56,724 nt of DNA from Oscillospiraceae bacterium (GTDB lineage Bacteria; Bacillota; Clostridia; Oscillospirales; Ruminococcaceae), in contig JAKSPK010000012.1 of the NCBI GenBank assembly GCA_024404875.1, positions 1-56,724 on the forward strand. Direction: 5' to 3'. The notes under the pieces were generated by a model, which saw only the letters and a list, made by a program, of their open reading frames with translations, was not told where the DNA came from and did no database searches. Position numbers and translations under genes: made by a program. The stretch's first letter is position 1; the number at the start of each line of letters is the position of its first letter. This document shows positions 1 through 56,724 of the stretch, piece after piece.

Positions 1-1
1 T

Positions 2-55
2 CATGCGGCCTGTTGGAATGCTCTTGAAATTGTGGCCTTAATGAGGAGAGACTAA
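2..55 (+). CDS. C-terminal tail of a gene that starts outside the window
   Basis: The frame beginning at base 2 is open and codes 17 residues (HAACWNALEIVALMRRD) before a TAA at 53-55. It lies just upstream of the AT-rich gene at 87 and on the same strand, so the two could be one transcription unit. The piece is too short to assign a family. It may be a chance open frame. Confidence 0.3.
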   Translation, partial: HAACWNALEIVALMRRD

Positions 56-86
56 CATAAATCGGAATTTAGGAGGGGGTGACATC

Positions 87-452
87 ATGACGTTAAAGGA
101 AGATGGTTTTCATGGAATCATAGAGGAATTCAAAGATTCTATTTATACTACATTTGTAAAAAACGGTGGTCTTCGGGAAATCAATTCAAATAATATTGCC
201 AGAGAACTTGATTGTTTTTGGGAGTATCATATCAGTGTGGAAGAAGAGGTCGTGCAAGTTATTCTTTTCTATTATTGCCTTGCTGAAGTAATCGGTTATT
301 TACCTGATTTTTGTTTTAACACGGTCAATAGATACATTAGATACATTGACAAGTATCGTGAAATTGATTTGTCTGACACATTATCGGATTCTGAGCAAAC
401 GGAGATCCATTCATTTGTTTCCAAGCTCATATTATATATGCAGAAATTCTGA
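87..452 (+). CDS. AT-rich orphan protein, 121 aa, function unknown
   Basis: The gene has a strong AGGAGGGGG ribosome site about 10 bases before ATG 87 and codes a 121-residue soluble acidic protein without signal peptide or membrane segment. I do not recognise the family. Its base composition is visibly more AT-rich than the surrounding genes (many AAT, ATT and TTT codons), which suggests recent acquisition. It follows the 3' end of another gene on the same strand and lies next to a tRNA locus with a tRNA remnant. A small AT-rich acidic orphan after a truncated larger gene is typical of immunity proteins of polymorphic toxins, but this is inference from layout only. Confidence 0.75.
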   Translation: MTLKEDGFHGIIEEFKDSIYTTFVKNGGLREINSNNIARELDCFWEYHISVEEEVVQVILFYYCLAEVIGYLPDFCFNTVNRYIRYIDKYREIDLSDTLSDSEQTEIHSFVSKLILYMQKF

Positions 453-480
453 TTTATCTTATGAACCGTATAAAATACAA

Positions 481-512
481 TGCCCCGAAGCCTTTTGAAA
501 TGCTTCGGGGCA
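481..512 (-). terminator. Hairpin terminator of the tRNA-Thr region (possibly bidirectional)
   Basis: An 11-bp GC-rich stem (TGCCCCGAAGC paired with GCTTCGGGGCA) is followed on the minus strand by TTGTATTTTA. It would end minus-strand transcripts from the tRNA promoter and could also end the orphan gene at 87-452. Confidence 0.6.
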
Positions 513-553
513 AAACTTCTATATCAGTACCGACCTTTTTCAAGACGGGGTAA

Positions 554-613
554 GCTGGTGGCCGGACTCGAACCGCCGCCGGCAGTACCGGAGCCGTGTA
601 CTCTGCCAACTGC
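554..613 (-). pseudogene. Degenerate 5'-truncated tRNA-Thr (GGU-like) remnant
   Basis: Read on the minus strand this 60-nt stretch keeps part of a D arm (CAGTTGGCAGAG), an anticodon arm with a loop containing GGT, a T arm (GGTTCGAGTCC) and the 3' acceptor half CCACCAGC. The 5' acceptor strand and D-stem start are missing, and the base before the anticodon is C rather than the invariant U. The 3' part repeats the 3' part of the intact tRNA-Thr at 650-722. It is either a decayed tandem tRNA gene or the tRNA-end copy left by an integrated element. Confidence 0.55.
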
Positions 614-619
614 AAACAG

Positions 620-646
620 AAAGCCCGTCTCAAAAAGACGGGCTTT
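620..646 (-). terminator. Terminator hairpin behind tRNA-Thr
   Basis: An 11-bp perfect stem (AAAGCCCGTCT with AGACGGGCTTT) and a 5-nt loop lie directly downstream of the minus-strand tRNA-Thr. The T-tract on the minus side is short (TTTCTG). Confidence 0.6.
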
Positions 647-649
647 TCA

Positions 650-722
650 AGCTGGTGGTCGGACTCGAACCGACGACCTGCGCATTACGAATGCGCTGCT
701 CTACCAACTGAGCCACACCAGC
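650..722 (-). tRNA. tRNA-Thr, anticodon CGU
   Basis: The minus strand folds into a complete cloverleaf. The acceptor stem is GCTGGTG with CACCAGC, the D arm contains GGCTCAGTTGGTAGAGC, the anticodon stem is GCGCA/TGCGC with loop TTCGTAA (anticodon CGT, reading ACG), and the T arm is GTCGGTTCGAGTCCGAC. The discriminator base is U, as known for threonine tRNAs of Bacillus. The CCA end is not encoded. Confidence 0.95.
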
Positions 723-752
723 ATATTCAGCTTTTCTTATGAATGCCTGTTT

Positions 753-781
753 ATTATACCATACAATGTGGGAAATGTCAA
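753..781 (-). promoter_or_regulatory. Promoter of tRNA-Thr
   Basis: On the minus strand TTGACA (776-781) and TATAAT (753-758) are separated by 17 bases and end about 30 bases before the tRNA. It is a perfect consensus sigma-A promoter. Confidence 0.85.
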
Positions 782-827
782 GCCCTCGCACCGAAAAAAT
801 TTGTCTGCAAAAAATATCAAAAAGGAA

Positions 828-856
828 TTGTATTTTTTCGGAAAATATGCTATACT
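828..856 (+). promoter_or_regulatory. Promoter of the 960-2387 gene
   Basis: TTGTAT (828-833) and TATACT (851-856) are spaced by 17 bases. The promoter diverges from the tRNA-Thr promoter. Confidence 0.6.
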
Positions 857-959
857 ATAATGGAGAATGAGCGCATAGCGCTCAGACTGTTCAAATATAA
901 AGAACGATATGATCAGAAAGGAGTGCGGTTCCAGCAGAATCCGAACCGCAACGGAAATT

Positions 960-2387
960 ATGGCTAGAAGAAAAAAAGGCGTAAGCTGTCTTGGTGTATT
1001 GCTGATCCTATGCATGATCGTGCTGATCGTCTGCACAGGCACCGTCAGACTGCTCTTCCGGAACGGCAATGCCCCGAAGCTCTTCGGTAAACGCTTTGTC
1101 TATTATGCAGAGGATGACATGGGATCCCGGGTGCCGGACGGCGTTCTTGTTTTTGCCGAGGATACCGATCAGATTGACACGCAGGACATCGTCCTTTATA
1201 AGAATGCGCAGGATCAGTACCGCATCGCGGTCGCAAGTCTGATCGTCGAGACCGACTCCAGCATCGAAGGACAGTCCGGCAAGACCTTTTATCTTACGAC
1301 CGTTACCAATACGACTGCTTTTGAAACCGATTCCTCAAAGGTCATCGGCATCTGCCGCAGATTGAGCAGAGAACTCGGCGCCGTTATTAAGGTTATGATC
1401 GGTACGCCTGGTTTGATTCTGCTTCTCATCATGCCGGCAGCGATTCTGGTATTCTATCTGCTTTCCCTGCTTCTGCGCCGCGGCGATGATGCGTCGGTAT
1501 CCGGCTCGGAGGAAGCAGACAATGACCTCGAATTTGTTAAGTCCATTCAGCAGAAACAGCAGCAGATCGCGGAGCGCGATGCAGAACGTGCCGAGCGTGA
1601 GCGCAGAAAAACGCAGACCTTTGACGATGGCTTCTATGAGGATCAGGCGGAAAAAACCACACACCGCCTGAGCGATGAGGAAATCGCAAAGATGGAGGAG
1701 GAAGAGGCCGCACGCCGTGCAGAGCGCATTGCGGCAGTCCGCAGCCATATGGAACAGCGCCGGCAGACGGAAACCCCCGACGGTGTCCCGCTTTACACAA
1801 CCGAAATTATCACCAAGACGCATACCCTTTCGATCCCGCGCGTCGGCGATCAGCTCACCAGGACGCAGCAGCGTCCGCTGCGCCCGACTCCGACCGAGGA
1901 TATCCCGCGTCTGACTGCGACCGGTCATCTTCAGATTCCGACCGCGGAGCAGATCGCAGCAGAGAAGCAGGCAGAGGAGCGTATGCGCCGGGCACAGGCA
2001 CTCGCCCGTGCTGCACAGGCTGAAGCATTCGCACCGGCCGGTACTGTCGGTACGCGCTTCGAGACGCATTCCGCAGATGAAGAACCTGAGCAGGAACCGG
2101 CAGCGCAGCCGGAGCGCAGACCTTATCGTTCGGTGCACGGCATGACCGCTGAGGAGATTGCTGAGCTGTACCGCAGAGATAAGCCCGCAGCTTCGCCGGA
2201 ACCGGCAGCTGCTGACTCTGAGCCGGCAGCATCCGTATCCGCGGCACAGCCCGAATCGGCTGCAGAAGAAGCTTTCTCCGCGCCGGTTAAGAAGACTGTT
2301 AAGAAGGTCGTGAAAAAATCGCAGATCGCATCCGCGAGCTTCGATGACCTTATGGCATTCCTCGACAACGAGCAGAAGAAACTTTGA
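960..2387 (+). CDS. Membrane protein with degenerate signal-peptidase-I-like domain and long charged tail
   Basis: The 475-residue protein begins with a basic stretch and a transmembrane helix (about residues 8-28). A beta-rich extracytoplasmic region follows whose pattern (MGSRVPDGVLVF, then DIVLYKN) resembles the S24/S26 signal peptidase fold, but I see no catalytic Ser/Lys pair. A second helix lies near residues 145-170. The last 300 residues are Glu/Ala/Arg-rich low complexity, ending in a Lys/Val stretch. An in-frame ATG at 909 would add 17 residues. AAGGAG (917-922) lies between the two ATGs and is followed by a GCGGTTC/GAACCGC hairpin (925-949) that could bring it close to ATG 960. I therefore prefer 960. 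The function is unknown. Confidence 0.75.
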   Translation: MARRKKGVSCLGVLLILCMIVLIVCTGTVRLLFRNGNAPKLFGKRFVYYAEDDMGSRVPDGVLVFAEDTDQIDTQDIVLYKNAQDQYRIAVASLIVETDSSIEGQSGKTFYLTTVTNTTAFETDSSKVIGICRRLSRELGAVIKVMIGTPGLILLLIMPAAILVFYLLSLLLRRGDDASVSGSEEADNDLEFVKSIQQKQQQIAERDAERAERERRKTQTFDDGFYEDQAEKTTHRLSDEEIAKMEEEEAARRAERIAAVRSHMEQRRQTETPDGVPLYTTEIITKTHTLSIPRVGDQLTRTQQRPLRPTPTEDIPRLTATGHLQIPTAEQIAAEKQAEERMRRAQALARAAQAEAFAPAGTVGTRFETHSADEEPEQEPAAQPERRPYRSVHGMTAEEIAELYRRDKPAASPEPAAADSEPAASVSAAQPESAAEEAFSAPVKKTVKKVVKKSQIASASFDDLMAFLDNEQKKL

Positions 2388-2399
2388 TTCATGCATAAG

Positions 2400-2434
2400 A
2401 AACAGCGGTACGATTCCGGTCGTATCGCTGTTTT
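2400..2434 (+). terminator. Rho-independent terminator
   Basis: AACAGCG-ACGA pairs with TCGT-CGCTGTT, with the final TTTT forming the U-run. It lies just after the stop at 2387. Confidence 0.8.
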
Positions 2435-2517
2435 GCTTATGTGCCATGCTGCTTACGAATATTTGTGCGCTGGCTTTTGCCTGTTATCCCTGTTGATCGT
2501 CGGTGATTCGTCAGCGC

Positions 2518-2546
2518 TTGACAAGAACGAGATTTTATGGTATCAT
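2518..2546 (+). promoter_or_regulatory. purA promoter
   Basis: TTGACA (2518-2523) and TATCAT (2541-2546) are separated by 17 bases and lie about 80 bases before the purA start. Confidence 0.85.
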
Positions 2547-2550
2547 ATAT

Positions 2551-2580
2551 GCGGTATGCGGCGTGTTAGTAGCATACCGC
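2551..2580 (+). promoter_or_regulatory. Hairpin at the 5' end of the purA transcript
   Basis: GCGGTATGC (2551-2559) is perfectly complementary to GCATACCGC (2572-2580) with a 12-nt loop. It begins at the expected transcription start. The following bases are only weakly U-rich, so it could be a 5' stabiliser or a weak attenuator. No known purine riboswitch was recognised. Confidence 0.5.
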
Positions 2581-2625
2581 TGAGAATTTTCTGACTTTTT
2601 CAAAGTGAAAGGAACGTGCAGAATT

Positions 2626-3903
2626 ATGATTACTGCAATAGTAGGCGGCAACTGGGGCGATGAAGGCAAAGGCAAGCTGACCGATGTTTTTGCTGCCGAT
2701 GCGGATTATGTCATCCGTTTTCAGGGCGGCGCCAATGCCGGTCACACAATCATCAACCAGTACGGAAAGAATGTCCTGCATATTCTTCCCTCCGGCGTTT
2801 TTCAGGAGGGAACGGTCAATATCATCGGACCGGGTGCAGCTTTCAATGTTGAACGCTTCCGGGCAGAGCTGGAGGATGTGAAGAAGAGCGGTGCTCCGAC
2901 TCCGCGTATTCTGGTTTCCGACCGCGCACAGCTTGTCATGCCGTATCACATTCTCTTTGATAAACTGGAGGAGCAGCGCCTCGGCAAGAACAGCTTTGGT
3001 TCGACGCAGTCCGGCATCGCGCCGCACTACGCGGATAAGGCTATGAAAATCGGCTTCCAGCTCGCTGAACTGTATAACGCAAACCTTGCTGAAAAGGTTG
3101 AGCGTGTCTGCATCATCAAGAATGCAACGATCAAGGGCCTCTATCCGGATGCGAATCTGCTGGATCCGAAGGAGATCCTCGCATATCTCAAAGAGGTCGG
3201 CACATTCATTAAGCCGTATCTCTGCAATATGGCAGACCTGATGCGCGAAGCAGTCAAGGCGGATAAGAATATCGTGCTGGAAGGTCAGCTCGGCGCGCTC
3301 CGCGATATCACAAACGGCATTTATCCGATGACGACATCTTCTTCCACGCTCGCAGGCTATGGTGCTGTTGGTGCCTGCCTGCCGCCGCACGCGATCAAGC
3401 GTGTCATTACTGTTGTCAAGGCATATTCCTCCTGCGTCGGTGCAGGTCCGTTCACGACCGAGATCTTCGGCGAGGAAGCGGATTCCCTCCGCAAAAAGGG
3501 CGGCAGCGACGGCGAATTCGGCGCGACTACAGGCCGTCCGCGCAGAATGGGTTGGTTTGATGCAGTCGCCACAAAATACGGCGTTTCTGTGCAGGGCACG
3601 ACGGATGTTGCGCTCTCCCTGATCGACGTTCTGGGCTATTTCGATGAAATCCCGGTCTGTGTGGCATATGATGTCAATGGCACCCGCACGACGGAATTCC
3701 CTGCCGGCGACCGTCTGGAAATCGCGAAGCCGATCTACGAAAAAGTTCCCGGCTGGAAGTGCGATATCAAGGGCGTAACCGAATGGGATGCGCTTCCGCA
3801 GGCCGCAAAGGATTATGTCGAATATATCGAGAAGCTGATCGATTGCCCGATCACGATGATCTCCACCGGTCCTGACCGCAAGGACATGATCTACCGCAAG
3901 TAA
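2626..3903 (+). CDS. purA: Adenylosuccinate synthetase
   Basis: PurA couples IMP and aspartate with GTP hydrolysis to give adenylosuccinate, the first committed step to AMP, in the cytoplasm. The 425-residue product has the N-terminal P-loop signature GNWGDEGKGK, the FQGGANAGHT motif, GTTGRPRRMGWFD in the C-terminal half and the guanine-binding STGPDR near the end. The length is normal for the family. I chose ATG 2626 because it is preceded by AAAGGAA and starts directly with the conserved strand; a GTG at 2605 would add seven unconserved residues. The gene has its own promoter and terminator and is monocistronic. No other purine gene is nearby. Confidence 0.97.
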   Translation: MITAIVGGNWGDEGKGKLTDVFAADADYVIRFQGGANAGHTIINQYGKNVLHILPSGVFQEGTVNIIGPGAAFNVERFRAELEDVKKSGAPTPRILVSDRAQLVMPYHILFDKLEEQRLGKNSFGSTQSGIAPHYADKAMKIGFQLAELYNANLAEKVERVCIIKNATIKGLYPDANLLDPKEILAYLKEVGTFIKPYLCNMADLMREAVKADKNIVLEGQLGALRDITNGIYPMTTSSSTLAGYGAVGACLPPHAIKRVITVVKAYSSCVGAGPFTTEIFGEEADSLRKKGGSDGEFGATTGRPRRMGWFDAVATKYGVSVQGTTDVALSLIDVLGYFDEIPVCVAYDVNGTRTTEFPAGDRLEIAKPIYEKVPGWKCDIKGVTEWDALPQAAKDYVEYIEKLIDCPITMISTGPDRKDMIYRK

Positions 3904-3906
3904 TAC

Positions 3907-3953
3907 AAAAACCAGCGCACGATTGCCGATATACAAGCGTGCGCTGGTTTTTT
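3907..3953 (+). terminator. purA terminator
   Basis: A long stem (AAAACCAGCGCACG with CGTGCGCTGGTTTT) is followed by a T-run. Confidence 0.9.
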
Positions 3954-4043
3954 CTGTTTCGGGGATTGGTGTTCGGCAGTTTTGTTCGGGATGAGCAGCA
4001 AATACAATACTGAAAAATGCGGCGGATGCTGATTGCGCGCTGG

Positions 4044-4072
4044 TTGACAAATAGTTGGAATTATGCTACAAT
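4044..4072 (+). promoter_or_regulatory. Promoter of the 4123-7820 operon
   Basis: TTGACA (4044-4049) and TACAAT (4067-4072) have a 17-base spacer, 50 bases before the ATG at 4123. Confidence 0.85.
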
Positions 4073-4122
4073 AATTATGTTTTTGCAGATTGCAGAAAAT
4101 ACGGCAAAAAGGAGGCTTGCGC

Positions 4123-5454
4123 ATGGGACACACCGTACCGCTGCGGTTGACCGCTGCCGCGCTCTTTTGCCGTGTATTCGGCTGTTTTCCGGTCTGGCTT
4201 CTGGCTCTGTGGCTTTATCCGCAGGCGCAGATCTATCCGGCACTGACCGTGCTTCTGCTCCTGCCGCTGCTTTCATCTGCGGGCTGCCGTTTTCTTCTGC
4301 TGCATTACCATGCATCTCCGCGCCGCGGAACTGTTTTCGCATGGCTGACTGCGGTTCCGACGGCACTGCTCTGCGGATATCTGGTCTCCCGCTTTACCGG
4401 CGGATGGATCATGACCTGCACGGCGGTGGCAATCACGATGATTCTCACGCATTTCCGTGTGAGTGCAGAGCCGGATATGCTCTTTACGACCGGTGCTTAT
4501 ACTGCGTTTCTGACCGGCATATTCATGACGGCATTTCTTTTGCGGATCGCGGAAATACAGGTGCCGATGAAGCTGATCCTCATTGTGACCGGCATGCTTT
4601 CGGCGGTTTATTTCCTGATGCGGAATCAGTTCATGCTGCTGCGGCTTGTCAACCGGCGCAGCAGTTCCGGCACTGATGTCCCGAAGGAGATCCGGCGGGG
4701 CAATCTGCTGCTTACATGCGCGGCAATCCTGCTGCCCGCGCTGCTCATGATCTTTTGGGAACCGCTGACCGACCTGCTGCTTCGGTTGCAGGATGCGCTT
4801 TCATGGCTCGCCGGACGGATCATCGACGGCATCACAGGGCTGATCGCATGGCTCGGCGGCAATGCGCCGGAGCTTTCGCACGAAGCCGAGACGGAAACGG
4901 CGGAGCAGGTGCTTCAGCCGCCGGGCGGTTTTAATCCGCTGGCGCTGCTGCTCTGGATTCCGATCATCGCGGCGGCAGTGTTAATGTGGCGTGTACTTCT
5001 TTCGGATTGGATTTATGATTTGCAGATATGGATGCAGCGCGTTCTGCGCAGGCTGCGCCGGAATGCCGATGCAGAGGATATTGGAAGCCGGAACGCCGAT
5101 GCGGAATATTATGATGTGGAAACTGTCACGGAGCCGGCGGACAAATCACGGCAGCAAAAGCGCCTTTGGAACCGTGCGCTGCGCCGCTGGAAAAAGCTGC
5201 CCGACAGCGACGAGAAATTCTATGCAGGATTCCGCCTGCTGCTGACCGCGCCTTGTTGGGCACAGGGGGAGTTGCGGGATTCCGATACCGTCCGCGAGAT
5301 CTGCGGAAAATGGATGCAGGGACATCAGCCGGAAAATGCGCTCGATGCAGCGGCGGCGGATTATCATGCGGGACGCTATGCCGGAACAGGACTGCCGGCC
5401 GAAGCGCTGCGCGATATGGCTGCGGCATTGACAGCGGCGCGGAATCAGTGCTGA
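4123..5454 (+). CDS. Polytopic membrane protein with DUF4129-like C-terminus
   Basis: The 443-residue protein has about six hydrophobic helices in the first 205 residues and another near 275-295. A cytoplasmic basic region follows, then a C-terminal helical domain (about 340-443) with spaced R/W/Y residues. That arrangement recalls the DUF4129 domain that often follows transglutaminase-type membrane proteins, but no transglutaminase core is present here and the assignment is tentative. ATG 4123 is chosen because AAAAAGGAGG precedes it by seven bases; a longer in-frame reading from 4090 lacks a ribosome site. It is the first gene of an operon with 5503-6612 and 6609-7820. Confidence 0.8.
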   Translation: MGHTVPLRLTAAALFCRVFGCFPVWLLALWLYPQAQIYPALTVLLLLPLLSSAGCRFLLLHYHASPRRGTVFAWLTAVPTALLCGYLVSRFTGGWIMTCTAVAITMILTHFRVSAEPDMLFTTGAYTAFLTGIFMTAFLLRIAEIQVPMKLILIVTGMLSAVYFLMRNQFMLLRLVNRRSSSGTDVPKEIRRGNLLLTCAAILLPALLMIFWEPLTDLLLRLQDALSWLAGRIIDGITGLIAWLGGNAPELSHEAETETAEQVLQPPGGFNPLALLLWIPIIAAAVLMWRVLLSDWIYDLQIWMQRVLRRLRRNADAEDIGSRNADAEYYDVETVTEPADKSRQQKRLWNRALRRWKKLPDSDEKFYAGFRLLLTAPCWAQGELRDSDTVREICGKWMQGHQPENALDAAAADYHAGRYAGTGLPAEALRDMAAALTAARNQC

Positions 5455-5502
5455 CACAATATCAATTCAGTATGAAAACTACATAAACTATGGAGGTATA
5501 TC

Positions 5503-6612
5503 ATGTCACTTCATATGAATCAATTCACTGCAATGAGCGGCCTGCGTTACGATAAGCAATCGCAGACCTACTGGGGTAGTCCGTCTGGATATCCGGTCTT
5601 TGTGACAGTGCAGCCGCGGCGTGATTCGGTCATCTTTCGTCTGATCGGAAAGCTGCGCGACGAATCGAATCATACGGCGATGCAGGGTGCGGTCACGGAG
5701 TTCACCGCATCGCATACGGGCATTTCCGGCATGATCTACGAAAACCGCTGTCTTGCCTGTGCGGTCTCACTGACACCGCGTGATACCGAAAGTGCGCTGC
5801 TGATGCGGATTGAGGAACTGCTCCAATTTGCAATGGAAATGGGACTTGTGCCTTGCTGTATGTCCTGCGGAACGGAATCGGGCTACCGGAGCTATCTGCT
5901 GGATGACGGCGGCGTGACGGTCTGTGATAACTGCAAGCCCTATGTTGAATCTAAAATGCAGGAAGCGCTGGAGGAAAAGGCGGCGGTGCAGACGAACTGG
6001 TTCGGCATCATCATCGGTGCACTTGCAGGTGCGGTCTGTGTATTTCTGCTCTCTTATTTCATTTTGCAGCTGAGCTATCTGAGCTTCCTGACCGGTGTGG
6101 CCGGTGTGCTGGTTGGTTTTGCACTGATGAAGAAGCTTGGAAGAAAGGTGACGATTCCGGCAGCGATCCTCTGCGGTGTGCTTTGCCTGATCGCGGGTAT
6201 GGCAGCGCCGGTCTTTGAGACTGCCAAAGAGATTCATTCTTATAATATGGACAATCAGGTGGCGGCGCAGCGGATCGTGACCAGCTATGAGGAGCTGAGC
6301 GATGCGCTTTCGGATATGTCGGAGGAGGAAATCAAGGCGGTGGAGGAATACACCGGTGAAAGCCTCGATCTTGCTCCGATGAAATCAAAATATGAGGATG
6401 CGAAAACGATCCTTGATCATATTTCTTATGATGCCTGTCTGAAGGATCTTGGAAAAATGATCGACATGGATTTGTACAACGATGTAAAGGGCGAGCTGAT
6501 CAAGTGCATCCTGATCCTTGCATTGTCCGTTGTGATCGGCACGCTGCTGATTGCGCCGGGCGTACTCAAGGCGGACAGCGGTGTTCATACGCTGCGGGAG
6601 CTGACGCTGTGA
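5503..6612 (+). CDS. Membrane protein with a four-cysteine zinc-ribbon, function unknown
   Basis: The 369-residue protein has an N-terminal soluble domain of about 115 residues. A zinc-ribbon follows (CMSCGTESGYR, then CDNCKPY, about residues 120-150), then four hydrophobic helices near 168-190, 192-208, 214-232 and 340-360 around an acidic helical linker. GGAGG lies eight bases before the ATG. The stop overlaps the GTG start of the next gene, so the two are translationally coupled. I do not recognise a named family. The layout (ribbon followed by helices) fits a membrane scaffold or sensor, but nothing in the sequence proves this. Confidence 0.85.
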   Translation: MSLHMNQFTAMSGLRYDKQSQTYWGSPSGYPVFVTVQPRRDSVIFRLIGKLRDESNHTAMQGAVTEFTASHTGISGMIYENRCLACAVSLTPRDTESALLMRIEELLQFAMEMGLVPCCMSCGTESGYRSYLLDDGGVTVCDNCKPYVESKMQEALEEKAAVQTNWFGIIIGALAGAVCVFLLSYFILQLSYLSFLTGVAGVLVGFALMKKLGRKVTIPAAILCGVLCLIAGMAAPVFETAKEIHSYNMDNQVAAQRIVTSYEELSDALSDMSEEEIKAVEEYTGESLDLAPMKSKYEDAKTILDHISYDACLKDLGKMIDMDLYNDVKGELIKCILILALSVVIGTLLIAPGVLKADSGVHTLRELTL

Positions 6613-7820
6613 GCCGTTCGGTGATTGTTGTCGGCGGCGGCGCATCCGGCCTTGCAGCTGCGATCGCTGCCGCAGAGCAGGGTGCAGTGGTGACTGTACT
6701 GGAGCGGTTGCCGCGTGTCGGAAAAAAACTGCTGCTGACGGGCAACGGCCGCTGTAATCTCGGTCATGAAGGATTTGCATGGCAGCATTATCACGGCACA
6801 TTTCCGCAGGGACGCCGGATCATGGAGCAGTTTGATGTCAAGGCATATTTCCGCCGTTTCGGGCTCTATACGCGTACGGACAGTGAGGGGCGCATCTATC
6901 CGATGAGCGGAACAGCGGCATCGGTGCTGGATGCGCTTCGTTTTGCGGCAGCACAGCGCAATGTGCAGACCGAATGCGGTGTGCAGATTACAGGACTGCT
7001 GTATTCCGGCGGTCAATGGGCGGTGCAGTGCGGCGATGCGGTATACAGGGCGGATGCGGTGATACTGGCGGCAGGCGGTGCGGCAGCTCCGTCCTGCGGT
7101 ACCGACGGAAATCTCTTTCCGATCCTGCAAAAAATGGGCTATGCGGTCACGCGGCTCCGCCCTGCGCTCTGTCCGGTGCCGACGGATCCGGCGCGTGTGC
7201 GGGCGCTTAAAGGGCTGCGTGTGCGGGCGGATGTGACTGCGCGGCACGGAGAACGCGATCTGAAAACGGAATCTGGCGAGGTACAGTTCACGGACAGTGC
7301 TCTCTCCGGAATTTGTGTATTCAACCTTGCGCGGTACGCTGCGCAGTACGGCGATACGGCGGTGCTGTCGCTGAATCTCCTGCCGGATTTTGATGATGCG
7401 GAGACCGCTTCCCTGATGAAAAGTCTGATGCGGCAGCGCAGTACGCTCCCGGCGGGTGATCTGCTGACAGGACTGCTGCCGAAGCGCATCGCAGAAACAT
7501 TGATCCGGCAAAGCGGCGGAAATTGCAATCTGCCTGCGGCACAGTGCAGCGGGGAGACACAGCGCAGACTTATCCGGTTGCTGCATGACTGGACATTCCC
7601 GGTGACGGGCTGCGCGAGCTTTACGCAGGCGCAGGTCACGGCAGGCGGGATTGCGGGGCAGTGCGTGAACCGCGATCTCAGCAGTAAGCTGCACAGTGGA
7701 CTGTATTTCTGCGGCGAGATGCTCGATCTCGATGGGGACTGCGGCGGCTGGAATCTGACATGGTGCTGGGCATCGGGCAAGTGCGCCGGTGAAAATGCCG
7801 CGAAGGGATCGGGAAAATGA
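6609..7820 (+). CDS. HI0933/YhiN-family FAD-dependent flavoprotein
   Basis: The 403-residue product opens with the FAD-binding Rossmann signature VIVVGGGASGLAAAIAA, continues with LLLTGNGRCNL, which is characteristic of the HI0933 (YhiN/BaiN-like) family, and ends with the second nucleotide motif GLYFCGEMLDLDGDCGGWNL. Members are cytoplasmic NAD(P)/FAD oxidoreductases of poorly defined substrate; one branch reduces bile acid intermediates. I chose GTG 6609 because it gives the canonical N-terminus and overlaps the upstream stop as GTGA. A longer frame upstream lies inside the preceding gene. It is slightly shorter than typical members but has both ends of the fold. Confidence 0.93.
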   Translation: MSRSVIVVGGGASGLAAAIAAAEQGAVVTVLERLPRVGKKLLLTGNGRCNLGHEGFAWQHYHGTFPQGRRIMEQFDVKAYFRRFGLYTRTDSEGRIYPMSGTAASVLDALRFAAAQRNVQTECGVQITGLLYSGGQWAVQCGDAVYRADAVILAAGGAAAPSCGTDGNLFPILQKMGYAVTRLRPALCPVPTDPARVRALKGLRVRADVTARHGERDLKTESGEVQFTDSALSGICVFNLARYAAQYGDTAVLSLNLLPDFDDAETASLMKSLMRQRSTLPAGDLLTGLLPKRIAETLIRQSGGNCNLPAAQCSGETQRRLIRLLHDWTFPVTGCASFTQAQVTAGGIAGQCVNRDLSSKLHSGLYFCGEMLDLDGDCGGWNLTWCWASGKCAGENAAKGSGK

Positions 7821-7948
7821 TACGGGAAATCCGTGAAAGCGCTCCGGCAGCGGCTTGTCCGGATTATGCAAAGGCGGTCACGGAATGTGAGGACCGCTAT
7901 ATGCTGATAACCGGGGCGAAGAAGGCTATAATAAGTACGATAAGATAG
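7817..7948 (+). CDS. Possible 43-aa coupled small ORF
   Basis: An ATG at 7817 overlaps the flavoprotein stop as ATGA and opens a 43-codon frame beginning MIREIRESAPAAACPDYAKA and ending at TAG 7946-7948. The overlap is typical of translational coupling. The start MIRE resembles acetyltransferase N-termini, so this may be a truncated remnant. The hypF -10 box lies inside it. It has no clear family. Confidence 0.35.
   Translation: MIREIRESAPAAACPDYAKAVTECEDRYMLITGAKKAIISTIR
7904..7932 (+). promoter_or_regulatory. Putative hypF promoter
   Basis: CTGATA (7904-7909) and a perfect TATAAT (7927-7932) are spaced by 17 bases. Transcription would start near 7939, leaving a 5' leader of about 125 nt before the hypF ATG. 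Confidence 0.55.
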
Positions 7949-7976
7949 GGTTTATCCGGTGAATTGACCAGAGCAT

Positions 7977-8036
7977 CACTGATTGAATCTGCAGAGCAGA
8001 TTGTGTACCGAGCCGTCAGGCGGGATGCAATCAGTG
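7977..8036 (+). promoter_or_regulatory. Three-way-junction-like RNA structure in the hypF leader
   Basis: A 9-bp closing stem (CACTGATTG 7977-7985 with CAATCAGTG 8028-8036) encloses two inner hairpins. The first is AATCTGC/GCAGATT (7986-8002). The second is a GC hairpin, GCC-GTCA-GGC (8012-8021), flanked by CC and GG. The structure ends 26 bases before the hypF ATG. It does not match a riboswitch class I can recognise. It may control translation of hypF. Confidence 0.45.
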
Positions 8037-8062
8037 GTTCCCTGGGCACACAAAGGGGTACT

Positions 8063-10378
8063 ATGCAAACAATCAATATTCATATTTACGGAATTGTGCA
8101 GGGGGTCGGGTTCCGGCCCTTTGCCGCTGTCACGGCGGCACGCTTTGGTGTGCGCGGAACGGCCGCTAATAAGGGATCCTATGTGGAGATCATTGCGCAG
8201 GGCGAGCCGAAGCAGCTTGAAGCCTTTGTCTCGGAGATCCGGCACCGTCCGCCCGACCGCGCAGTCATTCTGGGGCTTGATACCGAAGAGCTTTTGCCGG
8301 AGGAAGCCGGCATTTTCGAGGATTTTCGCATCATCGAAAGCGAAAAAGAATACGGCAATATCTTTGTTTCACCGGATATCGCGACCTGTGAACATTGCCG
8401 CGCAGAGCTTTTCGATTCGCATGACCGGCGCTATCTGCATCCGTTCATCAACTGTACGCAGTGCGGGCCGCGGCTGACTATTCTTGATACAATGCCCTAT
8501 GACCGTGAGCGGACGAGTATGCATGAATTTCCGATGTGCCCGGAATGCGCAAAGGAGTATCACGATCCGGATGACCGCCGGTTCGATGCACAGCCGGTCT
8601 GCTGTAATGAATGCGGGCCGGAGGTCTATGTCATCGGTACGGCACTGCGCGGCGGCGATGCAATTACAGCAGTTCGGCAGGCAATCATGGAAGGAAAAAT
8701 CGCTGCGGTCAAGGGCATCGGCGGCTTTCATCTCTGCTGCGATGCGACGAATCCGGAAGCGGTGCAGCGCCTGCGGCAGCTGAAGCATCGCCCGATGAAG
8801 CCCTTTGCTGTGATGATGCGTGATCTGTCAGCAGCGGAGCGGGAGTGCGTAGTCTCTGAAGCAGCGCGGGAACTGCTGACCGGCTGGCAGAAGCCGATCG
8901 TGCTGCTTGAAAAGCGAGAAAAAATGTCGGTCTGCGATCTGATTGCGCCGGACAATCTCACGGTTGGTGTCATGCTGCCCTATGCGCCCGTACAAATGCT
9001 TCTGTTTGATTATCCGGACGGCATCGAGATGACAGACTGTCTCGTGATGACGAGCGGCAATGCAAAGGGCGCACCGATCTGCCGCGATGACGAGAGTGCT
9101 GTACGCGAGATCGGCAGCTTTTGCGATTTGATTCTCTCTCATAACAGAAAAATCCGTCTGCGGGCGGACGATTCGGTCTGTGACTTACTGGACGGAAAGC
9201 CCTACATGATCCGGCGCTCCCGCGGATTCGCGCCGCTGCCGGCTATGCTTCATCGAATATCACATAAGCAGATCCTTGCGATTGGCGGTGAGCTGAAAAA
9301 CTCGTTCAGTATCGCAAAGGGCGGCCTGCTCTACGCATCGCCCTATATCGGTGATATGGCGGATATCCGGACAGTTCATGCGCTGCGCGAATCGGTTGAG
9401 AGGATGTGCGGTCTGCTCGAAGCTGAGCCGGAGGCGGTTGTCTGTGATATGCATCCGCTTTACAATACGATGACGGCTGCACAGGAGATTGCGCAGGCGC
9501 GCGGTATTCCACTGGTGACCGTTCAGCATCATTATGCGCATATTCTCTCATGTATGGCAGAAAACGGCGTGACGGAGCGTGTAATTGGTGTCAGCTATGA
9601 CGGTACCGGCTACGGCGATGACGGGACGATCTGGGGCGGCGAGCTGCTGCTCTGCGATCCGGCAGCACATCTGCGGGCAGGCAGCATTACGCCGTTTCTG
9701 CAAACCGGCGGCGATCTTTCCGCGAAGGAGGGCTGGCGTATTGCAGCAGCACTGCTGCGTGATGCAATGCCCGATGCAGAAACAGTCTGTGAGCAGCTCG
9801 ATATCTGCGATCCGGCGGCATTCCGCATTCTGCGTGCAATGGCGGAAAAGGGTGTGAATACGGTGAGATCGACGAGCTGCGGGCGCGTTTTTGATGCGGT
9901 CTCTGCGATTCTCGGCATTCGCAAAGCAGTGACATTTGAGGGTGAGGCCTCCTCTGCACTCATGACGGAGGCAGAGCGATTTGTGCGGCTGCACGGTGAT
10001 TGCGAATGCACACTGCCGCATGAGATCATGGTGGAGAACGATCATATCTATATGCGGACAACAGCGCTTGCGGCTGAGATCGCTGTGCGTTATTTTGCTG
10101 ACCGTTCCGCTGAAAACCGGATGTATCTGGCGTATCAGTTCCATGCGGCGCTCTGCGCGATGACTGCGGCTTGCTGTGAAGTGCTGCGGCGCGAAACGGG
10201 AATATCGGTCTGCGCACTAAGCGGCGGTGTATTCCAGAACCGTCTGCTGACGCGGCTTTGCCGGGATGCGCTGGAGACGGCAGGATTTACAGTGCTGCTG
10301 CATTCTGTTTTCCCGCCGAATGACGGAGGCATTGCACTTGGACAGGCTCTTTTCGGCGTTTATCATGCATGGACCTGA
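8063..10378 (+). CDS. hypF: Carbamoyltransferase HypF for [NiFe]-hydrogenase maturation
   Basis: HypF converts carbamoyl phosphate and ATP to carbamoyl-adenylate and passes the group to HypE, providing the cyanide ligands of [NiFe]-hydrogenase. The 771-residue protein shows all four modules. These are an acylphosphatase domain (1-90, with VQGVGFRPF and AANKG carrying the Arg18/Asn36 pair), two Cys4 zinc fingers (C109, C112, C131, C134 and C159, C162, C181, C184), a YrdC-like ATP-binding domain (about 195-385) and a Kae1-like domain with HHYAHI. ATG 8063 follows AAAGGGG and begins at the acylphosphatase strand; an in-frame extension to 7964 would cross the structured leader. No other hyp or hydrogenase gene is in this window. 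Confidence 0.95.
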   Translation: MQTINIHIYGIVQGVGFRPFAAVTAARFGVRGTAANKGSYVEIIAQGEPKQLEAFVSEIRHRPPDRAVILGLDTEELLPEEAGIFEDFRIIESEKEYGNIFVSPDIATCEHCRAELFDSHDRRYLHPFINCTQCGPRLTILDTMPYDRERTSMHEFPMCPECAKEYHDPDDRRFDAQPVCCNECGPEVYVIGTALRGGDAITAVRQAIMEGKIAAVKGIGGFHLCCDATNPEAVQRLRQLKHRPMKPFAVMMRDLSAAERECVVSEAARELLTGWQKPIVLLEKREKMSVCDLIAPDNLTVGVMLPYAPVQMLLFDYPDGIEMTDCLVMTSGNAKGAPICRDDESAVREIGSFCDLILSHNRKIRLRADDSVCDLLDGKPYMIRRSRGFAPLPAMLHRISHKQILAIGGELKNSFSIAKGGLLYASPYIGDMADIRTVHALRESVERMCGLLEAEPEAVVCDMHPLYNTMTAAQEIAQARGIPLVTVQHHYAHILSCMAENGVTERVIGVSYDGTGYGDDGTIWGGELLLCDPAAHLRAGSITPFLQTGGDLSAKEGWRIAAALLRDAMPDAETVCEQLDICDPAAFRILRAMAEKGVNTVRSTSCGRVFDAVSAILGIRKAVTFEGEASSALMTEAERFVRLHGDCECTLPHEIMVENDHIYMRTTALAAEIAVRYFADRSAENRMYLAYQFHAALCAMTAACCEVLRRETGISVCALSGGVFQNRLLTRLCRDALETAGFTVLLHSVFPPNDGGIALGQALFGVYHAWT

Positions 10379-10396
10379 CACACGATTCTTCTTGCG

Positions 10397-10445
10397 AAAA
10401 AACAGCATCCCGACCGTATGACGAATCCGGTCGGGATGCTGTTTT
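10397..10445. terminator. Bidirectional terminator between hypF and degV
   Basis: An 18-bp perfect stem (AAAACAGCATCCCGACCG and its complement) serves both convergent genes. Confidence 0.9.
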
Positions 10446-10514
10446 GATATATAATTCTGTGACGGCGCTGATAGAGCCTATGATATTATGCGCAGTACCG
10501 ACCGCAACATGATC

Positions 10515-11393
10515 TCAGACGGTCTCTTCCTGCCGCTTGATGACAAAACCGACAACATCCGGGCCGGCATTGCAGCAGATCGCAGCGCCGATATTCCAGT
10601 AGTCCTCCGGCGGATAGCCGAGCGCCTTGGTCAGCGCCGCCGCGAACTCCTGTGTGCGCGTGGAATCTTTGCCCTGCATGACGATATAGGGCGTATGCGG
10701 CTGCATATCCGCCTTGATGACCTCAATCATCCTGGGAATGATATTCTGCTCGCCGCGGATCTTCTGGATCACGCTGGATTCGCAGTTGCAGATGCGGCAG
10801 AAGGGCTTCAGGCCGAGCAGCTCGCCTGCGAATGCCGCGGCTGCGCTGACTCTGCCGGAGCGCTTAACATATTTCAGCGTCATCGGTACAAAATACAGTC
10901 CGGCATGACGCGCCCAGTCATCCATATAGTCGATCAGCTCCGGGACATCTGCGCCGCGGGCGAGTTTCTTTGCAGCCTCCTTGACCGCATAACCATATGC
11001 CGCCGTGTAGTTGCGGCCGTCAACGAGGTGGATCTTCATTTGGCAGTCCGGATGCTCGTCAAAGAACTGTGTCCGCGCCATTTCTGCATTGGCAAAGGTA
11101 CCGGAGCCGCCTGCTCCGATCGTCATATAGATCAGATCGGTATAGCCTTCAGCAGCGGTTTCCTCGTATGCCTCCTGAATCTCAAACGGTGTGATCTGTG
11201 CAGTGGAGGGATACTCCTTTGCATTGTCGATCATCTCATAGAATTGTTCCTTTGTGAAGTCGATTTCCTCGCGCAGCGGCTTGCCCTCAATAGTGATCGG
11301 GATATAGAGCATCCGGATGCCGAGAGATTCTGCTTCCTCTTTGGAAATGTCGCTGACCGAATCGGTCATGAGTTTGATTTTGGATTTCAGCAT
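10515..11393 (-). CDS. DegV family fatty-acid-binding protein
   Basis: The 292-residue protein has the DegV-family opening with TDSVSDIS and the conserved GGSGTF and KYVKRSGRVS stretches. Family members bind fatty acids; several act as FakB subunits that present fatty acids to the kinase FakA. No fakA-like gene is seen here, so the exact role is open. It starts at ATG 11393 after GAAAGGAA, 16 bases after the end of trmL, and the two form a minus-strand operon ending at the shared terminator. Confidence 0.93.
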   Translation of the reverse strand: MLKSKIKLMTDSVSDISKEEAESLGIRMLYIPITIEGKPLREEIDFTKEQFYEMIDNAKEYPSTAQITPFEIQEAYEETAAEGYTDLIYMTIGAGGSGTFANAEMARTQFFDEHPDCQMKIHLVDGRNYTAAYGYAVKEAAKKLARGADVPELIDYMDDWARHAGLYFVPMTLKYVKRSGRVSAAAAFAGELLGLKPFCRICNCESSVIQKIRGEQNIIPRMIEVIKADMQPHTPYIVMQGKDSTRTQEFAAALTKALGYPPEDYWNIGAAICCNAGPDVVGFVIKRQEETV

Positions 11394-11409
11394 GGATTAT
11401 GTTCCTTTC

Positions 11410-11958
11410 TCAGATCTGGCTGATATCGTAGTCGCCGGGCGAATGCGTTTCCCATTCCGCAGCTGCCCATCTGCCGTCGCGTGTCAGGCCGGCGAAGTCG
11501 TGCTGACGCAAAACCTCATAAGCCGCGACTGCAACAGAATTCGAGAGATTCAGGCAGCGAAGCGTTTCACGCATCGGGATGCGGACACAGCGCTCCGGAT
11601 GTGCTTTCAGGAGCGCATCATCCAGACCGGTATCTTCGCGTCCGAAAAAGAGAAATGTTTCTTCCGGATACTGGACATCGGTAAAGGCCGTTCCTGTTTT
11701 TGCTGTGAAATAGAAATACGGATTCTGCGCGGTCTGTGCGGGATGTTGAGCAAAAAACGCTTCCAGATTGTCATAGTGAAAAATGTCGAGCTTATCCCAG
11801 TAATCCAGTCCGGCGCGCTTGAGCTTTGCATCGTCGATGCGGAAGCCGAGCGGGTGGATCAGATGCAGGGCGGCGCCCGTGACGGCGCAGGTTCGCGCGA
11901 TACTGCCCGTATTCTGCGGGATGCGCGGTTCTACGAGAACAAAATGCAGCTTATGCAA
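11410..11958 (-). CDS. trmL: tRNA (cytidine/uridine-34 2'-O)-methyltransferase TrmL
   Basis: TrmL methylates the 2'-hydroxyl of the wobble base of certain leucine tRNAs using S-adenosylmethionine. The 182-residue SPOUT protein has the expected NTGSIART motif near the N-terminus, FFGREDTGL, and the C-terminal knot RIPM followed by LNLSNSVAVAAYE. I place the start at TTG 11958 because the family begins directly with a strand like HFVLVEPRIPQNTG and because AAAAGGA precedes this codon. Open frame upstream has no conserved content. It is followed by the degV gene. Confidence 0.9.
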   Translation of the reverse strand: MHKLHFVLVEPRIPQNTGSIARTCAVTGAALHLIHPLGFRIDDAKLKRAGLDYWDKLDIFHYDNLEAFFAQHPAQTAQNPYFYFTAKTGTAFTDVQYPEETFLFFGREDTGLDDALLKAHPERCVRIPMRETLRCLNLSNSVAVAAYEVLRQHDFAGLTRDGRWAAAEWETHSPGDYDISQI

Positions 11959-12059
11959 GATGATACATCCTTTTCCATTTATAAACTCTGCACTGCGCCG
12001 CATAAGCGACGGCTCCTGCGGAATGATAGTGATATCATCAAAGAAAGGAGCGGTTCGGA

Positions 12060-12233
12060 ATGCAGACACAGGCGATTATTAAGGGTATGGCAGTCGGTGC
12101 GGCCGCAGGTATGGCCGGCTATCTGATCAGCAGCGCATCCAAGAGCGAGAAATCAAAGCTCAAGCGCAGAACAGTCAAGGCAGTTCACGCGGTCGGTGCC
12201 GTCATGGACAGCATTGCGGATTTCATGCGGTGA
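12060..12233 (+). CDS. Small 57-aa basic protein with an Ala/Gly-rich segment
   Basis: AAAGGAG (12044-12050) precedes ATG 12060 by nine bases. The product starts MQTQAIIKGMAVGAAAGMAG, continues through a Lys/Ser/Arg-rich middle and ends with a short amphipathic helix. The N-terminal glycine-zipper-like stretch suggests membrane association, similar in style to YtxH-type small proteins. It diverges from trmL and converges with ruvX. Its function is unknown. Confidence 0.7.
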   Translation: MQTQAIIKGMAVGAAAGMAGYLISSASKSEKSKLKRRTVKAVHAVGAVMDSIADFMR

Positions 12234-12238
12234 GCGTT

Positions 12239-12256
12239 CCGGCGAGCGATCGCCGG
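12239..12256. terminator. Hairpin between convergent genes
   Basis: CCGGCGA and TCGCCGG form a perfect 7-bp stem with a GCGA loop between the small gene and ruvX. There is no clear U-run on either side, so termination is uncertain. Confidence 0.4.
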
Positions 12257-12261
12257 ATACA

Positions 12262-12684
12262 TCATGCGCCGCTGTTTTTGCGGTATTGCAGATAACTTTC
12301 GAGGATGATGACCGCAGCCACGGCATCTACGACGGCTTTGCGCTTTTTGCCGCGCGTATTCGTAACATTGAGAATCTGATGCGCCGAGACAGTCGTGCAA
12401 CGTTCATCCCAGAGAACAGTCTCCAGACCGGTCAGCTCGCCGAGCAGCTTTGCGAATGCTTCGCATTTCTGTGCGCGCCCGCCGCAGCTCCCGTCCATAT
12501 TCTTCGGGTATCCGACAACGATCCGTTCCGCGCGGGCATTCTTCGCAGCTTCTGCGGTTTGCTCGGCACAGCGCTGAAAGCTCTTTTCGGTCAGCACACC
12601 CGCCGGAGATGCCATCAGCTCTGAACGATCGCAGACCGCCCAGCCGGTGCGGGTATCGCCGAAATCAACGCCGAAAATAATCAT
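12262..12684 (-). CDS. ruvX: RuvX/YqgF-family nuclease (pre-16S rRNA maturation / Holliday-junction-resolvase-like)
   Basis: The 140-residue protein has the RNase-H-like fold motifs of the family: GVDFGDTRTGWAV at the start, IVVGYPKNMDG in the middle and LWDERCTTVSA with VVDAVAAVIILESYL at the end. Bacterial members process the 5' end of 16S rRNA and were earlier called Holliday junction resolvases. It is the last gene of the pyr operon, starting 13 bases after the phosphatase gene with a GGAGG site. Confidence 0.93.
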   Translation of the reverse strand: MIIFGVDFGDTRTGWAVCDRSELMASPAGVLTEKSFQRCAEQTAEAAKNARAERIVVGYPKNMDGSCGGRAQKCEAFAKLLGELTGLETVLWDERCTTVSAHQILNVTNTRGKKRKAVVDAVAAVIILESYLQYRKNSGA

Positions 12685-12696
12685 ATCGTTCCTCCG

Positions 12697-13338
12697 TCAG
12701 AGCGGCAGTGCCGTGTGGGAGTCCTGCGGCAGATGCGCGGAATTGTTTTTATAGATGAGCCGCCAGCCGGACTCAGTGTCATATTCCGCGAGCGAGACAG
12801 CGGAATTGTCACCCCAGCCGACATCCGGCAGCCCTTCGATCGAGCCGGATTCGACAAAGCTCAGAAAATTGCGCAGTGCACAGCCGTGCGTAAAGACAGC
12901 GATTGTTTTGCCGGAATGCTCCTCCACGATTTTCTGCAAGATGCGGCTCATCCGGTCATAGACTTCAGTCATCGAATCGCCGTCCGGTGCAGTGAATTCG
13001 TACATCCGTCCCTGCCATGTGCGGAATTCGTCCGGATACTCATCACGCAGATCGAGGATCCGTCTGCCCTCCCATTTGCCGCCGTTGATCTCGCGCAGAT
13101 CATATTCCGGAATCATCTCCAGATGATGATTCCGGTTGACGGCTTCAGCGGTTAGTCTGGTCCTTTGATAGGGGCTGAAGTAGATCGCGTCCAGCGGAAT
13201 ATCAACGAACCGCGCAGCCAGATAATCAAGCTGCCGCTCGCCCTTTTCGGTCAGACAGGTGTCAAGACTCCCCTGAAAGAAAGGAACGGCATTGCCCTCC
13301 GCCTCCGCATGACGGATCAGATAGACTTTTGTTACCAC
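12697..13338 (-). CDS. Histidine phosphatase (phosphoglycerate-mutase-like)
   Basis: The 213-residue protein has the phospho-histidine motif LIRHAEAEGN, the second-site TRLTAEA, a catalytic acid in the YDLREINGGKWEG stretch and the C-terminal FTHGC histidine. It belongs to the broad branch of the histidine phosphatase superfamily that includes CobC-like and small-metabolite phosphatases, and the sequence does not fix its substrate. The start is GTG 13338, which overlaps the pyrD stop (GTGGTAA) and implies translational coupling. It sits in the pyrimidine operon, so a nucleotide-related substrate is possible. Confidence 0.9.
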   Translation of the reverse strand: MVTKVYLIRHAEAEGNAVPFFQGSLDTCLTEKGERQLDYLAARFVDIPLDAIYFSPYQRTRLTAEAVNRNHHLEMIPEYDLREINGGKWEGRRILDLRDEYPDEFRTWQGRMYEFTAPDGDSMTEVYDRMSRILQKIVEEHSGKTIAVFTHGCALRNFLSFVESGSIEGLPDVGWGDNSAVSLAEYDTESGWRLIYKNNSAHLPQDSHTALPL

Positions 13339-14243
13339 GGCTTCACGCTTCCTGTCAGCGTGTCAGCTTTGTCTACGCCGTTTGCGTCGAGCCAGTCATT
13401 CAGCTCGTCAATGATGCGCAGCGGCGCATAGGGATCCTGCACAATCGCCGTGCCGACCTGCACCGCAGAAGCACCTGCCATCATCAGTTCAGCTGCATCT
13501 TCGCCGGACATTACGCCGCCCATGCCGATGACCGGGATATTGACCGCGTTGGCAGTCTGCCAGACCATGCGCACGGCGACAGGGAAGATGCCTGCGCCGG
13601 AATAGCCGCCCATGTTATTATGGAGGATCGGGCGGCGCGTCCGCAGATCAATGCGCATTCCGAGCAGCGTATTGATAAGCGAGACTGCATCTGCACCCTC
13701 TGCTTCGACCGCCTTTGCGATCTCGGTGATGCTCGTGACATTCGGGCTGAGCTTGATGCAGAGCGGCTTTTTCGTCGCAAGCCGGACAGCCTTTGTGACT
13801 TGTGCGGCAGCAGAGCAGGAGGTGCCGAAAGCGGCTCCGCCCTGCTTCACATTCGGGCAGGAGATATTCAGCTCGATCATGTGGACATCAGTCTTGTCGA
13901 GCTTTGCCGCAACCTCTGCGCATTCTTCCGGCGTGGAACCTGCGATATTGGCCAGAATGACCGTATCACAGCTGAGCAGATGCGGCAGCTCATTTGCAAT
14001 GAATGCATCAACGCCCGGATTCTGGAGCCCGACGGAATTGAGCATTCCCATCGGTGCTTCGGCCGTGCGCGGCGGGAGATTTCCGGTGCGCTTTGTGCCG
14101 GTCGTACCCTTTGTGGAAATGCCGCCGAGCTTTGAGAGCGGGTAGAACTGTTCATATTCGCGGCCGTAGCCGAAAACGCCTGACGCGGGAATGATCGGAT
14201 TTTTGAACGGGATCCCGCAGATATTGACGGAAAGGTCAGCCAT
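13332..14243 (-). CDS. pyrD: Dihydroorotate dehydrogenase, class 1B catalytic subunit
   Basis: PyrD oxidises dihydroorotate to orotate and passes electrons through PyrK to NAD+. The 303-residue TIM-barrel protein shows the FMN-site motifs PASGVFGYG and GTTGTKRTGN, the catalytic-cysteine segment ELNISCPNVKQGG, and GMGGVMSGEDAAE with VQVGTA near the C-terminus. Cys in the active loop is typical of class 1B. It starts at ATG 14243, with GGAGGTGAT upstream, and overlaps the pyrK stop as TAATG. Confidence 0.95.
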   Translation of the reverse strand: MADLSVNICGIPFKNPIIPASGVFGYGREYEQFYPLSKLGGISTKGTTGTKRTGNLPPRTAEAPMGMLNSVGLQNPGVDAFIANELPHLLSCDTVILANIAGSTPEECAEVAAKLDKTDVHMIELNISCPNVKQGGAAFGTSCSAAAQVTKAVRLATKKPLCIKLSPNVTSITEIAKAVEAEGADAVSLINTLLGMRIDLRTRRPILHNNMGGYSGAGIFPVAVRMVWQTANAVNIPVIGMGGVMSGEDAAELMMAGASAVQVGTAIVQDPYAPLRIIDELNDWLDANGVDKADTLTGSVKPW

Positions 14244-15031
14244 TACCAAATCACCTCCTGCGAATTGAAAACAGGACCGTTTTTGCAGACATGGAGGTAC
14301 TGTTCATTGCCGTCCGCATCCTGTGTGCGGCAGGCGCAGACCAGACAGGCACCGAGTCCGCAGCCCATGCGTTCTTCGAGCGAGACCTGACACGGGATCT
14401 CATATGTCTCTGCGAGCGCTGCCGTTGCCTTGAGCATCGGGAGTGGGCCGCAGGCACAGATCAGTGCAGGCTTTTCCGCCTTGATTTCTTCCTCCAGCGG
14501 AAGCGTGACGAGACCGGAGCGTCCGGCGGAGCCGTCATCGGTGCAGAGGATCGTCTTTGCGCCGCAGGCAGCGAAATCTTCCTGCAGGATGACTGCATCC
14601 CTGTTCCGGAAGCCGGAGATCACGACGGCATTTTTTCCGAAATACTGCGCGAGCGGGAGCATCGGCGGTGTGCCTATGCCGCCGCCGACGAGAATTACGC
14701 GGCTGTTTTTGTCCGGCAGCGAAAAGCCGTGACCGAGCGGCGCGAGCATATTAACCGAGTCACCGGCGCGCAGTTCTGAGAGCGCCTCTGTACCCTTGCC
14801 GCGCACCTCAAATACGATACGGAGCGTTCCCTGCTCCCTGTCGATTCCGCAGATCGAGATCGGGCGGCGCAGAGTGAAGCTGCCATCCGGCAGAAGATTG
14901 ACGAACTGACCGGGCTGTGCCTTTGCAGCAACCTCCGGGCATTCGATCACCATGCTCCATGCTGTCTTTGTGAGCTGTGTCATGCTGCGGACCGGAAAGG
15001 TCAGCAGCGCTGTATATTTGTCATGCTTCAT
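14243..15031 (-). CDS. pyrK: Dihydroorotate dehydrogenase electron-transfer subunit
   Basis: PyrK is the FAD and [2Fe-2S] subunit that carries electrons from PyrD to NAD+. The 262-residue protein has the FAD motif LRRPISICG, the NAD-binding VGGGIGTPPML, and the C-terminal cluster ligands CGLGACLVCAC followed by a fourth cysteine in LHVCKNGP. The start is taken at ATG 15031; a GTG two codons earlier is also possible, and the ribosome site (GGTGAT) is weak. It lies between pyrF and pyrD with the normal order for this operon type. Confidence 0.95.
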   Translation of the reverse strand: MKHDKYTALLTFPVRSMTQLTKTAWSMVIECPEVAAKAQPGQFVNLLPDGSFTLRRPISICGIDREQGTLRIVFEVRGKGTEALSELRAGDSVNMLAPLGHGFSLPDKNSRVILVGGGIGTPPMLPLAQYFGKNAVVISGFRNRDAVILQEDFAACGAKTILCTDDGSAGRSGLVTLPLEEEIKAEKPALICACGPLPMLKATAALAETYEIPCQVSLEERMGCGLGACLVCACRTQDADGNEQYLHVCKNGPVFNSQEVIW

Positions 15032-15113
15032 ATACACATCACCATTCTTTTGATTTATGCGGCACTGTATCCGTTCGCCGGACTGTGAAATGTGAGCATC
15101 TGCCGCGGCATTA

Positions 15114-16037
15114 TTATTTGATCTGAATGTACGCAGTCAGATCCTCTCTCATACGGATCGCTTCTCTGCGGGCGGCTTCTGCGAAATCCTTTTCGTTGCA
15201 GCCTTCTTTCTTATATGCACACATGATTGCGCGGGAGCTGTTGACGATCGCGCCGAGACCGTTTTCATCGAATGCGCCAGCGATGCCGGCTGCACCGCCG
15301 CCCTGTGCGCCATAGCCGGGCACAAGGAACATCGTGTGCGGCAAGCGCTTCCGCAGCTCAGTGAGCTGTTCCGGATAGGTTGCGCCGACGACTGCACCGA
15401 CACTGCTGTAGCCGTAGGTGCCGATCGTTTCCGCACCCCATTCCTCGCATTTATCACCCATTCTCGCATAGAGCGGAACGCCGTCGATCAGCAGATCCTG
15501 AAATTCTCCAGAGGACGGGTTCGAGGTCTTGCAGAGGACAAAAATGCCCTTGTCGCGCTCCTTGCAGACACCGAGCAGCGGCGAGATGCCGTCCGTACCG
15601 AGATAGCCGTTGACGGTCAGTGCATCCGCGCCGAACGGTTCGCATTCGGTCGTGCCGATCATGCAGCTGCCGAGATGCGCCGCGGTATAGGCTTCCATTG
15701 TCGCGCCGATGTCATTGCGCTTGCCGTCGGTGATGACATACATTCCCTTGAGACGCGCATAGCGGATTGTCCGCTCCATTGTCTTGACACCGTGATGTCC
15801 GTACATCTCGTAATATGCCGCCTGCAGTTTGACGGCCGGAACAACATCACAGAGCGCATCAATGAGCATCTGGTTGAAGCGGAAGATCGCCTTTGCAGCG
15901 GCCTTGAGAGTTTCGCCGTCCTCCTCCAGAAAACTCTTGCGGATAAATTCCGGTACATAATCGAGCTTCGGGTCGAGACCGGCAACGGTCGGGTTTTTCG
16001 TACTGATGATCTTTTCGATCAGACGGTCAAATGACAT
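15114..16037 (-). CDS. pyrF: Orotidine 5'-phosphate decarboxylase (long, type 2)
   Basis: PyrF decarboxylates OMP to UMP. The 307-residue protein is the longer subfamily, with TVAGLDPKLD at the start, KLQAAYYE, the catalytic ITDGKRNDIGATM, and the phosphate-binding FLVPGYGAQGG. It is the first gene of the minus-strand operon pyrF-pyrK-pyrD-phosphatase-ruvX. The leader of about 60 nt is too short for a PyrR-type attenuator. AAAGGGGAAA precedes the ATG. Confidence 0.96.
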   Translation of the reverse strand: MSFDRLIEKIISTKNPTVAGLDPKLDYVPEFIRKSFLEEDGETLKAAAKAIFRFNQMLIDALCDVVPAVKLQAAYYEMYGHHGVKTMERTIRYARLKGMYVITDGKRNDIGATMEAYTAAHLGSCMIGTTECEPFGADALTVNGYLGTDGISPLLGVCKERDKGIFVLCKTSNPSSGEFQDLLIDGVPLYARMGDKCEEWGAETIGTYGYSSVGAVVGATYPEQLTELRKRLPHTMFLVPGYGAQGGGAAGIAGAFDENGLGAIVNSSRAIMCAYKKEGCNEKDFAEAARREAIRMREDLTAYIQIK

Positions 16038-16102
16038 ATTGATTTCCCCTTTTCATACATTATTCCTGCGCTTTTCGAGACGCATCCATACTACGCTATT
16101 AT

Positions 16103-16132
16103 ATTATACCACATCAAGCCCGATCCAGTCAA
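16103..16132 (-). promoter_or_regulatory. pyr operon promoter
   Basis: On the minus strand TTGACT (16127-16132) and TATAAT (16103-16108) have an 18-base spacer. Confidence 0.8.
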
Positions 16133-16169
16133 GAGCAAATATCACGCTCTGTGCGGCTTTTGACCTCTT

Positions 16170-16235
16170 GTTCACATGAAGTTCATATTGCATTCATATA
16201 ATGTTCATATTGTTGGTGCGGAAATATAGTATAAT
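16170..16235 (+). promoter_or_regulatory. Four 11-bp-phased activator boxes and -10 of the response-regulator operon
   Basis: GTTCACA, GTTCATA, ATTCATA and GTTCATA begin at 16170, 16181, 16192 and 16203, each exactly 11 bases apart. A perfect TATAAT lies at 16230-16235, 27 bases after the last box start. The -35 position (16207-16212, ATATTG) does not match consensus, so the promoter should need an activator. Tandem 11-bp repeats are the usual sites of PhoB/OmpR-type regulators, and the regulator itself is encoded just downstream, suggesting autoregulation. Confidence 0.75.
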
Positions 16236-16283
16236 TTATAGTGTATATCTATATGCTTTCACAGAAAACAGGAGGAAGTAGCA

Positions 16284-16991
16284 ATGGCTATGGAAAAAAT
16301 ACTCGTTGTGGACGATGAACCTAATATTTGCGAGGTGCTGCGCACCATTCTTGTCAAGGAGGGCTATACCGCGATTGTCGCGAATGACGGCGAGGAAGCG
16401 CTCACAAAATTCAACGCGATGCATCCCGATCTTGTGCTGCTCGATGTGATGATGCCGGGCATGAACGGCTATACCGTCATGCGTGAGATCCAGAAGAAAT
16501 CGAATGTGCCGGTCATTCTCGTGACCGCGAAATCCGAGCCGAACGATGAGGCGCTCGGCCTCGATCTCGGCGCGGAGGACTATATCACCAAGCCGATCGA
16601 CAAGATCAAGCTGCTTGCCCGCATTCGCGCCAGAATGCGCAAGAACGGTCAGCCGGTGCAGGAGCAAAGTCCGCACCGCGGCAGAGTCGATTACGACAAG
16701 CTGACAATCGACATGGACGGCTACGTGCTGCGTGTCAACGGCAAGGTCATTGATACACCGCCGAAGGAGCTGGAGCTGCTTTACTGCCTCGCCTCCAATC
16801 CGAATCATGTCTATACCCGTGACCAGCTGCTTGATGAGGTATGGGGCTTTGAGTATTATGGCGATTCACGCACGATCGACGTGCATATCAAGCGCCTGCG
16901 CGAGAAGCTCGAAAAGGTCTCCGACAAATGGGAGCTGCGAACCGTCTGGGGTGTGGGCTATAAATTCGCAGTGCCGGACGAAACGGAATAA
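16284..16991 (+). CDS. OmpR/PhoB-family response regulator
   Basis: The 235-residue protein has a receiver domain (about 5-118) with acidic pocket D10/D11, phospho-acceptor D54 in LVLLDVMMPGMNG, and K103 in DYITKPID. A winged-helix DNA-binding domain follows (about 135-232), with PPKELELLYCLA, YTRDQLLDEVWG and VDVHIKRLR-type recognition helix residues. AGGAGG lies seven bases before the ATG. It is followed after three bases by its kinase and then an HtrA protease. That grouping recalls the CssRS/HtrA secretion-stress system of Bacillus, but a PhoPR or ResDE role cannot be excluded from sequence alone. Confidence 0.95.
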   Translation: MAMEKILVVDDEPNICEVLRTILVKEGYTAIVANDGEEALTKFNAMHPDLVLLDVMMPGMNGYTVMREIQKKSNVPVILVTAKSEPNDEALGLDLGAEDYITKPIDKIKLLARIRARMRKNGQPVQEQSPHRGRVDYDKLTIDMDGYVLRVNGKVIDTPPKELELLYCLASNPNHVYTRDQLLDEVWGFEYYGDSRTIDVHIKRLREKLEKVSDKWELRTVWGVGYKFAVPDETE

Positions 16992-16994
16992 ACA

Positions 16995-18416
16995 ATGCTG
17001 AACAGTGTTTACAGCCGAATTTTCTATCTCTGTACGATCATTCTGATGTTTGCCTGTGCGCTCACCGGTGTTATCGTCGTGCTGTATGCGAACCATATGC
17101 ACGAACAGGAAGCCTATGAACATTTCAACAGCACAGCGCGCATTTTGCTGACACGGATCCGCGATCTCTACACAGAGGAGCATCTGAATACCGACCTGCT
17201 TCAAACGGAGCTGGAGACCTACACGCTTAATGAGAATGTGGACTGCTACGTGTTCAATGATGACAGAGCGTGCATTGTCCGCTCTGATTACAACGGCAGT
17301 GAGATCGTATTAAGCGCGGCACTCCAGTCGGAAGCGCGGGAAAAGCCGTACTGTCAGATGGGCGGCGCCAGCGGCAATTTTTCTGAATCGACAGCGATCT
17401 ATCTTGAACGCTTTGAGCTGAATGAGAATAACGGCTATTATCTCATGCTGATCTTTCCGGCGGGATATATCAGTGAATATTCCGCAAAGCTGCTGATCAT
17501 GCTGATTATCACGGTGCTGCTCTGCGGTATCGTCGGCGCAGCGGTATTCTATCTCAATACCAAGCAGGCGCTTAATCCGGTTTTGCAGATCACAAGACAG
17601 GCGGAGAATTATGCCAAGGGCGATTTTTCTGCGCGTCTGGAAGCGACCGGCGATCCGGAGATGGACAGACTGATTCTGACCATGAACAAAATGGCGGATT
17701 TTATCGACCGGAACGAGCGCAGCCGCAGACGCTTTGTGTCCGATGTGTCGCATGAGCTGAAAACGCCGATGACGACGATCGGCGGCTTCGTGGACGGCAT
17801 CCTAGACGGCACGATCCCGAAGACAGAGGAAAAGCGCTATCTGCGGACGGTGTCCTCGGAGGTGCAGCGGCTTTCCAGACTGGTGCATTCTATGCTGAGT
17901 ATCTCACGCTTTGAGGAGGGCACACTTACGCCGGAATTTGAACGGCTCGATATCACGCATCTGCTGATTATGACGCTGCTGCTCTTTGAGCAGAAGATCG
18001 AGGACAAAGGACTTTCTGTTGAAGGATTGGATGTCTGCCCGAAGACAATGGCTGTCGTGGACCGCGATCTGATGCAGCAGGTATTCTACAATCTCACAGA
18101 GAATGCGATCAAGTTCGTCAACAAGGGCGGAACACTGTTTCTTGCTGTCGAATCCGACGAGCTGAAAGCGGATGTCCATATCCGCAACAGCGGCGAGGGG
18201 CTGACAGAGGAGGAGATCTCCCACGTGTTCGAGCGCTTCTATAAGACGGACGAATCCCGCGGCAAGGACAGAACCGGTGTCGGGCTGGGGCTTTCGATCG
18301 TCAGCCGCATCATGACGCTGCATGACGGCGCGGTGACGGTCAAGAGCGTCAAGGGCGAGTATACGGAATTCATCGTCAGTATGCCGCTGATGCAGAAGGA
18401 CTATTACAAAGATTAA
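16995..18416 (+). CDS. Membrane sensor histidine kinase
   Basis: The 473-residue kinase has a transmembrane helix at about 10-32, an extracytoplasmic sensor of about 130 residues and a second helix at about 165-188. A HAMP domain follows, then a HisKA domain with H253 in FVSDVSHELKTPMTT, and an ATPase domain with N370 in LTENAIKF, a degenerate G1 box (NSGEG) and G2 (TGVGLGLSI). The sensor region has no recognisable PAS fold. It starts three bases after the response regulator stop and should be its partner. An in-operon HtrA protease suggests that the signal is envelope or secretion stress. Confidence 0.95.
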   Translation: MLNSVYSRIFYLCTIILMFACALTGVIVVLYANHMHEQEAYEHFNSTARILLTRIRDLYTEEHLNTDLLQTELETYTLNENVDCYVFNDDRACIVRSDYNGSEIVLSAALQSEAREKPYCQMGGASGNFSESTAIYLERFELNENNGYYLMLIFPAGYISEYSAKLLIMLIITVLLCGIVGAAVFYLNTKQALNPVLQITRQAENYAKGDFSARLEATGDPEMDRLILTMNKMADFIDRNERSRRRFVSDVSHELKTPMTTIGGFVDGILDGTIPKTEEKRYLRTVSSEVQRLSRLVHSMLSISRFEEGTLTPEFERLDITHLLIMTLLLFEQKIEDKGLSVEGLDVCPKTMAVVDRDLMQQVFYNLTENAIKFVNKGGTLFLAVESDELKADVHIRNSGEGLTEEEISHVFERFYKTDESRGKDRTGVGLGLSIVSRIMTLHDGAVTVKSVKGEYTEFIVSMPLMQKDYYKD

Positions 18417-18430
18417 GCAAGGAGGCAGAC

Positions 18431-19855
18431 ATGACTGAGGAAGAACTGAAAGCGCTGCTGGACAATGCTGCACTGTCAGAGGAACCGCATCCGGAGCAGA
18501 GCGCGGAATCTGATGCGCTGATTGAGGATATCAAGGGCTTTTTTGACGGGCCGCGTGTGCTGCCGCAGCAGCCGGTACCGGAGGAGCAGCCTGCAGGCGA
18601 ACCATCCTTTATCCCCGATCCGGAGAATCCGCTGCCGGCAAGAGAGCAGACAGAGCCGATGCCCTTTGCAGGCTATCCGGAGGAAAAGCCGCAGAAGCAT
18701 GGATGGATCGCGGCGGTTTTTGCTGTGACTGTTCTGCTCCTGATCGGCTTTGCGGTGTTTTGCATCGTCATGGATCTGCGCAGCGGTACAACAGTTGGCG
18801 GATACCGTGCAGGCGATGTTATCGAGGTGAAGCTCGAACAGCATGATAAGCCGGCGTCCGCGAAAACGGATGTAGCAGAGCATTCTGCAGCAGGCGTGGC
18901 AAAAAAGGTCATGCCGAGCATTGTGCAGATCTATACCTATTCAAACGGTGCCGTGAACGGAACCGGCTCCGGTATCATTCTGACAGAGGACGGCTATATT
19001 GCCACGAATGCCCATGTTGTTAAAGACGCGGAGGGCTATACCGTGAAGCTGTTCGATGAGGGTCAGAGCGACAAAACCTATGATGCGGTGCTGATCGGAC
19101 ATGACAGCAAGACTGACCTGGCGGTTCTGAAGATCTCGCTCAGCGGTCTGCATCCGGCGGAGCTTGGCAATTCCGATCAGGTGCAGCTTGGCGAGACTGT
19201 CTGTGCGCTCGGCAATCCGGCCGGTCTCAGCGGCTCGATCACGGTTGGCATCATCTCCGGCATGAATCGCAAGGTGCGTGCAAATGCGAAGGAATTTGAA
19301 ATGGATTGCTTTCAGACCGATGCGGCGATCAGCCCCGGCAATTCCGGCGGTGCGCTCGTCAATCTCAGTGGCCAGGTCATCGGCATAACATCCTCGAAAT
19401 ACGGCCGTTCCATTCTGACTGGCGCGGGCTATGAGGGTCTTGGCTTTGCGATCATGATAAATGAAGCCATGCCGATCATCAAAGAATTGATGGAGCAGGG
19501 CTATGTCAGCGGAAGAGTTCGCATCGGTATTGAATTCTATGAGAATGCGATAGCACATCAGAAAGCCGCGGCGGAGGAGGTAACGCTGCCGCCGCAGCTT
19601 GACGGAACCGGCATCCAGATCGGCGGTATTGCCGAGGACACGGATCTTGCCAATACGGTTTTAAAGCCCGGCGAGTGGATTCTTGCGATGAACGGCAAGG
19701 AGGTCAGCGATTATGATTCGGTCAACAAGGCAATCGAAGGACTGAGCGCCGGCGATACTGTTCATTGCCGCTGTGCGCGAATCAAGGATGACGGGCGGCT
19801 GGAGACCTTTGAGATTGACTTCAAACTCATGGAGGATCAGTCCGGTGAATTCTGA
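18431..19855 (+). CDS. Membrane-anchored HtrA/DegP-like serine protease
   Basis: The 474-residue protein has an acidic Pro/Glu-rich cytoplasmic N-terminus of about 90 residues and one transmembrane helix (about 91-115). The extracytoplasmic trypsin-like domain carries the full triad: H195 in TNAHVV, D229 in SKTDLAVLKI and S305 in SPGNSGGALV. A PDZ domain (about 380-465) follows. HtrA proteases degrade misfolded exported proteins. AAGGAGG precedes the ATG. It is the third gene of the two-component operon, so its expression should follow the phased boxes at 16170. Confidence 0.95.
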   Translation: MTEEELKALLDNAALSEEPHPEQSAESDALIEDIKGFFDGPRVLPQQPVPEEQPAGEPSFIPDPENPLPAREQTEPMPFAGYPEEKPQKHGWIAAVFAVTVLLLIGFAVFCIVMDLRSGTTVGGYRAGDVIEVKLEQHDKPASAKTDVAEHSAAGVAKKVMPSIVQIYTYSNGAVNGTGSGIILTEDGYIATNAHVVKDAEGYTVKLFDEGQSDKTYDAVLIGHDSKTDLAVLKISLSGLHPAELGNSDQVQLGETVCALGNPAGLSGSITVGIISGMNRKVRANAKEFEMDCFQTDAAISPGNSGGALVNLSGQVIGITSSKYGRSILTGAGYEGLGFAIMINEAMPIIKELMEQGYVSGRVRIGIEFYENAIAHQKAAAEEVTLPPQLDGTGIQIGGIAEDTDLANTVLKPGEWILAMNGKEVSDYDSVNKAIEGLSAGDTVHCRCARIKDDGRLETFEIDFKLMEDQSGEF

Positions 19856-19956
19856 TAAAGGCGGCATCAGTCAAAGTCCGCCATGCAGCGTCGTTTTCAT
19901 ATCAATCTGACTGCGTATCTGTGCTGCCAGCTCTGCGCGGTATCGGGTAAAAAACA

Positions 19957-20035
19957 AAATGTGCAGGATCGGGTGCAGCGTGGAATTTGCATAGTTTCAT
20001 GCTGCGAAGCTCGAAATATCCTGCACATTTTTGTT
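19957..20035 (+). terminator. Large terminator structure after htrA
   Basis: AAAATGTGCAGGAT (19957-19970) pairs with ATCCTGCACATTTT (20018-20031), enclosing a GCAGC/GCTGC inner stem, followed by TGTTCTTAT. The A-tract on the other side makes it possibly bidirectional. The remaining bases of 19856-20098 show nothing else I can support. Confidence 0.65.
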
Positions 20036-20098
20036 CTTATTATCGGACTTTGTTGCATTATGCACAAAAATGAATAGCAAGATTCTACCAAAAAGCGC

Positions 20099-20127
20099 TT
20101 GCAACTTCTTGCTGAAAGCTGTATAAT
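20099..20127 (+). promoter_or_regulatory. Promoter of the araC-type gene
   Basis: TTGCAA (20099-20104) and TATAAT (20122-20127) have a 17-base spacer. Confidence 0.8.
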
Positions 20128-20171
20128 TATTGTTGTAATGATATAAACCGGCAAAATCGAGGAGGGCTTTT

Positions 20172-21035
20172 ATGGCACAGCAGATCAGCGAGCAGGTACC
20201 GAATCCGCTCGATACGCGCATCATAAAAACACCGAGTGCGGTTGCTCGCCGTGCATTTTTTTATTTGCAGGAATGCGGACATCTTAAGGCGGGCGGGAGT
20301 CACCACACCAGCCGCCAGAATTTGCAGTCCTTTCTGTTTGCGGTGATCCTTGACGGAAAGGGAGTGCTTAATTATGAAGGGAAGCATTATCAGCTTGGGG
20401 CGGGACAATGCTTTTTCATCGACTGCCGCATGACACATTCCTATCAGAGCGATCCGCAGCAGCCGTGGGAGCTGCTCTGGGTTCATTTCAACGGCTGTAC
20501 CACGGAGGAATACTTTAAGCTGTTCCTTGGCCAGCAGCAGCCAGTCTTTCAGCCGGTCAGCACGGTGAAATTTGTTTCACTTTTGCAGGAGCTGATGCGG
20601 CTTAATGCCGAGACTTATGCGGATACCGAGGTGCTGACCTCCGGACTGCTTGCCAATCTTCTGACGACACTGCTGACAGTCAACAGCATCTCCGAAGAAA
20701 ACGATACTGCGCTGCAATCCAAGCTGAAAACCGTGCTTGCGCATATCGATGCGAATTTTACATCGGATATCCGATTGGACGAGCTTGCGTACCGCTTTGA
20801 TATCAGCAAATACTATCTGACACGCGAATTCAAGCGCGCCTACGGAGAAACGATCTTTCAGCATATCATCAGTCTGCGCATCAACTATGCAAAACGGCTG
20901 CTGCGCTTCACGGACAAATCCGTCGAGGAGATCGCGATGCTCTGCGGCTTCAAGGATCAGAGCTATTTCTCCAAGCAATTCAAGAAAGCGGAGAGTGTGA
21001 CCTGTCTTGCATTCCGCCGCCGTTGGCGTGACTAA
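20172..21035 (+). CDS. AraC-family transcriptional regulator
   Basis: The 287-residue protein has an N-terminal cupin-like sensor (about 45-130, with GKGVLNYEGKHYQLGAGQ) and two C-terminal helix-turn-helix motifs (about 185-285) including LAYRFDISKYYLTREFKRAYG and EEIAMLCGFKDQSYFSKQFKK. After the second motif the usual Tyr-Arg ending is replaced by SVTCLAFRRRWRD. It has its own promoter and GGAGG site. AraC regulators of this size commonly control sugar transporters, and a CUT1 transporter lies 2 kb downstream, although a dpaA fragment lies between them. Confidence 0.93.
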   Translation: MAQQISEQVPNPLDTRIIKTPSAVARRAFFYLQECGHLKAGGSHHTSRQNLQSFLFAVILDGKGVLNYEGKHYQLGAGQCFFIDCRMTHSYQSDPQQPWELLWVHFNGCTTEEYFKLFLGQQQPVFQPVSTVKFVSLLQELMRLNAETYADTEVLTSGLLANLLTTLLTVNSISEENDTALQSKLKTVLAHIDANFTSDIRLDELAYRFDISKYYLTREFKRAYGETIFQHIISLRINYAKRLLRFTDKSVEEIAMLCGFKDQSYFSKQFKKAESVTCLAFRRRWRD

Positions 21036-21059
21036 TAAGATGTTTCCTCTCATCACCGG

Positions 21060-21234
21060 ACGCGGAGCGAGGGCGAAGGCTGCCGCGGCATCCGCATGGA
21101 GCAGCTTGACAGTGTACTGGGAGATTTTCAGCTGATTATCAATACCGTTCCGGCGCTGCTGCTCGGCGCTGCGGAGCTGAAAAAAATACGCCCGCAGGCA
21201 CTGGTGCTGGATCTGGCTTCAAAGCCAGGCGGGG
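21060..21234 (+). pseudogene. dpaA: Middle fragment of dipicolinate synthase subunit A, cut at 21234
   Basis: The frame read from 21060 codes RSEGEGCRGIRMEQLD, then DFQLIINTVPALLLG, then QALVLDLASKPGG. The last two match the conserved central region of DpaA/SpoVFA (INTIP-type and DLASRPGG-type motifs). The first 150 or so residues of the family, including the nucleotide-binding start, are absent, and an AraC gene stop lies 25 bases upstream. After base 21234 the homology ends abruptly. It resumes in the same codon at 27422. The piece has no start signal and is a remnant. Confidence 0.8.
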
Positions 21235-21306
21235 ATGATGTCGGAGCATATAGATAGAATCATCGAAGTGAGACTGAAGCGAGCTGCGATAATGCGGAGG
21301 TACGCG

Positions 21307-22122
21307 ATGAAGCATCAATGGTGGATCATAGGGATCTGCGCAGTCATCTTGCTGGGCGCGGCTGCGCTGTGCTTTCGGCTGAATACACCGCAGACCGTTG
21401 TGACAGTGGAGACTTATCAGCCGAACAGGGAAATACAGGATATGTCGGAGTCAGATGATGCTGGATCCGAATCGGAAGAGGCGGAAAGATCACGGCAGAA
21501 GGCGGGCGGAGAATCGGACGGGGAACATACACAGAAATCAGACAGCAATGAGGCTGGCGCAGAACCGGCGGAAACGAAAGTGAGAGAACCGGTATATGAT
21601 CTTAATGCGGCAGCGAAGGAAGATCTCATGCGCGTTGAGGGGATCGGAGAGGCACTTGCAGATGCGATCATAGCCTACCGCACAGCGATCGGCGGATTTA
21701 CGCGCCGCAGGGAGCTGACAGAGATCCGCGGTATCGGGGAGAATCTGTCTGTACGGATTATGGAAGAATTCTATATTCCGGATGAGCTTCCGCCAGACAT
21801 GGCGCAGAAAGAGCCGGAACAGTCGCCGGCGGCAGAAAGCTGCAGCGATATAGAGGAAGCAGAAACCCCGTCGGAGCCTGCATCAGAAATCGGACAGACG
21901 GAGCAGCCGGTGCTGCACTTCGAGCTGAATGCCGTAACATATGAGCAGCTCATGATGCTTCCGGATATGAAGCCGGAATGGGCAGCGGGCATCATCGATG
22001 TGAGGGAGAAGGCAGGCGGATACTACAATATGGAAGAGCTCAATCTTGTCAAAGGGCTGCCTCCTGATTATGCGGAATATAAATTGCGCGAATATCTATA
22101 TCTTGAAGAATCGAAACAATAA
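21307..22122 (+). CDS. Membrane-anchored ComEA-like helix-hairpin-helix protein
   Basis: The 271-residue protein has one N-terminal transmembrane helix (about 5-25), an acidic Ser/Glu-rich linker (about 35-92) and a ComEA-type double helix-hairpin-helix domain (about 95-155, with LNAAAKEDLMRVEGIGEALA and LTEIRGIGENLS). A second acidic linker and a second, more degenerate repeat starting FELNAVTYEQLMMLPDMKPE complete the protein. ComEA proteins bind DNA at the cell surface during uptake. ATG 21307 is chosen because GCGGAGG ends six bases before it; a frame from 21235 starts exactly at the dpaA junction and lacks a ribosome site. No other competence gene is nearby. Confidence 0.8.
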   Translation: MKHQWWIIGICAVILLGAAALCFRLNTPQTVVTVETYQPNREIQDMSESDDAGSESEEAERSRQKAGGESDGEHTQKSDSNEAGAEPAETKVREPVYDLNAAAKEDLMRVEGIGEALADAIIAYRTAIGGFTRRRELTEIRGIGENLSVRIMEEFYIPDELPPDMAQKEPEQSPAAESCSDIEEAETPSEPASEIGQTEQPVLHFELNAVTYEQLMMLPDMKPEWAAGIIDVREKAGGYYNMEELNLVKGLPPDYAEYKLREYLYLEESKQ

Positions 22123-22170
22123 AAAAGCACCTGACTGTTCTGCGGGACAATGCAGAGCAGTCAGGGCTTT
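22123..22170. terminator. Bidirectional terminator
   Basis: AAAGC-CCTGACTG pairs with CAGTCAGG-GCTTT around an inner CTGC/GCAG stem, between convergent genes. Confidence 0.85.
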
Positions 22171-22176
22171 ATGATT

Positions 22177-22497
22177 CTATTTGCGGATTCGGTCAGCGGC
22201 GGGATAGTAGTCCTCACCGGAGATACGGCCGAATCTCCAGGCATGTGAGCGGGATGGGCGCGATGCTGCGCCGCCGACAGGAAGATCACAGACCAGATGC
22301 AGCGACGGATCCATATCACAAAGCTCGCCGACAGACATCACAACGGCCTCCTCCTCGGTATGCTGTTCGCCGCAGGTGAACTCCCATGTGTTGTCATCGA
22401 AATGATGACAAACCAGCGTACAGTCACACCCGCCGAGAATATGCGTGCAGGTTAGCACAAGCAACCCGCTGCGTTCACTGAACGGATAATCAGCCAT
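22177..22497 (-). CDS. 106-aa small protein, possibly DUF2185/Imm33-like
   Basis: A GGGAGGTGAT site precedes the ATG at 22497. The product is acidic and Cys/His-rich in its first half (CTHILGGCDCTLVCHHFDD). The second half (WEFTCGEQH, then DPSLHLVCDLPVGGAASR) resembles the ending of DUF2185 proteins, a family that includes putative immunity proteins. The similarity is from memory and weak. It converges with the ComEA-like gene inside the dpaA insertion. Confidence 0.65.
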   Translation of the reverse strand: MADYPFSERSGLLVLTCTHILGGCDCTLVCHHFDDNTWEFTCGEQHTEEEAVVMSVGELCDMDPSLHLVCDLPVGGAASRPSRSHAWRFGRISGEDYYPAADRIRK

Positions 22498-22840
22498 TCG
22501 ATCACCTCCCTCGAAAAATGATATACAAAGTTCATACTATATATATTACAACAAATCGAGCGAAATTGCAAGCGGAAAAGTGATAGAATTGTGAAATTTC
22601 CCGATTTTGGATTTCCGGATGGCGGAAATCGTTCTTTTAGCTCTCAGGCGAAAAAAACGGCGTATACAAATAAACGCCATTTTGTAAAAAATAGGGGTAG
22701 AATTGTAACCAAAATGTAACAAAATCGAAAAAAAGAATAAAAAATCAGTGTAGAAAGATGAATAATAGACAAACCAAATGAGAAATTGTTCAATAACAAA
22801 AGCGCAATGCACAAATAAGATGACGAATTGATGATTTGCA
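22498..22840. other. AT-rich gene-free stretch upstream of the sugar-transporter promoter
   Basis: This interval holds no credible gene. It is very AT-rich, with A- and T-tracts. TGTAAC occurs at 22704 and 22715 (11 bases apart) and TGTAAA at 22683 (21 bases earlier), which could be a regulator site. GTTCATA occurs once near 22530 without phased partners. Confidence 0.5.
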
Positions 22841-22869
22841 TTGACTTTTTACCGATTTTCGTGTATATT
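22841..22869 (+). promoter_or_regulatory. Promoter of the CUT1 sugar transporter
   Basis: TTGACT (22841-22846) and TATATT (22864-22869) have a 17-base spacer. Transcription should start near 22876. Confidence 0.75.
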
Positions 22870-22875
22870 ACAAGT

Positions 22876-23110
22876 ATGAAAACGTGCCAAGCGTGAGCAG
22901 GGCGGACGGAAGCCTGACACCAGAAGCTCAGCAGACGGGCGGCTCGTTTGAAGAGAAGCAAACCTGTGTTGGGGAAAGCACAGGCCGAGCTTCGAAGCTG
23001 CGCATAACGCAGCGAAAATCACACCCGGCTTTCAGAAGACGGGCAAACATTTTCAAGGCTGCGAACGCAGCAAAAATATCTTCGCAGCAAATTTGAAGGA
23101 GGAAACTAAA
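22876..23110 (+). promoter_or_regulatory. Long structured 5' leader of the sugar-binding protein gene
   Basis: This leader of about 235 nt is GC-rich within AT-rich surroundings and contains several hairpins: CCTGTG/CACAGG (near 22963-22984), GCTGCG/CGCAGC (22997-23013) and GCTGC-GAAC-GCAGC (23058-23071). A third CGCAGC lies at 23083-23088, and CTTC near 23080 can pair with GAAG at the start of the Shine-Dalgarno. The interchangeable partners allow alternative folds around the ribosome site. There is no recognised riboswitch. Confidence 0.5.
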
Positions 23111-24556
23111 ATGAACAAGCTTAAGAAGGCACTTGCTCTGGTCGCAACTCTCGCGATCGCATCCACCGCATTCTATGCATGCGGCAACAGCTCCAGCACT
23201 GCTGATTCCAAGGCAGAGTCCAGCGCAGCAGAAGAGTCCAAGGAGGATTCCGCTGAGGAGTCCAAGGAAGAGTCCGATGAGGAGTCTGAAGATGAGTCCT
23301 CTGAGGAAGCAGCAGGCGGCGAGAACAAGGTTGCTGAGACCGGCGACAAGCTCTCCATTCTCTGCTGGACTGGCGACGACGTCGAGAAAATGATCGAGAA
23401 CTTCACTGATGCTAACGATCAGTACAAGGATAAGGTTCAGTATGTCAACGTTGGTTCTAAGGGCCAGGAAGCTCGCGAGCAGTATGCAAACTACTTCGCA
23501 GGCGGCGAGGATGCTGACCTCTTCGTTCTCGAGGCAGACTGGATTCTCGACTACATCAACAACGATGAGTACACCGCTCCGCTGTCTGATCTCGGTTTCA
23601 CCGATTCTGATTTCGATGGCTGCTATCCGTACACTGTTTCCATCGGTACTGATAACAACGGCGTTCTGAAGGCTGCTTCTTGGCAGGCAACTCCGGGCGG
23701 CTATGTTTACAGAACTGACCTCGCTGAGGAGCTCCTCGGTGCAAAGACTCCGGATGAGATGCAGGAGTTCGTTAAGGACTGGGATACCTTCACCGCAACT
23801 GCTAAGAAGCTGCAGGAAGGTGACAAGAAGGTCGCTCTGGCTGATACCCTCGGCGGTATGTGGCAGGTTTGGCAGTACAACCGCACCAAGGCATGGCTGG
23901 ACGGCGATAAGCTCGTCATCGACGACTACTGCAAGGATTACGCAGAGCTCGCTAAGGAGTACTATGAGAATGGCTATGTGACCAAGGAAGACCAGTGGTC
24001 TGACGGTTGGTATGCAATCGGCCAGGATGATTCCACCATGGGTTACTTCTTCTGCACATGGTGCCTCGGCGCAGGTTCCATGCTCTCCAACGCTGAGGGC
24101 GGCGAAGGCGGTTCTACCTTCGGTAAGTACAACATCACTGCTGGTCCTTCCGGCTGGGCATGGGGCGGCTCTTGGCTGGCTCTGTCTCCGAAGTGCGACA
24201 ACGGCGAGATCGCTCACGACTTCGTCAAGTACTTCACCGTTGATGAGAACACCGCAAAGGATTACGCTCTGTTCAAGTCTGAGTTCGTTAACAACCCGAA
24301 GGCTATGAAGGCTATCGTTGACGAAGGCTCCAACAAGAACGATCTGCTCGGCGGTCAGGATCAGTTCTCCGTTCTGTACGAGGCTGCTTCTGCAATCGAC
24401 ATGGATGGCAAGATCACTGCTTATGACAGCCAGATCAAGGACGCATTCAACAATGCTGTTTCCAAGTACGCTAAGGGCGAGATCGCATCCTACGATGACA
24501 TGATCAACGAGTTCAAGAAGGATGCTGCTAAGATCGAGGGTATCACCGTCGAGTAA
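23111..24556 (+). CDS. CUT1-type ABC transporter sugar-binding lipoprotein
   Basis: The 481-residue protein has a lipoprotein signal with acceptor C24 (STAFYAC), an extreme Ser/Glu/Asp linker (about 26-75) and a type-1 extracellular solute-binding domain (about 80-475) that is rich in Trp and Tyr, as in oligosaccharide binders. ATG 23111 follows AAGGAGG by eight bases. Codon choice (GCT, AAG, ATC, TCC) is strongly biased and unlike neighbouring genes, suggesting very high expression. The two permease genes follow after an intercistronic hairpin. The sugar cannot be named from the sequence. Confidence 0.93.
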   Translation: MNKLKKALALVATLAIASTAFYACGNSSSTADSKAESSAAEESKEDSAEESKEESDEESEDESSEEAAGGENKVAETGDKLSILCWTGDDVEKMIENFTDANDQYKDKVQYVNVGSKGQEAREQYANYFAGGEDADLFVLEADWILDYINNDEYTAPLSDLGFTDSDFDGCYPYTVSIGTDNNGVLKAASWQATPGGYVYRTDLAEELLGAKTPDEMQEFVKDWDTFTATAKKLQEGDKKVALADTLGGMWQVWQYNRTKAWLDGDKLVIDDYCKDYAELAKEYYENGYVTKEDQWSDGWYAIGQDDSTMGYFFCTWCLGAGSMLSNAEGGEGGSTFGKYNITAGPSGWAWGGSWLALSPKCDNGEIAHDFVKYFTVDENTAKDYALFKSEFVNNPKAMKAIVDEGSNKNDLLGGQDQFSVLYEAASAIDMDGKITAYDSQIKDAFNNAVSKYAKGEIASYDDMINEFKKDAAKIEGITVE

Positions 24557-24626
24557 TTTGTCCGATCGGACATTCAGACATTTCCACAGATAACCACCAG
24601 AATATGCCTGAAACAATAGCATAACT

Positions 24627-24675
24627 GAATATTTGCCTATTGGGATTAGTTTCCCAATAGGCGAATATTTTATCT
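24627..24675 (+). terminator. Intercistronic terminator/attenuator between binding protein and permeases
   Basis: GAATATT-GCCTATTGGG pairs with CCCAATAGGC-AATATT and is followed by TTATCTCG. It would lower permease expression relative to the binding protein. A separate 14-bp palindrome, TGTCCGATCGGACA, lies at 24559-24572. Confidence 0.75.
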
Positions 24676-24719
24676 CGATTTGTAATTTTCACTAATTTTT
24701 TCTTGAAAGGGTGTGCTGA

Positions 24720-25739
24720 ATGGCTACAGCTGCACAAAGACGGATTAAGTCCGTCAGCTACGCTAAGTACGGCTACATCTTTATCCTGCCGTTCTTTATC
24801 GTATATTGCATTTTCAGTCTTTGGCCGCTGATCCAAACATTCGTTCTGGCATTTAGCGAAAACGGTACCAGAACGCCGGCTATCATCGGACTGGACAACT
24901 TCAAGACGATCCTTGCAACGCCGGCTGAGGGCGATTTCAAGGCGCTCGGTATTCACGAATCCTTCTGGGATGGAATAAAGAACACCGCTATTATCTGGGT
25001 TGGAAACTTTGTTCCGCAGATCGCACTGTCTCTCCTGCTCGCAGTCTGGTTTACGGATCTGCGTGTCAAGATGCCCGGCAAAGGCTTCTTTAAGGTAGTT
25101 ATGTATATGCCGAATATCATCACTGCTGCATCCGTTGCCGGTCTGTTCCTTTCCTTGTTTGGCGATTCGCAGTACAGTGTTATCAACATAATGTTCCGCG
25201 AAGGCGAGGAGCCTTGGAAGATCATTACAAGCTGCTGGGGTTCCCGTATCCTTGTTATGTTCATCCAGGTCTGGATGTGGTTCGGTAATACTATGATCAT
25301 GTTGATGTCTGGTATTCAGGGTATCAATGAATCGCTCTTCGAGGCGGCTGAAATTGATGGCGCGAACTCTCGTCAGACCTTCTGGCGTATTACATTCCCG
25401 CTGCTGAAGACCATCATGGTCTACACACTGCTGACCTCCATGATCGGTGGTCTCCAGATGTTCGATATTCCTTATATGCTCCATACCGGTAATGTTGTCA
25501 ATGACTACATTAAGACCGTTGCAGTCTTTGTTTATGAAATGTTCCACGGAAACTTCGCAAAGCCTTCGTTCGGTTATTCCGGTGCAGCCTCTGTTATTCT
25601 CTTCATCATCACTTCGATCCTCGGCGCACTGGTCTTCTATGTCCAGCGTGATAAGGATGCAATCGAGAAGAAGCGTAAGCAGAAGGAAGCAATTAAGGAA
25701 TGGAAGCGTAAGCAGAAAGGAGGCGGATTCAGCATATGA
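24720..25739 (+). CDS. ABC sugar permease, MalF-like
   Basis: The 339-residue protein has about six transmembrane helices and the EAA loop EAAEIDGANSRQTFWRITFP, the contact site for the ATPase. It is the first of two CUT1 permeases and overlaps the second by ATGA. The C-terminus is a Lys-rich cytoplasmic tail. No ATPase gene is present in the window, so an unlinked MsmK-type ATPase probably serves it, as is known for many Firmicutes CUT1 systems. Confidence 0.94.
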   Translation: MATAAQRRIKSVSYAKYGYIFILPFFIVYCIFSLWPLIQTFVLAFSENGTRTPAIIGLDNFKTILATPAEGDFKALGIHESFWDGIKNTAIIWVGNFVPQIALSLLLAVWFTDLRVKMPGKGFFKVVMYMPNIITAASVAGLFLSLFGDSQYSVINIMFREGEEPWKIITSCWGSRILVMFIQVWMWFGNTMIMLMSGIQGINESLFEAAEIDGANSRQTFWRITFPLLKTIMVYTLLTSMIGGLQMFDIPYMLHTGNVVNDYIKTVAVFVYEMFHGNFAKPSFGYSGAASVILFIITSILGALVFYVQRDKDAIEKKRKQKEAIKEWKRKQKGGGFSI

Positions 25740-26626
25740 GTAAGGTTACATATGCGTCCGATAAGGGCGGCTATCAGGCTCATGTTCTGGTCAAGTCCGC
25801 TGCGATTTATGTTGTTTTGATCGTGCTGACTCTGATCTGCCTCGTGCCGATCTGGATCCTCGTTGTCAACGCAACCCGTATGCACAACGATATTATCGGT
25901 GGTGTTTCACTGATCCCAGGCGCTCATCTCTTTGACAACATGAAGACACTGCGTGAAAATTCGCTTTACAATAACTTTTTCGCGCCGCTTACCGGTATGA
26001 GAAACTCTCTTATCATCGCAGGTCTCTGCTGTGCCCTGACGGTATTCTTTTCCGGTATGACTGCTTACGGTCTTGTTGTTTATGATTTCAAACTCAAGGG
26101 CCCGGCATTCGTCTTCATTCTTGCAGTTATGATGGTTCCGACACAGGTTACTGCTGTTGGTTTCATGAGACTGCTCATTCAGCTCAATTTGCTCGACAGC
26201 TATCTGCCGCTGATCATTCCTTCGATCGCAGCACCTGCTATCGTATTCTTCATGCGCCAATATATGCTGTCCTCCTTCCCGCTGGATATCATTGAGGCTG
26301 CGCGAATTGACGGATCCAACGAGTTCCGTACCTTCGTAACCATTTCCATTCCGATGATGAAGCCGGCTTTCGCTGTTCAGGCGATCTTTGCTTTCATCCA
26401 GAAGTGGAATGACTACTATAACCAGTCCCTCGTCCTTGTCTCTGGTAAGAAAACTCAGCTGACAATGCCGATGATGGTTCAGAAGGTTATTTCGATTGAC
26501 AGAAACGCAGACTACGGTGCAAACTACACCGCAATCTTCCTGTCGATCATCCCTGTTATTGTCATCTATCTGATTCTCTCCAAGTTTATCATCGGTGGCG
26601 TCGCAGCCGGCGGTGTTAAGGAGTAA
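25736..26626 (+). CDS. ABC sugar permease, MalG-like
   Basis: The 296-residue protein has six helices and the EAA loop EAARIDGSNEFRTFVTISIP, with the typical KWNDYYNQSL stretch after it. Its ATG overlaps the stop of the upstream permease by four bases. It completes the transporter encoded from 23111. There is no glycoside hydrolase after it; a terminator follows at 26650. Confidence 0.94.
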   Translation: MSKVTYASDKGGYQAHVLVKSAAIYVVLIVLTLICLVPIWILVVNATRMHNDIIGGVSLIPGAHLFDNMKTLRENSLYNNFFAPLTGMRNSLIIAGLCCALTVFFSGMTAYGLVVYDFKLKGPAFVFILAVMMVPTQVTAVGFMRLLIQLNLLDSYLPLIIPSIAAPAIVFFMRQYMLSSFPLDIIEAARIDGSNEFRTFVTISIPMMKPAFAVQAIFAFIQKWNDYYNQSLVLVSGKKTQLTMPMMVQKVISIDRNADYGANYTAIFLSIIPVIVIYLILSKFIIGGVAAGGVKE

Positions 26627-26649
26627 TCTGACGAGACTGATTACAGATC

Positions 26650-26682
26650 AAAAAGCACAGTGTTTCGGCACTGTGCTTTTTT
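26650..26682 (+). terminator. Terminator of the sugar-transporter operon
   Basis: AAAAGCACAGTG and CACTGTGCTTTT form a 12-bp stem with a TTTCGG loop and a T-run. Confidence 0.92.
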
Positions 26683-26699
26683 CATGAGGAGGTGTAGAT

Positions 26700-27425
26700 T
26701 TGGAGAGATTTGCGGAAGCTATCGCTTCGGCCGAGCGAGATCTTGGATGCAGGGGAATCGGGACACTTGGTGAGAAATCACTGCATCTGACATTGAAATA
26801 TTATTTTGCGCCGGATGCAGAATCACATGAGCGGGCTGTTGGCGGATATATAGCCGATGCAGTCACCGACGACGGAATCTATGAGATCCAGACGAGAGGG
26901 CTCAGCCGCCTGAAGCCTAAGCTCGATGCATTTCTTCCAATTTGCCCGGTGACAGTCGTGCATCCTGTTGTGACAGAGAAGTATTTGTGCAGCGTAAATG
27001 CAAATGGCGAGCTGATAGGTCGGCGCAGATCTCCAAAACATGAATCCCCCTACACTGCAATGCGCGAGATCTATACACTGCGTGATTACATTGGTTGTAC
27101 GGGATTTCGCATATGTCTCTGTATGGTTTCGCTCAATGAATATGTGATAAAGGAACGCTCAAAGCGAACGAAGCTTGATCGAGTTCCGACTTCACTGCAA
27201 GGAATCATTATGCTGGAAGAACTGGACGACTATTCAGAATTGCTGCCGGATTCAGTTGGCGAACAGTTTACTGTTCCTGACATTGCGGCCACAGTTCATG
27301 CTTCAGAGATACAGTCGCGGATATTCGTCAATTTGCTGGCACGGCTAGGAATTCTGGAGGAAATCGGGAGATTCGGTCGATATAAGATATGGCAGCGAAC
27401 TGTCTCCAACGCCATCCGGGGTTGA
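26700..27425 (+). CDS. DUF protein with a PD-(D/E)XK-like motif, possibly truncated at the dpaA junction
   Basis: The 241-residue protein contains DGIYEIQTRGLSRLKPKLDAFLP and VTVVHPVVTEKYL. The D...EIQT pattern followed by a helix and HPV strand recalls a conserved Firmicutes DUF family with a restriction-endonuclease-like core. A helical, winged-helix-like C-terminus follows. The start is TTG 26700, decided by GAGGAGGT seven bases upstream; no ATG fits. The last codon and the stop (GGT-TGA) use dpaA bases after the insertion edge, so the original C-terminus may have been lost. Its function is unknown; nuclease activity is only suggested. Confidence 0.75.
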   Translation: MERFAEAIASAERDLGCRGIGTLGEKSLHLTLKYYFAPDAESHERAVGGYIADAVTDDGIYEIQTRGLSRLKPKLDAFLPICPVTVVHPVVTEKYLCSVNANGELIGRRRSPKHESPYTAMREIYTLRDYIGCTGFRICLCMVSLNEYVIKERSKRTKLDRVPTSLQGIIMLEELDDYSELLPDSVGEQFTVPDIAATVHASEIQSRIFVNLLARLGILEEIGRFGRYKIWQRTVSNAIRG

Positions 27426-27570
27426 TTTTGAAGCTGCTTCCGCCAGCGGCGTGCAAGTGATCTGGGCTCTGTCACTTCCGGGAAAAACGGCACCGGTCTC
27501 GGCAGGCGAGATCGTTGCACAGACTGTTCGTGAAATCTTCGATGCGGAAGGAGGCAACAGCAATGGCTGA
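27421..27570 (+). pseudogene. dpaA: C-terminal fragment of dipicolinate synthase subunit A
   Basis: The frame codes VDFEAASASGVQVIWALSLP, then GKTAPVSAGEIVAQTVREIF, the conserved C-terminus of DpaA. It ends at TGA 27568-27570, overlapping the dpaB ATG as is normal for the dpaA-dpaB pair. There is no start signal. With 21060-21234 it reconstructs the second half of DpaA. Confidence 0.85.
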
Positions 27571-28156
27571 TCTTCATGGGATTCGGCTGGGGTTTGCGGT
27601 CTGCGGATCTTTCTGTAATGTCGCGAATGCTTTGCAGGCAGCACAGGCATGCGTGCGGGGCGGCGCAGAGCTTCTTCCGATCGTCTCGGAGCATTTTGCG
27701 TCAATGAAAACACGGTTCGGCGCGCCGGAGGCATTTCTGGAGCCGCTGACAGTGCTTGGCGGCGGCCGTATGATTCGCACGATTCAGGATGCAGAACCGA
27801 TCGGCCCCAAATCCTTGACTGATGCTCTGACAGTTTGTCCCTGCACAGGCAATCTGATTGCGAAGCTCGCCGCTGGTATCACGGACAATACAGTGACAAT
27901 GGCGGTCAAGTCACATCTGCGCGGCGGAAAGCCGGTGATCCTTTGCATCTCGACGAATGACGGTCTTGCTGCGTCAGCGAGGAATCTGGGTGATCTGCTC
28001 AATCGTCGGAACTATTTTTTTGTGCCGTTCCGGCAGGATGATCCGCGCCGGAAGCCTGCGTCGCTTATCGCGGATTATGCGCAGCTTCCGGAGACAGTCG
28101 CGGCAGCGGTGAAGGGAATACAGTTGCAGCCGATTCTCCTCGCTCCTGACATGTAA
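27563..28156 (+). CDS. dpaB: Dipicolinate synthase subunit B (flavoprotein)
   Basis: DpaB works with DpaA to make dipicolinic acid, the spore-core solute, from a dihydrodipicolinate-pathway intermediate. The 197-residue protein has the flavoprotein-fold start LGFAVCGSFCNV, the central TRFG, CPCTGNLIAKLAAGITDNTV and MAVKSHLRGGKPVI motifs expected of SpoVFB. ATG 27563 follows AAGGAGG. Length and motifs are intact although its partner dpaA is broken. It may be decaying, still useful with another DpaA, or expressed from an upstream cargo transcript. Confidence 0.92.
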   Translation: MADLHGIRLGFAVCGSFCNVANALQAAQACVRGGAELLPIVSEHFASMKTRFGAPEAFLEPLTVLGGGRMIRTIQDAEPIGPKSLTDALTVCPCTGNLIAKLAAGITDNTVTMAVKSHLRGGKPVILCISTNDGLAASARNLGDLLNRRNYFFVPFRQDDPRRKPASLIADYAQLPETVAAAVKGIQLQPILLAPDM

Positions 28157-28277
28157 GTTCTGGATAGAGCGAAATTGCCCGATGGATCGACTGCTGATTC
28201 CCTTCGGGTACATTTTGCAGAGCATATCAGTTTCGTTGCTGTTACTGCGTTGTCATTGCGCGATGTTTCACGATGAA

Positions 28278-28314
28278 AAACCGCAGCACCCTTATTTTGG
28301 AGTGCTGCGGTTTT
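28278..28314. terminator. Bidirectional terminator between dpaB and cysK
   Basis: AACCGCAGCAC and GTGCTGCGGTT form an 11-bp stem with A- and T-tracts on both sides. Confidence 0.9.
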
Positions 28315-28336
28315 ATTGTGTGCTTGGATGTGCGGA

Positions 28337-29263
28337 TCACTCAAACATCGGTGTGGAGAGATAACGTTCGCCGGTATCTGGGAGCAGAGCAACGATTGTC
28401 TTGCCCTTGTTCTCCGGACGCTTTGCAAGCTGGATCGCAGCCCAGACCGCTGCGCCGGATGAGATGCCGACCAGAACGCCTTCCTTCCGCGCAATGTTTC
28501 TGCCGGTCTCGTATGCGTTTTCATTCGAGACAGTAATGACCTCATCGTAGATCTCGGTATTCAATGTATCCGGTACAAAGCCTGCGCCGATGCCCTGAAT
28601 GCCGTGCTTGCCTGCAGTGCCCTTAGAGAGTACAGGCGATCCTTCCGGCTCAACTGCAACGACCTTGACATTCGGATTCTGCGATTTCAGATATGCACCC
28701 GTGCCGCTGACCGTGCCGCCTGTGCCGACGCCTGCGACAAAGATATCGACCTTGCCTTCGGTATCGTTCCAGATCTCAACACCGGTCGTTGCCTGATGAA
28801 CAGCAGGGTTTGCGGGGTTTGTGAACTGCGAGGGGATGAAGCTGTCCGGAATATCCTTTGCGAGCTCTTCTGCCTTTGCGATTGCGCCTTTCATGCCCTT
28901 GGAACCCTCAGTCAGTACCAGCTCGGCGCCGTAGGCCTTCATCAGATTTCGGCGTTCAATGCTCATGGTCTCCGGCATTGCGATGATCAGACGGTAGCCG
29001 CGTGCTGCTGCAACGGATGCGAGGCCGATACCGGTATTTCCGGAGGTGGGCTCGATGATGACGCTGCCGGGCTTCAGCAGTCCTTTTGCTTCTGCATCGT
29101 CGATCATGGCTTTTGCAATTCTGTCCTTGACAGAGCCCGCCGGGTTGAAATATTCCAGTTTGGCAAGCAGTGTCGCTTCGAGACCGTTTGCGGTTTCGGT
29201 GTTCTTCAGCTCCAGCAGCGGGGTGCCGCCGATCAGGTCGGTGATTTTCTCATAAATAGGCAT
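28337..29263 (-). CDS. cysK: Cysteine synthase A (O-acetylserine sulfhydrylase)
   Basis: CysK makes cysteine from O-acetylserine and sulfide with PLP. The 308-residue protein has the PLP lysine in [11 protein letters not shown], the substrate loop [12 protein letters not shown], the phosphate-binding [12 protein letters not shown] and the C-terminal [14 protein letters not shown] 29263 follows AAAGGAG; an in-frame ATG at 29353 would start inside an upstream leader ORF and lacks a ribosome site. The gene has a consensus promoter about 160 bases upstream and a leader encoding adjacent cysteine codons. It is monocistronic before the shared terminator. Confidence 0.96.
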
Positions 29264-29328
29264 AGTAATGATCTCCTTTTCATATTGAATTAAGTTGCTT
29301 TCGGTTGGGGTAGATTCGGTATAATCAT

Positions 29329-29346
29329 GCGGAATTGTCATTCCGC
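29329..29346 (-). promoter_or_regulatory. Hairpin overlapping the end of the cysteine leader ORF
   Basis: On the minus strand GCGGAAT, loop GACA and ATTCCGC form a perfect 7-bp stem. It begins directly after the TGT-TGC codons and covers the stop codon, so a ribosome stalled on cysteine codons would cover or free it. No U-run follows, so it is not a simple terminator. Confidence 0.6.
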
Positions 29347-29367
29347 GCAACATCTTTTCTGCATCAT
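29338..29367 (-). CDS. Putative cysteine leader peptide MMQKRCCAE
   Basis: Within the cysK leader TGGAGGC (29371-29377) precedes two ATG codons (29367 and 29364), opening a frame of nine residues with two adjacent cysteine codons, TGT-TGC, and a TGA at 29338-29340. It lies between the cysK promoter and its start and in front of a perfect hairpin. The arrangement matches ribosome-mediated control of amino-acid genes, with cysteine supply as the signal. Translation has not been shown. Confidence 0.6.
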
Positions 29368-29420
29368 ATCGCCTCCATCAATACACTCATAACCTATCTG
29401 CATGATATGCTTACAGTGAT

Positions 29421-29449
29421 ATTATAGCAGATTAAGTCTGATTTGTCAA
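29421..29449 (-). promoter_or_regulatory. cysK promoter
   Basis: TTGACA (29444-29449) and TATAAT (29421-29426) on the minus strand have a 17-base spacer, a perfect consensus. The leader is about 150 nt. Confidence 0.9.
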
Positions 29450-29534
29450 GGGGTTTGGAAAAAATGTTTTTCAGATTTCGATGAAACCGGATTGGTTTTG
29501 AGCGATTGGCGGCAGTTTTTCACCATATTAGGCG

Positions 29535-29563
29535 TTGAAAAATAGGGATAAATGTGCTATACT
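29535..29563 (+). promoter_or_regulatory. Promoter of the acetyltransferase gene
   Basis: TTGAAA (29535-29540) and TATACT (29558-29563) have a 17-base spacer. Confidence 0.65.
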
Positions 29564-29592
29564 ATAATCAACATATGAAGAAGGGGGAATGT

Positions 29593-30213
29593 ATGATGAT
29601 ACATGCCAAATCTGATGAACCGGTAATGAATGAGGAAATAACTGCTTCGTCCGTCCAGCTTGTCTACGGTCCGCCGGTAATGAAGGGTGAATCGATTGCT
29701 TTTATGCCCTTTGGGATGATGAATACCGCGCGAATCCGTGAATACACGGAGAACGACCTGCCGGAAATGATCGCGATATGGAATGCGGTGGTCGCAGCGG
29801 GCAATGCGTTTCCGCAGGAGGAGATGCTCACTGCAGAGGAAGGTGCTGCATTTTTTGCGCAGCAGATATATTGTGGTGTGGCCGAGCTGGATGGCAAGAT
29901 TTGCGGGCTCTATATCCTGCATCCGAACAATGTCGGACGTTGCGGACATATTGCCAATGCGAGCTACGCCGTGCATGAAGATTTTCGCGGGCAGAGTATA
30001 GGCAGACAACTCGTTCAGGACTGCATCGAACGGGGACGGCAGTACGGCTTCCGTATCCTGCAATTCAATGCAGTTGTTGAAAGCAATACGGCAGCACGGA
30101 TGCTCTATGAGAAGCTTGGATTTGTGCAGCTTGGTACGATTCCAGAGGGATTCCGTATGCTGGACGGCAGCTATGTGAATATTTGTCCGTATTATCTGTC
30201 GCTGACGGAGTGA
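29593..30213 (+). CDS. GNAT-family N-acetyltransferase
   Basis: The 206-residue protein has a GNAT domain from about residue 40 (ARIREYTENDLPEMIAIWNAV), with the acetyl-CoA motif in DFRGQSIGRQLVQDC and the ending FRMLDGSYVNICPYYL common in RimI/phosphinothricin-type members. The first 35 residues are an extension. ATG 29593 is preceded by AAGGGGGAAT. The substrate is unknown. Confidence 0.9.
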   Translation: MMIHAKSDEPVMNEEITASSVQLVYGPPVMKGESIAFMPFGMMNTARIREYTENDLPEMIAIWNAVVAAGNAFPQEEMLTAEEGAAFFAQQIYCGVAELDGKICGLYILHPNNVGRCGHIANASYAVHEDFRGQSIGRQLVQDCIERGRQYGFRILQFNAVVESNTAARMLYEKLGFVQLGTIPEGFRMLDGSYVNICPYYLSLTE

Positions 30214-30217
30214 ACTG

Positions 30218-31606
30218 ATGAAAAGCTGCATTCTTCTGGCGGCACTTTGTCTGCTGCTGACAGCCTGTGCAAACCTATCCTCAGCAGAATCATCCCGCAG
30301 TACGGAGAATCTGACACCGCGGCAAATGGAGATCCTCGCGGCACAGGATCTGCCGGAGGACTACGCTCAGCTTACACCGAAGCAGCAGAATACCATAACG
30401 CGTATAGAAGCACTGCTCACGGAGCTGGAGGATAAATACGGCGAAGAATTTGTCTATGTGAAATATGTTCCTGCCGAGCTGATGCAGGGCGAGGAGCTGA
30501 TCTGCTATGCGAAAAGCACCGGCAGAGGCGGCGGAAAATATCTCGTGACGGCGAAAATGCGGGACGGGAAGCTCAGCGATAACTATGCGGATTTCTCGGT
30601 CGTGGATATGGCAGAGGATATGATCCGCGAAAAGCTCGATAAGCTGATCGGCGCGGAGAATTATTATCTGCACATTTCGCCGATCTATTGCGGGATCGAA
30701 CGCGCAGAGGTCACAGAGGGCGATTTTCAGTTTCAGCTCGGACTGGAAAACATGATCTGGATGCAGACCGGCGAGGAACACTATAATTATAAGCGCATCG
30801 ACAAAATCGTGCGGGAATATGCACGGTTCACATTCGATCACGGCATTACGGCGATGCAGCGCTTTGAGGTGTTTTCGGCGCTGCCGGAGGACGAGCCGGC
30901 GGTCTGGAATCACGATGCATATGAGCGCTTCTACGATGCGCCGGAGGATCTCGGCTATTATACCTTCAACTGGCTGGCGCACGGCCGCACAAAGGACAAT
31001 GTAACAGTCGCGCCGGACATCTATATCAAAGAGGGTGTGCGGAGAAGTATCTGGGAAAAGGAATATCTCACGGCGGAAGAATTCATGTCCGGTGAGGCAC
31101 AGCCGCGGCTCGTGCCGTTCGCGCTGGAAAATGTGACATATCACGGCGAGACAGCCTTTGACCGCGTGTTCGTTGACCGGACGACCGGCGATTCCTATAC
31201 ATTTCAGGAAACTGCACACAAAGGATATCTGCGGTTTCCTGCGATCAGCCGCATGGCTGCGCTGGCGGGCTGGAAATTTTACACGAACCGGAAGGATTCG
31301 TTCAGCTGGCGGAAGGACGGCCGGAGAATCGGCTTCCGTGTCGAGCAGGTTCCGTTCACGGACAGCTTTAATCCGCATGATCTGGTTTATGCTTATAAGC
31401 TGCATTTGGAGATAGACGGTGAGCCGGCGGACGACCGGCTGGACGGCTTTGGCGAATTCATACTGGCCGACCGCAAGCCGCAGCTTGACCGCGACGGCTA
31501 TGAGCTGCAACTGAATCTCACGGAAAAGGATGTGGAAACGCTGTTCGGTCTGCGGCTGATCCCGGATCAGGAACACTGGACGGGCGAGCTGACCGATGCC
31601 GGATAA
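30218..31606 (+). CDS. Lipoprotein of unknown function, 462 aa
   Basis: A lipoprotein signal with acceptor C17 (LLLTAC) is followed by a large mixed domain containing several Asp/Tyr/Phe-rich stretches. I recognise no family. Its start lies four bases after the acetyltransferase stop and its end lies just before miaA, so it belongs to the same transcription unit. It is probably attached to the outer face of the membrane. Confidence 0.85.
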   Translation: MKSCILLAALCLLLTACANLSSAESSRSTENLTPRQMEILAAQDLPEDYAQLTPKQQNTITRIEALLTELEDKYGEEFVYVKYVPAELMQGEELICYAKSTGRGGGKYLVTAKMRDGKLSDNYADFSVVDMAEDMIREKLDKLIGAENYYLHISPIYCGIERAEVTEGDFQFQLGLENMIWMQTGEEHYNYKRIDKIVREYARFTFDHGITAMQRFEVFSALPEDEPAVWNHDAYERFYDAPEDLGYYTFNWLAHGRTKDNVTVAPDIYIKEGVRRSIWEKEYLTAEEFMSGEAQPRLVPFALENVTYHGETAFDRVFVDRTTGDSYTFQETAHKGYLRFPAISRMAALAGWKFYTNRKDSFSWRKDGRRIGFRVEQVPFTDSFNPHDLVYAYKLHLEIDGEPADDRLDGFGEFILADRKPQLDRDGYELQLNLTEKDVETLFGLRLIPDQEHWTGELTDAG

Positions 31607-31616
31607 GGAGGGAAAT

Positions 31617-32570
31617 ATGGCAGAGCATTCAAAGCCGCCGGTGATTGCGGTCGTCGGAGCAACGGCCTCTGGCAAGACGGCACTTGGCGTTGAGATCGCA
31701 GAAGCCTATCACGGTGAGGTGATCTCGGCGGATTCCATGCAAATTTATGAGGGATTGGACATTGCAACAGCAAAGCCGACTGCGGAGGAAATGCGCGGCA
31801 TTCCGCATCATCTGATTTCGGTGCTTCCGCCGGATGCGCCCTGCTCGGTTGCGGATTATGTAGAAATGGCGCGTGTGAAGATCGCGGAGATTCACGCAAG
31901 GGGCAGGCTGCCGGTCATTGTCGGCGGAACGGGGCTTTATGTCGATTCGCTGCTCGATAACATTCAGTTTCCGGATATCCCGGCAGACGATGCGCTGCGC
32001 GAGAAGCTCAATGCAGAAGCGCGGGAGCGCGGCAACGCGGCTATGCGCGAAAAGCTGATGCAGTGCGATCCGGAAACGGCGGAGCATCTGCATGAGAACA
32101 ATCTGCGGCGTATCATCCGCGCGCTGGAAGTCTGGGAGCTGACCGGCATTACGCTCTCTGAGCACGCGCGCCGGAGCAGAGCAGTGCCGCCGCCGTGGGA
32201 GATTCTGCGCATCGGTATCGGCTTTGAGGACCGCGAAAGACAGTATGCACGCATCCGGGAAAGAGTCGATCAGATGGTGCAGCAGGGGCTTTTGGATGAG
32301 GTCTCGGAGGAATATCATTCGGGCAGACGGCGCGCAACTGCCGGAATGGCGATTGGTTACAAAGAGCTGCTTCCTTGGCTTCGCGGAGAGGAGGAAATGG
32401 CCGCAGGAATCGACCGAATCAAGCAGGAAACCTGTCGCTTCGCCAAACGGCAGGGAACATGGTTTCGTCGAAATGCGGACATAAATTGGATCATGCGTGA
32501 TTCGGTTTGTGCAAATTGTGGAATTTTCAATTATGCGGCTTTTACTATTTCAAAATGGGGCTGTTTGTGA
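31617..32570 (+). CDS. miaA: tRNA dimethylallyltransferase MiaA
   Basis: MiaA transfers a dimethylallyl group to A37 of tRNAs that read UNN codons. The 317-residue protein has the P-loop VVGATASGKTALG, the SADSMQIYEGLDIATAKPT motif, PVIVGGTGLYVDSL, RRIIRALEVWELTG and the C-terminal RFAKRQGTWFRR. ATG 31617 is chosen because AAGGAGGG lies just before it. The last 20 residues after the normal end form a hydrophobic extension. The miaA-hfq order is widely conserved. Confidence 0.96.
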   Translation: MAEHSKPPVIAVVGATASGKTALGVEIAEAYHGEVISADSMQIYEGLDIATAKPTAEEMRGIPHHLISVLPPDAPCSVADYVEMARVKIAEIHARGRLPVIVGGTGLYVDSLLDNIQFPDIPADDALREKLNAEARERGNAAMREKLMQCDPETAEHLHENNLRRIIRALEVWELTGITLSEHARRSRAVPPPWEILRIGIGFEDRERQYARIRERVDQMVQQGLLDEVSEEYHSGRRRATAGMAIGYKELLPWLRGEEEMAAGIDRIKQETCRFAKRQGTWFRRNADINWIMRDSVCANCGIFNYAAFTISKWGCL

Positions 32571-32576
32571 TATAAT
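32548..32576 (+). promoter_or_regulatory. hfq promoter
   Basis: A perfect TATAAT (32571-32576) with an extended TG and a weak -35 (TTTCAA, 32548-32553) overlaps the end of miaA, giving hfq a separate start. Confidence 0.6.
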
Positions 32577-32672
32577 ATATTGTGTGTAGTTATCGAAGGG
32601 ATGAAGTATCCCCCTTTGACTGTACACCGCAGATATATATGTGCGATCAAAAAAGAAATGAGGCAAGTTATT

Positions 32673-32924
32673 ATGACCAACAAGGGACTCAATTTACAGG
32701 ATGTCTTTCTCAACCAGGCACGCAAGGAACGCCTTCCGCTGACGATTTTTCTGACGAACGGCTATCAGTTCAAGGGCATTATCCGCGGCTTCGATTCGTT
32801 CATCGTGATCCTCGAAACAGACGGCAGACAGCAGCTTGTCTATAAGCACGCGATCTCCACGATTGTTCCGGCAAGACCGATTTCCATTCTCGACGCGATG
32901 GAACAGCGGGAGGATGCAGAGTAA
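32673..32924 (+). CDS. hfq: RNA chaperone Hfq
   Basis: The 83-residue protein has the Sm1 motif [21 protein letters not shown] and the Sm2 YKHAIST, with [10 protein letters not shown] before them. Hfq forms a hexameric ring that binds small RNAs and mRNA tails. ATG 32673 is chosen because the residues before it are not conserved. It lies after miaA, four bases before an HlyD-like gene. A candidate small RNA with C-rich seeds is encoded at 48987-49089 in the same window. Confidence 0.96.
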
Positions 32925-32928
32925 CTAG

Positions 32929-34188
32929 ATGAACGAAATCACAACGCGAATCCTCAAGATCCTGCTGCTGGTGTTCGCGGTTGTGCTGGCCTTCAGTATT
33001 TTCTATCATTTGTTCTTTACGAACTATGAGACCGAAAATGCCGTCTATTACGAGGTCAGTGATAGTTCGAGCTTCCAGGGTGTCTACATACGGAATGAGT
33101 CCGTTAAGACCTATAACGGTGCGGGCGCAGTCCGTTACTGCGTGGATGACGGCGCCAAGCTTGGCGTCGGCATGGTCATCGCAGAGGTCTATGCGAGCGA
33201 GGATCAGATTGATCTGCGCAAGCGCATCGCCGAAAAGGAGGATGAGCTTGCGATGCTCGGCATGATCGAAAACCCCGGCACCAGAGAGAATGCACAGGCT
33301 GCAAATCTTGCAGGCCTGATCGAGGAGCAGTTCAAGAATATGATCCGGCTCCGTGAGCGCGGCGAGTATACCGGTATGGACGCCGCAAAGCAGGAGCTGA
33401 CCGTCCTGATGAGTACCTATGACAAAATCACCGACAGCCAAGTCGATTTCAATGGCAGGATCGTTGCGCTGGAGGATGAGATCGAACGGCTTAACGGTCA
33501 GAAGACCGCGCCGGAATATATGATCCGCGCAGACCGCAGCGCCTATTTTGCCGGCTATATAGACGGCTATGAGGAACTGCTGACGGTTGACTCGCTCAAT
33601 CAGCTTACGCCTGAACAGCTCGAATCCATTTCCGATGACGGCATTTCTTCGATGCAGCCGGATGGGACACAAACGATCGGCAAGCTGATCGACGGCTATG
33701 CGTGGTATATCGCAGGTGTTTTCGACAATACCAAAATGCGCCTTTCAGAAGATGATATCGCGACTGTGCGGCTCGAATCCATCGGTCAGCCGATGCGTGT
33801 CAAGGTCGTTTCTCTGATCTCGACCGGTGACATCACCCGCACACAGGGCATCTTCCGCTGCGATCAGCTCACGCGTGATACCGTGCAGCATCGCACGGAG
33901 CGCATCGAGATTATCCGCGATACCGTTGAGGGCATCCGGATTCCGAAATCGGCCATCCGGTTCAAGCGCATGACTGTCGATGTCAAGGATGAGAAGGGGA
34001 ATGTCTCCAGTGTGACGGATGACTTCATGGGCGTCTATGTTCTGGTCGGTGAAACGGCGGAATTCCGCCGGATCGACAAGATCTACGAGGACGAGAATTA
34101 TTATCTTTCCCGTCTGGATGCCGGAAGCGGTTTTGTCGCGCTCTATGACGATATCATCGTAAAGGGAGTGATGGCAGATGGAGAATGA
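32929..34188 (+). CDS. HlyD-like membrane protein of the division cluster
   Basis: The 419-residue protein has one N-terminal transmembrane helix (about 8-32) and a split lipoyl/barrel-sandwich region (VYIRNESVKTYNGAGAVRYC, with the partner near GIRIPKSAIRFKRM) around a coiled-coil segment (about 105-195). This is the layout of HlyD-type adaptor proteins. No transporter is adjacent. Instead it sits between hfq and yggS-sepF, a position seen in ruminococci, so a role linked to the division machinery is possible. Its stop overlaps yggS. Confidence 0.85.
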   Translation: MNEITTRILKILLLVFAVVLAFSIFYHLFFTNYETENAVYYEVSDSSSFQGVYIRNESVKTYNGAGAVRYCVDDGAKLGVGMVIAEVYASEDQIDLRKRIAEKEDELAMLGMIENPGTRENAQAANLAGLIEEQFKNMIRLRERGEYTGMDAAKQELTVLMSTYDKITDSQVDFNGRIVALEDEIERLNGQKTAPEYMIRADRSAYFAGYIDGYEELLTVDSLNQLTPEQLESISDDGISSMQPDGTQTIGKLIDGYAWYIAGVFDNTKMRLSEDDIATVRLESIGQPMRVKVVSLISTGDITRTQGIFRCDQLTRDTVQHRTERIEIIRDTVEGIRIPKSAIRFKRMTVDVKDEKGNVSSVTDDFMGVYVLVGETAEFRRIDKIYEDENYYLSRLDAGSGFVALYDDIIVKGVMADGE

Positions 34189-34909
34189 ATTCGCACCGTG
34201 TACCGAGGAACAGCGGGAGGCCGTTCTGGAACGGCTCACCGTGATCCGGGAAACGATTCGTGAGGCTTGCCGGGAGACCGGCAGAGAGGAAAACGAAGTC
34301 ACGCTCATGGCCGTGACGAAGACCGTCTCACCGGAACTTATCAATCTTGCATTCGATCATGGCGTCAGAGTGCTCGGCGAGAACCGCGTACAGGAGTATC
34401 TTGCAAAACGGCCGCTTTACCGCCCCGAAGCAGAGGTGCAGTTTATTGGCCATTTGCAGACCAATAAAGTGAAGCAGATTGCGGACAAGGTTACGCTCAT
34501 CCATTCTGTGGACAGTTTGCATCTGGCAGAGGCAGTCAGCAAGGCTGCACAGCAGTGCGGCAGGATCATGCCGATCCTGCTGGAGGTCAATATCGGCGGG
34601 GAGCTGAGCAAATCCGGTGTTTCCCCGAAAGAGCTGCCCGCACTGCTTGAAGCAGTACTGAATCTGCCTGCTGTCCGTGTGGACGGGCTGATGACGATTC
34701 CGCCGCCGATGACGGCGAAATCCGAACAGATGCGTACCTTTTCCGAAATGTATCGGCTGTATGACAAAATGCAGCAGTATGCCCCGATGCACACGCTTTC
34801 TATGGGGATGTCCGGCGACTATGCCGCTGCGGTCCGCTGCGGCGCAACGATCGTCCGGGTCGGAAGCGGACTTTTCGGAGCAAGGTATTATCCCCCGAAG
34901 ACAGAGTAA
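34178..34909 (+). CDS. YggS-family pyridoxal phosphate homeostasis protein
   Basis: The 243-residue protein is the single-domain alanine-racemase-fold type, with the PLP lysine in LMAVTKTVSPELI, then LGENRVQEY, FIGHLQTNKVK, SVDSL and the C-terminal LSMGMSGDYAAAVRCG. It has no known catalytic reaction and helps balance PLP. The gene equals ylmE in Bacillus, upstream of sepF. The start overlaps the preceding stop by 11 bases, and AAGGGAG lies upstream. Confidence 0.95.
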   Translation: MENEFAPCTEEQREAVLERLTVIRETIREACRETGREENEVTLMAVTKTVSPELINLAFDHGVRVLGENRVQEYLAKRPLYRPEAEVQFIGHLQTNKVKQIADKVTLIHSVDSLHLAEAVSKAAQQCGRIMPILLEVNIGGELSKSGVSPKELPALLEAVLNLPAVRVDGLMTIPPPMTAKSEQMRTFSEMYRLYDKMQQYAPMHTLSMGMSGDYAAAVRCGATIVRVGSGLFGARYYPPKTE

Positions 34910-34990
34910 CGCAGCACCATTCAAGCACGGCGTACCGACGGGTGCATCGTGCAACGGAAATAAATGTTCAGAAAGAGAAGGAGAGTTCAG

Positions 34991-35533
34991 ATGAAATTTT
35001 TTGACAGCGTCCGTGATTTCTTCGCACCGCAGGATGACGATACCTACGAATCCGAGCCGGTGCGTGAAACTCCCAGAGAAACCCGCGACCGCAGAGATTA
35101 CCGTGAGCGTGAGATCATCCGTGACGACTATGACGATTATGAGGAGGATACCTCTGCACAGGAAGTTCGTGTTCCTGCAGCACCGCTCCGCGAGAGACGC
35201 GAGGTGCCGGAATCTCCCCGCCGCGACAACAAGGTCGTCAATATTCAGGCAACGGCACAGCTCCAGGTCGTTCTGGTCAAGCCGGAAGTCTTTACTGACG
35301 CAAAGCAGATCGCGGATCATCTGATCGCTAAGAAAACGGTCGTCCTGAATCTGGAGACCGCCTCTGCGGAGAATAAGCGCCGCATCATTGACTTTCTGGT
35401 CGGTGTTGCATACGCAAACGGCGGCAGCCTCAAGCCGGTCGCAAATCTGACCTATATCATCACTCCGTACAATGTCGGATTTATCGGCGAGGATCTCGTC
35501 AACGAGCTCGAAACAAACGGCGTTGTTATCTAA
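34991..35533 (+). CDS. sepF: Cell division protein SepF
   Basis: SepF binds the FtsZ tail and anchors Z-rings to the membrane. The 180-residue protein has an amphipathic N-terminus (MKFFDSVRDFF), a charged Arg/Asp/Glu linker of about 60 residues and the conserved SepF core (about 90-175), with VVLNLETASAENKRRIIDFL and GGSLKPVANLTYIITP. ATG 34991 follows AAGGAGA. Neighbours yggS and divIVA are the usual ones. Confidence 0.96.
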   Translation: MKFFDSVRDFFAPQDDDTYESEPVRETPRETRDRRDYREREIIRDDYDDYEEDTSAQEVRVPAAPLRERREVPESPRRDNKVVNIQATAQLQVVLVKPEVFTDAKQIADHLIAKKTVVLNLETASAENKRRIIDFLVGVAYANGGSLKPVANLTYIITPYNVGFIGEDLVNELETNGVVI

Positions 35534-35568
35534 GCGCCGTTGAATAAAGAATCAGGAAGGAGAAGCAT

Positions 35569-36207
35569 ATGATCACGGCAAAAGATGTTCAGAAGAAAAA
35601 GTTTGAGAAGGTAAAGTTCGGTTACAGCCCCGAAGAGGTCGATGCGTTTCTTTCTCAGATCGAGAATGACCTTCGCCTTATGCAGCAGGATATGGATGAC
35701 TCGAATGAGAAGATCCAGCTCCTCGCCGACAAAGTTCGTGAGTACAAGGACACCGAAGAAGATCTGAAGAATGCACTTTTGCTGGCACAGCGTCAGGCGC
35801 GTCAGGTCATCGCTGAGGCACAGGAAAAGGCGGACTCAATCGAAGCGGAGGCGCGTGCTTCCGTTGAAAACGCAAAGTCGCAGGCACTCGCGGATTCCGA
35901 GGAATCGCTTCGTCAGGTCAATGAGGAACTTGAAAAGAGCAAGGCCGCTCTGGATCGTACAAAGAAGCAGGTCTCAGATTTCAAGCAGACATTGTTCGGC
36001 CTCTATAAGCAGCATCTGGAGATGATCTCCAGACTGCCCGCTTCTCTTGATGAGGAAGAGGAATACGAGGAGGTTGAAGTGATCGAAGAGGTCGAGGTCA
36101 TCGAGGAAGCCGCTGACGGGGCAGCAGAGACTGCTGCTGACAGCTTTGACAGCGTTGCGCAGTCCACATTCGGCAGCCGCCGCGATGATTTCAAACCGAA
36201 TTTCTGA
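35569..36207 (+). CDS. divIVA: DivIVA-family septum/pole protein
   Basis: The 212-residue protein starts with the DivIVA signature (MITAKDVQKKKF and GYSPEEVDAFLSQIENDL) and continues as a coiled coil to about 150, then an acidic tail rich in Glu and Val. It senses membrane curvature at the division site. AAGGAGAAG lies before the ATG and is complementary to the CUUCUCCUU stretch of the candidate RNA at 48987-49089. Confidence 0.95.
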   Translation: MITAKDVQKKKFEKVKFGYSPEEVDAFLSQIENDLRLMQQDMDDSNEKIQLLADKVREYKDTEEDLKNALLLAQRQARQVIAEAQEKADSIEAEARASVENAKSQALADSEESLRQVNEELEKSKAALDRTKKQVSDFKQTLFGLYKQHLEMISRLPASLDEEEEYEEVEVIEEVEVIEEAADGAAETAADSFDSVAQSTFGSRRDDFKPNF

Positions 36208-36220
36208 TAGCTTAATCAGC

Positions 36221-36261
36221 AAAGGAACTTGCACGGCGCCGGTCGCGCAGGTTCCTTTTTT
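36221..36261 (+). terminator. Terminator between divIVA and lspA
   Basis: AAAGGAAC and GTTCCTTT enclose a GC-rich loop, followed by TTT. The T-run reaches the first candidate ATG of lspA (36262). Confidence 0.8.
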
Positions 36262-37002
36262 ATGCAGAAGGGAGCGAGGAGATACTTGCTTACAACGATC
36301 ATTGTCATTGCTGCGATTGCTGCAATGATCGGCATTGACCAGCTTATCAAGATCTGGGCAATCGCCAATCTTCAGGGACAGCCGCCGCGTCCGTTTCTGC
36401 AGATTGGCAGCTTTGACTGGATGCATCTGCGCTATCTGGAGAACCGCGGCGCTGCATTCAGTATGCTGAATGGGAGCCGCGGCTTTCTGATCGTGTTCCC
36501 GCTCATCATGATCACGATCTGTCTCTATGCGCTGCACCGGCTCGGTAAACAGCACCGCTGGCTTTATGCGGCACTCCCGCTGATCGCGGCGGGCGGACTC
36601 GGCAATCTGATCGACCGAATCTTCCGCGGCGGTGCGGTGGTGGACTATTTCGATTTTCAGCTCATCAATTTTGCCGTATTCAATTTCGCAGATATCTGCG
36701 TGACGGTCGGTGTTGCGCTGATGCTGATCGGTATTCTGTTCTTCGAGAAGGAACTGCCCGAAGCCAAGAAACTGCCTGAGGCAGAGCGCGTGCCGTATGC
36801 AAGGCTGGCAGCAGCCGAGACGGTTGCCGAAGAGCTGCCGGAAGCCGCGCTGCTGCCGGAGGCGGAGGCTGCGCCGCTGCGGGAGACATTGCCGGAATTG
36901 GAATCAGCAGCGGAAGCCGTTTCGGTGGAGGAAGCGGCTGGCACAAAGACGGCGTTGCTGCAATCTGCGGCCAATACAGAACGGCAGGATGCCGATGCGT
37001 GA
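36262..37002 (+). CDS. lspA: Lipoprotein signal peptidase with an unusual Glu/Ala tail
   Basis: LspA is the membrane aspartic protease that cleaves lipoprotein signal peptides. Up to about residue 160 the protein is normal: four helices, the first conserved Asp in DQLIKIW, the ENRGAAFSML motif, and the catalytic pair in GNLIDRIFRGGAVVDYFDF and FNFADICVTVG. The remaining 85 residues are a Glu/Ala/Pro-rich repeat-like tail (ELPEA variants) not found in most LspA proteins. ATG 36262 abuts the terminator and lacks a ribosome site; TTG 36286, after GAGGAG, is an alternative start. The stop overlaps rluD. Confidence 0.93.
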   Translation: MQKGARRYLLTTIIVIAAIAAMIGIDQLIKIWAIANLQGQPPRPFLQIGSFDWMHLRYLENRGAAFSMLNGSRGFLIVFPLIMITICLYALHRLGKQHRWLYAALPLIAAGGLGNLIDRIFRGGAVVDYFDFQLINFAVFNFADICVTVGVALMLIGILFFEKELPEAKKLPEAERVPYARLAAAETVAEELPEAALLPEAEAAPLRETLPELESAAEAVSVEEAAGTKTALLQSAANTERQDADA

Positions 37003-37933
37003 ATATTTGCTCTGTGCTGCGCCGGAGGACTGCGGCAAACGCCTTGATGCATGGATCGCAGCACAGCCGGAGCCTGCGCTGACACGCTCTGCCGTGCAGC
37101 AGCTCATTGCGCAGGGCAGAGTGCTGCGCAATGGCGTGTCTGTGAAGAAAAACGATAAGCTGCAAGTTGGCGATACAGTACAGATCACTGTGCCGGAGCC
37201 GGAGCCGCTGGATGTTCAGCCGCAGGATCTCCCGCTTGATATCGTCTATGAGGACGCTGAACTGCTTGTCGTCAACAAACAGAAGGGCATGGTTGTTCAT
37301 CCTGCGCCGGGCCATCCGGACGGGACACTCGTCAATGCGCTGCTTTTCCACTGTGCCGGACAGCTTTCCGGCATCAACGGCGTGATCCGCCCCGGAATCG
37401 TTCACCGCATTGACCGCGATACCAGCGGACTGCTGATCGTTGCGAAGACCGACCGCGCCCATCTCGGACTCGCAGAACAGATCGCCGTGCATTCCTTTAC
37501 GCGGGAATATGAGGCCGTAGTCTGCGGCAAACTGCGCGAGGCCTCCGGGACTGTTCATGCGCCGATCGGCAGGGATCCGCGTGACCGGCAGAAGATGTGC
37601 GTGATTGCGACGAATTCCAAGGATGCAGTTACGCATTACAGCCTATGCGCGCAGTATGAAAAATATGCGCATATCCGCTGCCGCCTGGAAACCGGCCGGA
37701 CACATCAGATTCGCGTACACATGAAATACATCGGGCATCCGGTCTATGGCGATCCGGTCTACGGCAGGCCGGAGCGCAATATCGAGGGACAGTGCCTTCA
37801 CGCAAAGAGGATCGGCTTTGTGCATCCGGTCACAGGGGAATACCTTGAATTCGACAGCCCGCTTCCGGATTATTTCACGGCTGTGCTGCGGAAGATATCC
37901 GGCAATCAACTGGATGAGAACCGCATTCGCTGA
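36995..37933 (+). CDS. rluD: Pseudouridine synthase, RluD-type
   Basis: The 312-residue protein has an S4 RNA-binding domain (about 15-65) and a RluA/RluD catalytic domain with HRIDRDTSGLLIVAKT, whose Asp is the catalytic residue, then GRTHQIRVH and a C-terminal LEFDSPLP. Family members modify uridines of 23S rRNA. In Firmicutes the gene (ylyB) follows lspA, as here. ATG 36995 overlaps the lspA stop as ATGCGTGA. Confidence 0.94.
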   Translation: MREYLLCAAPEDCGKRLDAWIAAQPEPALTRSAVQQLIAQGRVLRNGVSVKKNDKLQVGDTVQITVPEPEPLDVQPQDLPLDIVYEDAELLVVNKQKGMVVHPAPGHPDGTLVNALLFHCAGQLSGINGVIRPGIVHRIDRDTSGLLIVAKTDRAHLGLAEQIAVHSFTREYEAVVCGKLREASGTVHAPIGRDPRDRQKMCVIATNSKDAVTHYSLCAQYEKYAHIRCRLETGRTHQIRVHMKYIGHPVYGDPVYGRPERNIEGQCLHAKRIGFVHPVTGEYLEFDSPLPDYFTAVLRKISGNQLDENRIR

Positions 37934-38106
37934 GGCGTATGATTTGCATTTTGAATACTGTCTGTAATCCGGCTTCCAGGCGAGGTCAGCGAGGCAAAGT
38001 GGTTTATGTCGGAAGCGGCACAATGCGCCGTCCGGCCGGGGCGTATCATCGAACAGAATGTTCACACTGCAAATCTTGTGAAATACTGAAAATGCAGAAA
38101 AAAGAC

Positions 38107-38135
38107 TTGAAAAAATGCTGAATATTTGATATAAT
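38107..38135 (+). promoter_or_regulatory. Promoter of pssA-psd
   Basis: TTGAAA (38107-38112) and TATAAT (38130-38135) have a 17-base spacer. Confidence 0.8.
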
Positions 38136-38201
38136 AGTAAAATAACAGATTGTTATGGATTTTTGCGCTCAGCGCTGTGGAGTAAAAAGGATGGAAAGTT
38201 C

Positions 38202-38828
38202 ATGATCGGTTACTATAATTATACGGTCATTCTGACATATGCCGGATTCTTATGCGGCTCGGTCGGCCTGTATTCTGCCGCAAACGGCAGGACGAATTTT
38301 GCAATCATCATGCTGATGCTCGCAGGCTTCTGCGATATGTTCGACGGAAAGGTCGCAAAGACCAAGAAGGACCGCACCCCGCAGGAATGCCGGTTCGGCA
38401 TCCAGATTGACTCGCTCTCGGATATGGTTTGCTTCGGACTGCTGCCCCCGATGATCGGCTACAGCGCCGGTCTGAATTCACCGATCCAGATTGCAGTATT
38501 CTGTGCGTTCAGTCTCGGTGCTTTGATTCGCCTTGCATACTTCAATGTGTCGGAGGAGGATCGTCAGCAGGTCACAACGGAGCGCCGTAAGACCTACGAG
38601 GGACTTCCGGTTACATCGGCGGCACTGCTGATCCCGCTTCTCTTTGCATTCCGCGGCGATCTTGCTGACTTTTTCGAGATCACGGCCACGATCGTTTACG
38701 CCGTTATTGCCTGTCTCTTTATTGCTCCCTTCCACATAAAAAAGCCGGGTATGCGCGTTATGCTCTGGTTTATCGTTGTTGGAGTGGTTGAGCTGCTGAT
38801 CCTGATTTTCAAGTATTTCCCGCAATAA
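38202..38828 (+). CDS. pssA: CDP-diacylglycerol-serine O-phosphatidyltransferase
   Basis: PssA makes phosphatidylserine from CDP-diacylglycerol and serine. The 208-residue protein has about six helices and the CDP-alcohol phosphotransferase motif in DMFDGKVAK through RFGIQIDSLSD. AAAAAGG precedes ATG 38202. The decarboxylase psd follows after 43 bases, giving a phosphatidylethanolamine pathway. Confidence 0.93.
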   Translation: MIGYYNYTVILTYAGFLCGSVGLYSAANGRTNFAIIMLMLAGFCDMFDGKVAKTKKDRTPQECRFGIQIDSLSDMVCFGLLPPMIGYSAGLNSPIQIAVFCAFSLGALIRLAYFNVSEEDRQQVTTERRKTYEGLPVTSAALLIPLLFAFRGDLADFFEITATIVYAVIACLFIAPFHIKKPGMRVMLWFIVVGVVELLILIFKYFPQ

Positions 38829-38871
38829 ACGGTCAGCGTATCATAACATGAATACAAAGGAGGAATCCGTT

Positions 38872-39786
38872 ATGTCGGAACCGCAGGAGGTCAAAACAAG
38901 CGCAGGTGCGCAGATTTGTGACCGTGAAGGGAATCCGGTAGCGGATTCCTGTGCTTCTCAGGGCAAGCTGCTTGATGTGCTTTACGGCACCGCCCCCGGC
39001 AGAGCGATGCTCAAGGTGCTGACGAAGCCGTTCGTTTCCTATATGGCAGGCTTTGCACTCGATCATCCGCTCTCAACGGCGGCGATTCCGCCCTTCGTCC
39101 TGAAAAAGCATATTGACCTCAAGGAGTATACAGAAAGCAAATACCGCAGCTTTAATGCATTTTTCACACGGACGGTCAAGCCCTCGGCGAGGCCCGTCGA
39201 TATGACACCGGAGACGCTTATCAGCCCCTGCGATGCCAAGCTGACCGTCGTACCGATCAGCGAGGACACGCATTTCACGATCAAGGGCGCGGATTACAGT
39301 CTTGCGGCATTTATCGGCTGCAAAAAGCTCGCGGCGAGATTCCGCGGCGGCAAGGTGCTGATTTTCCGGCTTACGCCCGACGACTATCACCGCTACTGCT
39401 ATCCGGATGCCTGCGAGATCGGCAAAACACGCACGATCCCCGGTGTTCTGCATACGGTCAATCCTGTCTCTGCGGAGCATGATGTCAAGGTATATCACCA
39501 GAATACGCGGACGGTTACGATGCTGCACACCGAGCATTTCGGTACGATGCTGCAAATCGAGGTCGGTGCGATGTTTGTAGGAAAAATCGTCAATCACCCG
39601 CACGGCAGGCGCGTCGCCCGCGGCATTGAAAAGGGATATTTTGAATTCGGCGGCTCAACGGTTGTGCTGGTGCTGGAGAAAAGTGCTGCAGAGATCATGC
39701 CGCAGATCCTGATTAATTCCGAAAACGGCGCGGAGACTGTCGTGAAATACGGCAGCGCGATCGGCAGAACAGCCGATGCAAAGTAA
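38872..39786 (+). CDS. psd: Phosphatidylserine decarboxylase proenzyme
   Basis: Psd decarboxylates phosphatidylserine to phosphatidylethanolamine using a pyruvoyl group made by self-cleavage. The 304-residue protein shows the SPCDAKLTVVPI segment, DDYHRYCYPD with the catalytic histidine, and the cleavage-site serine in EFGGSTVVLVLEK (a GGST variant of LGST). ATG 38872 follows AAAGGAGG by seven bases; the earlier ATG 38848 lies upstream of that site. Confidence 0.94.
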   Translation: MSEPQEVKTSAGAQICDREGNPVADSCASQGKLLDVLYGTAPGRAMLKVLTKPFVSYMAGFALDHPLSTAAIPPFVLKKHIDLKEYTESKYRSFNAFFTRTVKPSARPVDMTPETLISPCDAKLTVVPISEDTHFTIKGADYSLAAFIGCKKLAARFRGGKVLIFRLTPDDYHRYCYPDACEIGKTRTIPGVLHTVNPVSAEHDVKVYHQNTRTVTMLHTEHFGTMLQIEVGAMFVGKIVNHPHGRRVARGIEKGYFEFGGSTVVLVLEKSAAEIMPQILINSENGAETVVKYGSAIGRTADAK

Positions 39787-39797
39787 GGCAGATTACA

Positions 39798-39825
39798 AAG
39801 TCCAGAGGCGGTGTCTCTGGACTTT
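39798..39825 (+). terminator. psd terminator
   Basis: AAAGTCCAGAG and CTCTGGACTTT form an 11-bp stem with a short loop. Confidence 0.8.
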
Positions 39826-39861
39826 GCCGCATATTGTCATGATTGAAAAGGATATGATAAA

Positions 39862-42603
39862 ATGGAACGTTTGAATCTGAATATCCGGAGGCAGAACCGG
39901 CTTTACCGGCTGGTCAGCTTTCTGATCCCATGCGCTGTCATGCTGCTTTGTCTGGCGCTTTCGGGCTACTACCCCTTTGGAGAGGACTCCATTTTCCGCG
40001 GTGATGCATATGCAGAGTACTATCCGTATATTGTTCTGTTACGGCGAATCCTGCGAAACGGCGAAAGCTTGCTTTATACATGGCGCTCCGGACTCGGCAT
40101 CAGCCTGATTCCGACGGCCGCCTATTTCTGCATTAATTTTTTCAATCTGATCGCTGTGCTTCTGCCGGAAGCCGTTCTGCCGGCCTTTTTTTCGATCGCG
40201 GCATGTGTCCGGATAGGGCTTTGCGGGTACTTTTTTGCGATTTTGCTGCAAACGATCCGGCCGTCGCTGACACCCTCCGCGGTCGCTTTTTCCACCATGT
40301 TTGCACTATGCGGATGGATGCTCGGCAGTATGCATCAGCTTGTGTGGATGGATTCCGTTGCGCTGCTTCCGTTGATCTGTGCGGGAATGATCCGCGCCGT
40401 GCGGGATGGAGATGCGCGGCTGTATCCCATAGCGCTTGGCCTTTGCATTGCGTTCAATTATTATATCGGCTTTATCATTTGCGTGATGATTGGTCTTTGC
40501 TGGATCGCGCTGCTTATAATCCTGAAAAAGCCGCTGCGGAGCCTCTGGAAGGAGACACTGCGGTTTCTGGGGCTTTCTGCTCTGGGCGGCGGATTGAGTG
40601 CGGTATTGCTGCTCCCGACCTTTCTCGCACTGCGTACAACGCCGACATACGGCAGCTCCGTTACGAGCTGGACAGAGTTTTACGCGACGCTGCAGGAGAT
40701 GATCGGCGGGCTTGCCCCGTTCCAGTACATTGTGCTGAATGTTCATCCAGGATTATTTGGTTCCGGCATACTGCTCGTGCTGCTGCTTGGCGCTTATCTC
40801 ATTTCCGGACGAATCTCGCTGCGAGAGCGGCTTTCGGGTACGGTGCTGTTTCTGTTTCTGATGCTGAGCATCGCTTATGCGCCGCTGAATTATGTATGGC
40901 ACGGCCTGCATTATCCGCATGTGACGGTGCAGCGATTCGGCTTTCTTGTGCCGTTCGTTCTGGCGCTGATCGGCTGGCGATATACGGAAACGATGCATGA
41001 TACCCCGTTGAAGTCGCAGTCAAAATCGTGTGCTGTCCTGCGGACGGCTTTCGCAGGAATCCTGATGGCCGGTTTCACCGCAGCCGTTGTCTGGTGTGCA
41101 GCGAAGTACTGCGAGGTGGATATCCCGCTGGTCATTGCTGTCTGTGCTGTGCTCTATCTGCTGCTTTATGCATTCGGGCATTTCTTCCCGCAGAAGCGCG
41201 GCGTGTTTTATGCGTTCCTTGTCATATTGGTGACCTGCGAAATGGGACTGAATATGTACCTCCAAAACAACAATATGAAGCCGGATGATTTGGGCAGAGT
41301 CCTGCCGGACAGCACTGTCGTGCAGGCTGCCGAAGAGATCCGGGCAGATGACGCCAAGACGCCGGAGGCGCTGCATCGGACGGCGGTGCGGCAAGGCGGT
41401 GCACTGGGCGATGATCTGGAGCTGTTATACGATATTCCGCAGGGCAGCTCGATCTTTTCCTCGATGCTCCCGGAAGAGACCGGTGCATTTTGTGCGCCGC
41501 TGGGCTTCCTCTATTCCGGTTACACCTGTGTTTATCGCAATACAACGCCTTTCGCTATGCTTTTGACGGATATGCAGTATGTGATCTCAGATAAGCCTGT
41601 CAGCTGCGCGAAGCCGATGCAGAGCGGCGCAGAGGAAACTGATTTTCTGCCGTATCGGTTTGACTATGACACCGACCTCGGCTTCTGTGTGCCGGATGTT
41701 TTGCAGCTCCCGGAAGACGGGGATCTGCTTGGCTGTGATGTCCAGGAGCAGATTTTTCGGGATATGACTGGGATTGACGAATCTCTGTTTACGGCGATTG
41801 CTCCGGAATCGGTTTCGTCGGAATTTATGGAGTTTCAGCAGGACGGTGATCTGTATTCAATGCAGTCGGACGAAGCGTCACAGGATCCGGAGACAGAGGT
41901 CAAGGTTCGGCCGGCTCTGCGCATTGGCTATGAGATTCCGGAGGACGGAGACTATTATCTCTTTTTCCGCTGGACGGATGATGCTGATATGATGATGAAG
42001 AATTGTGAGCTGCAGGTGAACGAAAGCAATGTCTACACCTATGCTCCGGGTGTCTACGAGCCGTACAATCAGCTTTGCCTTGCTGCCGGCAGTGTGAAAA
42101 AGGATGACGAGGTTTGCTTTGTGATGAATATGTATCCGATGGCGCGGTCGTCGATATATGTGCGGCTTGTTCGGTTTGAGGATGATGTATTCCGTTCGGG
42201 GTATGAGAGACTGCACAGTACGCAGCTGCGCCTGAGCGAATTTGCACAGTCTGACTTTACGGGTACGGTAACGGCGGCAGAGAATTCGGTGCTGTATCTT
42301 TCTGTGCCGTATGATGCAGGTTGGACGGCGTATGTGGACGGCCGCGAGGTTCCGGTTGAGCGGATGCTGAAGGCGATGAGCGGCGTGCGTGTCTCTGCCG
42401 GAACACATGAGATCCGGATGTCTTTCATGCCGGAAGGACTGCCCGTCGGCGCAGCAGTCAGCGGCGGATGTCTGCTGATCTGGCTGGTGATCGCTGCTGT
42501 GCAGACGATCCGCTTCCGCAGAGAACGCAGTTCCGTGCAAAATGTATATGACAGCGCGGAAAATGAAAAAGATGAAAAGCAGCACGGCACAGAGTCTGTC
42601 TGA
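39862..42603 (+). CDS. YfhO-like large membrane protein
   Basis: The 913-residue protein has about 12 transmembrane helices in the first 480 residues, beginning with the FGEDSIFRGDAYAEYYP motif characteristic of the YfhO family. A large extracytoplasmic domain follows, then a final helix near 870-890. YfhO is a GT-C-like protein that in Bacillus and Listeria takes part in glycosylating teichoic or lipoteichoic acids; the substrate here is unknown. AAAGGATATG precedes the ATG. Confidence 0.88.
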   Translation: MERLNLNIRRQNRLYRLVSFLIPCAVMLLCLALSGYYPFGEDSIFRGDAYAEYYPYIVLLRRILRNGESLLYTWRSGLGISLIPTAAYFCINFFNLIAVLLPEAVLPAFFSIAACVRIGLCGYFFAILLQTIRPSLTPSAVAFSTMFALCGWMLGSMHQLVWMDSVALLPLICAGMIRAVRDGDARLYPIALGLCIAFNYYIGFIICVMIGLCWIALLIILKKPLRSLWKETLRFLGLSALGGGLSAVLLLPTFLALRTTPTYGSSVTSWTEFYATLQEMIGGLAPFQYIVLNVHPGLFGSGILLVLLLGAYLISGRISLRERLSGTVLFLFLMLSIAYAPLNYVWHGLHYPHVTVQRFGFLVPFVLALIGWRYTETMHDTPLKSQSKSCAVLRTAFAGILMAGFTAAVVWCAAKYCEVDIPLVIAVCAVLYLLLYAFGHFFPQKRGVFYAFLVILVTCEMGLNMYLQNNNMKPDDLGRVLPDSTVVQAAEEIRADDAKTPEALHRTAVRQGGALGDDLELLYDIPQGSSIFSSMLPEETGAFCAPLGFLYSGYTCVYRNTTPFAMLLTDMQYVISDKPVSCAKPMQSGAEETDFLPYRFDYDTDLGFCVPDVLQLPEDGDLLGCDVQEQIFRDMTGIDESLFTAIAPESVSSEFMEFQQDGDLYSMQSDEASQDPETEVKVRPALRIGYEIPEDGDYYLFFRWTDDADMMMKNCELQVNESNVYTYAPGVYEPYNQLCLAAGSVKKDDEVCFVMNMYPMARSSIYVRLVRFEDDVFRSGYERLHSTQLRLSEFAQSDFTGTVTAAENSVLYLSVPYDAGWTAYVDGREVPVERMLKAMSGVRVSAGTHEIRMSFMPEGLPVGAAVSGGCLLIWLVIAAVQTIRFRRERSSVQNVYDSAENEKDEKQHGTESV

Positions 42604-42696
42604 CGATTTGGCACACATTTGCTTGCGTATTATACACCATCCGGTTCAGAAATTCTGAAATATTATGAAGATTCATTTAGGATTTTCGAAAGTATC

Positions 42697-42726
42697 TTGA
42701 TCCGGGCTCCCGCCTTATGCTATACT
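42697..42726 (+). promoter_or_regulatory. Promoter upstream of 42752
   Basis: TTGATC (42697-42702) and TATACT (42721-42726) have an 18-base spacer. Confidence 0.5.
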
Positions 42727-42751
42727 GAACGCAGAAAAGGAGGGGGTTCCC

Positions 42752-43318
42752 ATGAAACGTGAACGGCTCGCAACGGAATTTGTGATCGCAGCTCTGGCGG
42801 GCTGCACGGCAGGTGTATTGGTGCTGGCAGGCAGAAATGCGATGTTCAGCGGCAGCGGCGGGATACTGGCGGCATTCGGCTCGATCTGCGGAGGTCTATT
42901 CTTCTGGGCGGTGCTTTGCTCGGCTCTTGCGCTTCGTGCGCGCAGCGGACTGCACGCAGCGCTGCTGGACCTCAGTTTGCTGGTCCCGACGCTGATGAGC
43001 TATTACTTCGCGTGCCATGCGTTCGGAATGTATACGAACCGCATGATCCTGCAATTCGGTGTGCTTTTGCTGCTGCCGTCGGCGGGCGCCGCGTGGCTGC
43101 TTCGTGTATTCCGCGATCAGGCCTGGTTCCGGCCGGTGCTGCTGACAGCCGGGATCGGATTGCTGGTCTTTGATCTGCAAAACGGCTGTTTGCGCGGCCC
43201 TGCGGATCTGCGCCTGATGCTGCCGCTGCTGGTTGTGTTTATATATTCGGTCGTATCTGCGCCGTGTCAACCGAATCGGAGCACCGTGAACAGTTGGGAC
43301 TATCCGATGAAGGGCTGA
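42752..43318 (+). CDS. Membrane protein, 188 aa, function unknown
   Basis: The protein has five or six hydrophobic helices and no recognised domain. AAAGGAGGGGG precedes the ATG. It is 38 bases upstream of two WYL-domain genes and probably shares their transcript, so it may be an output or sensor partner of those regulators. That link is inferred from position only. Confidence 0.8.
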   Translation: MKRERLATEFVIAALAGCTAGVLVLAGRNAMFSGSGGILAAFGSICGGLFFWAVLCSALALRARSGLHAALLDLSLLVPTLMSYYFACHAFGMYTNRMILQFGVLLLLPSAGAAWLLRVFRDQAWFRPVLLTAGIGLLVFDLQNGCLRGPADLRLMLPLLVVFIYSVVSAPCQPNRSTVNSWDYPMKG

Positions 43319-43356
43319 CGGCTGCGAAATGCGCAGCCGGAATTCAGAGGTAACAT

Positions 43357-44628
43357 ATGGCAGGTTTTTCAGAGCTTGTAAAAACATTTGAGAAAACAAA
43401 GAGCTATATCCGCGATTTCTTCATCTGCGGATTCCGGACACGCGGCGATTTTCAGCAGAAAAGCAGCCGCACCTATGATGACGAACGCCGTCGGGCAGAA
43501 AGCTGGCTCGGCGGCGCACTGCGCTTTGATGATTCCGTGCGCGGACGGCAGATCTTTCTTTCCGTGGACAGCAGCCGGATCTACGAAAATCCGCTGTACC
43601 AGATGTATGCCGCAAAGAGCTTTACCTCAAATGATATCCGGCTGCACTTTTTACTGCTCGATCTTCTGGCGGACGGCGCGGCAAGGAGTCTCAATGCGGT
43701 CATGGAGCTGCTGGTGACGGAATATGGTGTGGAATTTGATCCGCAGACCGTCCGCGGCAAGCTGCGCGAATATGCGGATGAGGGGCTTCTGATTGCGGAA
43801 AAGCGCAGCAATGCGATGTTCTATCGGCTGGCAGAAACCGAGCCGGTTCTGAGACTGCATGAGAATCCGGCGCTTGCAGAGGCGGTGCGGTTCTTCGCCG
43901 CGGATGATGCGTTCGGCGTGATCGGTGCGGAAATGCTCCGTGAAGCCGGTCTGCAAAATGACATCTTCCTGCGCAAGCACAATTATATCGTGCATACGCT
44001 GGAGGATTCGATCCTGCCGGAACTGCTTTCGGCAATGGAGCAGAAAAGCACCGTCACGCTGCGGGCATACAGCGCGCGGTTCGACACTGATGACCGTGAG
44101 GGAAAGCGGTTTGAAGCGGTTCCGATGCAGATTATCGGTTCGCTGCAGACGGGTCGGCGATATCTGGCCGCCTTTATTCCGGCGGAGGATAGCTTCCATT
44201 CCTTTCGGCTCGATTATCTCGGTGAGATTCGGCAGGGTGCGGTATTCCCGGATTATGACCGGATCACAGAGAAGTATCAGGCATTGAGCCGGCGTGTTTT
44301 CGGCGTGTCCTTTGGTTCACTGCAGGGCGGGAATGATGCAGAGCCGCTGCGTCTGACCATTCGTGCAAATCCGGAGACAGAGCAGTTCATCCTGCGGCGG
44401 CTGGAGCGTGAAAAGCGCTGCGGCGTTCTCACGCAGGAGTGCGCCGGACATTATACGCTGGTTTTCGATGTTATAGATCCGAATGAGATCATGCACTGGG
44501 CAAAGACGCTGATCGGCCGGATCGTATCGGTCGAGGGCGGTACTGCGATGCTGCGGGAACGCTTTGCGGATGATATCCGTCGGATGCAGGCGATGTACGG
44601 AGGTGCGAAACATGACGATCTTTCATGA
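43357..44628 (+). CDS. WYL-domain transcriptional regulator 1
   Basis: The 423-residue protein has a winged-helix-like N-terminal half (about 85-165, with NDIRLHFLLLDLLADGAARSL in two parts) and a C-terminal WYL domain (about 225-330) recognisable by GRRYLAAFIPAEDSFHSFRLDYLGEI. WYL proteins sense small ligands or nucleic acid and often regulate defence or repair genes. Its stop overlaps the next WYL gene by 17 bases, so the two are coupled and may form a heteromer. Confidence 0.85.
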   Translation: MAGFSELVKTFEKTKSYIRDFFICGFRTRGDFQQKSSRTYDDERRRAESWLGGALRFDDSVRGRQIFLSVDSSRIYENPLYQMYAAKSFTSNDIRLHFLLLDLLADGAARSLNAVMELLVTEYGVEFDPQTVRGKLREYADEGLLIAEKRSNAMFYRLAETEPVLRLHENPALAEAVRFFAADDAFGVIGAEMLREAGLQNDIFLRKHNYIVHTLEDSILPELLSAMEQKSTVTLRAYSARFDTDDREGKRFEAVPMQIIGSLQTGRRYLAAFIPAEDSFHSFRLDYLGEIRQGAVFPDYDRITEKYQALSRRVFGVSFGSLQGGNDAEPLRLTIRANPETEQFILRRLEREKRCGVLTQECAGHYTLVFDVIDPNEIMHWAKTLIGRIVSVEGGTAMLRERFADDIRRMQAMYGGAKHDDLS

Positions 44629-45595
44629 GATCTACGGTGCCTACTACCGGATCACGGCGCGGCTGCTGCGGCGCGGGCGCATGACGCGGCAGGATATTAC
44701 CGATGCAATCGCACAAGATGGTTTTCGCGATTCGATGCTGTTTCTGCCGCAAAAGCTGATCCCGCAGCCGGACGGCAGCGACTGGGGATTGCTGCACGAA
44801 ACAGCAGACGGTACATTTGAGCCGGTGACGAAGCATCTGCCGGAACATCCGCTGACGCTGCTGCAAAGGCGCTGGCTCCGGGCAAAGCTTGCGGATCCGA
44901 AGATACGGCTGTTCCTGACCGATGAGCAGTATGATGCGCTGGAAGCAGCGCTCGCAGAGACGCCGCCGCTTTTTCGGCCGGATCAGTTTCGCTGCCCGGA
45001 TCAGTTCGCTGATGGCGACTGTATGACAGATCCGAAGTATCGGGCAGTCTTCCGTATCGCGCTCCATGCTCTCCGAAATGGTACGGCGATTCTGCTTGCA
45101 TATCGTACAGCACACGGCGCGGTGCAAAGGCATTGTTGTCTGCCGGTCGCAATGGAATATTCCCAGAAGAATGACAAATTCCGCCTGTACTGCCGCCGGA
45201 TTCGCCGCGGGAAACTGACCGGCAGTACGGTGTTCAATCTCGGTCGGATCATTTCGATCCGTATGCTGCGGGAGACACCGGAAAATGCGCAGACGCGGGC
45301 ACGGTTTTTTGAAAGTCTGCGCTGTGCAGAGCCGGTGACGGTGCGCGTGACCGATGAGCGCAGCGGTCTGGCGCGGTTCCTCATGGAATTTGCTGCTTAT
45401 GAGAAGCACACAGAGCGTGACACGGAAACCGGCAGCTGCACGGTGCAGATCTGGTATAACCGGAGCGATGAGACGGAGCTGCTGATCCAGCTTCTGAGCT
45501 TCGGGCCTGTGCTGGAGATCCTGTCGCCGCCAGACTTCCGGCAGAAAGCTGCGGAGCGCGTTGCAGCGCAGTATGCGCTGCTTTTTCCGGAGTGA
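44612..45595 (+). CDS. WYL-domain transcriptional regulator 2
   Basis: The 327-residue protein has a DNA-binding-like helical start (ARLLRRGRMTRQDITDAIAQ) and a WYL-like domain (about 150-230, with KFRLYCRRIRRGKLTGSTVF and NLGRIISIRML). A C-terminal WYL extension follows. ATG 44612 follows GGAGGTG and overlaps the first WYL gene. Paralogous WYL pairs are common near restriction, CRISPR or toxin systems, but no such system is seen within this window. Confidence 0.82.
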   Translation: MTIFHEIYGAYYRITARLLRRGRMTRQDITDAIAQDGFRDSMLFLPQKLIPQPDGSDWGLLHETADGTFEPVTKHLPEHPLTLLQRRWLRAKLADPKIRLFLTDEQYDALEAALAETPPLFRPDQFRCPDQFADGDCMTDPKYRAVFRIALHALRNGTAILLAYRTAHGAVQRHCCLPVAMEYSQKNDKFRLYCRRIRRGKLTGSTVFNLGRIISIRMLRETPENAQTRARFFESLRCAEPVTVRVTDERSGLARFLMEFAAYEKHTERDTETGSCTVQIWYNRSDETELLIQLLSFGPVLEILSPPDFRQKAAERVAAQYALLFPE

Positions 45596-45932
45596 TTGAT
45601 CCCGTCCGACGGCTTGGCGGCATATCTGCTTTGTGCGGTATTGCCTGAAGAATGAAGATGAAGTCATGAACTGTTTATGTTCCTGCTTCAAGCACCGTAT
45701 CACAAAAGCTGAACAAGCATGAAAGCCGAAAATGATCGAGGGCGCAGGCATCCATGATATAGGATATCATTTGGCCTGGATGGAATGCGCAGGGCGATGT
45801 CGGGCAAATGCAGCTGATCTGCACTGATGATCAAAGGATTCGCCATGAAGTGCTGACAAGTTTGTATGCAATGCATGAAAACTTTTTCTGTTTTGGAAAT
45901 ACAGTAAATAAGGAACCTTTTGCCGACCGGCC
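45596..45932. other. Gene-poor interval after the WYL pair
   Basis: No complete gene is supported here. One frame without a credible start codes QMQLICTDDQRIRHEVLTSL and then YAMHENFFCFGNTVNKEPF before a TGA near 45935, with protein-like composition. It may be a decayed gene end. No terminator was identified after the WYL pair. Confidence 0.4.
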
Positions 45933-45961
45933 TTGACGAAATGGTTATGACGCGTTATAAT
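45933..45961 (+). promoter_or_regulatory. Promoter of the 46076 gene
   Basis: TTGACG (45933-45938) and TATAAT (45956-45961) have a 17-base spacer. Confidence 0.8.
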
Positions 45962-46008
45962 AGAGTTATACTGGTGGTAACAGAATCCAGATCCCGCCGG
46001 TATGAGAA

Positions 46009-46029
46009 CACAGCCGAAATACGGCTGTG
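46009..46029 (+). promoter_or_regulatory. Leader hairpin before the 46076 gene
   Basis: CACAGCCG and CGGCTGTG form a perfect 8-bp stem with an AAATA loop within the 5' leader. No U-run follows. Confidence 0.4.
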
Positions 46030-46075
46030 CTGACGGATCCTTTTCAGGGGATGCAAGCCAAAGGAGGAATAAACT

Positions 46076-46390
46076 ATGGTAACAGTGAAAACCTATGCAG
46101 AGCTGGAAACCGCTGTTCTGCGCGATGAGCCGCAGATCCGGCTGGAGGAGAATGCAAAGCAGTATTATGAGCGCAAGGTCGGTGACCTTGTCAGCGGCGG
46201 CGTGCTCGGTGCGCTGCCGGGACTGCTGGTCGCAGGTCCGCTCGGTGCAGTGATCGGCGCAGCTGCCGGTGCCATGATCGGCAATTCGATCAATTCTGAC
46301 GAGCAGCAGCGTGATATTGCAAAGTTCCTCGCACGCTATTATCGCAAGACGACAAGTGGTGTGACTTTCATTGAGCTTCAGCATAGATGA
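46076..46390 (+). CDS. Small glycine-zipper protein, 104 aa
   Basis: AAAGGAGG lies eight bases before the ATG. The protein has a charged N-terminal half and a glycine-zipper membrane segment (about 40-75: VLGALPGLLVAGPLGAVIGA followed by AAGAMIGN), then a basic end. Such segments pack helices in membranes. It has a strong promoter and a structured leader, so it is probably a real, regulated gene of unknown role. Confidence 0.8.
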   Translation: MVTVKTYAELETAVLRDEPQIRLEENAKQYYERKVGDLVSGGVLGALPGLLVAGPLGAVIGAAAGAMIGNSINSDEQQRDIAKFLARYYRKTTSGVTFIELQHR

Positions 46391-46408
46391 TTATCCGTGA
46401 TGCATGAG

Positions 46409-46452
46409 AATGCCGCAGCGGTTTCGGTGAACGCCGATGCCGCTGCGGCATT
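46409..46452. terminator. Bidirectional terminator
   Basis: AATGCCGCAGCGG and CCGCTGCGGCATT form a 13-bp stem between convergent genes. Confidence 0.85.
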
Positions 46453-46458
46453 TGCTGT

Positions 46459-46704
46459 CTATTCAGGTTCATCCTCCGGCGGCGCTGCAATGCAGGACAG
46501 ATTCATGACCGCTGCAATGCCCGCCGAGACCGACGACGCCAGCAGCGTCATCAGCCCGACCTTCCAGCCGGGGATCTGCTGCACCCAGTCTGTCAGCGCG
46601 GCAGTCATATCAGCAAAAAGCACTCCGCAGGCGGTCTGGAGAAAGGTACGCCCGGCACGGCGCAGGCATTCGTGCGAAAGAAATCGTTTTGTCTTTTTGT
46701 TCAT
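46459..46704 (-). CDS. Holin-like small membrane protein
   Basis: The 81-residue protein has a basic start, FLQTACGVLFADM as the first helix, and LMTLLASSVSAGIAAVMNL as the second helix, then an acidic end (PPEDEPE). The pattern resembles r1t/phi-LC3-type phage holins. AAAGGAGGGG precedes the ATG, and a perfect CTGCTGCAT/ATGCAGCAG hairpin (46728-46748) lies just upstream of it. No endolysin or other phage gene is nearby. Confidence 0.7.
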   Translation of the reverse strand: MNKKTKRFLSHECLRRAGRTFLQTACGVLFADMTAALTDWVQQIPGWKVGLMTLLASSVSAGIAAVMNLSCIAAPPEDEPE

Positions 46705-46797
46705 ACGGTCTGTTCCCCTCCTTTCTGCTGCTGCATTTTATGCAGCAGCGCGCGGTTTTGTGCGTGCTTCTTATTTGCACAATTTTTAATGTTTTAC

Positions 46798-46826
46798 TTG
46801 ATTTTTTTGATTTGTTATGTTATAAT
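46798..46826 (+). promoter_or_regulatory. Promoter of the LacI-GGDEF gene
   Basis: TTGATT (46798-46803) and TATAAT (46821-46826) have a 17-base spacer. Confidence 0.8.
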
Positions 46827-46878
46827 ATGAATGGGATAATATTGGGGATATCCAGATATACAGAAAGAGGTGGTTTCC

Positions 46879-48804
46879 GTGAATCAGGGCGGATCCTATG
46901 TGATCGCTGTGATCGTTGCAGGAACAGATGAAGAATACCAGAGCAGCGTATTGCGCGGCATCACAGAGGCAGCAAAGGAACATCAGTTTAATGTCTCCGT
47001 CTTTGCGTCCTTCGGCGGTGTGCTTTCAAACAGTCAGTATGACAGCGGAGAGTATAATATTTATCGTCTTCCGGATTTCAGTCGGTTCGACGGCGTTGTA
47101 ATGCTGACAAATACGATCGAGGATTACGATGTCCGGCAGAAAATCCACGATGCGGTGCGGGCCTCCGGTATTCCGGCTGTGACGCTGGATAACAATGACT
47201 GCCCGGAATTCTTTAATATTTGTATCGACAATTATTCTGCGATGAAGGCGGTCACGGCACATGTTCTGGATGTCCACCATGCAAAGACGCTCTGTTTTAT
47301 CAGCGGGCCTGAAGCGAATCCTGAGGCGCGGAATCGGCGGCGTGCATTTGAGGATGCGGTGCGGGAGCACGGTATCACCCCGGAGCAATACAGCATTTAT
47401 CAGGGCGATTTTCGTCCGATGAGCGGAATGCAGGCGGCGGAGGCGCTGCTGCGAACCGGCGGACCGCTGCCCGATGCAATCATCGCCGCAAATGACGCTA
47501 TGGCGCTGGAGGCATCTGGCGTGCTGGAGGAGCATGGCATCCGTATCCCGGAGGATGTGATCGTTACCGGGTTTGATTACACATATTATGCACAGCATTA
47601 CTGTCCCATGCTGACGAGTGTTGCAAGACCGCTGTGTGACGCGGGCTATTCCGCCTGCACACTGCTGCTGCGTGTGCTTGCCGGTGAAAAATGTGAAAAG
47701 ACGCTGACGCTGGATGCAAAGCCGGTTTTTGCGGAAAGCTGTGGCTGTACCGATACAGAAAGTCTCGATATCCGCAGCTACAGAAAGAGCACCTACGGAC
47801 TCATCAAGAATGCACACACTGATGTCTCCCTGCTTAACCGCATGACCTCTGCGCTCGCGGTCAGCGAATCGCCGGAGGAGAATATCCGAATCATCTCCGG
47901 CTATTTGCAGGAGATCGCCTGTGAGCAGTGCTGCATCTGTCTCTGCGACAACTGGGAAAGCGCATTTCTGGATGGTCATGCCGGTGAGTCGGTTGAGCAG
48001 TATCAGATTATTGGCTATACTGAGGAAATGAGTGCGCCGCTGATCTGGAGCAACGGCAGGATCGCCGAGCGCAGCTGTTTCAAAACAGCGGAGCTGTTCC
48101 CGTTTCCGCCGGAGACAGGCGGAAATGTCAGCTATTTCTTCCCGCTGCATTTCCGTGAGCGCTGTCTGGGCTATTATATTTTCACGAATACGGAATTTCC
48201 GGTTCGGAGTATCCTCTGCCATTCGCTGATGATGAATATCAGCAATTCTTTTGAGAATGTCCGGAAGCTGCTGCATATGAATCATGTGATCCGTGAGCTT
48301 GACCGACTGTATGTCATTGATCCGCTCTGCGGCATCTATAACCGCAACGGCTTTATCCGGCTGGCGGACCAGATCTTCCGGCACAGCCGTGAGGAGCACG
48401 GTTCACTGATGATCTCGTTTATTGACATGGACGGCCTGAAATATGTCAATGACAATTTCGGCCACGATGAGGGCGACTTTGCGCTGCGGCAGCTTGCGGC
48501 TGTCATCCGCGACAGCTGTGCGGAGGAGCAGATCTGTGCCCGGTTCGGCGGCGATGAATTCATCATGATCGCGGCCGGCATGACGGAGGAAGATGCAAAG
48601 AGCTTTGAGCTCCGCTTCCGGAGGAAGCTTGCGGAGGCGAATCAGATTATTAACAAGCCTTATGAACTTGGCGCGAGCTTTGGCACATTTGTGACTGTGG
48701 TGGAGCAGGATATGAAGCTGTTTTCGCTGATTGCACAGGCTGATCAGATCATGTATGAGCAGAAGAAACGCAAGAACACCTCGCGCTATCTGCGCAGGGA
48801 CTAA
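46879..48804 (+). CDS. Diguanylate cyclase with a LacI-type ligand-binding sensor
   Basis: The 641-residue protein begins directly with a LacI/periplasmic-binding-like domain (about 8-280, with VIAVIVAGTDEEYQSSVLRG, PDAIIAANDAMALEASGVL and PEDVIVTGFDYT) but has no helix-turn-helix and no signal peptide. A middle region of about 170 residues is probably GAF-like. The C-terminal GGDEF domain (about 465-635) carries an intact active site at 557-561 in RFGGDEFIMIA. It should be a cytoplasmic enzyme that makes cyclic-di-GMP in response to a sugar-like ligand. GTG 46879 is chosen because AGAGGTGG lies before it. Confidence 0.9.
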   Translation: MNQGGSYVIAVIVAGTDEEYQSSVLRGITEAAKEHQFNVSVFASFGGVLSNSQYDSGEYNIYRLPDFSRFDGVVMLTNTIEDYDVRQKIHDAVRASGIPAVTLDNNDCPEFFNICIDNYSAMKAVTAHVLDVHHAKTLCFISGPEANPEARNRRRAFEDAVREHGITPEQYSIYQGDFRPMSGMQAAEALLRTGGPLPDAIIAANDAMALEASGVLEEHGIRIPEDVIVTGFDYTYYAQHYCPMLTSVARPLCDAGYSACTLLLRVLAGEKCEKTLTLDAKPVFAESCGCTDTESLDIRSYRKSTYGLIKNAHTDVSLLNRMTSALAVSESPEENIRIISGYLQEIACEQCCICLCDNWESAFLDGHAGESVEQYQIIGYTEEMSAPLIWSNGRIAERSCFKTAELFPFPPETGGNVSYFFPLHFRERCLGYYIFTNTEFPVRSILCHSLMMNISNSFENVRKLLHMNHVIRELDRLYVIDPLCGIYNRNGFIRLADQIFRHSREEHGSLMISFIDMDGLKYVNDNFGHDEGDFALRQLAAVIRDSCAEEQICARFGGDEFIMIAAGMTEEDAKSFELRFRRKLAEANQIINKPYELGASFGTFVTVVEQDMKLFSLIAQADQIMYEQKKRKNTSRYLRRD

Positions 48805-48878
48805 GGAACGACTGATTCAATTCGGTGCGTAAGGATACTTGGGGTCAAGTGAACATGACCAGTCAGATTATATGAAAA

Positions 48879-48918
48879 CGAACGGCCGGCGGTTTTTCCG
48901 TCAGCCGTTTGTAATTTT
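48879..48918 (+). terminator. Terminator of the LacI-GGDEF gene
   Basis: AACGGC-CGG pairs with CCG-GCCGTT around a TTTTT loop, followed by TGTAATTTTAT. Confidence 0.7.
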
Positions 48919-48986
48919 ATGATCGGTATACAGCAAAAACAATTCCCTTTTGCGACATAGTCATATTATATAACAATCATATGATA

Positions 48987-49089
48987 AAGAAAAACTATGT
49001 GACGAATGCCACATAGCTGCAAGGAGAAGTAAAATCAACAAAACATAGGGGGATTGGGGATTTGAAACAAGGTTTCCGTGAAACCTTGT
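48987..49089 (-). ncRNA. Candidate regulatory small RNA, about 100 nt
   Basis: On the minus strand a -10 box (49094-49099) is followed by a perfect 10-bp hairpin at the expected 5' end (ACAAGGTTTC/GAAACCTTGT, 49067-49089). An unstructured stretch then carries UCCCC twice (AUCCCCAAUCCCCC) and CUUCUCCUUG, which is complementary to Shine-Dalgarno sites. An intrinsic terminator ends it (CTATGTG/CACATAG, 48995-49016, then TTTTTCTTT). There is no credible open frame. The design, with a 5' hairpin, UCCCC seed and terminator, resembles RoxS/RsaE of Bacillus and Staphylococcus. Sequence homology is not shown. Confidence 0.7.
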
Positions 49090-49093
49090 GCTT

Positions 49094-49170
49094 ATTATAC
49101 CGGATAAACATAGAATAAACCTGAATAGACTGTGAACAGTTTGTGAACGCTTCGCAAGTTTTTTGTGAAC
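49094..49170 (-). promoter_or_regulatory. Phased GTTCACA boxes and -10 driving the small RNA
   Basis: Reading the minus strand, GTTCACA occurs at 49170, 49148 and 49137, a degenerate ACTTGCG at 49159 and ATTCAGG at 49126, all at 11-base phase. TATAAT (49099-49094) starts 27 bases after the last box, the same distance as in the 16170-16235 promoter. The -35 position (AGGTTT) does not match consensus. This fits an activator-dependent promoter for the same response regulator. Confidence 0.65.
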
Positions 49171-49180
49171 TGCTGTCGAT

Positions 49181-49209
49181 TTGCACAGAGTTTCTGCCCA
49201 ATGTATAAT
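49181..49209 (+). promoter_or_regulatory. Plus-strand promoter 1 of the esterase gene
   Basis: TTGCAC (49181-49186) and TATAAT (49204-49209) have a 17-base spacer. The phased boxes end ten bases upstream, so they could influence this promoter as well. Confidence 0.6.
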
Positions 49210-49253
49210 TGTGCTATTTTCATGACTGATTTGACCAGTTTTTGCCGTTTGGC

Positions 49254-49282
49254 TTGACAGCTTCCTGATTGTATGATATGAT
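49254..49282 (+). promoter_or_regulatory. Plus-strand promoter 2 of the esterase gene
   Basis: TTGACA (49254-49259) and TATGAT (49277-49282) have a 17-base spacer, about 70 bases before the ATG. Confidence 0.7.
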
Positions 49283-49349
49283 GAAAATAGTCCGAACAAG
49301 ACTCAAAAACATAAAACAGCAATGCTGAAAATGATCGGGGGAATCATGC

Positions 49350-52295
49350 ATGAGACAAATCCTGCACAAGCTGACAGCGGCCGTTACATCACTGGCTGCG
49401 GCAGCTTCACTCGCGGCTGCTCTGCCCGCCGCAACCGCTTCGGCGGCCAATACTTATTGGAAATTTGACTTCGGCGGAAATGGCGTCGCTTCCGGCTATA
49501 CGGGCGTCAGCGCCGCGGACGGCTATAACGCCTCCCGCGGATACGGCTTTTCCACCGGAACCGATGTCGCAAATGTCGCTGCATCCGGCTCCGGTGCGCT
49601 GAGTGATGCCGTACAGTTCAAGAATGCGTCCGCGACCGGCAATTACACTTTCTGCGCCGATGTGCCGAACGGTCTCTATCAGGTCTCGGTATGGCTCGGC
49701 AATACGAACCGCACCAGCGTTGGCATTGAGCGTATGCTCCAGATCGTGAACATGACCGGAAACAACGCCTACCACACGCTTCAGGTTCCGGTCACGGACG
49801 GACAGCTCAATATCTGTGCCTGCGCCGGAAAAGACGGTTATCCTTTTTCGATCTCTGCTTTGGAGATCAAGCAGATCTCAACGCAGACGCATACCAATCC
49901 GACAATCTGGGTATGCGGCGACTCGACCGTCTGCAACTACTATCCGCTCGAAACCTCCGCGCAGGCGGGCTGGGCACAGATGCTCCCGAAGTTTATTGAT
50001 TCTGCAAAGTGGCAGGTCATGGATATGGCTGCATCCGGCCAGTATGCACGCGGCTTTATGCAGGGCGGTCAGTTCGATGTTATCGAAAAGAACGGTCAGC
50101 CCGGTGATATTTATGTGATCTCGATCGGCATCAACGATACCAATTCAAAGAATGACACCACCGAGGCACAGTATGAGGAGATTATCACCGATATGGCACA
50201 GCGCGCCATGAAGAAGGGCATGCGTGTGATTCTCGTTAAGCAGCAGGGCAGAAACGGCGACTGCCAGCGCAATCCGCTTCTGAAGTCAAGATGGTACGCC
50301 GGTGCGCTCGACCGCGTCGGTCAGGCGCTTAATATCGAAGTTGTCGATTTGTTCAATCTCTGGCAGGATTACTGTCTGACCAAAACGGCTGACGAGGTCT
50401 CTGCAATGTATCTTGAGGACGGTCTGCATCCGAACCGTGCGGGCGCGACTGTGCTGGCACAGTTTATGGCAGATGCAATCAACAACGGCGGCATTGCCGC
50501 TGAGCCGGTCAGCTTTGAGGATGGCAGCGAGTTCCTGTTCCGCAATGTGGAGTCCGGGATGTATCTGACCGTTGAAGGCGGTACGGCCGCAGCGGGTACA
50601 AATGTCTCGCAGTCGGCGGATGCTGTCCCTGCAGAGAAAAATACATGGAAGCTCCGGACAGGCGCAAACGGAGACTATTATATCTATTCGATGCTTGACG
50701 GCGGCAGCACCTACCTGCTCGATGTCGCGGACGGCAAGACCGCTAACGGCACAAATATCGGCATCTGGACGGATACCAAATCCAGTGCACAGCTTTTCCG
50801 ATTCTATCAGAACGGCGACCACTATCATATCGCAACGGCTGTCACCGACGGAAAGAGCTATGTCGGCATCACAGGCGGTTCCCATGAGGAGGCCGCAAAC
50901 GCAATCGAATGGAGCAATGACGGCTCGCTGAATCAGCTCTGGGAATTCATTCCGGCTGCTGAAGCAGCGGCGGCAATCCCGCTCGCGCAGGCCGATCTTG
51001 ACGGCGATGGTGTTGTCACCGCAAAGGATCTTTCGCTCGCAAAGCGCGTCATCAGTGCGGCGGAAAAACCGTATACCAGAATGCAGGCATCTGATGTTAC
51101 CGGTGATCTCAAGGCGGAATCCGATGACGCTGTGCTGCTTTGCGGCTATCTGCTGACGAAAGAAGAAGCATTTGCGGATCCGAAGATCGCAGCGACCGAG
51201 CAGACGATCACGCAGGGATTCTCCGAAACAACCAATGCAGGCTTCCTCTATAAAGATTATCTCAATCTCGAAAACAATACAGCCTCTGCTGTGACCTTTA
51301 TGGTAAATGTTGTGAAGAAGGGCAACTATCTCTGCACATTCAACATCGCGAACGGTACTGACAAAGACCGTGAAATGGATATTACGGTCAGCGGCTCGAA
51401 GGAAACATGGAAGCAGAGCTTCCTGGGCACCGGTGCATGGACAACGTGGCAGGAGCGCGGCATCGTTCTTCCGCTGAATGCAGGCATCAATACGATCACG
51501 CTGAAATCGAATACCGCGGACGGCGGCCCGAATTTTGATTATCTGATGCTGACGCTGACCGATGAGCCTGTTGCGGAATCTTACGATCCGAATGCGCAGG
51601 GGCCGCAGCAGCCGACCAGCGATAATCCTGTTATCTATATCGCGGCAGATTCGACAGCGCAGACCTACCGTGCGGACAAGGCGCCGCAGCAGGGCTGGGG
51701 CTACTATCTCCAGAATTATTTCAATTCCAATGTCACCGTTGCAAACCATGCGATCGCAGGCCGCAGCTCCAAGAGCTTCTATGACAACGGCAGACTGACG
51801 ACGATCCTCGATCAGATCAAGCCCGGCGATTATCTGCTGGTCGACTTCGGAATCAATGACGGCGATTATACGAAGGCGGAGCGCTATGCACCAACCAAGG
51901 GCAATGTCGATAATCCGGAGGTCGGCTCCTTTGAGTATTACATGACCTTCTATATCAAGGGTGCACTTGACAAGGGCGCGACACCGATTCTCATGAGCCC
52001 GACGCTCTCGATCCGCAATCAGACGCAGCCTTTTTCAGCCGGCTACCGTAATGTGGATTCCTCTTGTCAGGCGCTCGCAAAGAAGTACAATATCCCGTAT
52101 TTTGATCTCAGCGCAGCGATGGCCAATGATTTCAACAAGCGCGACTATAACACCGTCAAGAACTACTATCTGGGCGGCGCGACCGGCGGTACCGATTTCA
52201 CGCATTTCACCGAGACCGGCGCGAATGTTGTTGCACAGATCATTGCAAACGGAATCAAGGGAATGAAAATCGACCTTTCCTCAAATGTGAAGTGA
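49350..52295 (+). CDS. Secreted cellulosomal double CE12-type esterase with internal dockerin
   Basis: The 981-residue protein has a signal peptide (about 1-33), a beta-rich module (34-175) and a first SGNH/CE12 esterase (about 185-385: GDS 190-192, GIND 260-263, D357/H360). A ricin-type lectin module (395-540) and a type I dockerin (about 547-602) follow, the first repeat being canonical (DLDGDGVVTAKDLSLAKRV) and the second degenerate (DVTGDLKAESDD). A CBM35-like module (about 630-740) and a second CE12 esterase (760-975: S768, GIND 834-837, D949/H952) complete it. CE12 enzymes remove acetyl groups from rhamnogalacturonan or xylan. The dockerin would attach it to a cellulosome scaffold. Confidence 0.93.
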   Translation: MRQILHKLTAAVTSLAAAASLAAALPAATASAANTYWKFDFGGNGVASGYTGVSAADGYNASRGYGFSTGTDVANVAASGSGALSDAVQFKNASATGNYTFCADVPNGLYQVSVWLGNTNRTSVGIERMLQIVNMTGNNAYHTLQVPVTDGQLNICACAGKDGYPFSISALEIKQISTQTHTNPTIWVCGDSTVCNYYPLETSAQAGWAQMLPKFIDSAKWQVMDMAASGQYARGFMQGGQFDVIEKNGQPGDIYVISIGINDTNSKNDTTEAQYEEIITDMAQRAMKKGMRVILVKQQGRNGDCQRNPLLKSRWYAGALDRVGQALNIEVVDLFNLWQDYCLTKTADEVSAMYLEDGLHPNRAGATVLAQFMADAINNGGIAAEPVSFEDGSEFLFRNVESGMYLTVEGGTAAAGTNVSQSADAVPAEKNTWKLRTGANGDYYIYSMLDGGSTYLLDVADGKTANGTNIGIWTDTKSSAQLFRFYQNGDHYHIATAVTDGKSYVGITGGSHEEAANAIEWSNDGSLNQLWEFIPAAEAAAAIPLAQADLDGDGVVTAKDLSLAKRVISAAEKPYTRMQASDVTGDLKAESDDAVLLCGYLLTKEEAFADPKIAATEQTITQGFSETTNAGFLYKDYLNLENNTASAVTFMVNVVKKGNYLCTFNIANGTDKDREMDITVSGSKETWKQSFLGTGAWTTWQERGIVLPLNAGINTITLKSNTADGGPNFDYLMLTLTDEPVAESYDPNAQGPQQPTSDNPVIYIAADSTAQTYRADKAPQQGWGYYLQNYFNSNVTVANHAIAGRSSKSFYDNGRLTTILDQIKPGDYLLVDFGINDGDYTKAERYAPTKGNVDNPEVGSFEYYMTFYIKGALDKGATPILMSPTLSIRNQTQPFSAGYRNVDSSCQALAKKYNIPYFDLSAAMANDFNKRDYNTVKNYYLGGATGGTDFTHFTETGANVVAQIIANGIKGMKIDLSSNVK

Positions 52296-52306
52296 TCCCC
52301 TAACAG

Positions 52307-52342
52307 AAAAGCGCCGGCGGAAGTGAACCGCCGGTGCTTTTT
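52307..52342 (+). terminator. Terminator of the esterase gene
   Basis: AAAAGC-CCGGCGG pairs with CCGCCGG-GCTTTT and ends in a T-run. Confidence 0.9.
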
Positions 52343-52351
52343 GTTCGGGCA

Positions 52352-52534
52352 TTATTTGTTGTTATCCTGATCTTGTTTTCCGCCCTGATTCTTCTGATCC
52401 CCAGCCTTCTTGCTCATAAAGACCGAGCCGACGATCAGGCCGAGCGCGAGAATCCCGATCAGCGCATAGAGCCAGATCGGAGTATCATCGCCGAGCGGCA
52501 GTGCGGAAAGCATTGTCATCAGTTCCATAGTCAT
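52352..52534 (-). CDS. Small single-helix membrane protein, 60 aa
   Basis: AAAGGAGGCATGAACC precedes ATG 52534. The product has a short N-terminus with LPLGDDTP, a transmembrane helix (IWLYALIGILALGLIVGSVF) and a polar Lys/Gln/Asp tail. The helix context resembles an LPXTG-type sorting end without a proper motif. It has its own minus-strand promoter. Its function is unknown. Confidence 0.7.
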   Translation of the reverse strand: MTMELMTMLSALPLGDDTPIWLYALIGILALGLIVGSVFMSKKAGDQKNQGGKQDQDNNK

Positions 52535-52560
52535 GGTTCATGCCTCCTTTGTTTTTCTAT

Positions 52561-52589
52561 ATCCTACCACAAACGGCGGAATTTGTCAA
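52561..52589 (-). promoter_or_regulatory. Promoter of the 52352-52534 gene
   Basis: TTGACA (52584-52589) and TAGGAT (52561-52566) on the minus strand have a 17-base spacer. The rest of the interval up to 52778 has only short GC-rich inverted repeats and no gene. Confidence 0.65.
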
Positions 52590-52778
52590 CTGCCGATCTG
52601 TGTTCCCCGGCGGCAGTCCGGAGAAGATTGTGCAGGGTGTATAAATGTCAGAGCCGGTTGTGATGCAGGCAGCATTGTTTCTATGTGTTCAGAAGAAAGG
52701 CATGACTGACCGCCGGTATCGCCGGTTCTGCGTGATATTGCCTAGACGTAACGGCAGCCGGCAGTGTCCGCCGGGGGA

Positions 52779-52807
52779 TTTACAAAATCCGGAAAATGTT
52801 GTATACT
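52779..52807 (+). promoter_or_regulatory. Promoter of the DUF gene pair
   Basis: TTTACA (52779-52784) and TATACT (52802-52807) have a 17-base spacer. Confidence 0.7.
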
Positions 52808-52837
52808 GATAACAGTATGTGAAAGGAGAGCGGAGAT

Positions 52838-53671
52838 ATGGATTTTTCACTGTCATTCGCAGAGGCATCGCCGCTGCTGACGCCCGCCGTGCAGAAGCAG
52901 CATATCCTTGCGCTCAACAAAACGCTCCGGCAGGAATATGGATTACAGCTTACGCCGGAGGATGCGGAAATGCTCGTGCAGACTGCCGATCACGCCATGT
53001 CAGCAGAGGGACTCGTCCAGTTCGGAGAGGGTATTACCCCGCGCCTGATTCGCTGGTTTTTGCCTTCCGGCTGGCTCGGCGATGATCCTGCCGGGCGGGC
53101 TGCCGATCTGACTGCGGCATTCTGCCGGCTGAAGGGCGATTTGCAGGCGCTCTATGACGAAGCGGACGATCCGGAATGCATCCTTTCGGATAATGCGATC
53201 ATAGACTATATGTATCGCTTCTATGTCAGCCCGAATTGCGGCGGGGATGTGCGGGAGATGCTTACGCAGGCGGAGCGGATCCTTGTCGGTGCGATGCGCC
53301 GTCTGCTGGAACAGCGTGCAGCGGAGCGGAAACAGCGGCTCGCTGATGTCACGGGAGACAGCGAAGCCCGTGCACTGTACGCCGACCTTATCCGGCGGGA
53401 AGATGCTGCCTCTGCTTATGAAGAAGCGTATGAGCAGGAGCAGTATGACTATGCGTATCATGAGGAAATGCGTCAGGATGTATTCGGCAATTATCTTGAG
53501 GATTACGATGAGGAAACGGCGATTCATACACGCGGCACCTATGCGGAGGAACTGGAGGAGACATTGCGGCGAAATCCGGCGTTCCTGCTGCCGAGCGAGG
53601 CGCAGGAGGCGGAATGGGCACAGATGACTGCGGAATGGGAAGCGCAGGATGCAGCAGAGGAGGCGGAATAA
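52838..53671 (+). CDS. DUF6323-like protein with acidic tail
   Basis: The 277-residue protein has an N-terminal half (about 20-160) with LTPEDAEMLVQTADHAMSAE, FGEGITPRLIRWF and ILSDNAIIDYMYRFY, which resembles DUF6323. The second half is a Glu/Tyr/Ala-rich helical tail. GAAAGGAGA precedes the ATG. It is followed by a DUF6179-like gene with overlapping control, as these two families often are in clostridia. Both are of unknown function. Confidence 0.75.
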   Translation: MDFSLSFAEASPLLTPAVQKQHILALNKTLRQEYGLQLTPEDAEMLVQTADHAMSAEGLVQFGEGITPRLIRWFLPSGWLGDDPAGRAADLTAAFCRLKGDLQALYDEADDPECILSDNAIIDYMYRFYVSPNCGGDVREMLTQAERILVGAMRRLLEQRAAERKQRLADVTGDSEARALYADLIRREDAASAYEEAYEQEQYDYAYHEEMRQDVFGNYLEDYDEETAIHTRGTYAEELEETLRRNPAFLLPSEAQEAEWAQMTAEWEAQDAAEEAE

Positions 53672-53672
53672 T

Positions 53673-54593
53673 ATGGATGCACTGATGAAGCAGAGCGCGG
53701 CGCAGGAGCCGCTGCTCCGCCGGGATTATACGCTGAATCTGCTGCGCCGTGCGGCGCTCAGCGGCTCGATTCCGATGCTGCAGCTTGAAGCGATCCGAAG
53801 CGGACTGCATCAAGCTGCGGCAGAGCGGGCTGCGGCCTATACGCGCGGCAGAAGTATGACCGTCACCAGAGCGCAGGCGGAAGCATTTTATCAATCGCTG
53901 TTTTGTCAGCTCGATGCTGTATTGCTCGCGTTGGGATCCGATGCAGCTGCGGAGGAAGCGCTGCGCAGCAGGGCGCTCGGCGAATTGCTCGAAGCCGGAC
54001 AGCTGCGCAGTTTACAGCTTTATGAGGAGGCTAAGGAACGCTTCCGGAAGGCGTATAAACTGACCAAGCCTGTGCAGACATCGTTCTTCCATGCACTGCT
54101 GGACGGCTTTTCGCGGTTCTGCACGGATTATGACGCGCGGTTCCGTGCTGCGGATACAAAGGTTGAATTCAGCTATCCGCTGCTCGGCGGCGAGACCGTT
54201 ATCGAAAGCGGGATTGTTGGGGTGCATTATTATTATTCGGCGTTGCTGCGGGAAGCGGAGCTGCTGCATGCTTTTGATTTAGCGGCAGTGCAGACGATGA
54301 TGCAGCGTTATGCAGACCGGTTCCTGACGATACCGGATATGATCGCGGAGAATATAGCGGAGTTGGTCATGCGGCATTGGCTGACGAATGCACTTTGCGG
54401 TGCGGAGGGCGATCAGCTGACGGTCACGCCGGAGACGCAGGAGCTTTTTCGTGCAAAATACGGTGATATGCCGGCGGAGCAGCTCGAAGCAGAGATCCGG
54501 AGATGCATCAAAGAGCGATTTGCGGATCGTCCGGTTCCGGAGATCCCCGCTGCAGTGATGCGGCCTTACGGTATGCGGAGTGCGGCATTATAA
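53673..54593 (+). CDS. DUF6179-like protein
   Basis: The 306-residue helical protein has the conserved AAYTRGRSMTVTRAQAEAFY segment typical of DUF6179 in memory, but is shorter than most. ATG 53673 begins two bases after the previous stop and follows GAGGAGG, so it is coupled. No membrane segment or catalytic motif is visible. Confidence 0.75.
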   Translation: MDALMKQSAAQEPLLRRDYTLNLLRRAALSGSIPMLQLEAIRSGLHQAAAERAAAYTRGRSMTVTRAQAEAFYQSLFCQLDAVLLALGSDAAAEEALRSRALGELLEAGQLRSLQLYEEAKERFRKAYKLTKPVQTSFFHALLDGFSRFCTDYDARFRAADTKVEFSYPLLGGETVIESGIVGVHYYYSALLREAELLHAFDLAAVQTMMQRYADRFLTIPDMIAENIAELVMRHWLTNALCGAEGDQLTVTPETQELFRAKYGDMPAEQLEAEIRRCIKERFADRPVPEIPAAVMRPYGMRSAAL

Positions 54594-54838
54594 TAATACT
54601 ATTTTGACAACAAATTATCAATAAAACAGTATTTGTCGTGTCAGCATGGCCGGCAACCGTTAACCTGCGGTGATATTTTGCAGAGCTTATTTCAAAACGC
54701 TCGCGGTTTCTTGGGACACTGTTCTGGACGGCTGTCGGCTCTGTGTTTGATTGCGGGAGCAATACGAATTCCTCAGAGTTTCATAGACATCTGGTTTGTC
54801 TCATGTTTCTCTGCTGAATCTTTTTCTGATTGCTCCCA
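54594..54838. other. Gene-free interval before gatC
   Basis: A weak AATACT/AGTATT inverted repeat (54596-54634) follows the DUF gene. GGGAGCAAT (54755-54763) is exactly complementary to ATTGCTCCC (54829-54837), 65 bases apart and just before the gatC promoter. There is no credible gene. Confidence 0.5.
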
Positions 54839-54867
54839 TTGCACTTTTTCCATTTATATGATATAAT
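54839..54867 (+). promoter_or_regulatory. gatCA promoter
   Basis: TTGCAC (54839-54844) and TATAAT (54862-54867) have a 17-base spacer. Confidence 0.8.
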
Positions 54868-54921
54868 GAAACGAAAGGCATCTGCAAAGCCGGATGCCCA
54901 AAAATATAAAGGAGAACGATC

Positions 54922-55209
54922 ATGCAGCTTGATGAAAAAACATTGGATACGCTGAAATGGCTGTCCAGACTGGATATCCCCGAGGAGGAGACAGAAGCGC
55001 TGTCCTCCAGCATCGGCGAGATGCTGACCTTCTTCCAGCAGCTTTCTGCGCTGGATACGGAAGGTGTTGAGCCGACCGCGCATGTTGTCCCGCTCGAAAA
55101 TGTCCTGCGCGCAGATGAATCCGTCTCGCAGCGGCTTGACCGCGATCTGCTGCTTTCCGGCACGCAGTCCGAGGACGGTCTGATTACTCTGCCGAAGGTC
55201 GTCGGCTGA
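54922..55209 (+). CDS. gatC: Asp-tRNA(Asn)/Glu-tRNA(Gln) amidotransferase subunit C
   Basis: GatC is the 95-residue linker that holds GatA and GatB together. It shows LKWLSRLDIPEEETEALSSS, FFQQLSALDTEGVEPTAH and a C-terminal LITLPKVVG, all typical. AAGGAGAAC precedes the ATG. gatA starts 14 bases after its stop. The complex converts misacylated Glu-tRNA(Gln) or Asp-tRNA(Asn) to the correct amide. Confidence 0.95.
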   Translation: MQLDEKTLDTLKWLSRLDIPEEETEALSSSIGEMLTFFQQLSALDTEGVEPTAHVVPLENVLRADESVSQRLDRDLLLSGTQSEDGLITLPKVVG

Positions 55210-55223
55210 AAGGAGCGCAGAAT

Positions 55224-56663
55224 ATGAAGTTTCATGAGATGGATATTGCGGCTCTCTCTGAGCTGCTGCAAAGCCGTACCGTCAGTGCAAAGGAGCTTGC
55301 CGAGGATGCACTTGCGGCGATCGCTGAAAAGGACGGCAGATACGGTGCTTATCTGACCGTTGCCGCTGAGGAGGCCTACAGGCAGGCTGAGGCTGCTGAC
55401 AAGATGCTCGCGGACGGAACCGCAGGCGTATTGACCGGCATTCCCTTTGCGATGAAGGACAATATCTGTACAAAGGGCATCCGCACGACCTGTGCTTCGA
55501 AAATGCTTGAAAACTGGCTGCCGGTCTATGATGCCTGCGTCACGGAACGGCTCAAGGCTGCAGGCGCGGTCATGCTCGGCAAGACCAATATGGACGAATT
55601 TGCAATGGGCAGCTCTACGGAGAGTTCTGCCTTGCAGCTGACACGCAATCCCGCAGCGCCGGATTATGTGCCGGGCGGCTCGTCAGGCGGCTCGGCTGCG
55701 GCAGTCGCGGCACATGAATGTGCATTTGCAATCGGCTCGGATACCGGCGGCTCGATCCGTCAGCCGGCATCCTTCTGCGGTGTAGTTGGCATGAAGCCGA
55801 CCTACGGCACGGTCTCGCGCTACGGTCTTGTTGCATATGCATCGAGCTTTGACCAGATCGGCCCGCTGACCAAAACGGTTGCTGACAATGCAACGGTGCT
55901 GGAGGCAATCTCCTGCCACGACCGCCGTGATTCGACCTCACTGCCGGAATACGATACAAACTATTCCGCACTGATCGGAAAGGATCTTTCCGGAATGCGC
56001 ATCGGACTGCCGCAGGAATACTTCGGTGAGGGCATTCATCCGGAAGTCGCTGCGCTGGTGCGGAAGGCTGCGGAGCAGCTGGAAAATGCCGGTGCCGTGA
56101 TTGAGGAATGCTCGCTGCCGGCGGTCAGCTATGCACTGCCGGCCTACTATGTACTGTGCTGCGCAGAAGCATCCTCGAATCTCGCACGGTTCGATGGTGT
56201 CCGCTACGGCTTCCGTGCGGAGGGCTTTGAGGATCTGGATCAGCTCTACCGCAAGACGCGGACACAGGGCTTCGGCAGAGAGGTACGCCGCCGCATCATG
56301 CTCGGTAACTATGTTCTCTCCGCCGGATATTACGATGCATATTATAAAAAGGCACAGCAGGCGAGAACACTGCTGATCGGCGCCTTCAGAGAGCTGTTTG
56401 CGAAATATGATATGCTGCTTGCGCCGACTGCGCCGACACCGGCCTATAAAATCGGCGAAAAATCGAGTGATCCGATGGAAATGGCGCTCGGCGATATCTG
56501 CACGGTTCCGGTCAATCTCGGCGGCCTTCCCGCGATCTCTGTTCCCTGCGGAAAGATTACACAGGATGGCGCAGAGCTGCCCGTCGGCTTCCAGCTTATC
56601 GGCCCGGCATTCTCTGAGGCGAAGCTCTATCAGGCGGCTGCGGCGTATGAAGCGGCTGAGTAA
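55224..56663 (+). CDS. gatA: Asp-tRNA(Asn)/Glu-tRNA(Gln) amidotransferase subunit A
   Basis: GatA hydrolyses glutamine to supply ammonia for the amidation. The 479-residue amidase-signature protein has the catalytic lysine in IPFAMKDNICTKG, then PGGSSGGSAAAVAA and GSDTGGSIRQPA with the two catalytic serines, and a normal C-terminus (PVGFQLIGPAFSE). AAGGAG precedes the ATG. gatB is expected just beyond the window end, where the last 60 bases hold no gene start I can support. Confidence 0.97.
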   Translation: MKFHEMDIAALSELLQSRTVSAKELAEDALAAIAEKDGRYGAYLTVAAEEAYRQAEAADKMLADGTAGVLTGIPFAMKDNICTKGIRTTCASKMLENWLPVYDACVTERLKAAGAVMLGKTNMDEFAMGSSTESSALQLTRNPAAPDYVPGGSSGGSAAAVAAHECAFAIGSDTGGSIRQPASFCGVVGMKPTYGTVSRYGLVAYASSFDQIGPLTKTVADNATVLEAISCHDRRDSTSLPEYDTNYSALIGKDLSGMRIGLPQEYFGEGIHPEVAALVRKAAEQLENAGAVIEECSLPAVSYALPAYYVLCCAEASSNLARFDGVRYGFRAEGFEDLDQLYRKTRTQGFGREVRRRIMLGNYVLSAGYYDAYYKKAQQARTLLIGAFRELFAKYDMLLAPTAPTPAYKIGEKSSDPMEMALGDICTVPVNLGGLPAISVPCGKITQDGAELPVGFQLIGPAFSEAKLYQAAAAYEAAE

Positions 56664-56724
56664 TCCGTAGGCATTCCCGAGGTGCAGATATATCCGCGGC
56701 GTTGACGAAAATACAGCATAAAAA

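Follow-up and report, generated by a model that had tools for sequence, protein, structure and literature searches.

The minus strand between positions 48987 and 49170 of the DNA analysed here (the window, a stretch of 56,724 nt) raises the question of whether it encodes a small RNA (sRNA) under two-component control and, if so, which regulator might drive it and which mRNAs it might act upon. The candidate sRNA is approximately 104 nt long (48986-49089, minus strand, with putative ends) and is matched by our covariance model with E 2.7e-19. The elements named in the original prediction, namely a hairpin, C-rich seeds left unpaired and a terminator, are all present on this strand. The 5' hairpin (49067-49089), described there as a perfect 10 bp stem, is counted here as 9-10 bp. 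It is followed by the seeds UCCCC AA UCCCCC (49048-49060), of which UCCCC occupies 49060-49056 and UCCCCC 49053-49048; both are mostly unpaired in the predicted fold, with weak internal pairing of AAAUC. Further downstream lie a CUUCUCCUU stretch complementary to AAGGAG (49021-49029) and an intrinsic terminator (48985-49018), whose stem (49018-48993) has the expected seven strict pairs, or 11 with G-U and inner pairs included, and a T tract behind it. The predicted folding energy of the 104 nt RNA was -25.3 kcal/mol, compared with a mean of -12.8 (sd 2.6) in 200 dinucleotide shuffles (z -4.84), none of which reached the energy of the native sequence.

When the locus DNA was searched against 60 relatives, 28 of the 29 same-genus genomes matched at E <= 1.3e-4, and the best match among the 31 relatives outside the genus had E 0.023. 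We built the covariance model from 19 of the 29 homologues, using a hand-drawn structure. It found a single copy in each of 29 genus genomes out of 30, with E between 1.7e-12 and 1.5e-23, the 19 building sequences matching by construction; the sole miss was genome G018, which is 77% complete. When the model was run on 295 genomes of the order under stricter filters, four genomes besides the window's own matched at E <= 0.01. One of these, G237, belongs to the same family but lies outside the genus and contains a further credible homologue (E 1.5e-7); the other three matches (E 0.003-0.01) were unconvincing by eye and were rejected. A scan of named genomes with the seed pattern recovered 26 stretches, 22 of them in metagenome-assembled genomes that carry the label Ruminococcus, Oscillospiraceae, Clostridiales or Clostridia, often with sample names that refer to rumen or gut. 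The remaining four, from unrelated phyla, were taken as chance matches; two of them received 20-23 bits from the model (E 0.004-0.015) and two no score at all. Rfam, which holds an RsaE model, contained no gathering-level match at the locus, the best loose matches being to unrelated families (E 2.4-7.7).

Substitution patterns agreed with the predicted structure. In the alignment of 30 sequences fitted to the model, 10 of 18 base pairs showed changes on both sides, including four of the seven modelled pairs of the 5' hairpin (99.5% of cells paired) and six of the 11 pairs of the terminator. Across the structure, 96.8% of 534 cells were paired and none of 500 shuffles was as good; a model-fitted alignment leans towards the structure by construction, but slid controls nonetheless dropped to 27-47% paired. 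The best-kept part of the RNA is the C-rich seed, with AAUCCCCC in all 30 rows. The original prediction required hairpin, seeds and terminator to be conserved in relatives, and all three have been kept. On this comparative evidence, the locus is a minus-strand small RNA.

The promoter region contains a second conserved pattern. With the -10 element TATAAT (49094-49099, minus strand) as the anchor for comparison, four boxes lie upstream on the same strand: TTCAGG (49120-49125), which ends 20 nt before the -10 element and where TTCA is found in 25 of 29 sRNA promoters, TTCACA at 49131-49136 (24/29), TTCACA at 49142-49147 (27/29), and a distal TTCACA at 49164-49169 (24/29). A common 11 bp register accounts for 105 of the 112 TTCA occurrences across the 29 promoters, and the best register per promoter held a mean of 3.6 TTCAs vs 0.41 in shuffles. 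The 11 bp phase of the minus-strand boxes had been correctly foreseen, and they form direct repeats of the OmpR-family type in one register, but the distance to TATAAT, given as 27 bases, is in fact 20 nt when measured from TTCAGG, or 31 nt if TTCACA boxes alone are considered. The arrangement is commoner than its controls: TTCAYA-N5-TTCAYA occurs at 12 sites in the window's genome compared with one for a reversed control, and the box-to-TATAMT pattern at 37 sites in 30 genomes compared with one control site. In the G237 homologue, TTTAAG boxes take the place of TTCA, in the form TTTAAG-N5-TTTAAG-N10-TATAAT.

Two further observations concern these boxes. In eight genomes, the gene for ribosomal protein S15 (rpsO, identified by eye) is preceded by TTCAYA-N5-TTCAYA at a similar distance from TATAAT (loci L063, L073, L075, L080, L081, L084, L086 and L097). 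TTCACA-N5 repeats also resemble PhoP/PhoB boxes; phosphate (Pho) control was set aside and a pst link is unlikely, because PstB exceeded its curated cut-off in only two of the 30 genomes (G006 and G015).

The same geometry is found within the window before an operon on the plus strand. Four tandem TTCAYA boxes (16171-16209), kept in orthologues, precede RR1, an OmpR-family response regulator (16284-16991; Pfam Response_reg and Trans_reg_C), which is followed by a sensor histidine kinase (16995-18416; Pfam HAMP, HisKA and HATPase_c) and an HtrA/DegP-type serine protease (18431-19855; Pfam Trypsin_2, with best NCBIfam matches to the Do family/HtrA that fall below their cut-offs). The kinase follows RR1 in all 20 relatives examined and HtrA lies downstream in 17 of them. 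RR1 orthologues were detected in 29 of 30 genus genomes, including G018, where no sRNA was matched. After exclusion of G002, in which the promoter meets a contig end, 28 RR1 promoters were readable, and 26 of these have a box 20 nt before TATAMT together with further upstream boxes in register; in G009 the boxes stand 10 nt further from the -10 element, and G008 had no boxes in the upstream stretch read. TTCA occurs at 31 and at 42 nt before the -10 element in 24 of the 26 promoters each; these 26 were selected by their 20 nt box, so only the other positions constitute independent evidence. Boxes at 20, 31 and 42 nt are thus common to the RR1 and sRNA promoters. Based on this shared geometry, we propose RR1 as the most likely activator of the sRNA.

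The candidate target lies immediately beside the sRNA. Divergent from it on the plus strand is a gene for a secreted GDSL-type esterase (49350-52295), and the window's protein contains the Pfam domains AGA-YXIM_GBD, Lipase_GDSL_2, Lipase_GDSL, RicinB_lectin_2 and Dockerin_1. The nearest divergent upstream gene clusters with the window's esterase by BLAST in 22 of 29 loci, and a search of the flanks for the string YWKFDF or EWKFDF located such a gene, in this orientation, at 24 of the 29. All 24 of these genes have GGGGG 6-17 nt before the ATG (49337-49341 in the window), their start codons having been chosen by a rule that scores GGGGG, AGGAG and GGAGG alike; we propose this Shine-Dalgarno sequence as the pairing site of the seed. 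Elsewhere, GGGGG precedes 15 of 393 sampled genes of the window's own genome, six of 52 predicted secreted genes and one of 29 RR1 starts. The 24 esterases share ancestry, and a binomial p value that ignores this kinship was set aside. Predicted pairing energies for the 24 sRNA-esterase pairs ranged from -12.3 to -23.5 kcal/mol, with z from 0.1 to -3.9 (30 shuffles) and above -0.5 in three pairs. The window's own pair was unremarkable (z -0.2 with 30 shuffles; rank 19 of 393 genes). Taken together, the divergent esterase gene is the best-supported candidate target of the AAUCCCCC seed.

A wider class of secreted targets is suggested by the same own-genome sample. Six of the 15 genes with GGGGG before the start were predicted to be secreted vs 46 of the 378 without (p 0.008), and GGAGG before the start showed no link to predicted secretion (odds 0.93). 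Secreted genes overall did not pair significantly better with the seed in this sample (p 0.10). Across the genus, among the matches listed, 27 of 56 GGGGGATTT starts and 18 of 47 GGAGGATTT control starts preceded predicted secreted genes (p 0.33); the two are not separated, so the wider class is not established. These rows were drawn from 130 and 70 loci, respectively, among the matches listed, keeping frames of at least 100 aa that were distinct in their first 60 residues, with signal peptides called by a home-made rule and four terminator-like rows dropped from the GGGGG side (60 to 56). A conserved terminator-like stem ending in GGGGGATTTCTTATG mimics a start site at 12 genus loci (L235-L244, L246 and L247); by eye, this recurrent sequence belongs to a terminator stem, and at 12 of the 13 places examined no frame follows, the exception being L245.

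The original prediction had also named divIVA (35569-36204; Pfam E 6.1e-24) as a target. AAGGAGAAG does precede this gene, which ranks first of 393 sampled genes of the window's genome for pairing with the CUUCUCCUU stretch. However, CUUCUCCUU is found in only 12 of the 30 aligned homologues (CUUCCUCUU in four), so this pairing would be at best a clade-level effect and divIVA is a weak candidate. The hfq gene (32673-32921; Pfam E 1.3e-33) is present in the window as described, 16 kb from the sRNA, and our analysis found no tie between the two.

Other explanations were weighed against an independently transcribed, trans-acting RNA of about 104 nt, which we consider the probable reading as part of the best overall explanation. 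The divergent gene pair, kept in 22 of 29 loci, would also suit a cis element, that is, a divergent-promoter or leader structure instead of an independent RNA. We judge this to be highly improbable: the minus strand has its own -10 element, hairpin and terminator, with covariation, and the called downstream genes differ among genomes, the largest related group having four members, so that the sRNA is not the leader of one gene. A broader alternative is that the sRNA acts on many mRNAs as a general anti-Shine-Dalgarno RNA, in which case GGGGG before the esterases would be a habit of the lineage and the neighbour no special target. The modest rank of the window's esterase would fit such an RNA, as would the abundance of secreted genes behind both GGGGGATTT and GGAGGATTT starts and the match of CUUCUCCUU to canonical sites, for example that of divIVA. 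This reading appears rather unlikely, given that GGGGG is found in every one of the diverged esterase leaders whereas RR1 starts carry GGAGG or AGGAG in 28 of 29 cases, and that the kept seed is CCCCC and not CCUCC.

The same sRNA might instead be activated by another OmpR-family regulator, in which case its signal would not be HtrA-linked stress. One such regulator, RR2 (L057, 1501-2249, G000:C1), has TTCACA-N5-TTCACA before its own gene, so RR1 is not the sole candidate activator. In G000, G008 and G016, the genes of regulators that look alike by eye are each preceded by these box words. Genome G016 (96% complete) retains the sRNA and its boxes but has no close RR1, the best match being 42% identical, and in G237, where the sRNA homologue uses TTTAAG-N5-TTTAAG, no tandem boxes precede RR1. 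We consider activation by RR2 or a similar protein less likely. In the RR2 promoter the boxes end at 9 and 20 nt from the -10 element, in contrast to the 20, 31 and 42 nt of RR1 and the sRNA. RR1 and the sRNA are also on the same contig in the window, with approximately 32 kb between them, and lie within about 2-6 kb of each other in three genomes (G003, G004 and G015). RR1 remains our preferred candidate.

A second C-rich RNA accompanies the first in part of the genus. The covariance model gave a weak second match just downstream of the sRNA in five genomes, and a pattern search combined with reading by eye identified a second RNA with the core TTCCCTATTCC (9/9 aligned) in nine of 30 genomes. 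It stands in tandem with the first RNA in six (G006, G011, G013, G014, G015 and G027); in G009 and G010 the two are on different contigs, and in G018 it occurs without the first RNA. The count derives from 15 pattern places, of which two (L221 and L229) were discarded on visual inspection and four (L220, L232, L233 and L234) fall outside it. At the nine loci (L222-L228, L230 and L231), a UUCCCUAUUCC core is preceded by a hairpin and followed by a terminator-like stem, and eight have a TTYARR-N5-TTWAW-type element upstream. The consensus fold of the nine aligned sequences contained no pairs.

By published description, the nearest designs are those of LhrC and the csRNAs, which belong to envelope-stress systems, rather than RoxS/RsaE. 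LhrC1-5 of Listeria depend on the LisRK two-component system, are induced by cell-envelope stress and use UCCC motifs, one of them single-stranded between two stem-loops, to bind the mRNA of a cell-wall protein at a G-rich site that precedes the start codon (PMC4132741). The present RNA has UCCC motifs in a predicted unpaired stretch (AAUCCCCC in 30/30), but differs from the published account of LhrC in being present in one copy instead of five and in its regulator and target; for envelope-stress induction, the parallel here is the promoter geometry common with the RR1-kinase-HtrA operon.

The csRNAs of S. pneumoniae are described as 87-151 nt RNAs with two stem-loops and an unpaired anti-Shine-Dalgarno stretch, transcribed from promoters with 11 bp-period direct repeats before TATAAT, and their regulator CiaR also drives htrA (PMC3091779; PMC8186281). 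Two stem-loops flanking an unpaired anti-Shine-Dalgarno stretch are likewise found here. The promoter form TTTAAG-N5-TTTAAG-N10-TATAAT does not occur in the window's genome, although the G237 homologue has it; in the window the boxes read TTCAYA instead of TTTAAG, the seed is CCCCC, and the putative regulator need not be CiaR. Genome G237 has three such promoters (C12:40300, C20:41936 and C31:25550; L279, L281 and L282), which match the published CiaR box exactly, spacing included, and precede a VTC-type polyphosphate polymerase-like gene (by eye), the gene of a secreted protein that is dockerin-like, and the homologue of the sRNA.

RoxS/RsaE, to which the original prediction had compared the design, direct C-rich regions against G-rich Shine-Dalgarno sequences, are induced through a two-component system and are tied to ResDE/SrrAB and nitric oxide (PMC4409812). 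C-rich seeds and two-component-type control held up as points of likeness, and they are the only ones; as those RNAs are described, LhrC and the csRNAs are nearer, nothing at this locus points to redox, and Rfam gave no match. The comparison concerns how the sRNA may work, and not membership of any of these three groups.

We suggest that a phosphorylated OmpR-family response regulator, most likely RR1 of the operon at 16284-19855, would bind the tandem TTCA boxes and activate the sRNA, the RR1 system sensing envelope or secretion stress by analogy with the systems above. The exposed AAUCCCCC seeds would then base-pair with Shine-Dalgarno sequences of the form GGGGG and so prevent translation. 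The divergent esterase would be the first secreted enzyme affected, probably along with further secreted carbohydrate enzymes, and secretory load would drop while HtrA cleared misfolded protein. A stress-induced anti-Shine-Dalgarno sRNA that resembles LhrC and the csRNAs and acts on secreted enzymes is, on balance, the explanation we favour. More tentatively, we speculate that this is a genus-wide secretion-stress circuit of uncultured fibre-degrading gut bacteria, in which an HtrA-linked two-component system drives an anti-Shine-Dalgarno sRNA, GGGGG serves as an address tag on the mRNAs of secreted cell-wall enzymes, some of them dockerin-bearing, and one subclade has added a second C-rich RNA.

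Little seems to have been charted of regulatory RNAs in the uncultured Oscillospiraceae of rumen and gut, and among the open-licence PMC titles and abstract openings listed by our literature searches, none mentioned a small RNA of such a genus. The conserved fold, the promoter resembling that of a stress operon and the kept target site, each read from the DNA itself, provide a concrete link, open to experimental test, from envelope stress to how much plant-fibre enzyme is made. If the proposed circuit is correct, envelope stress would throttle translation of the fibre-degrading secretome in these bacteria.
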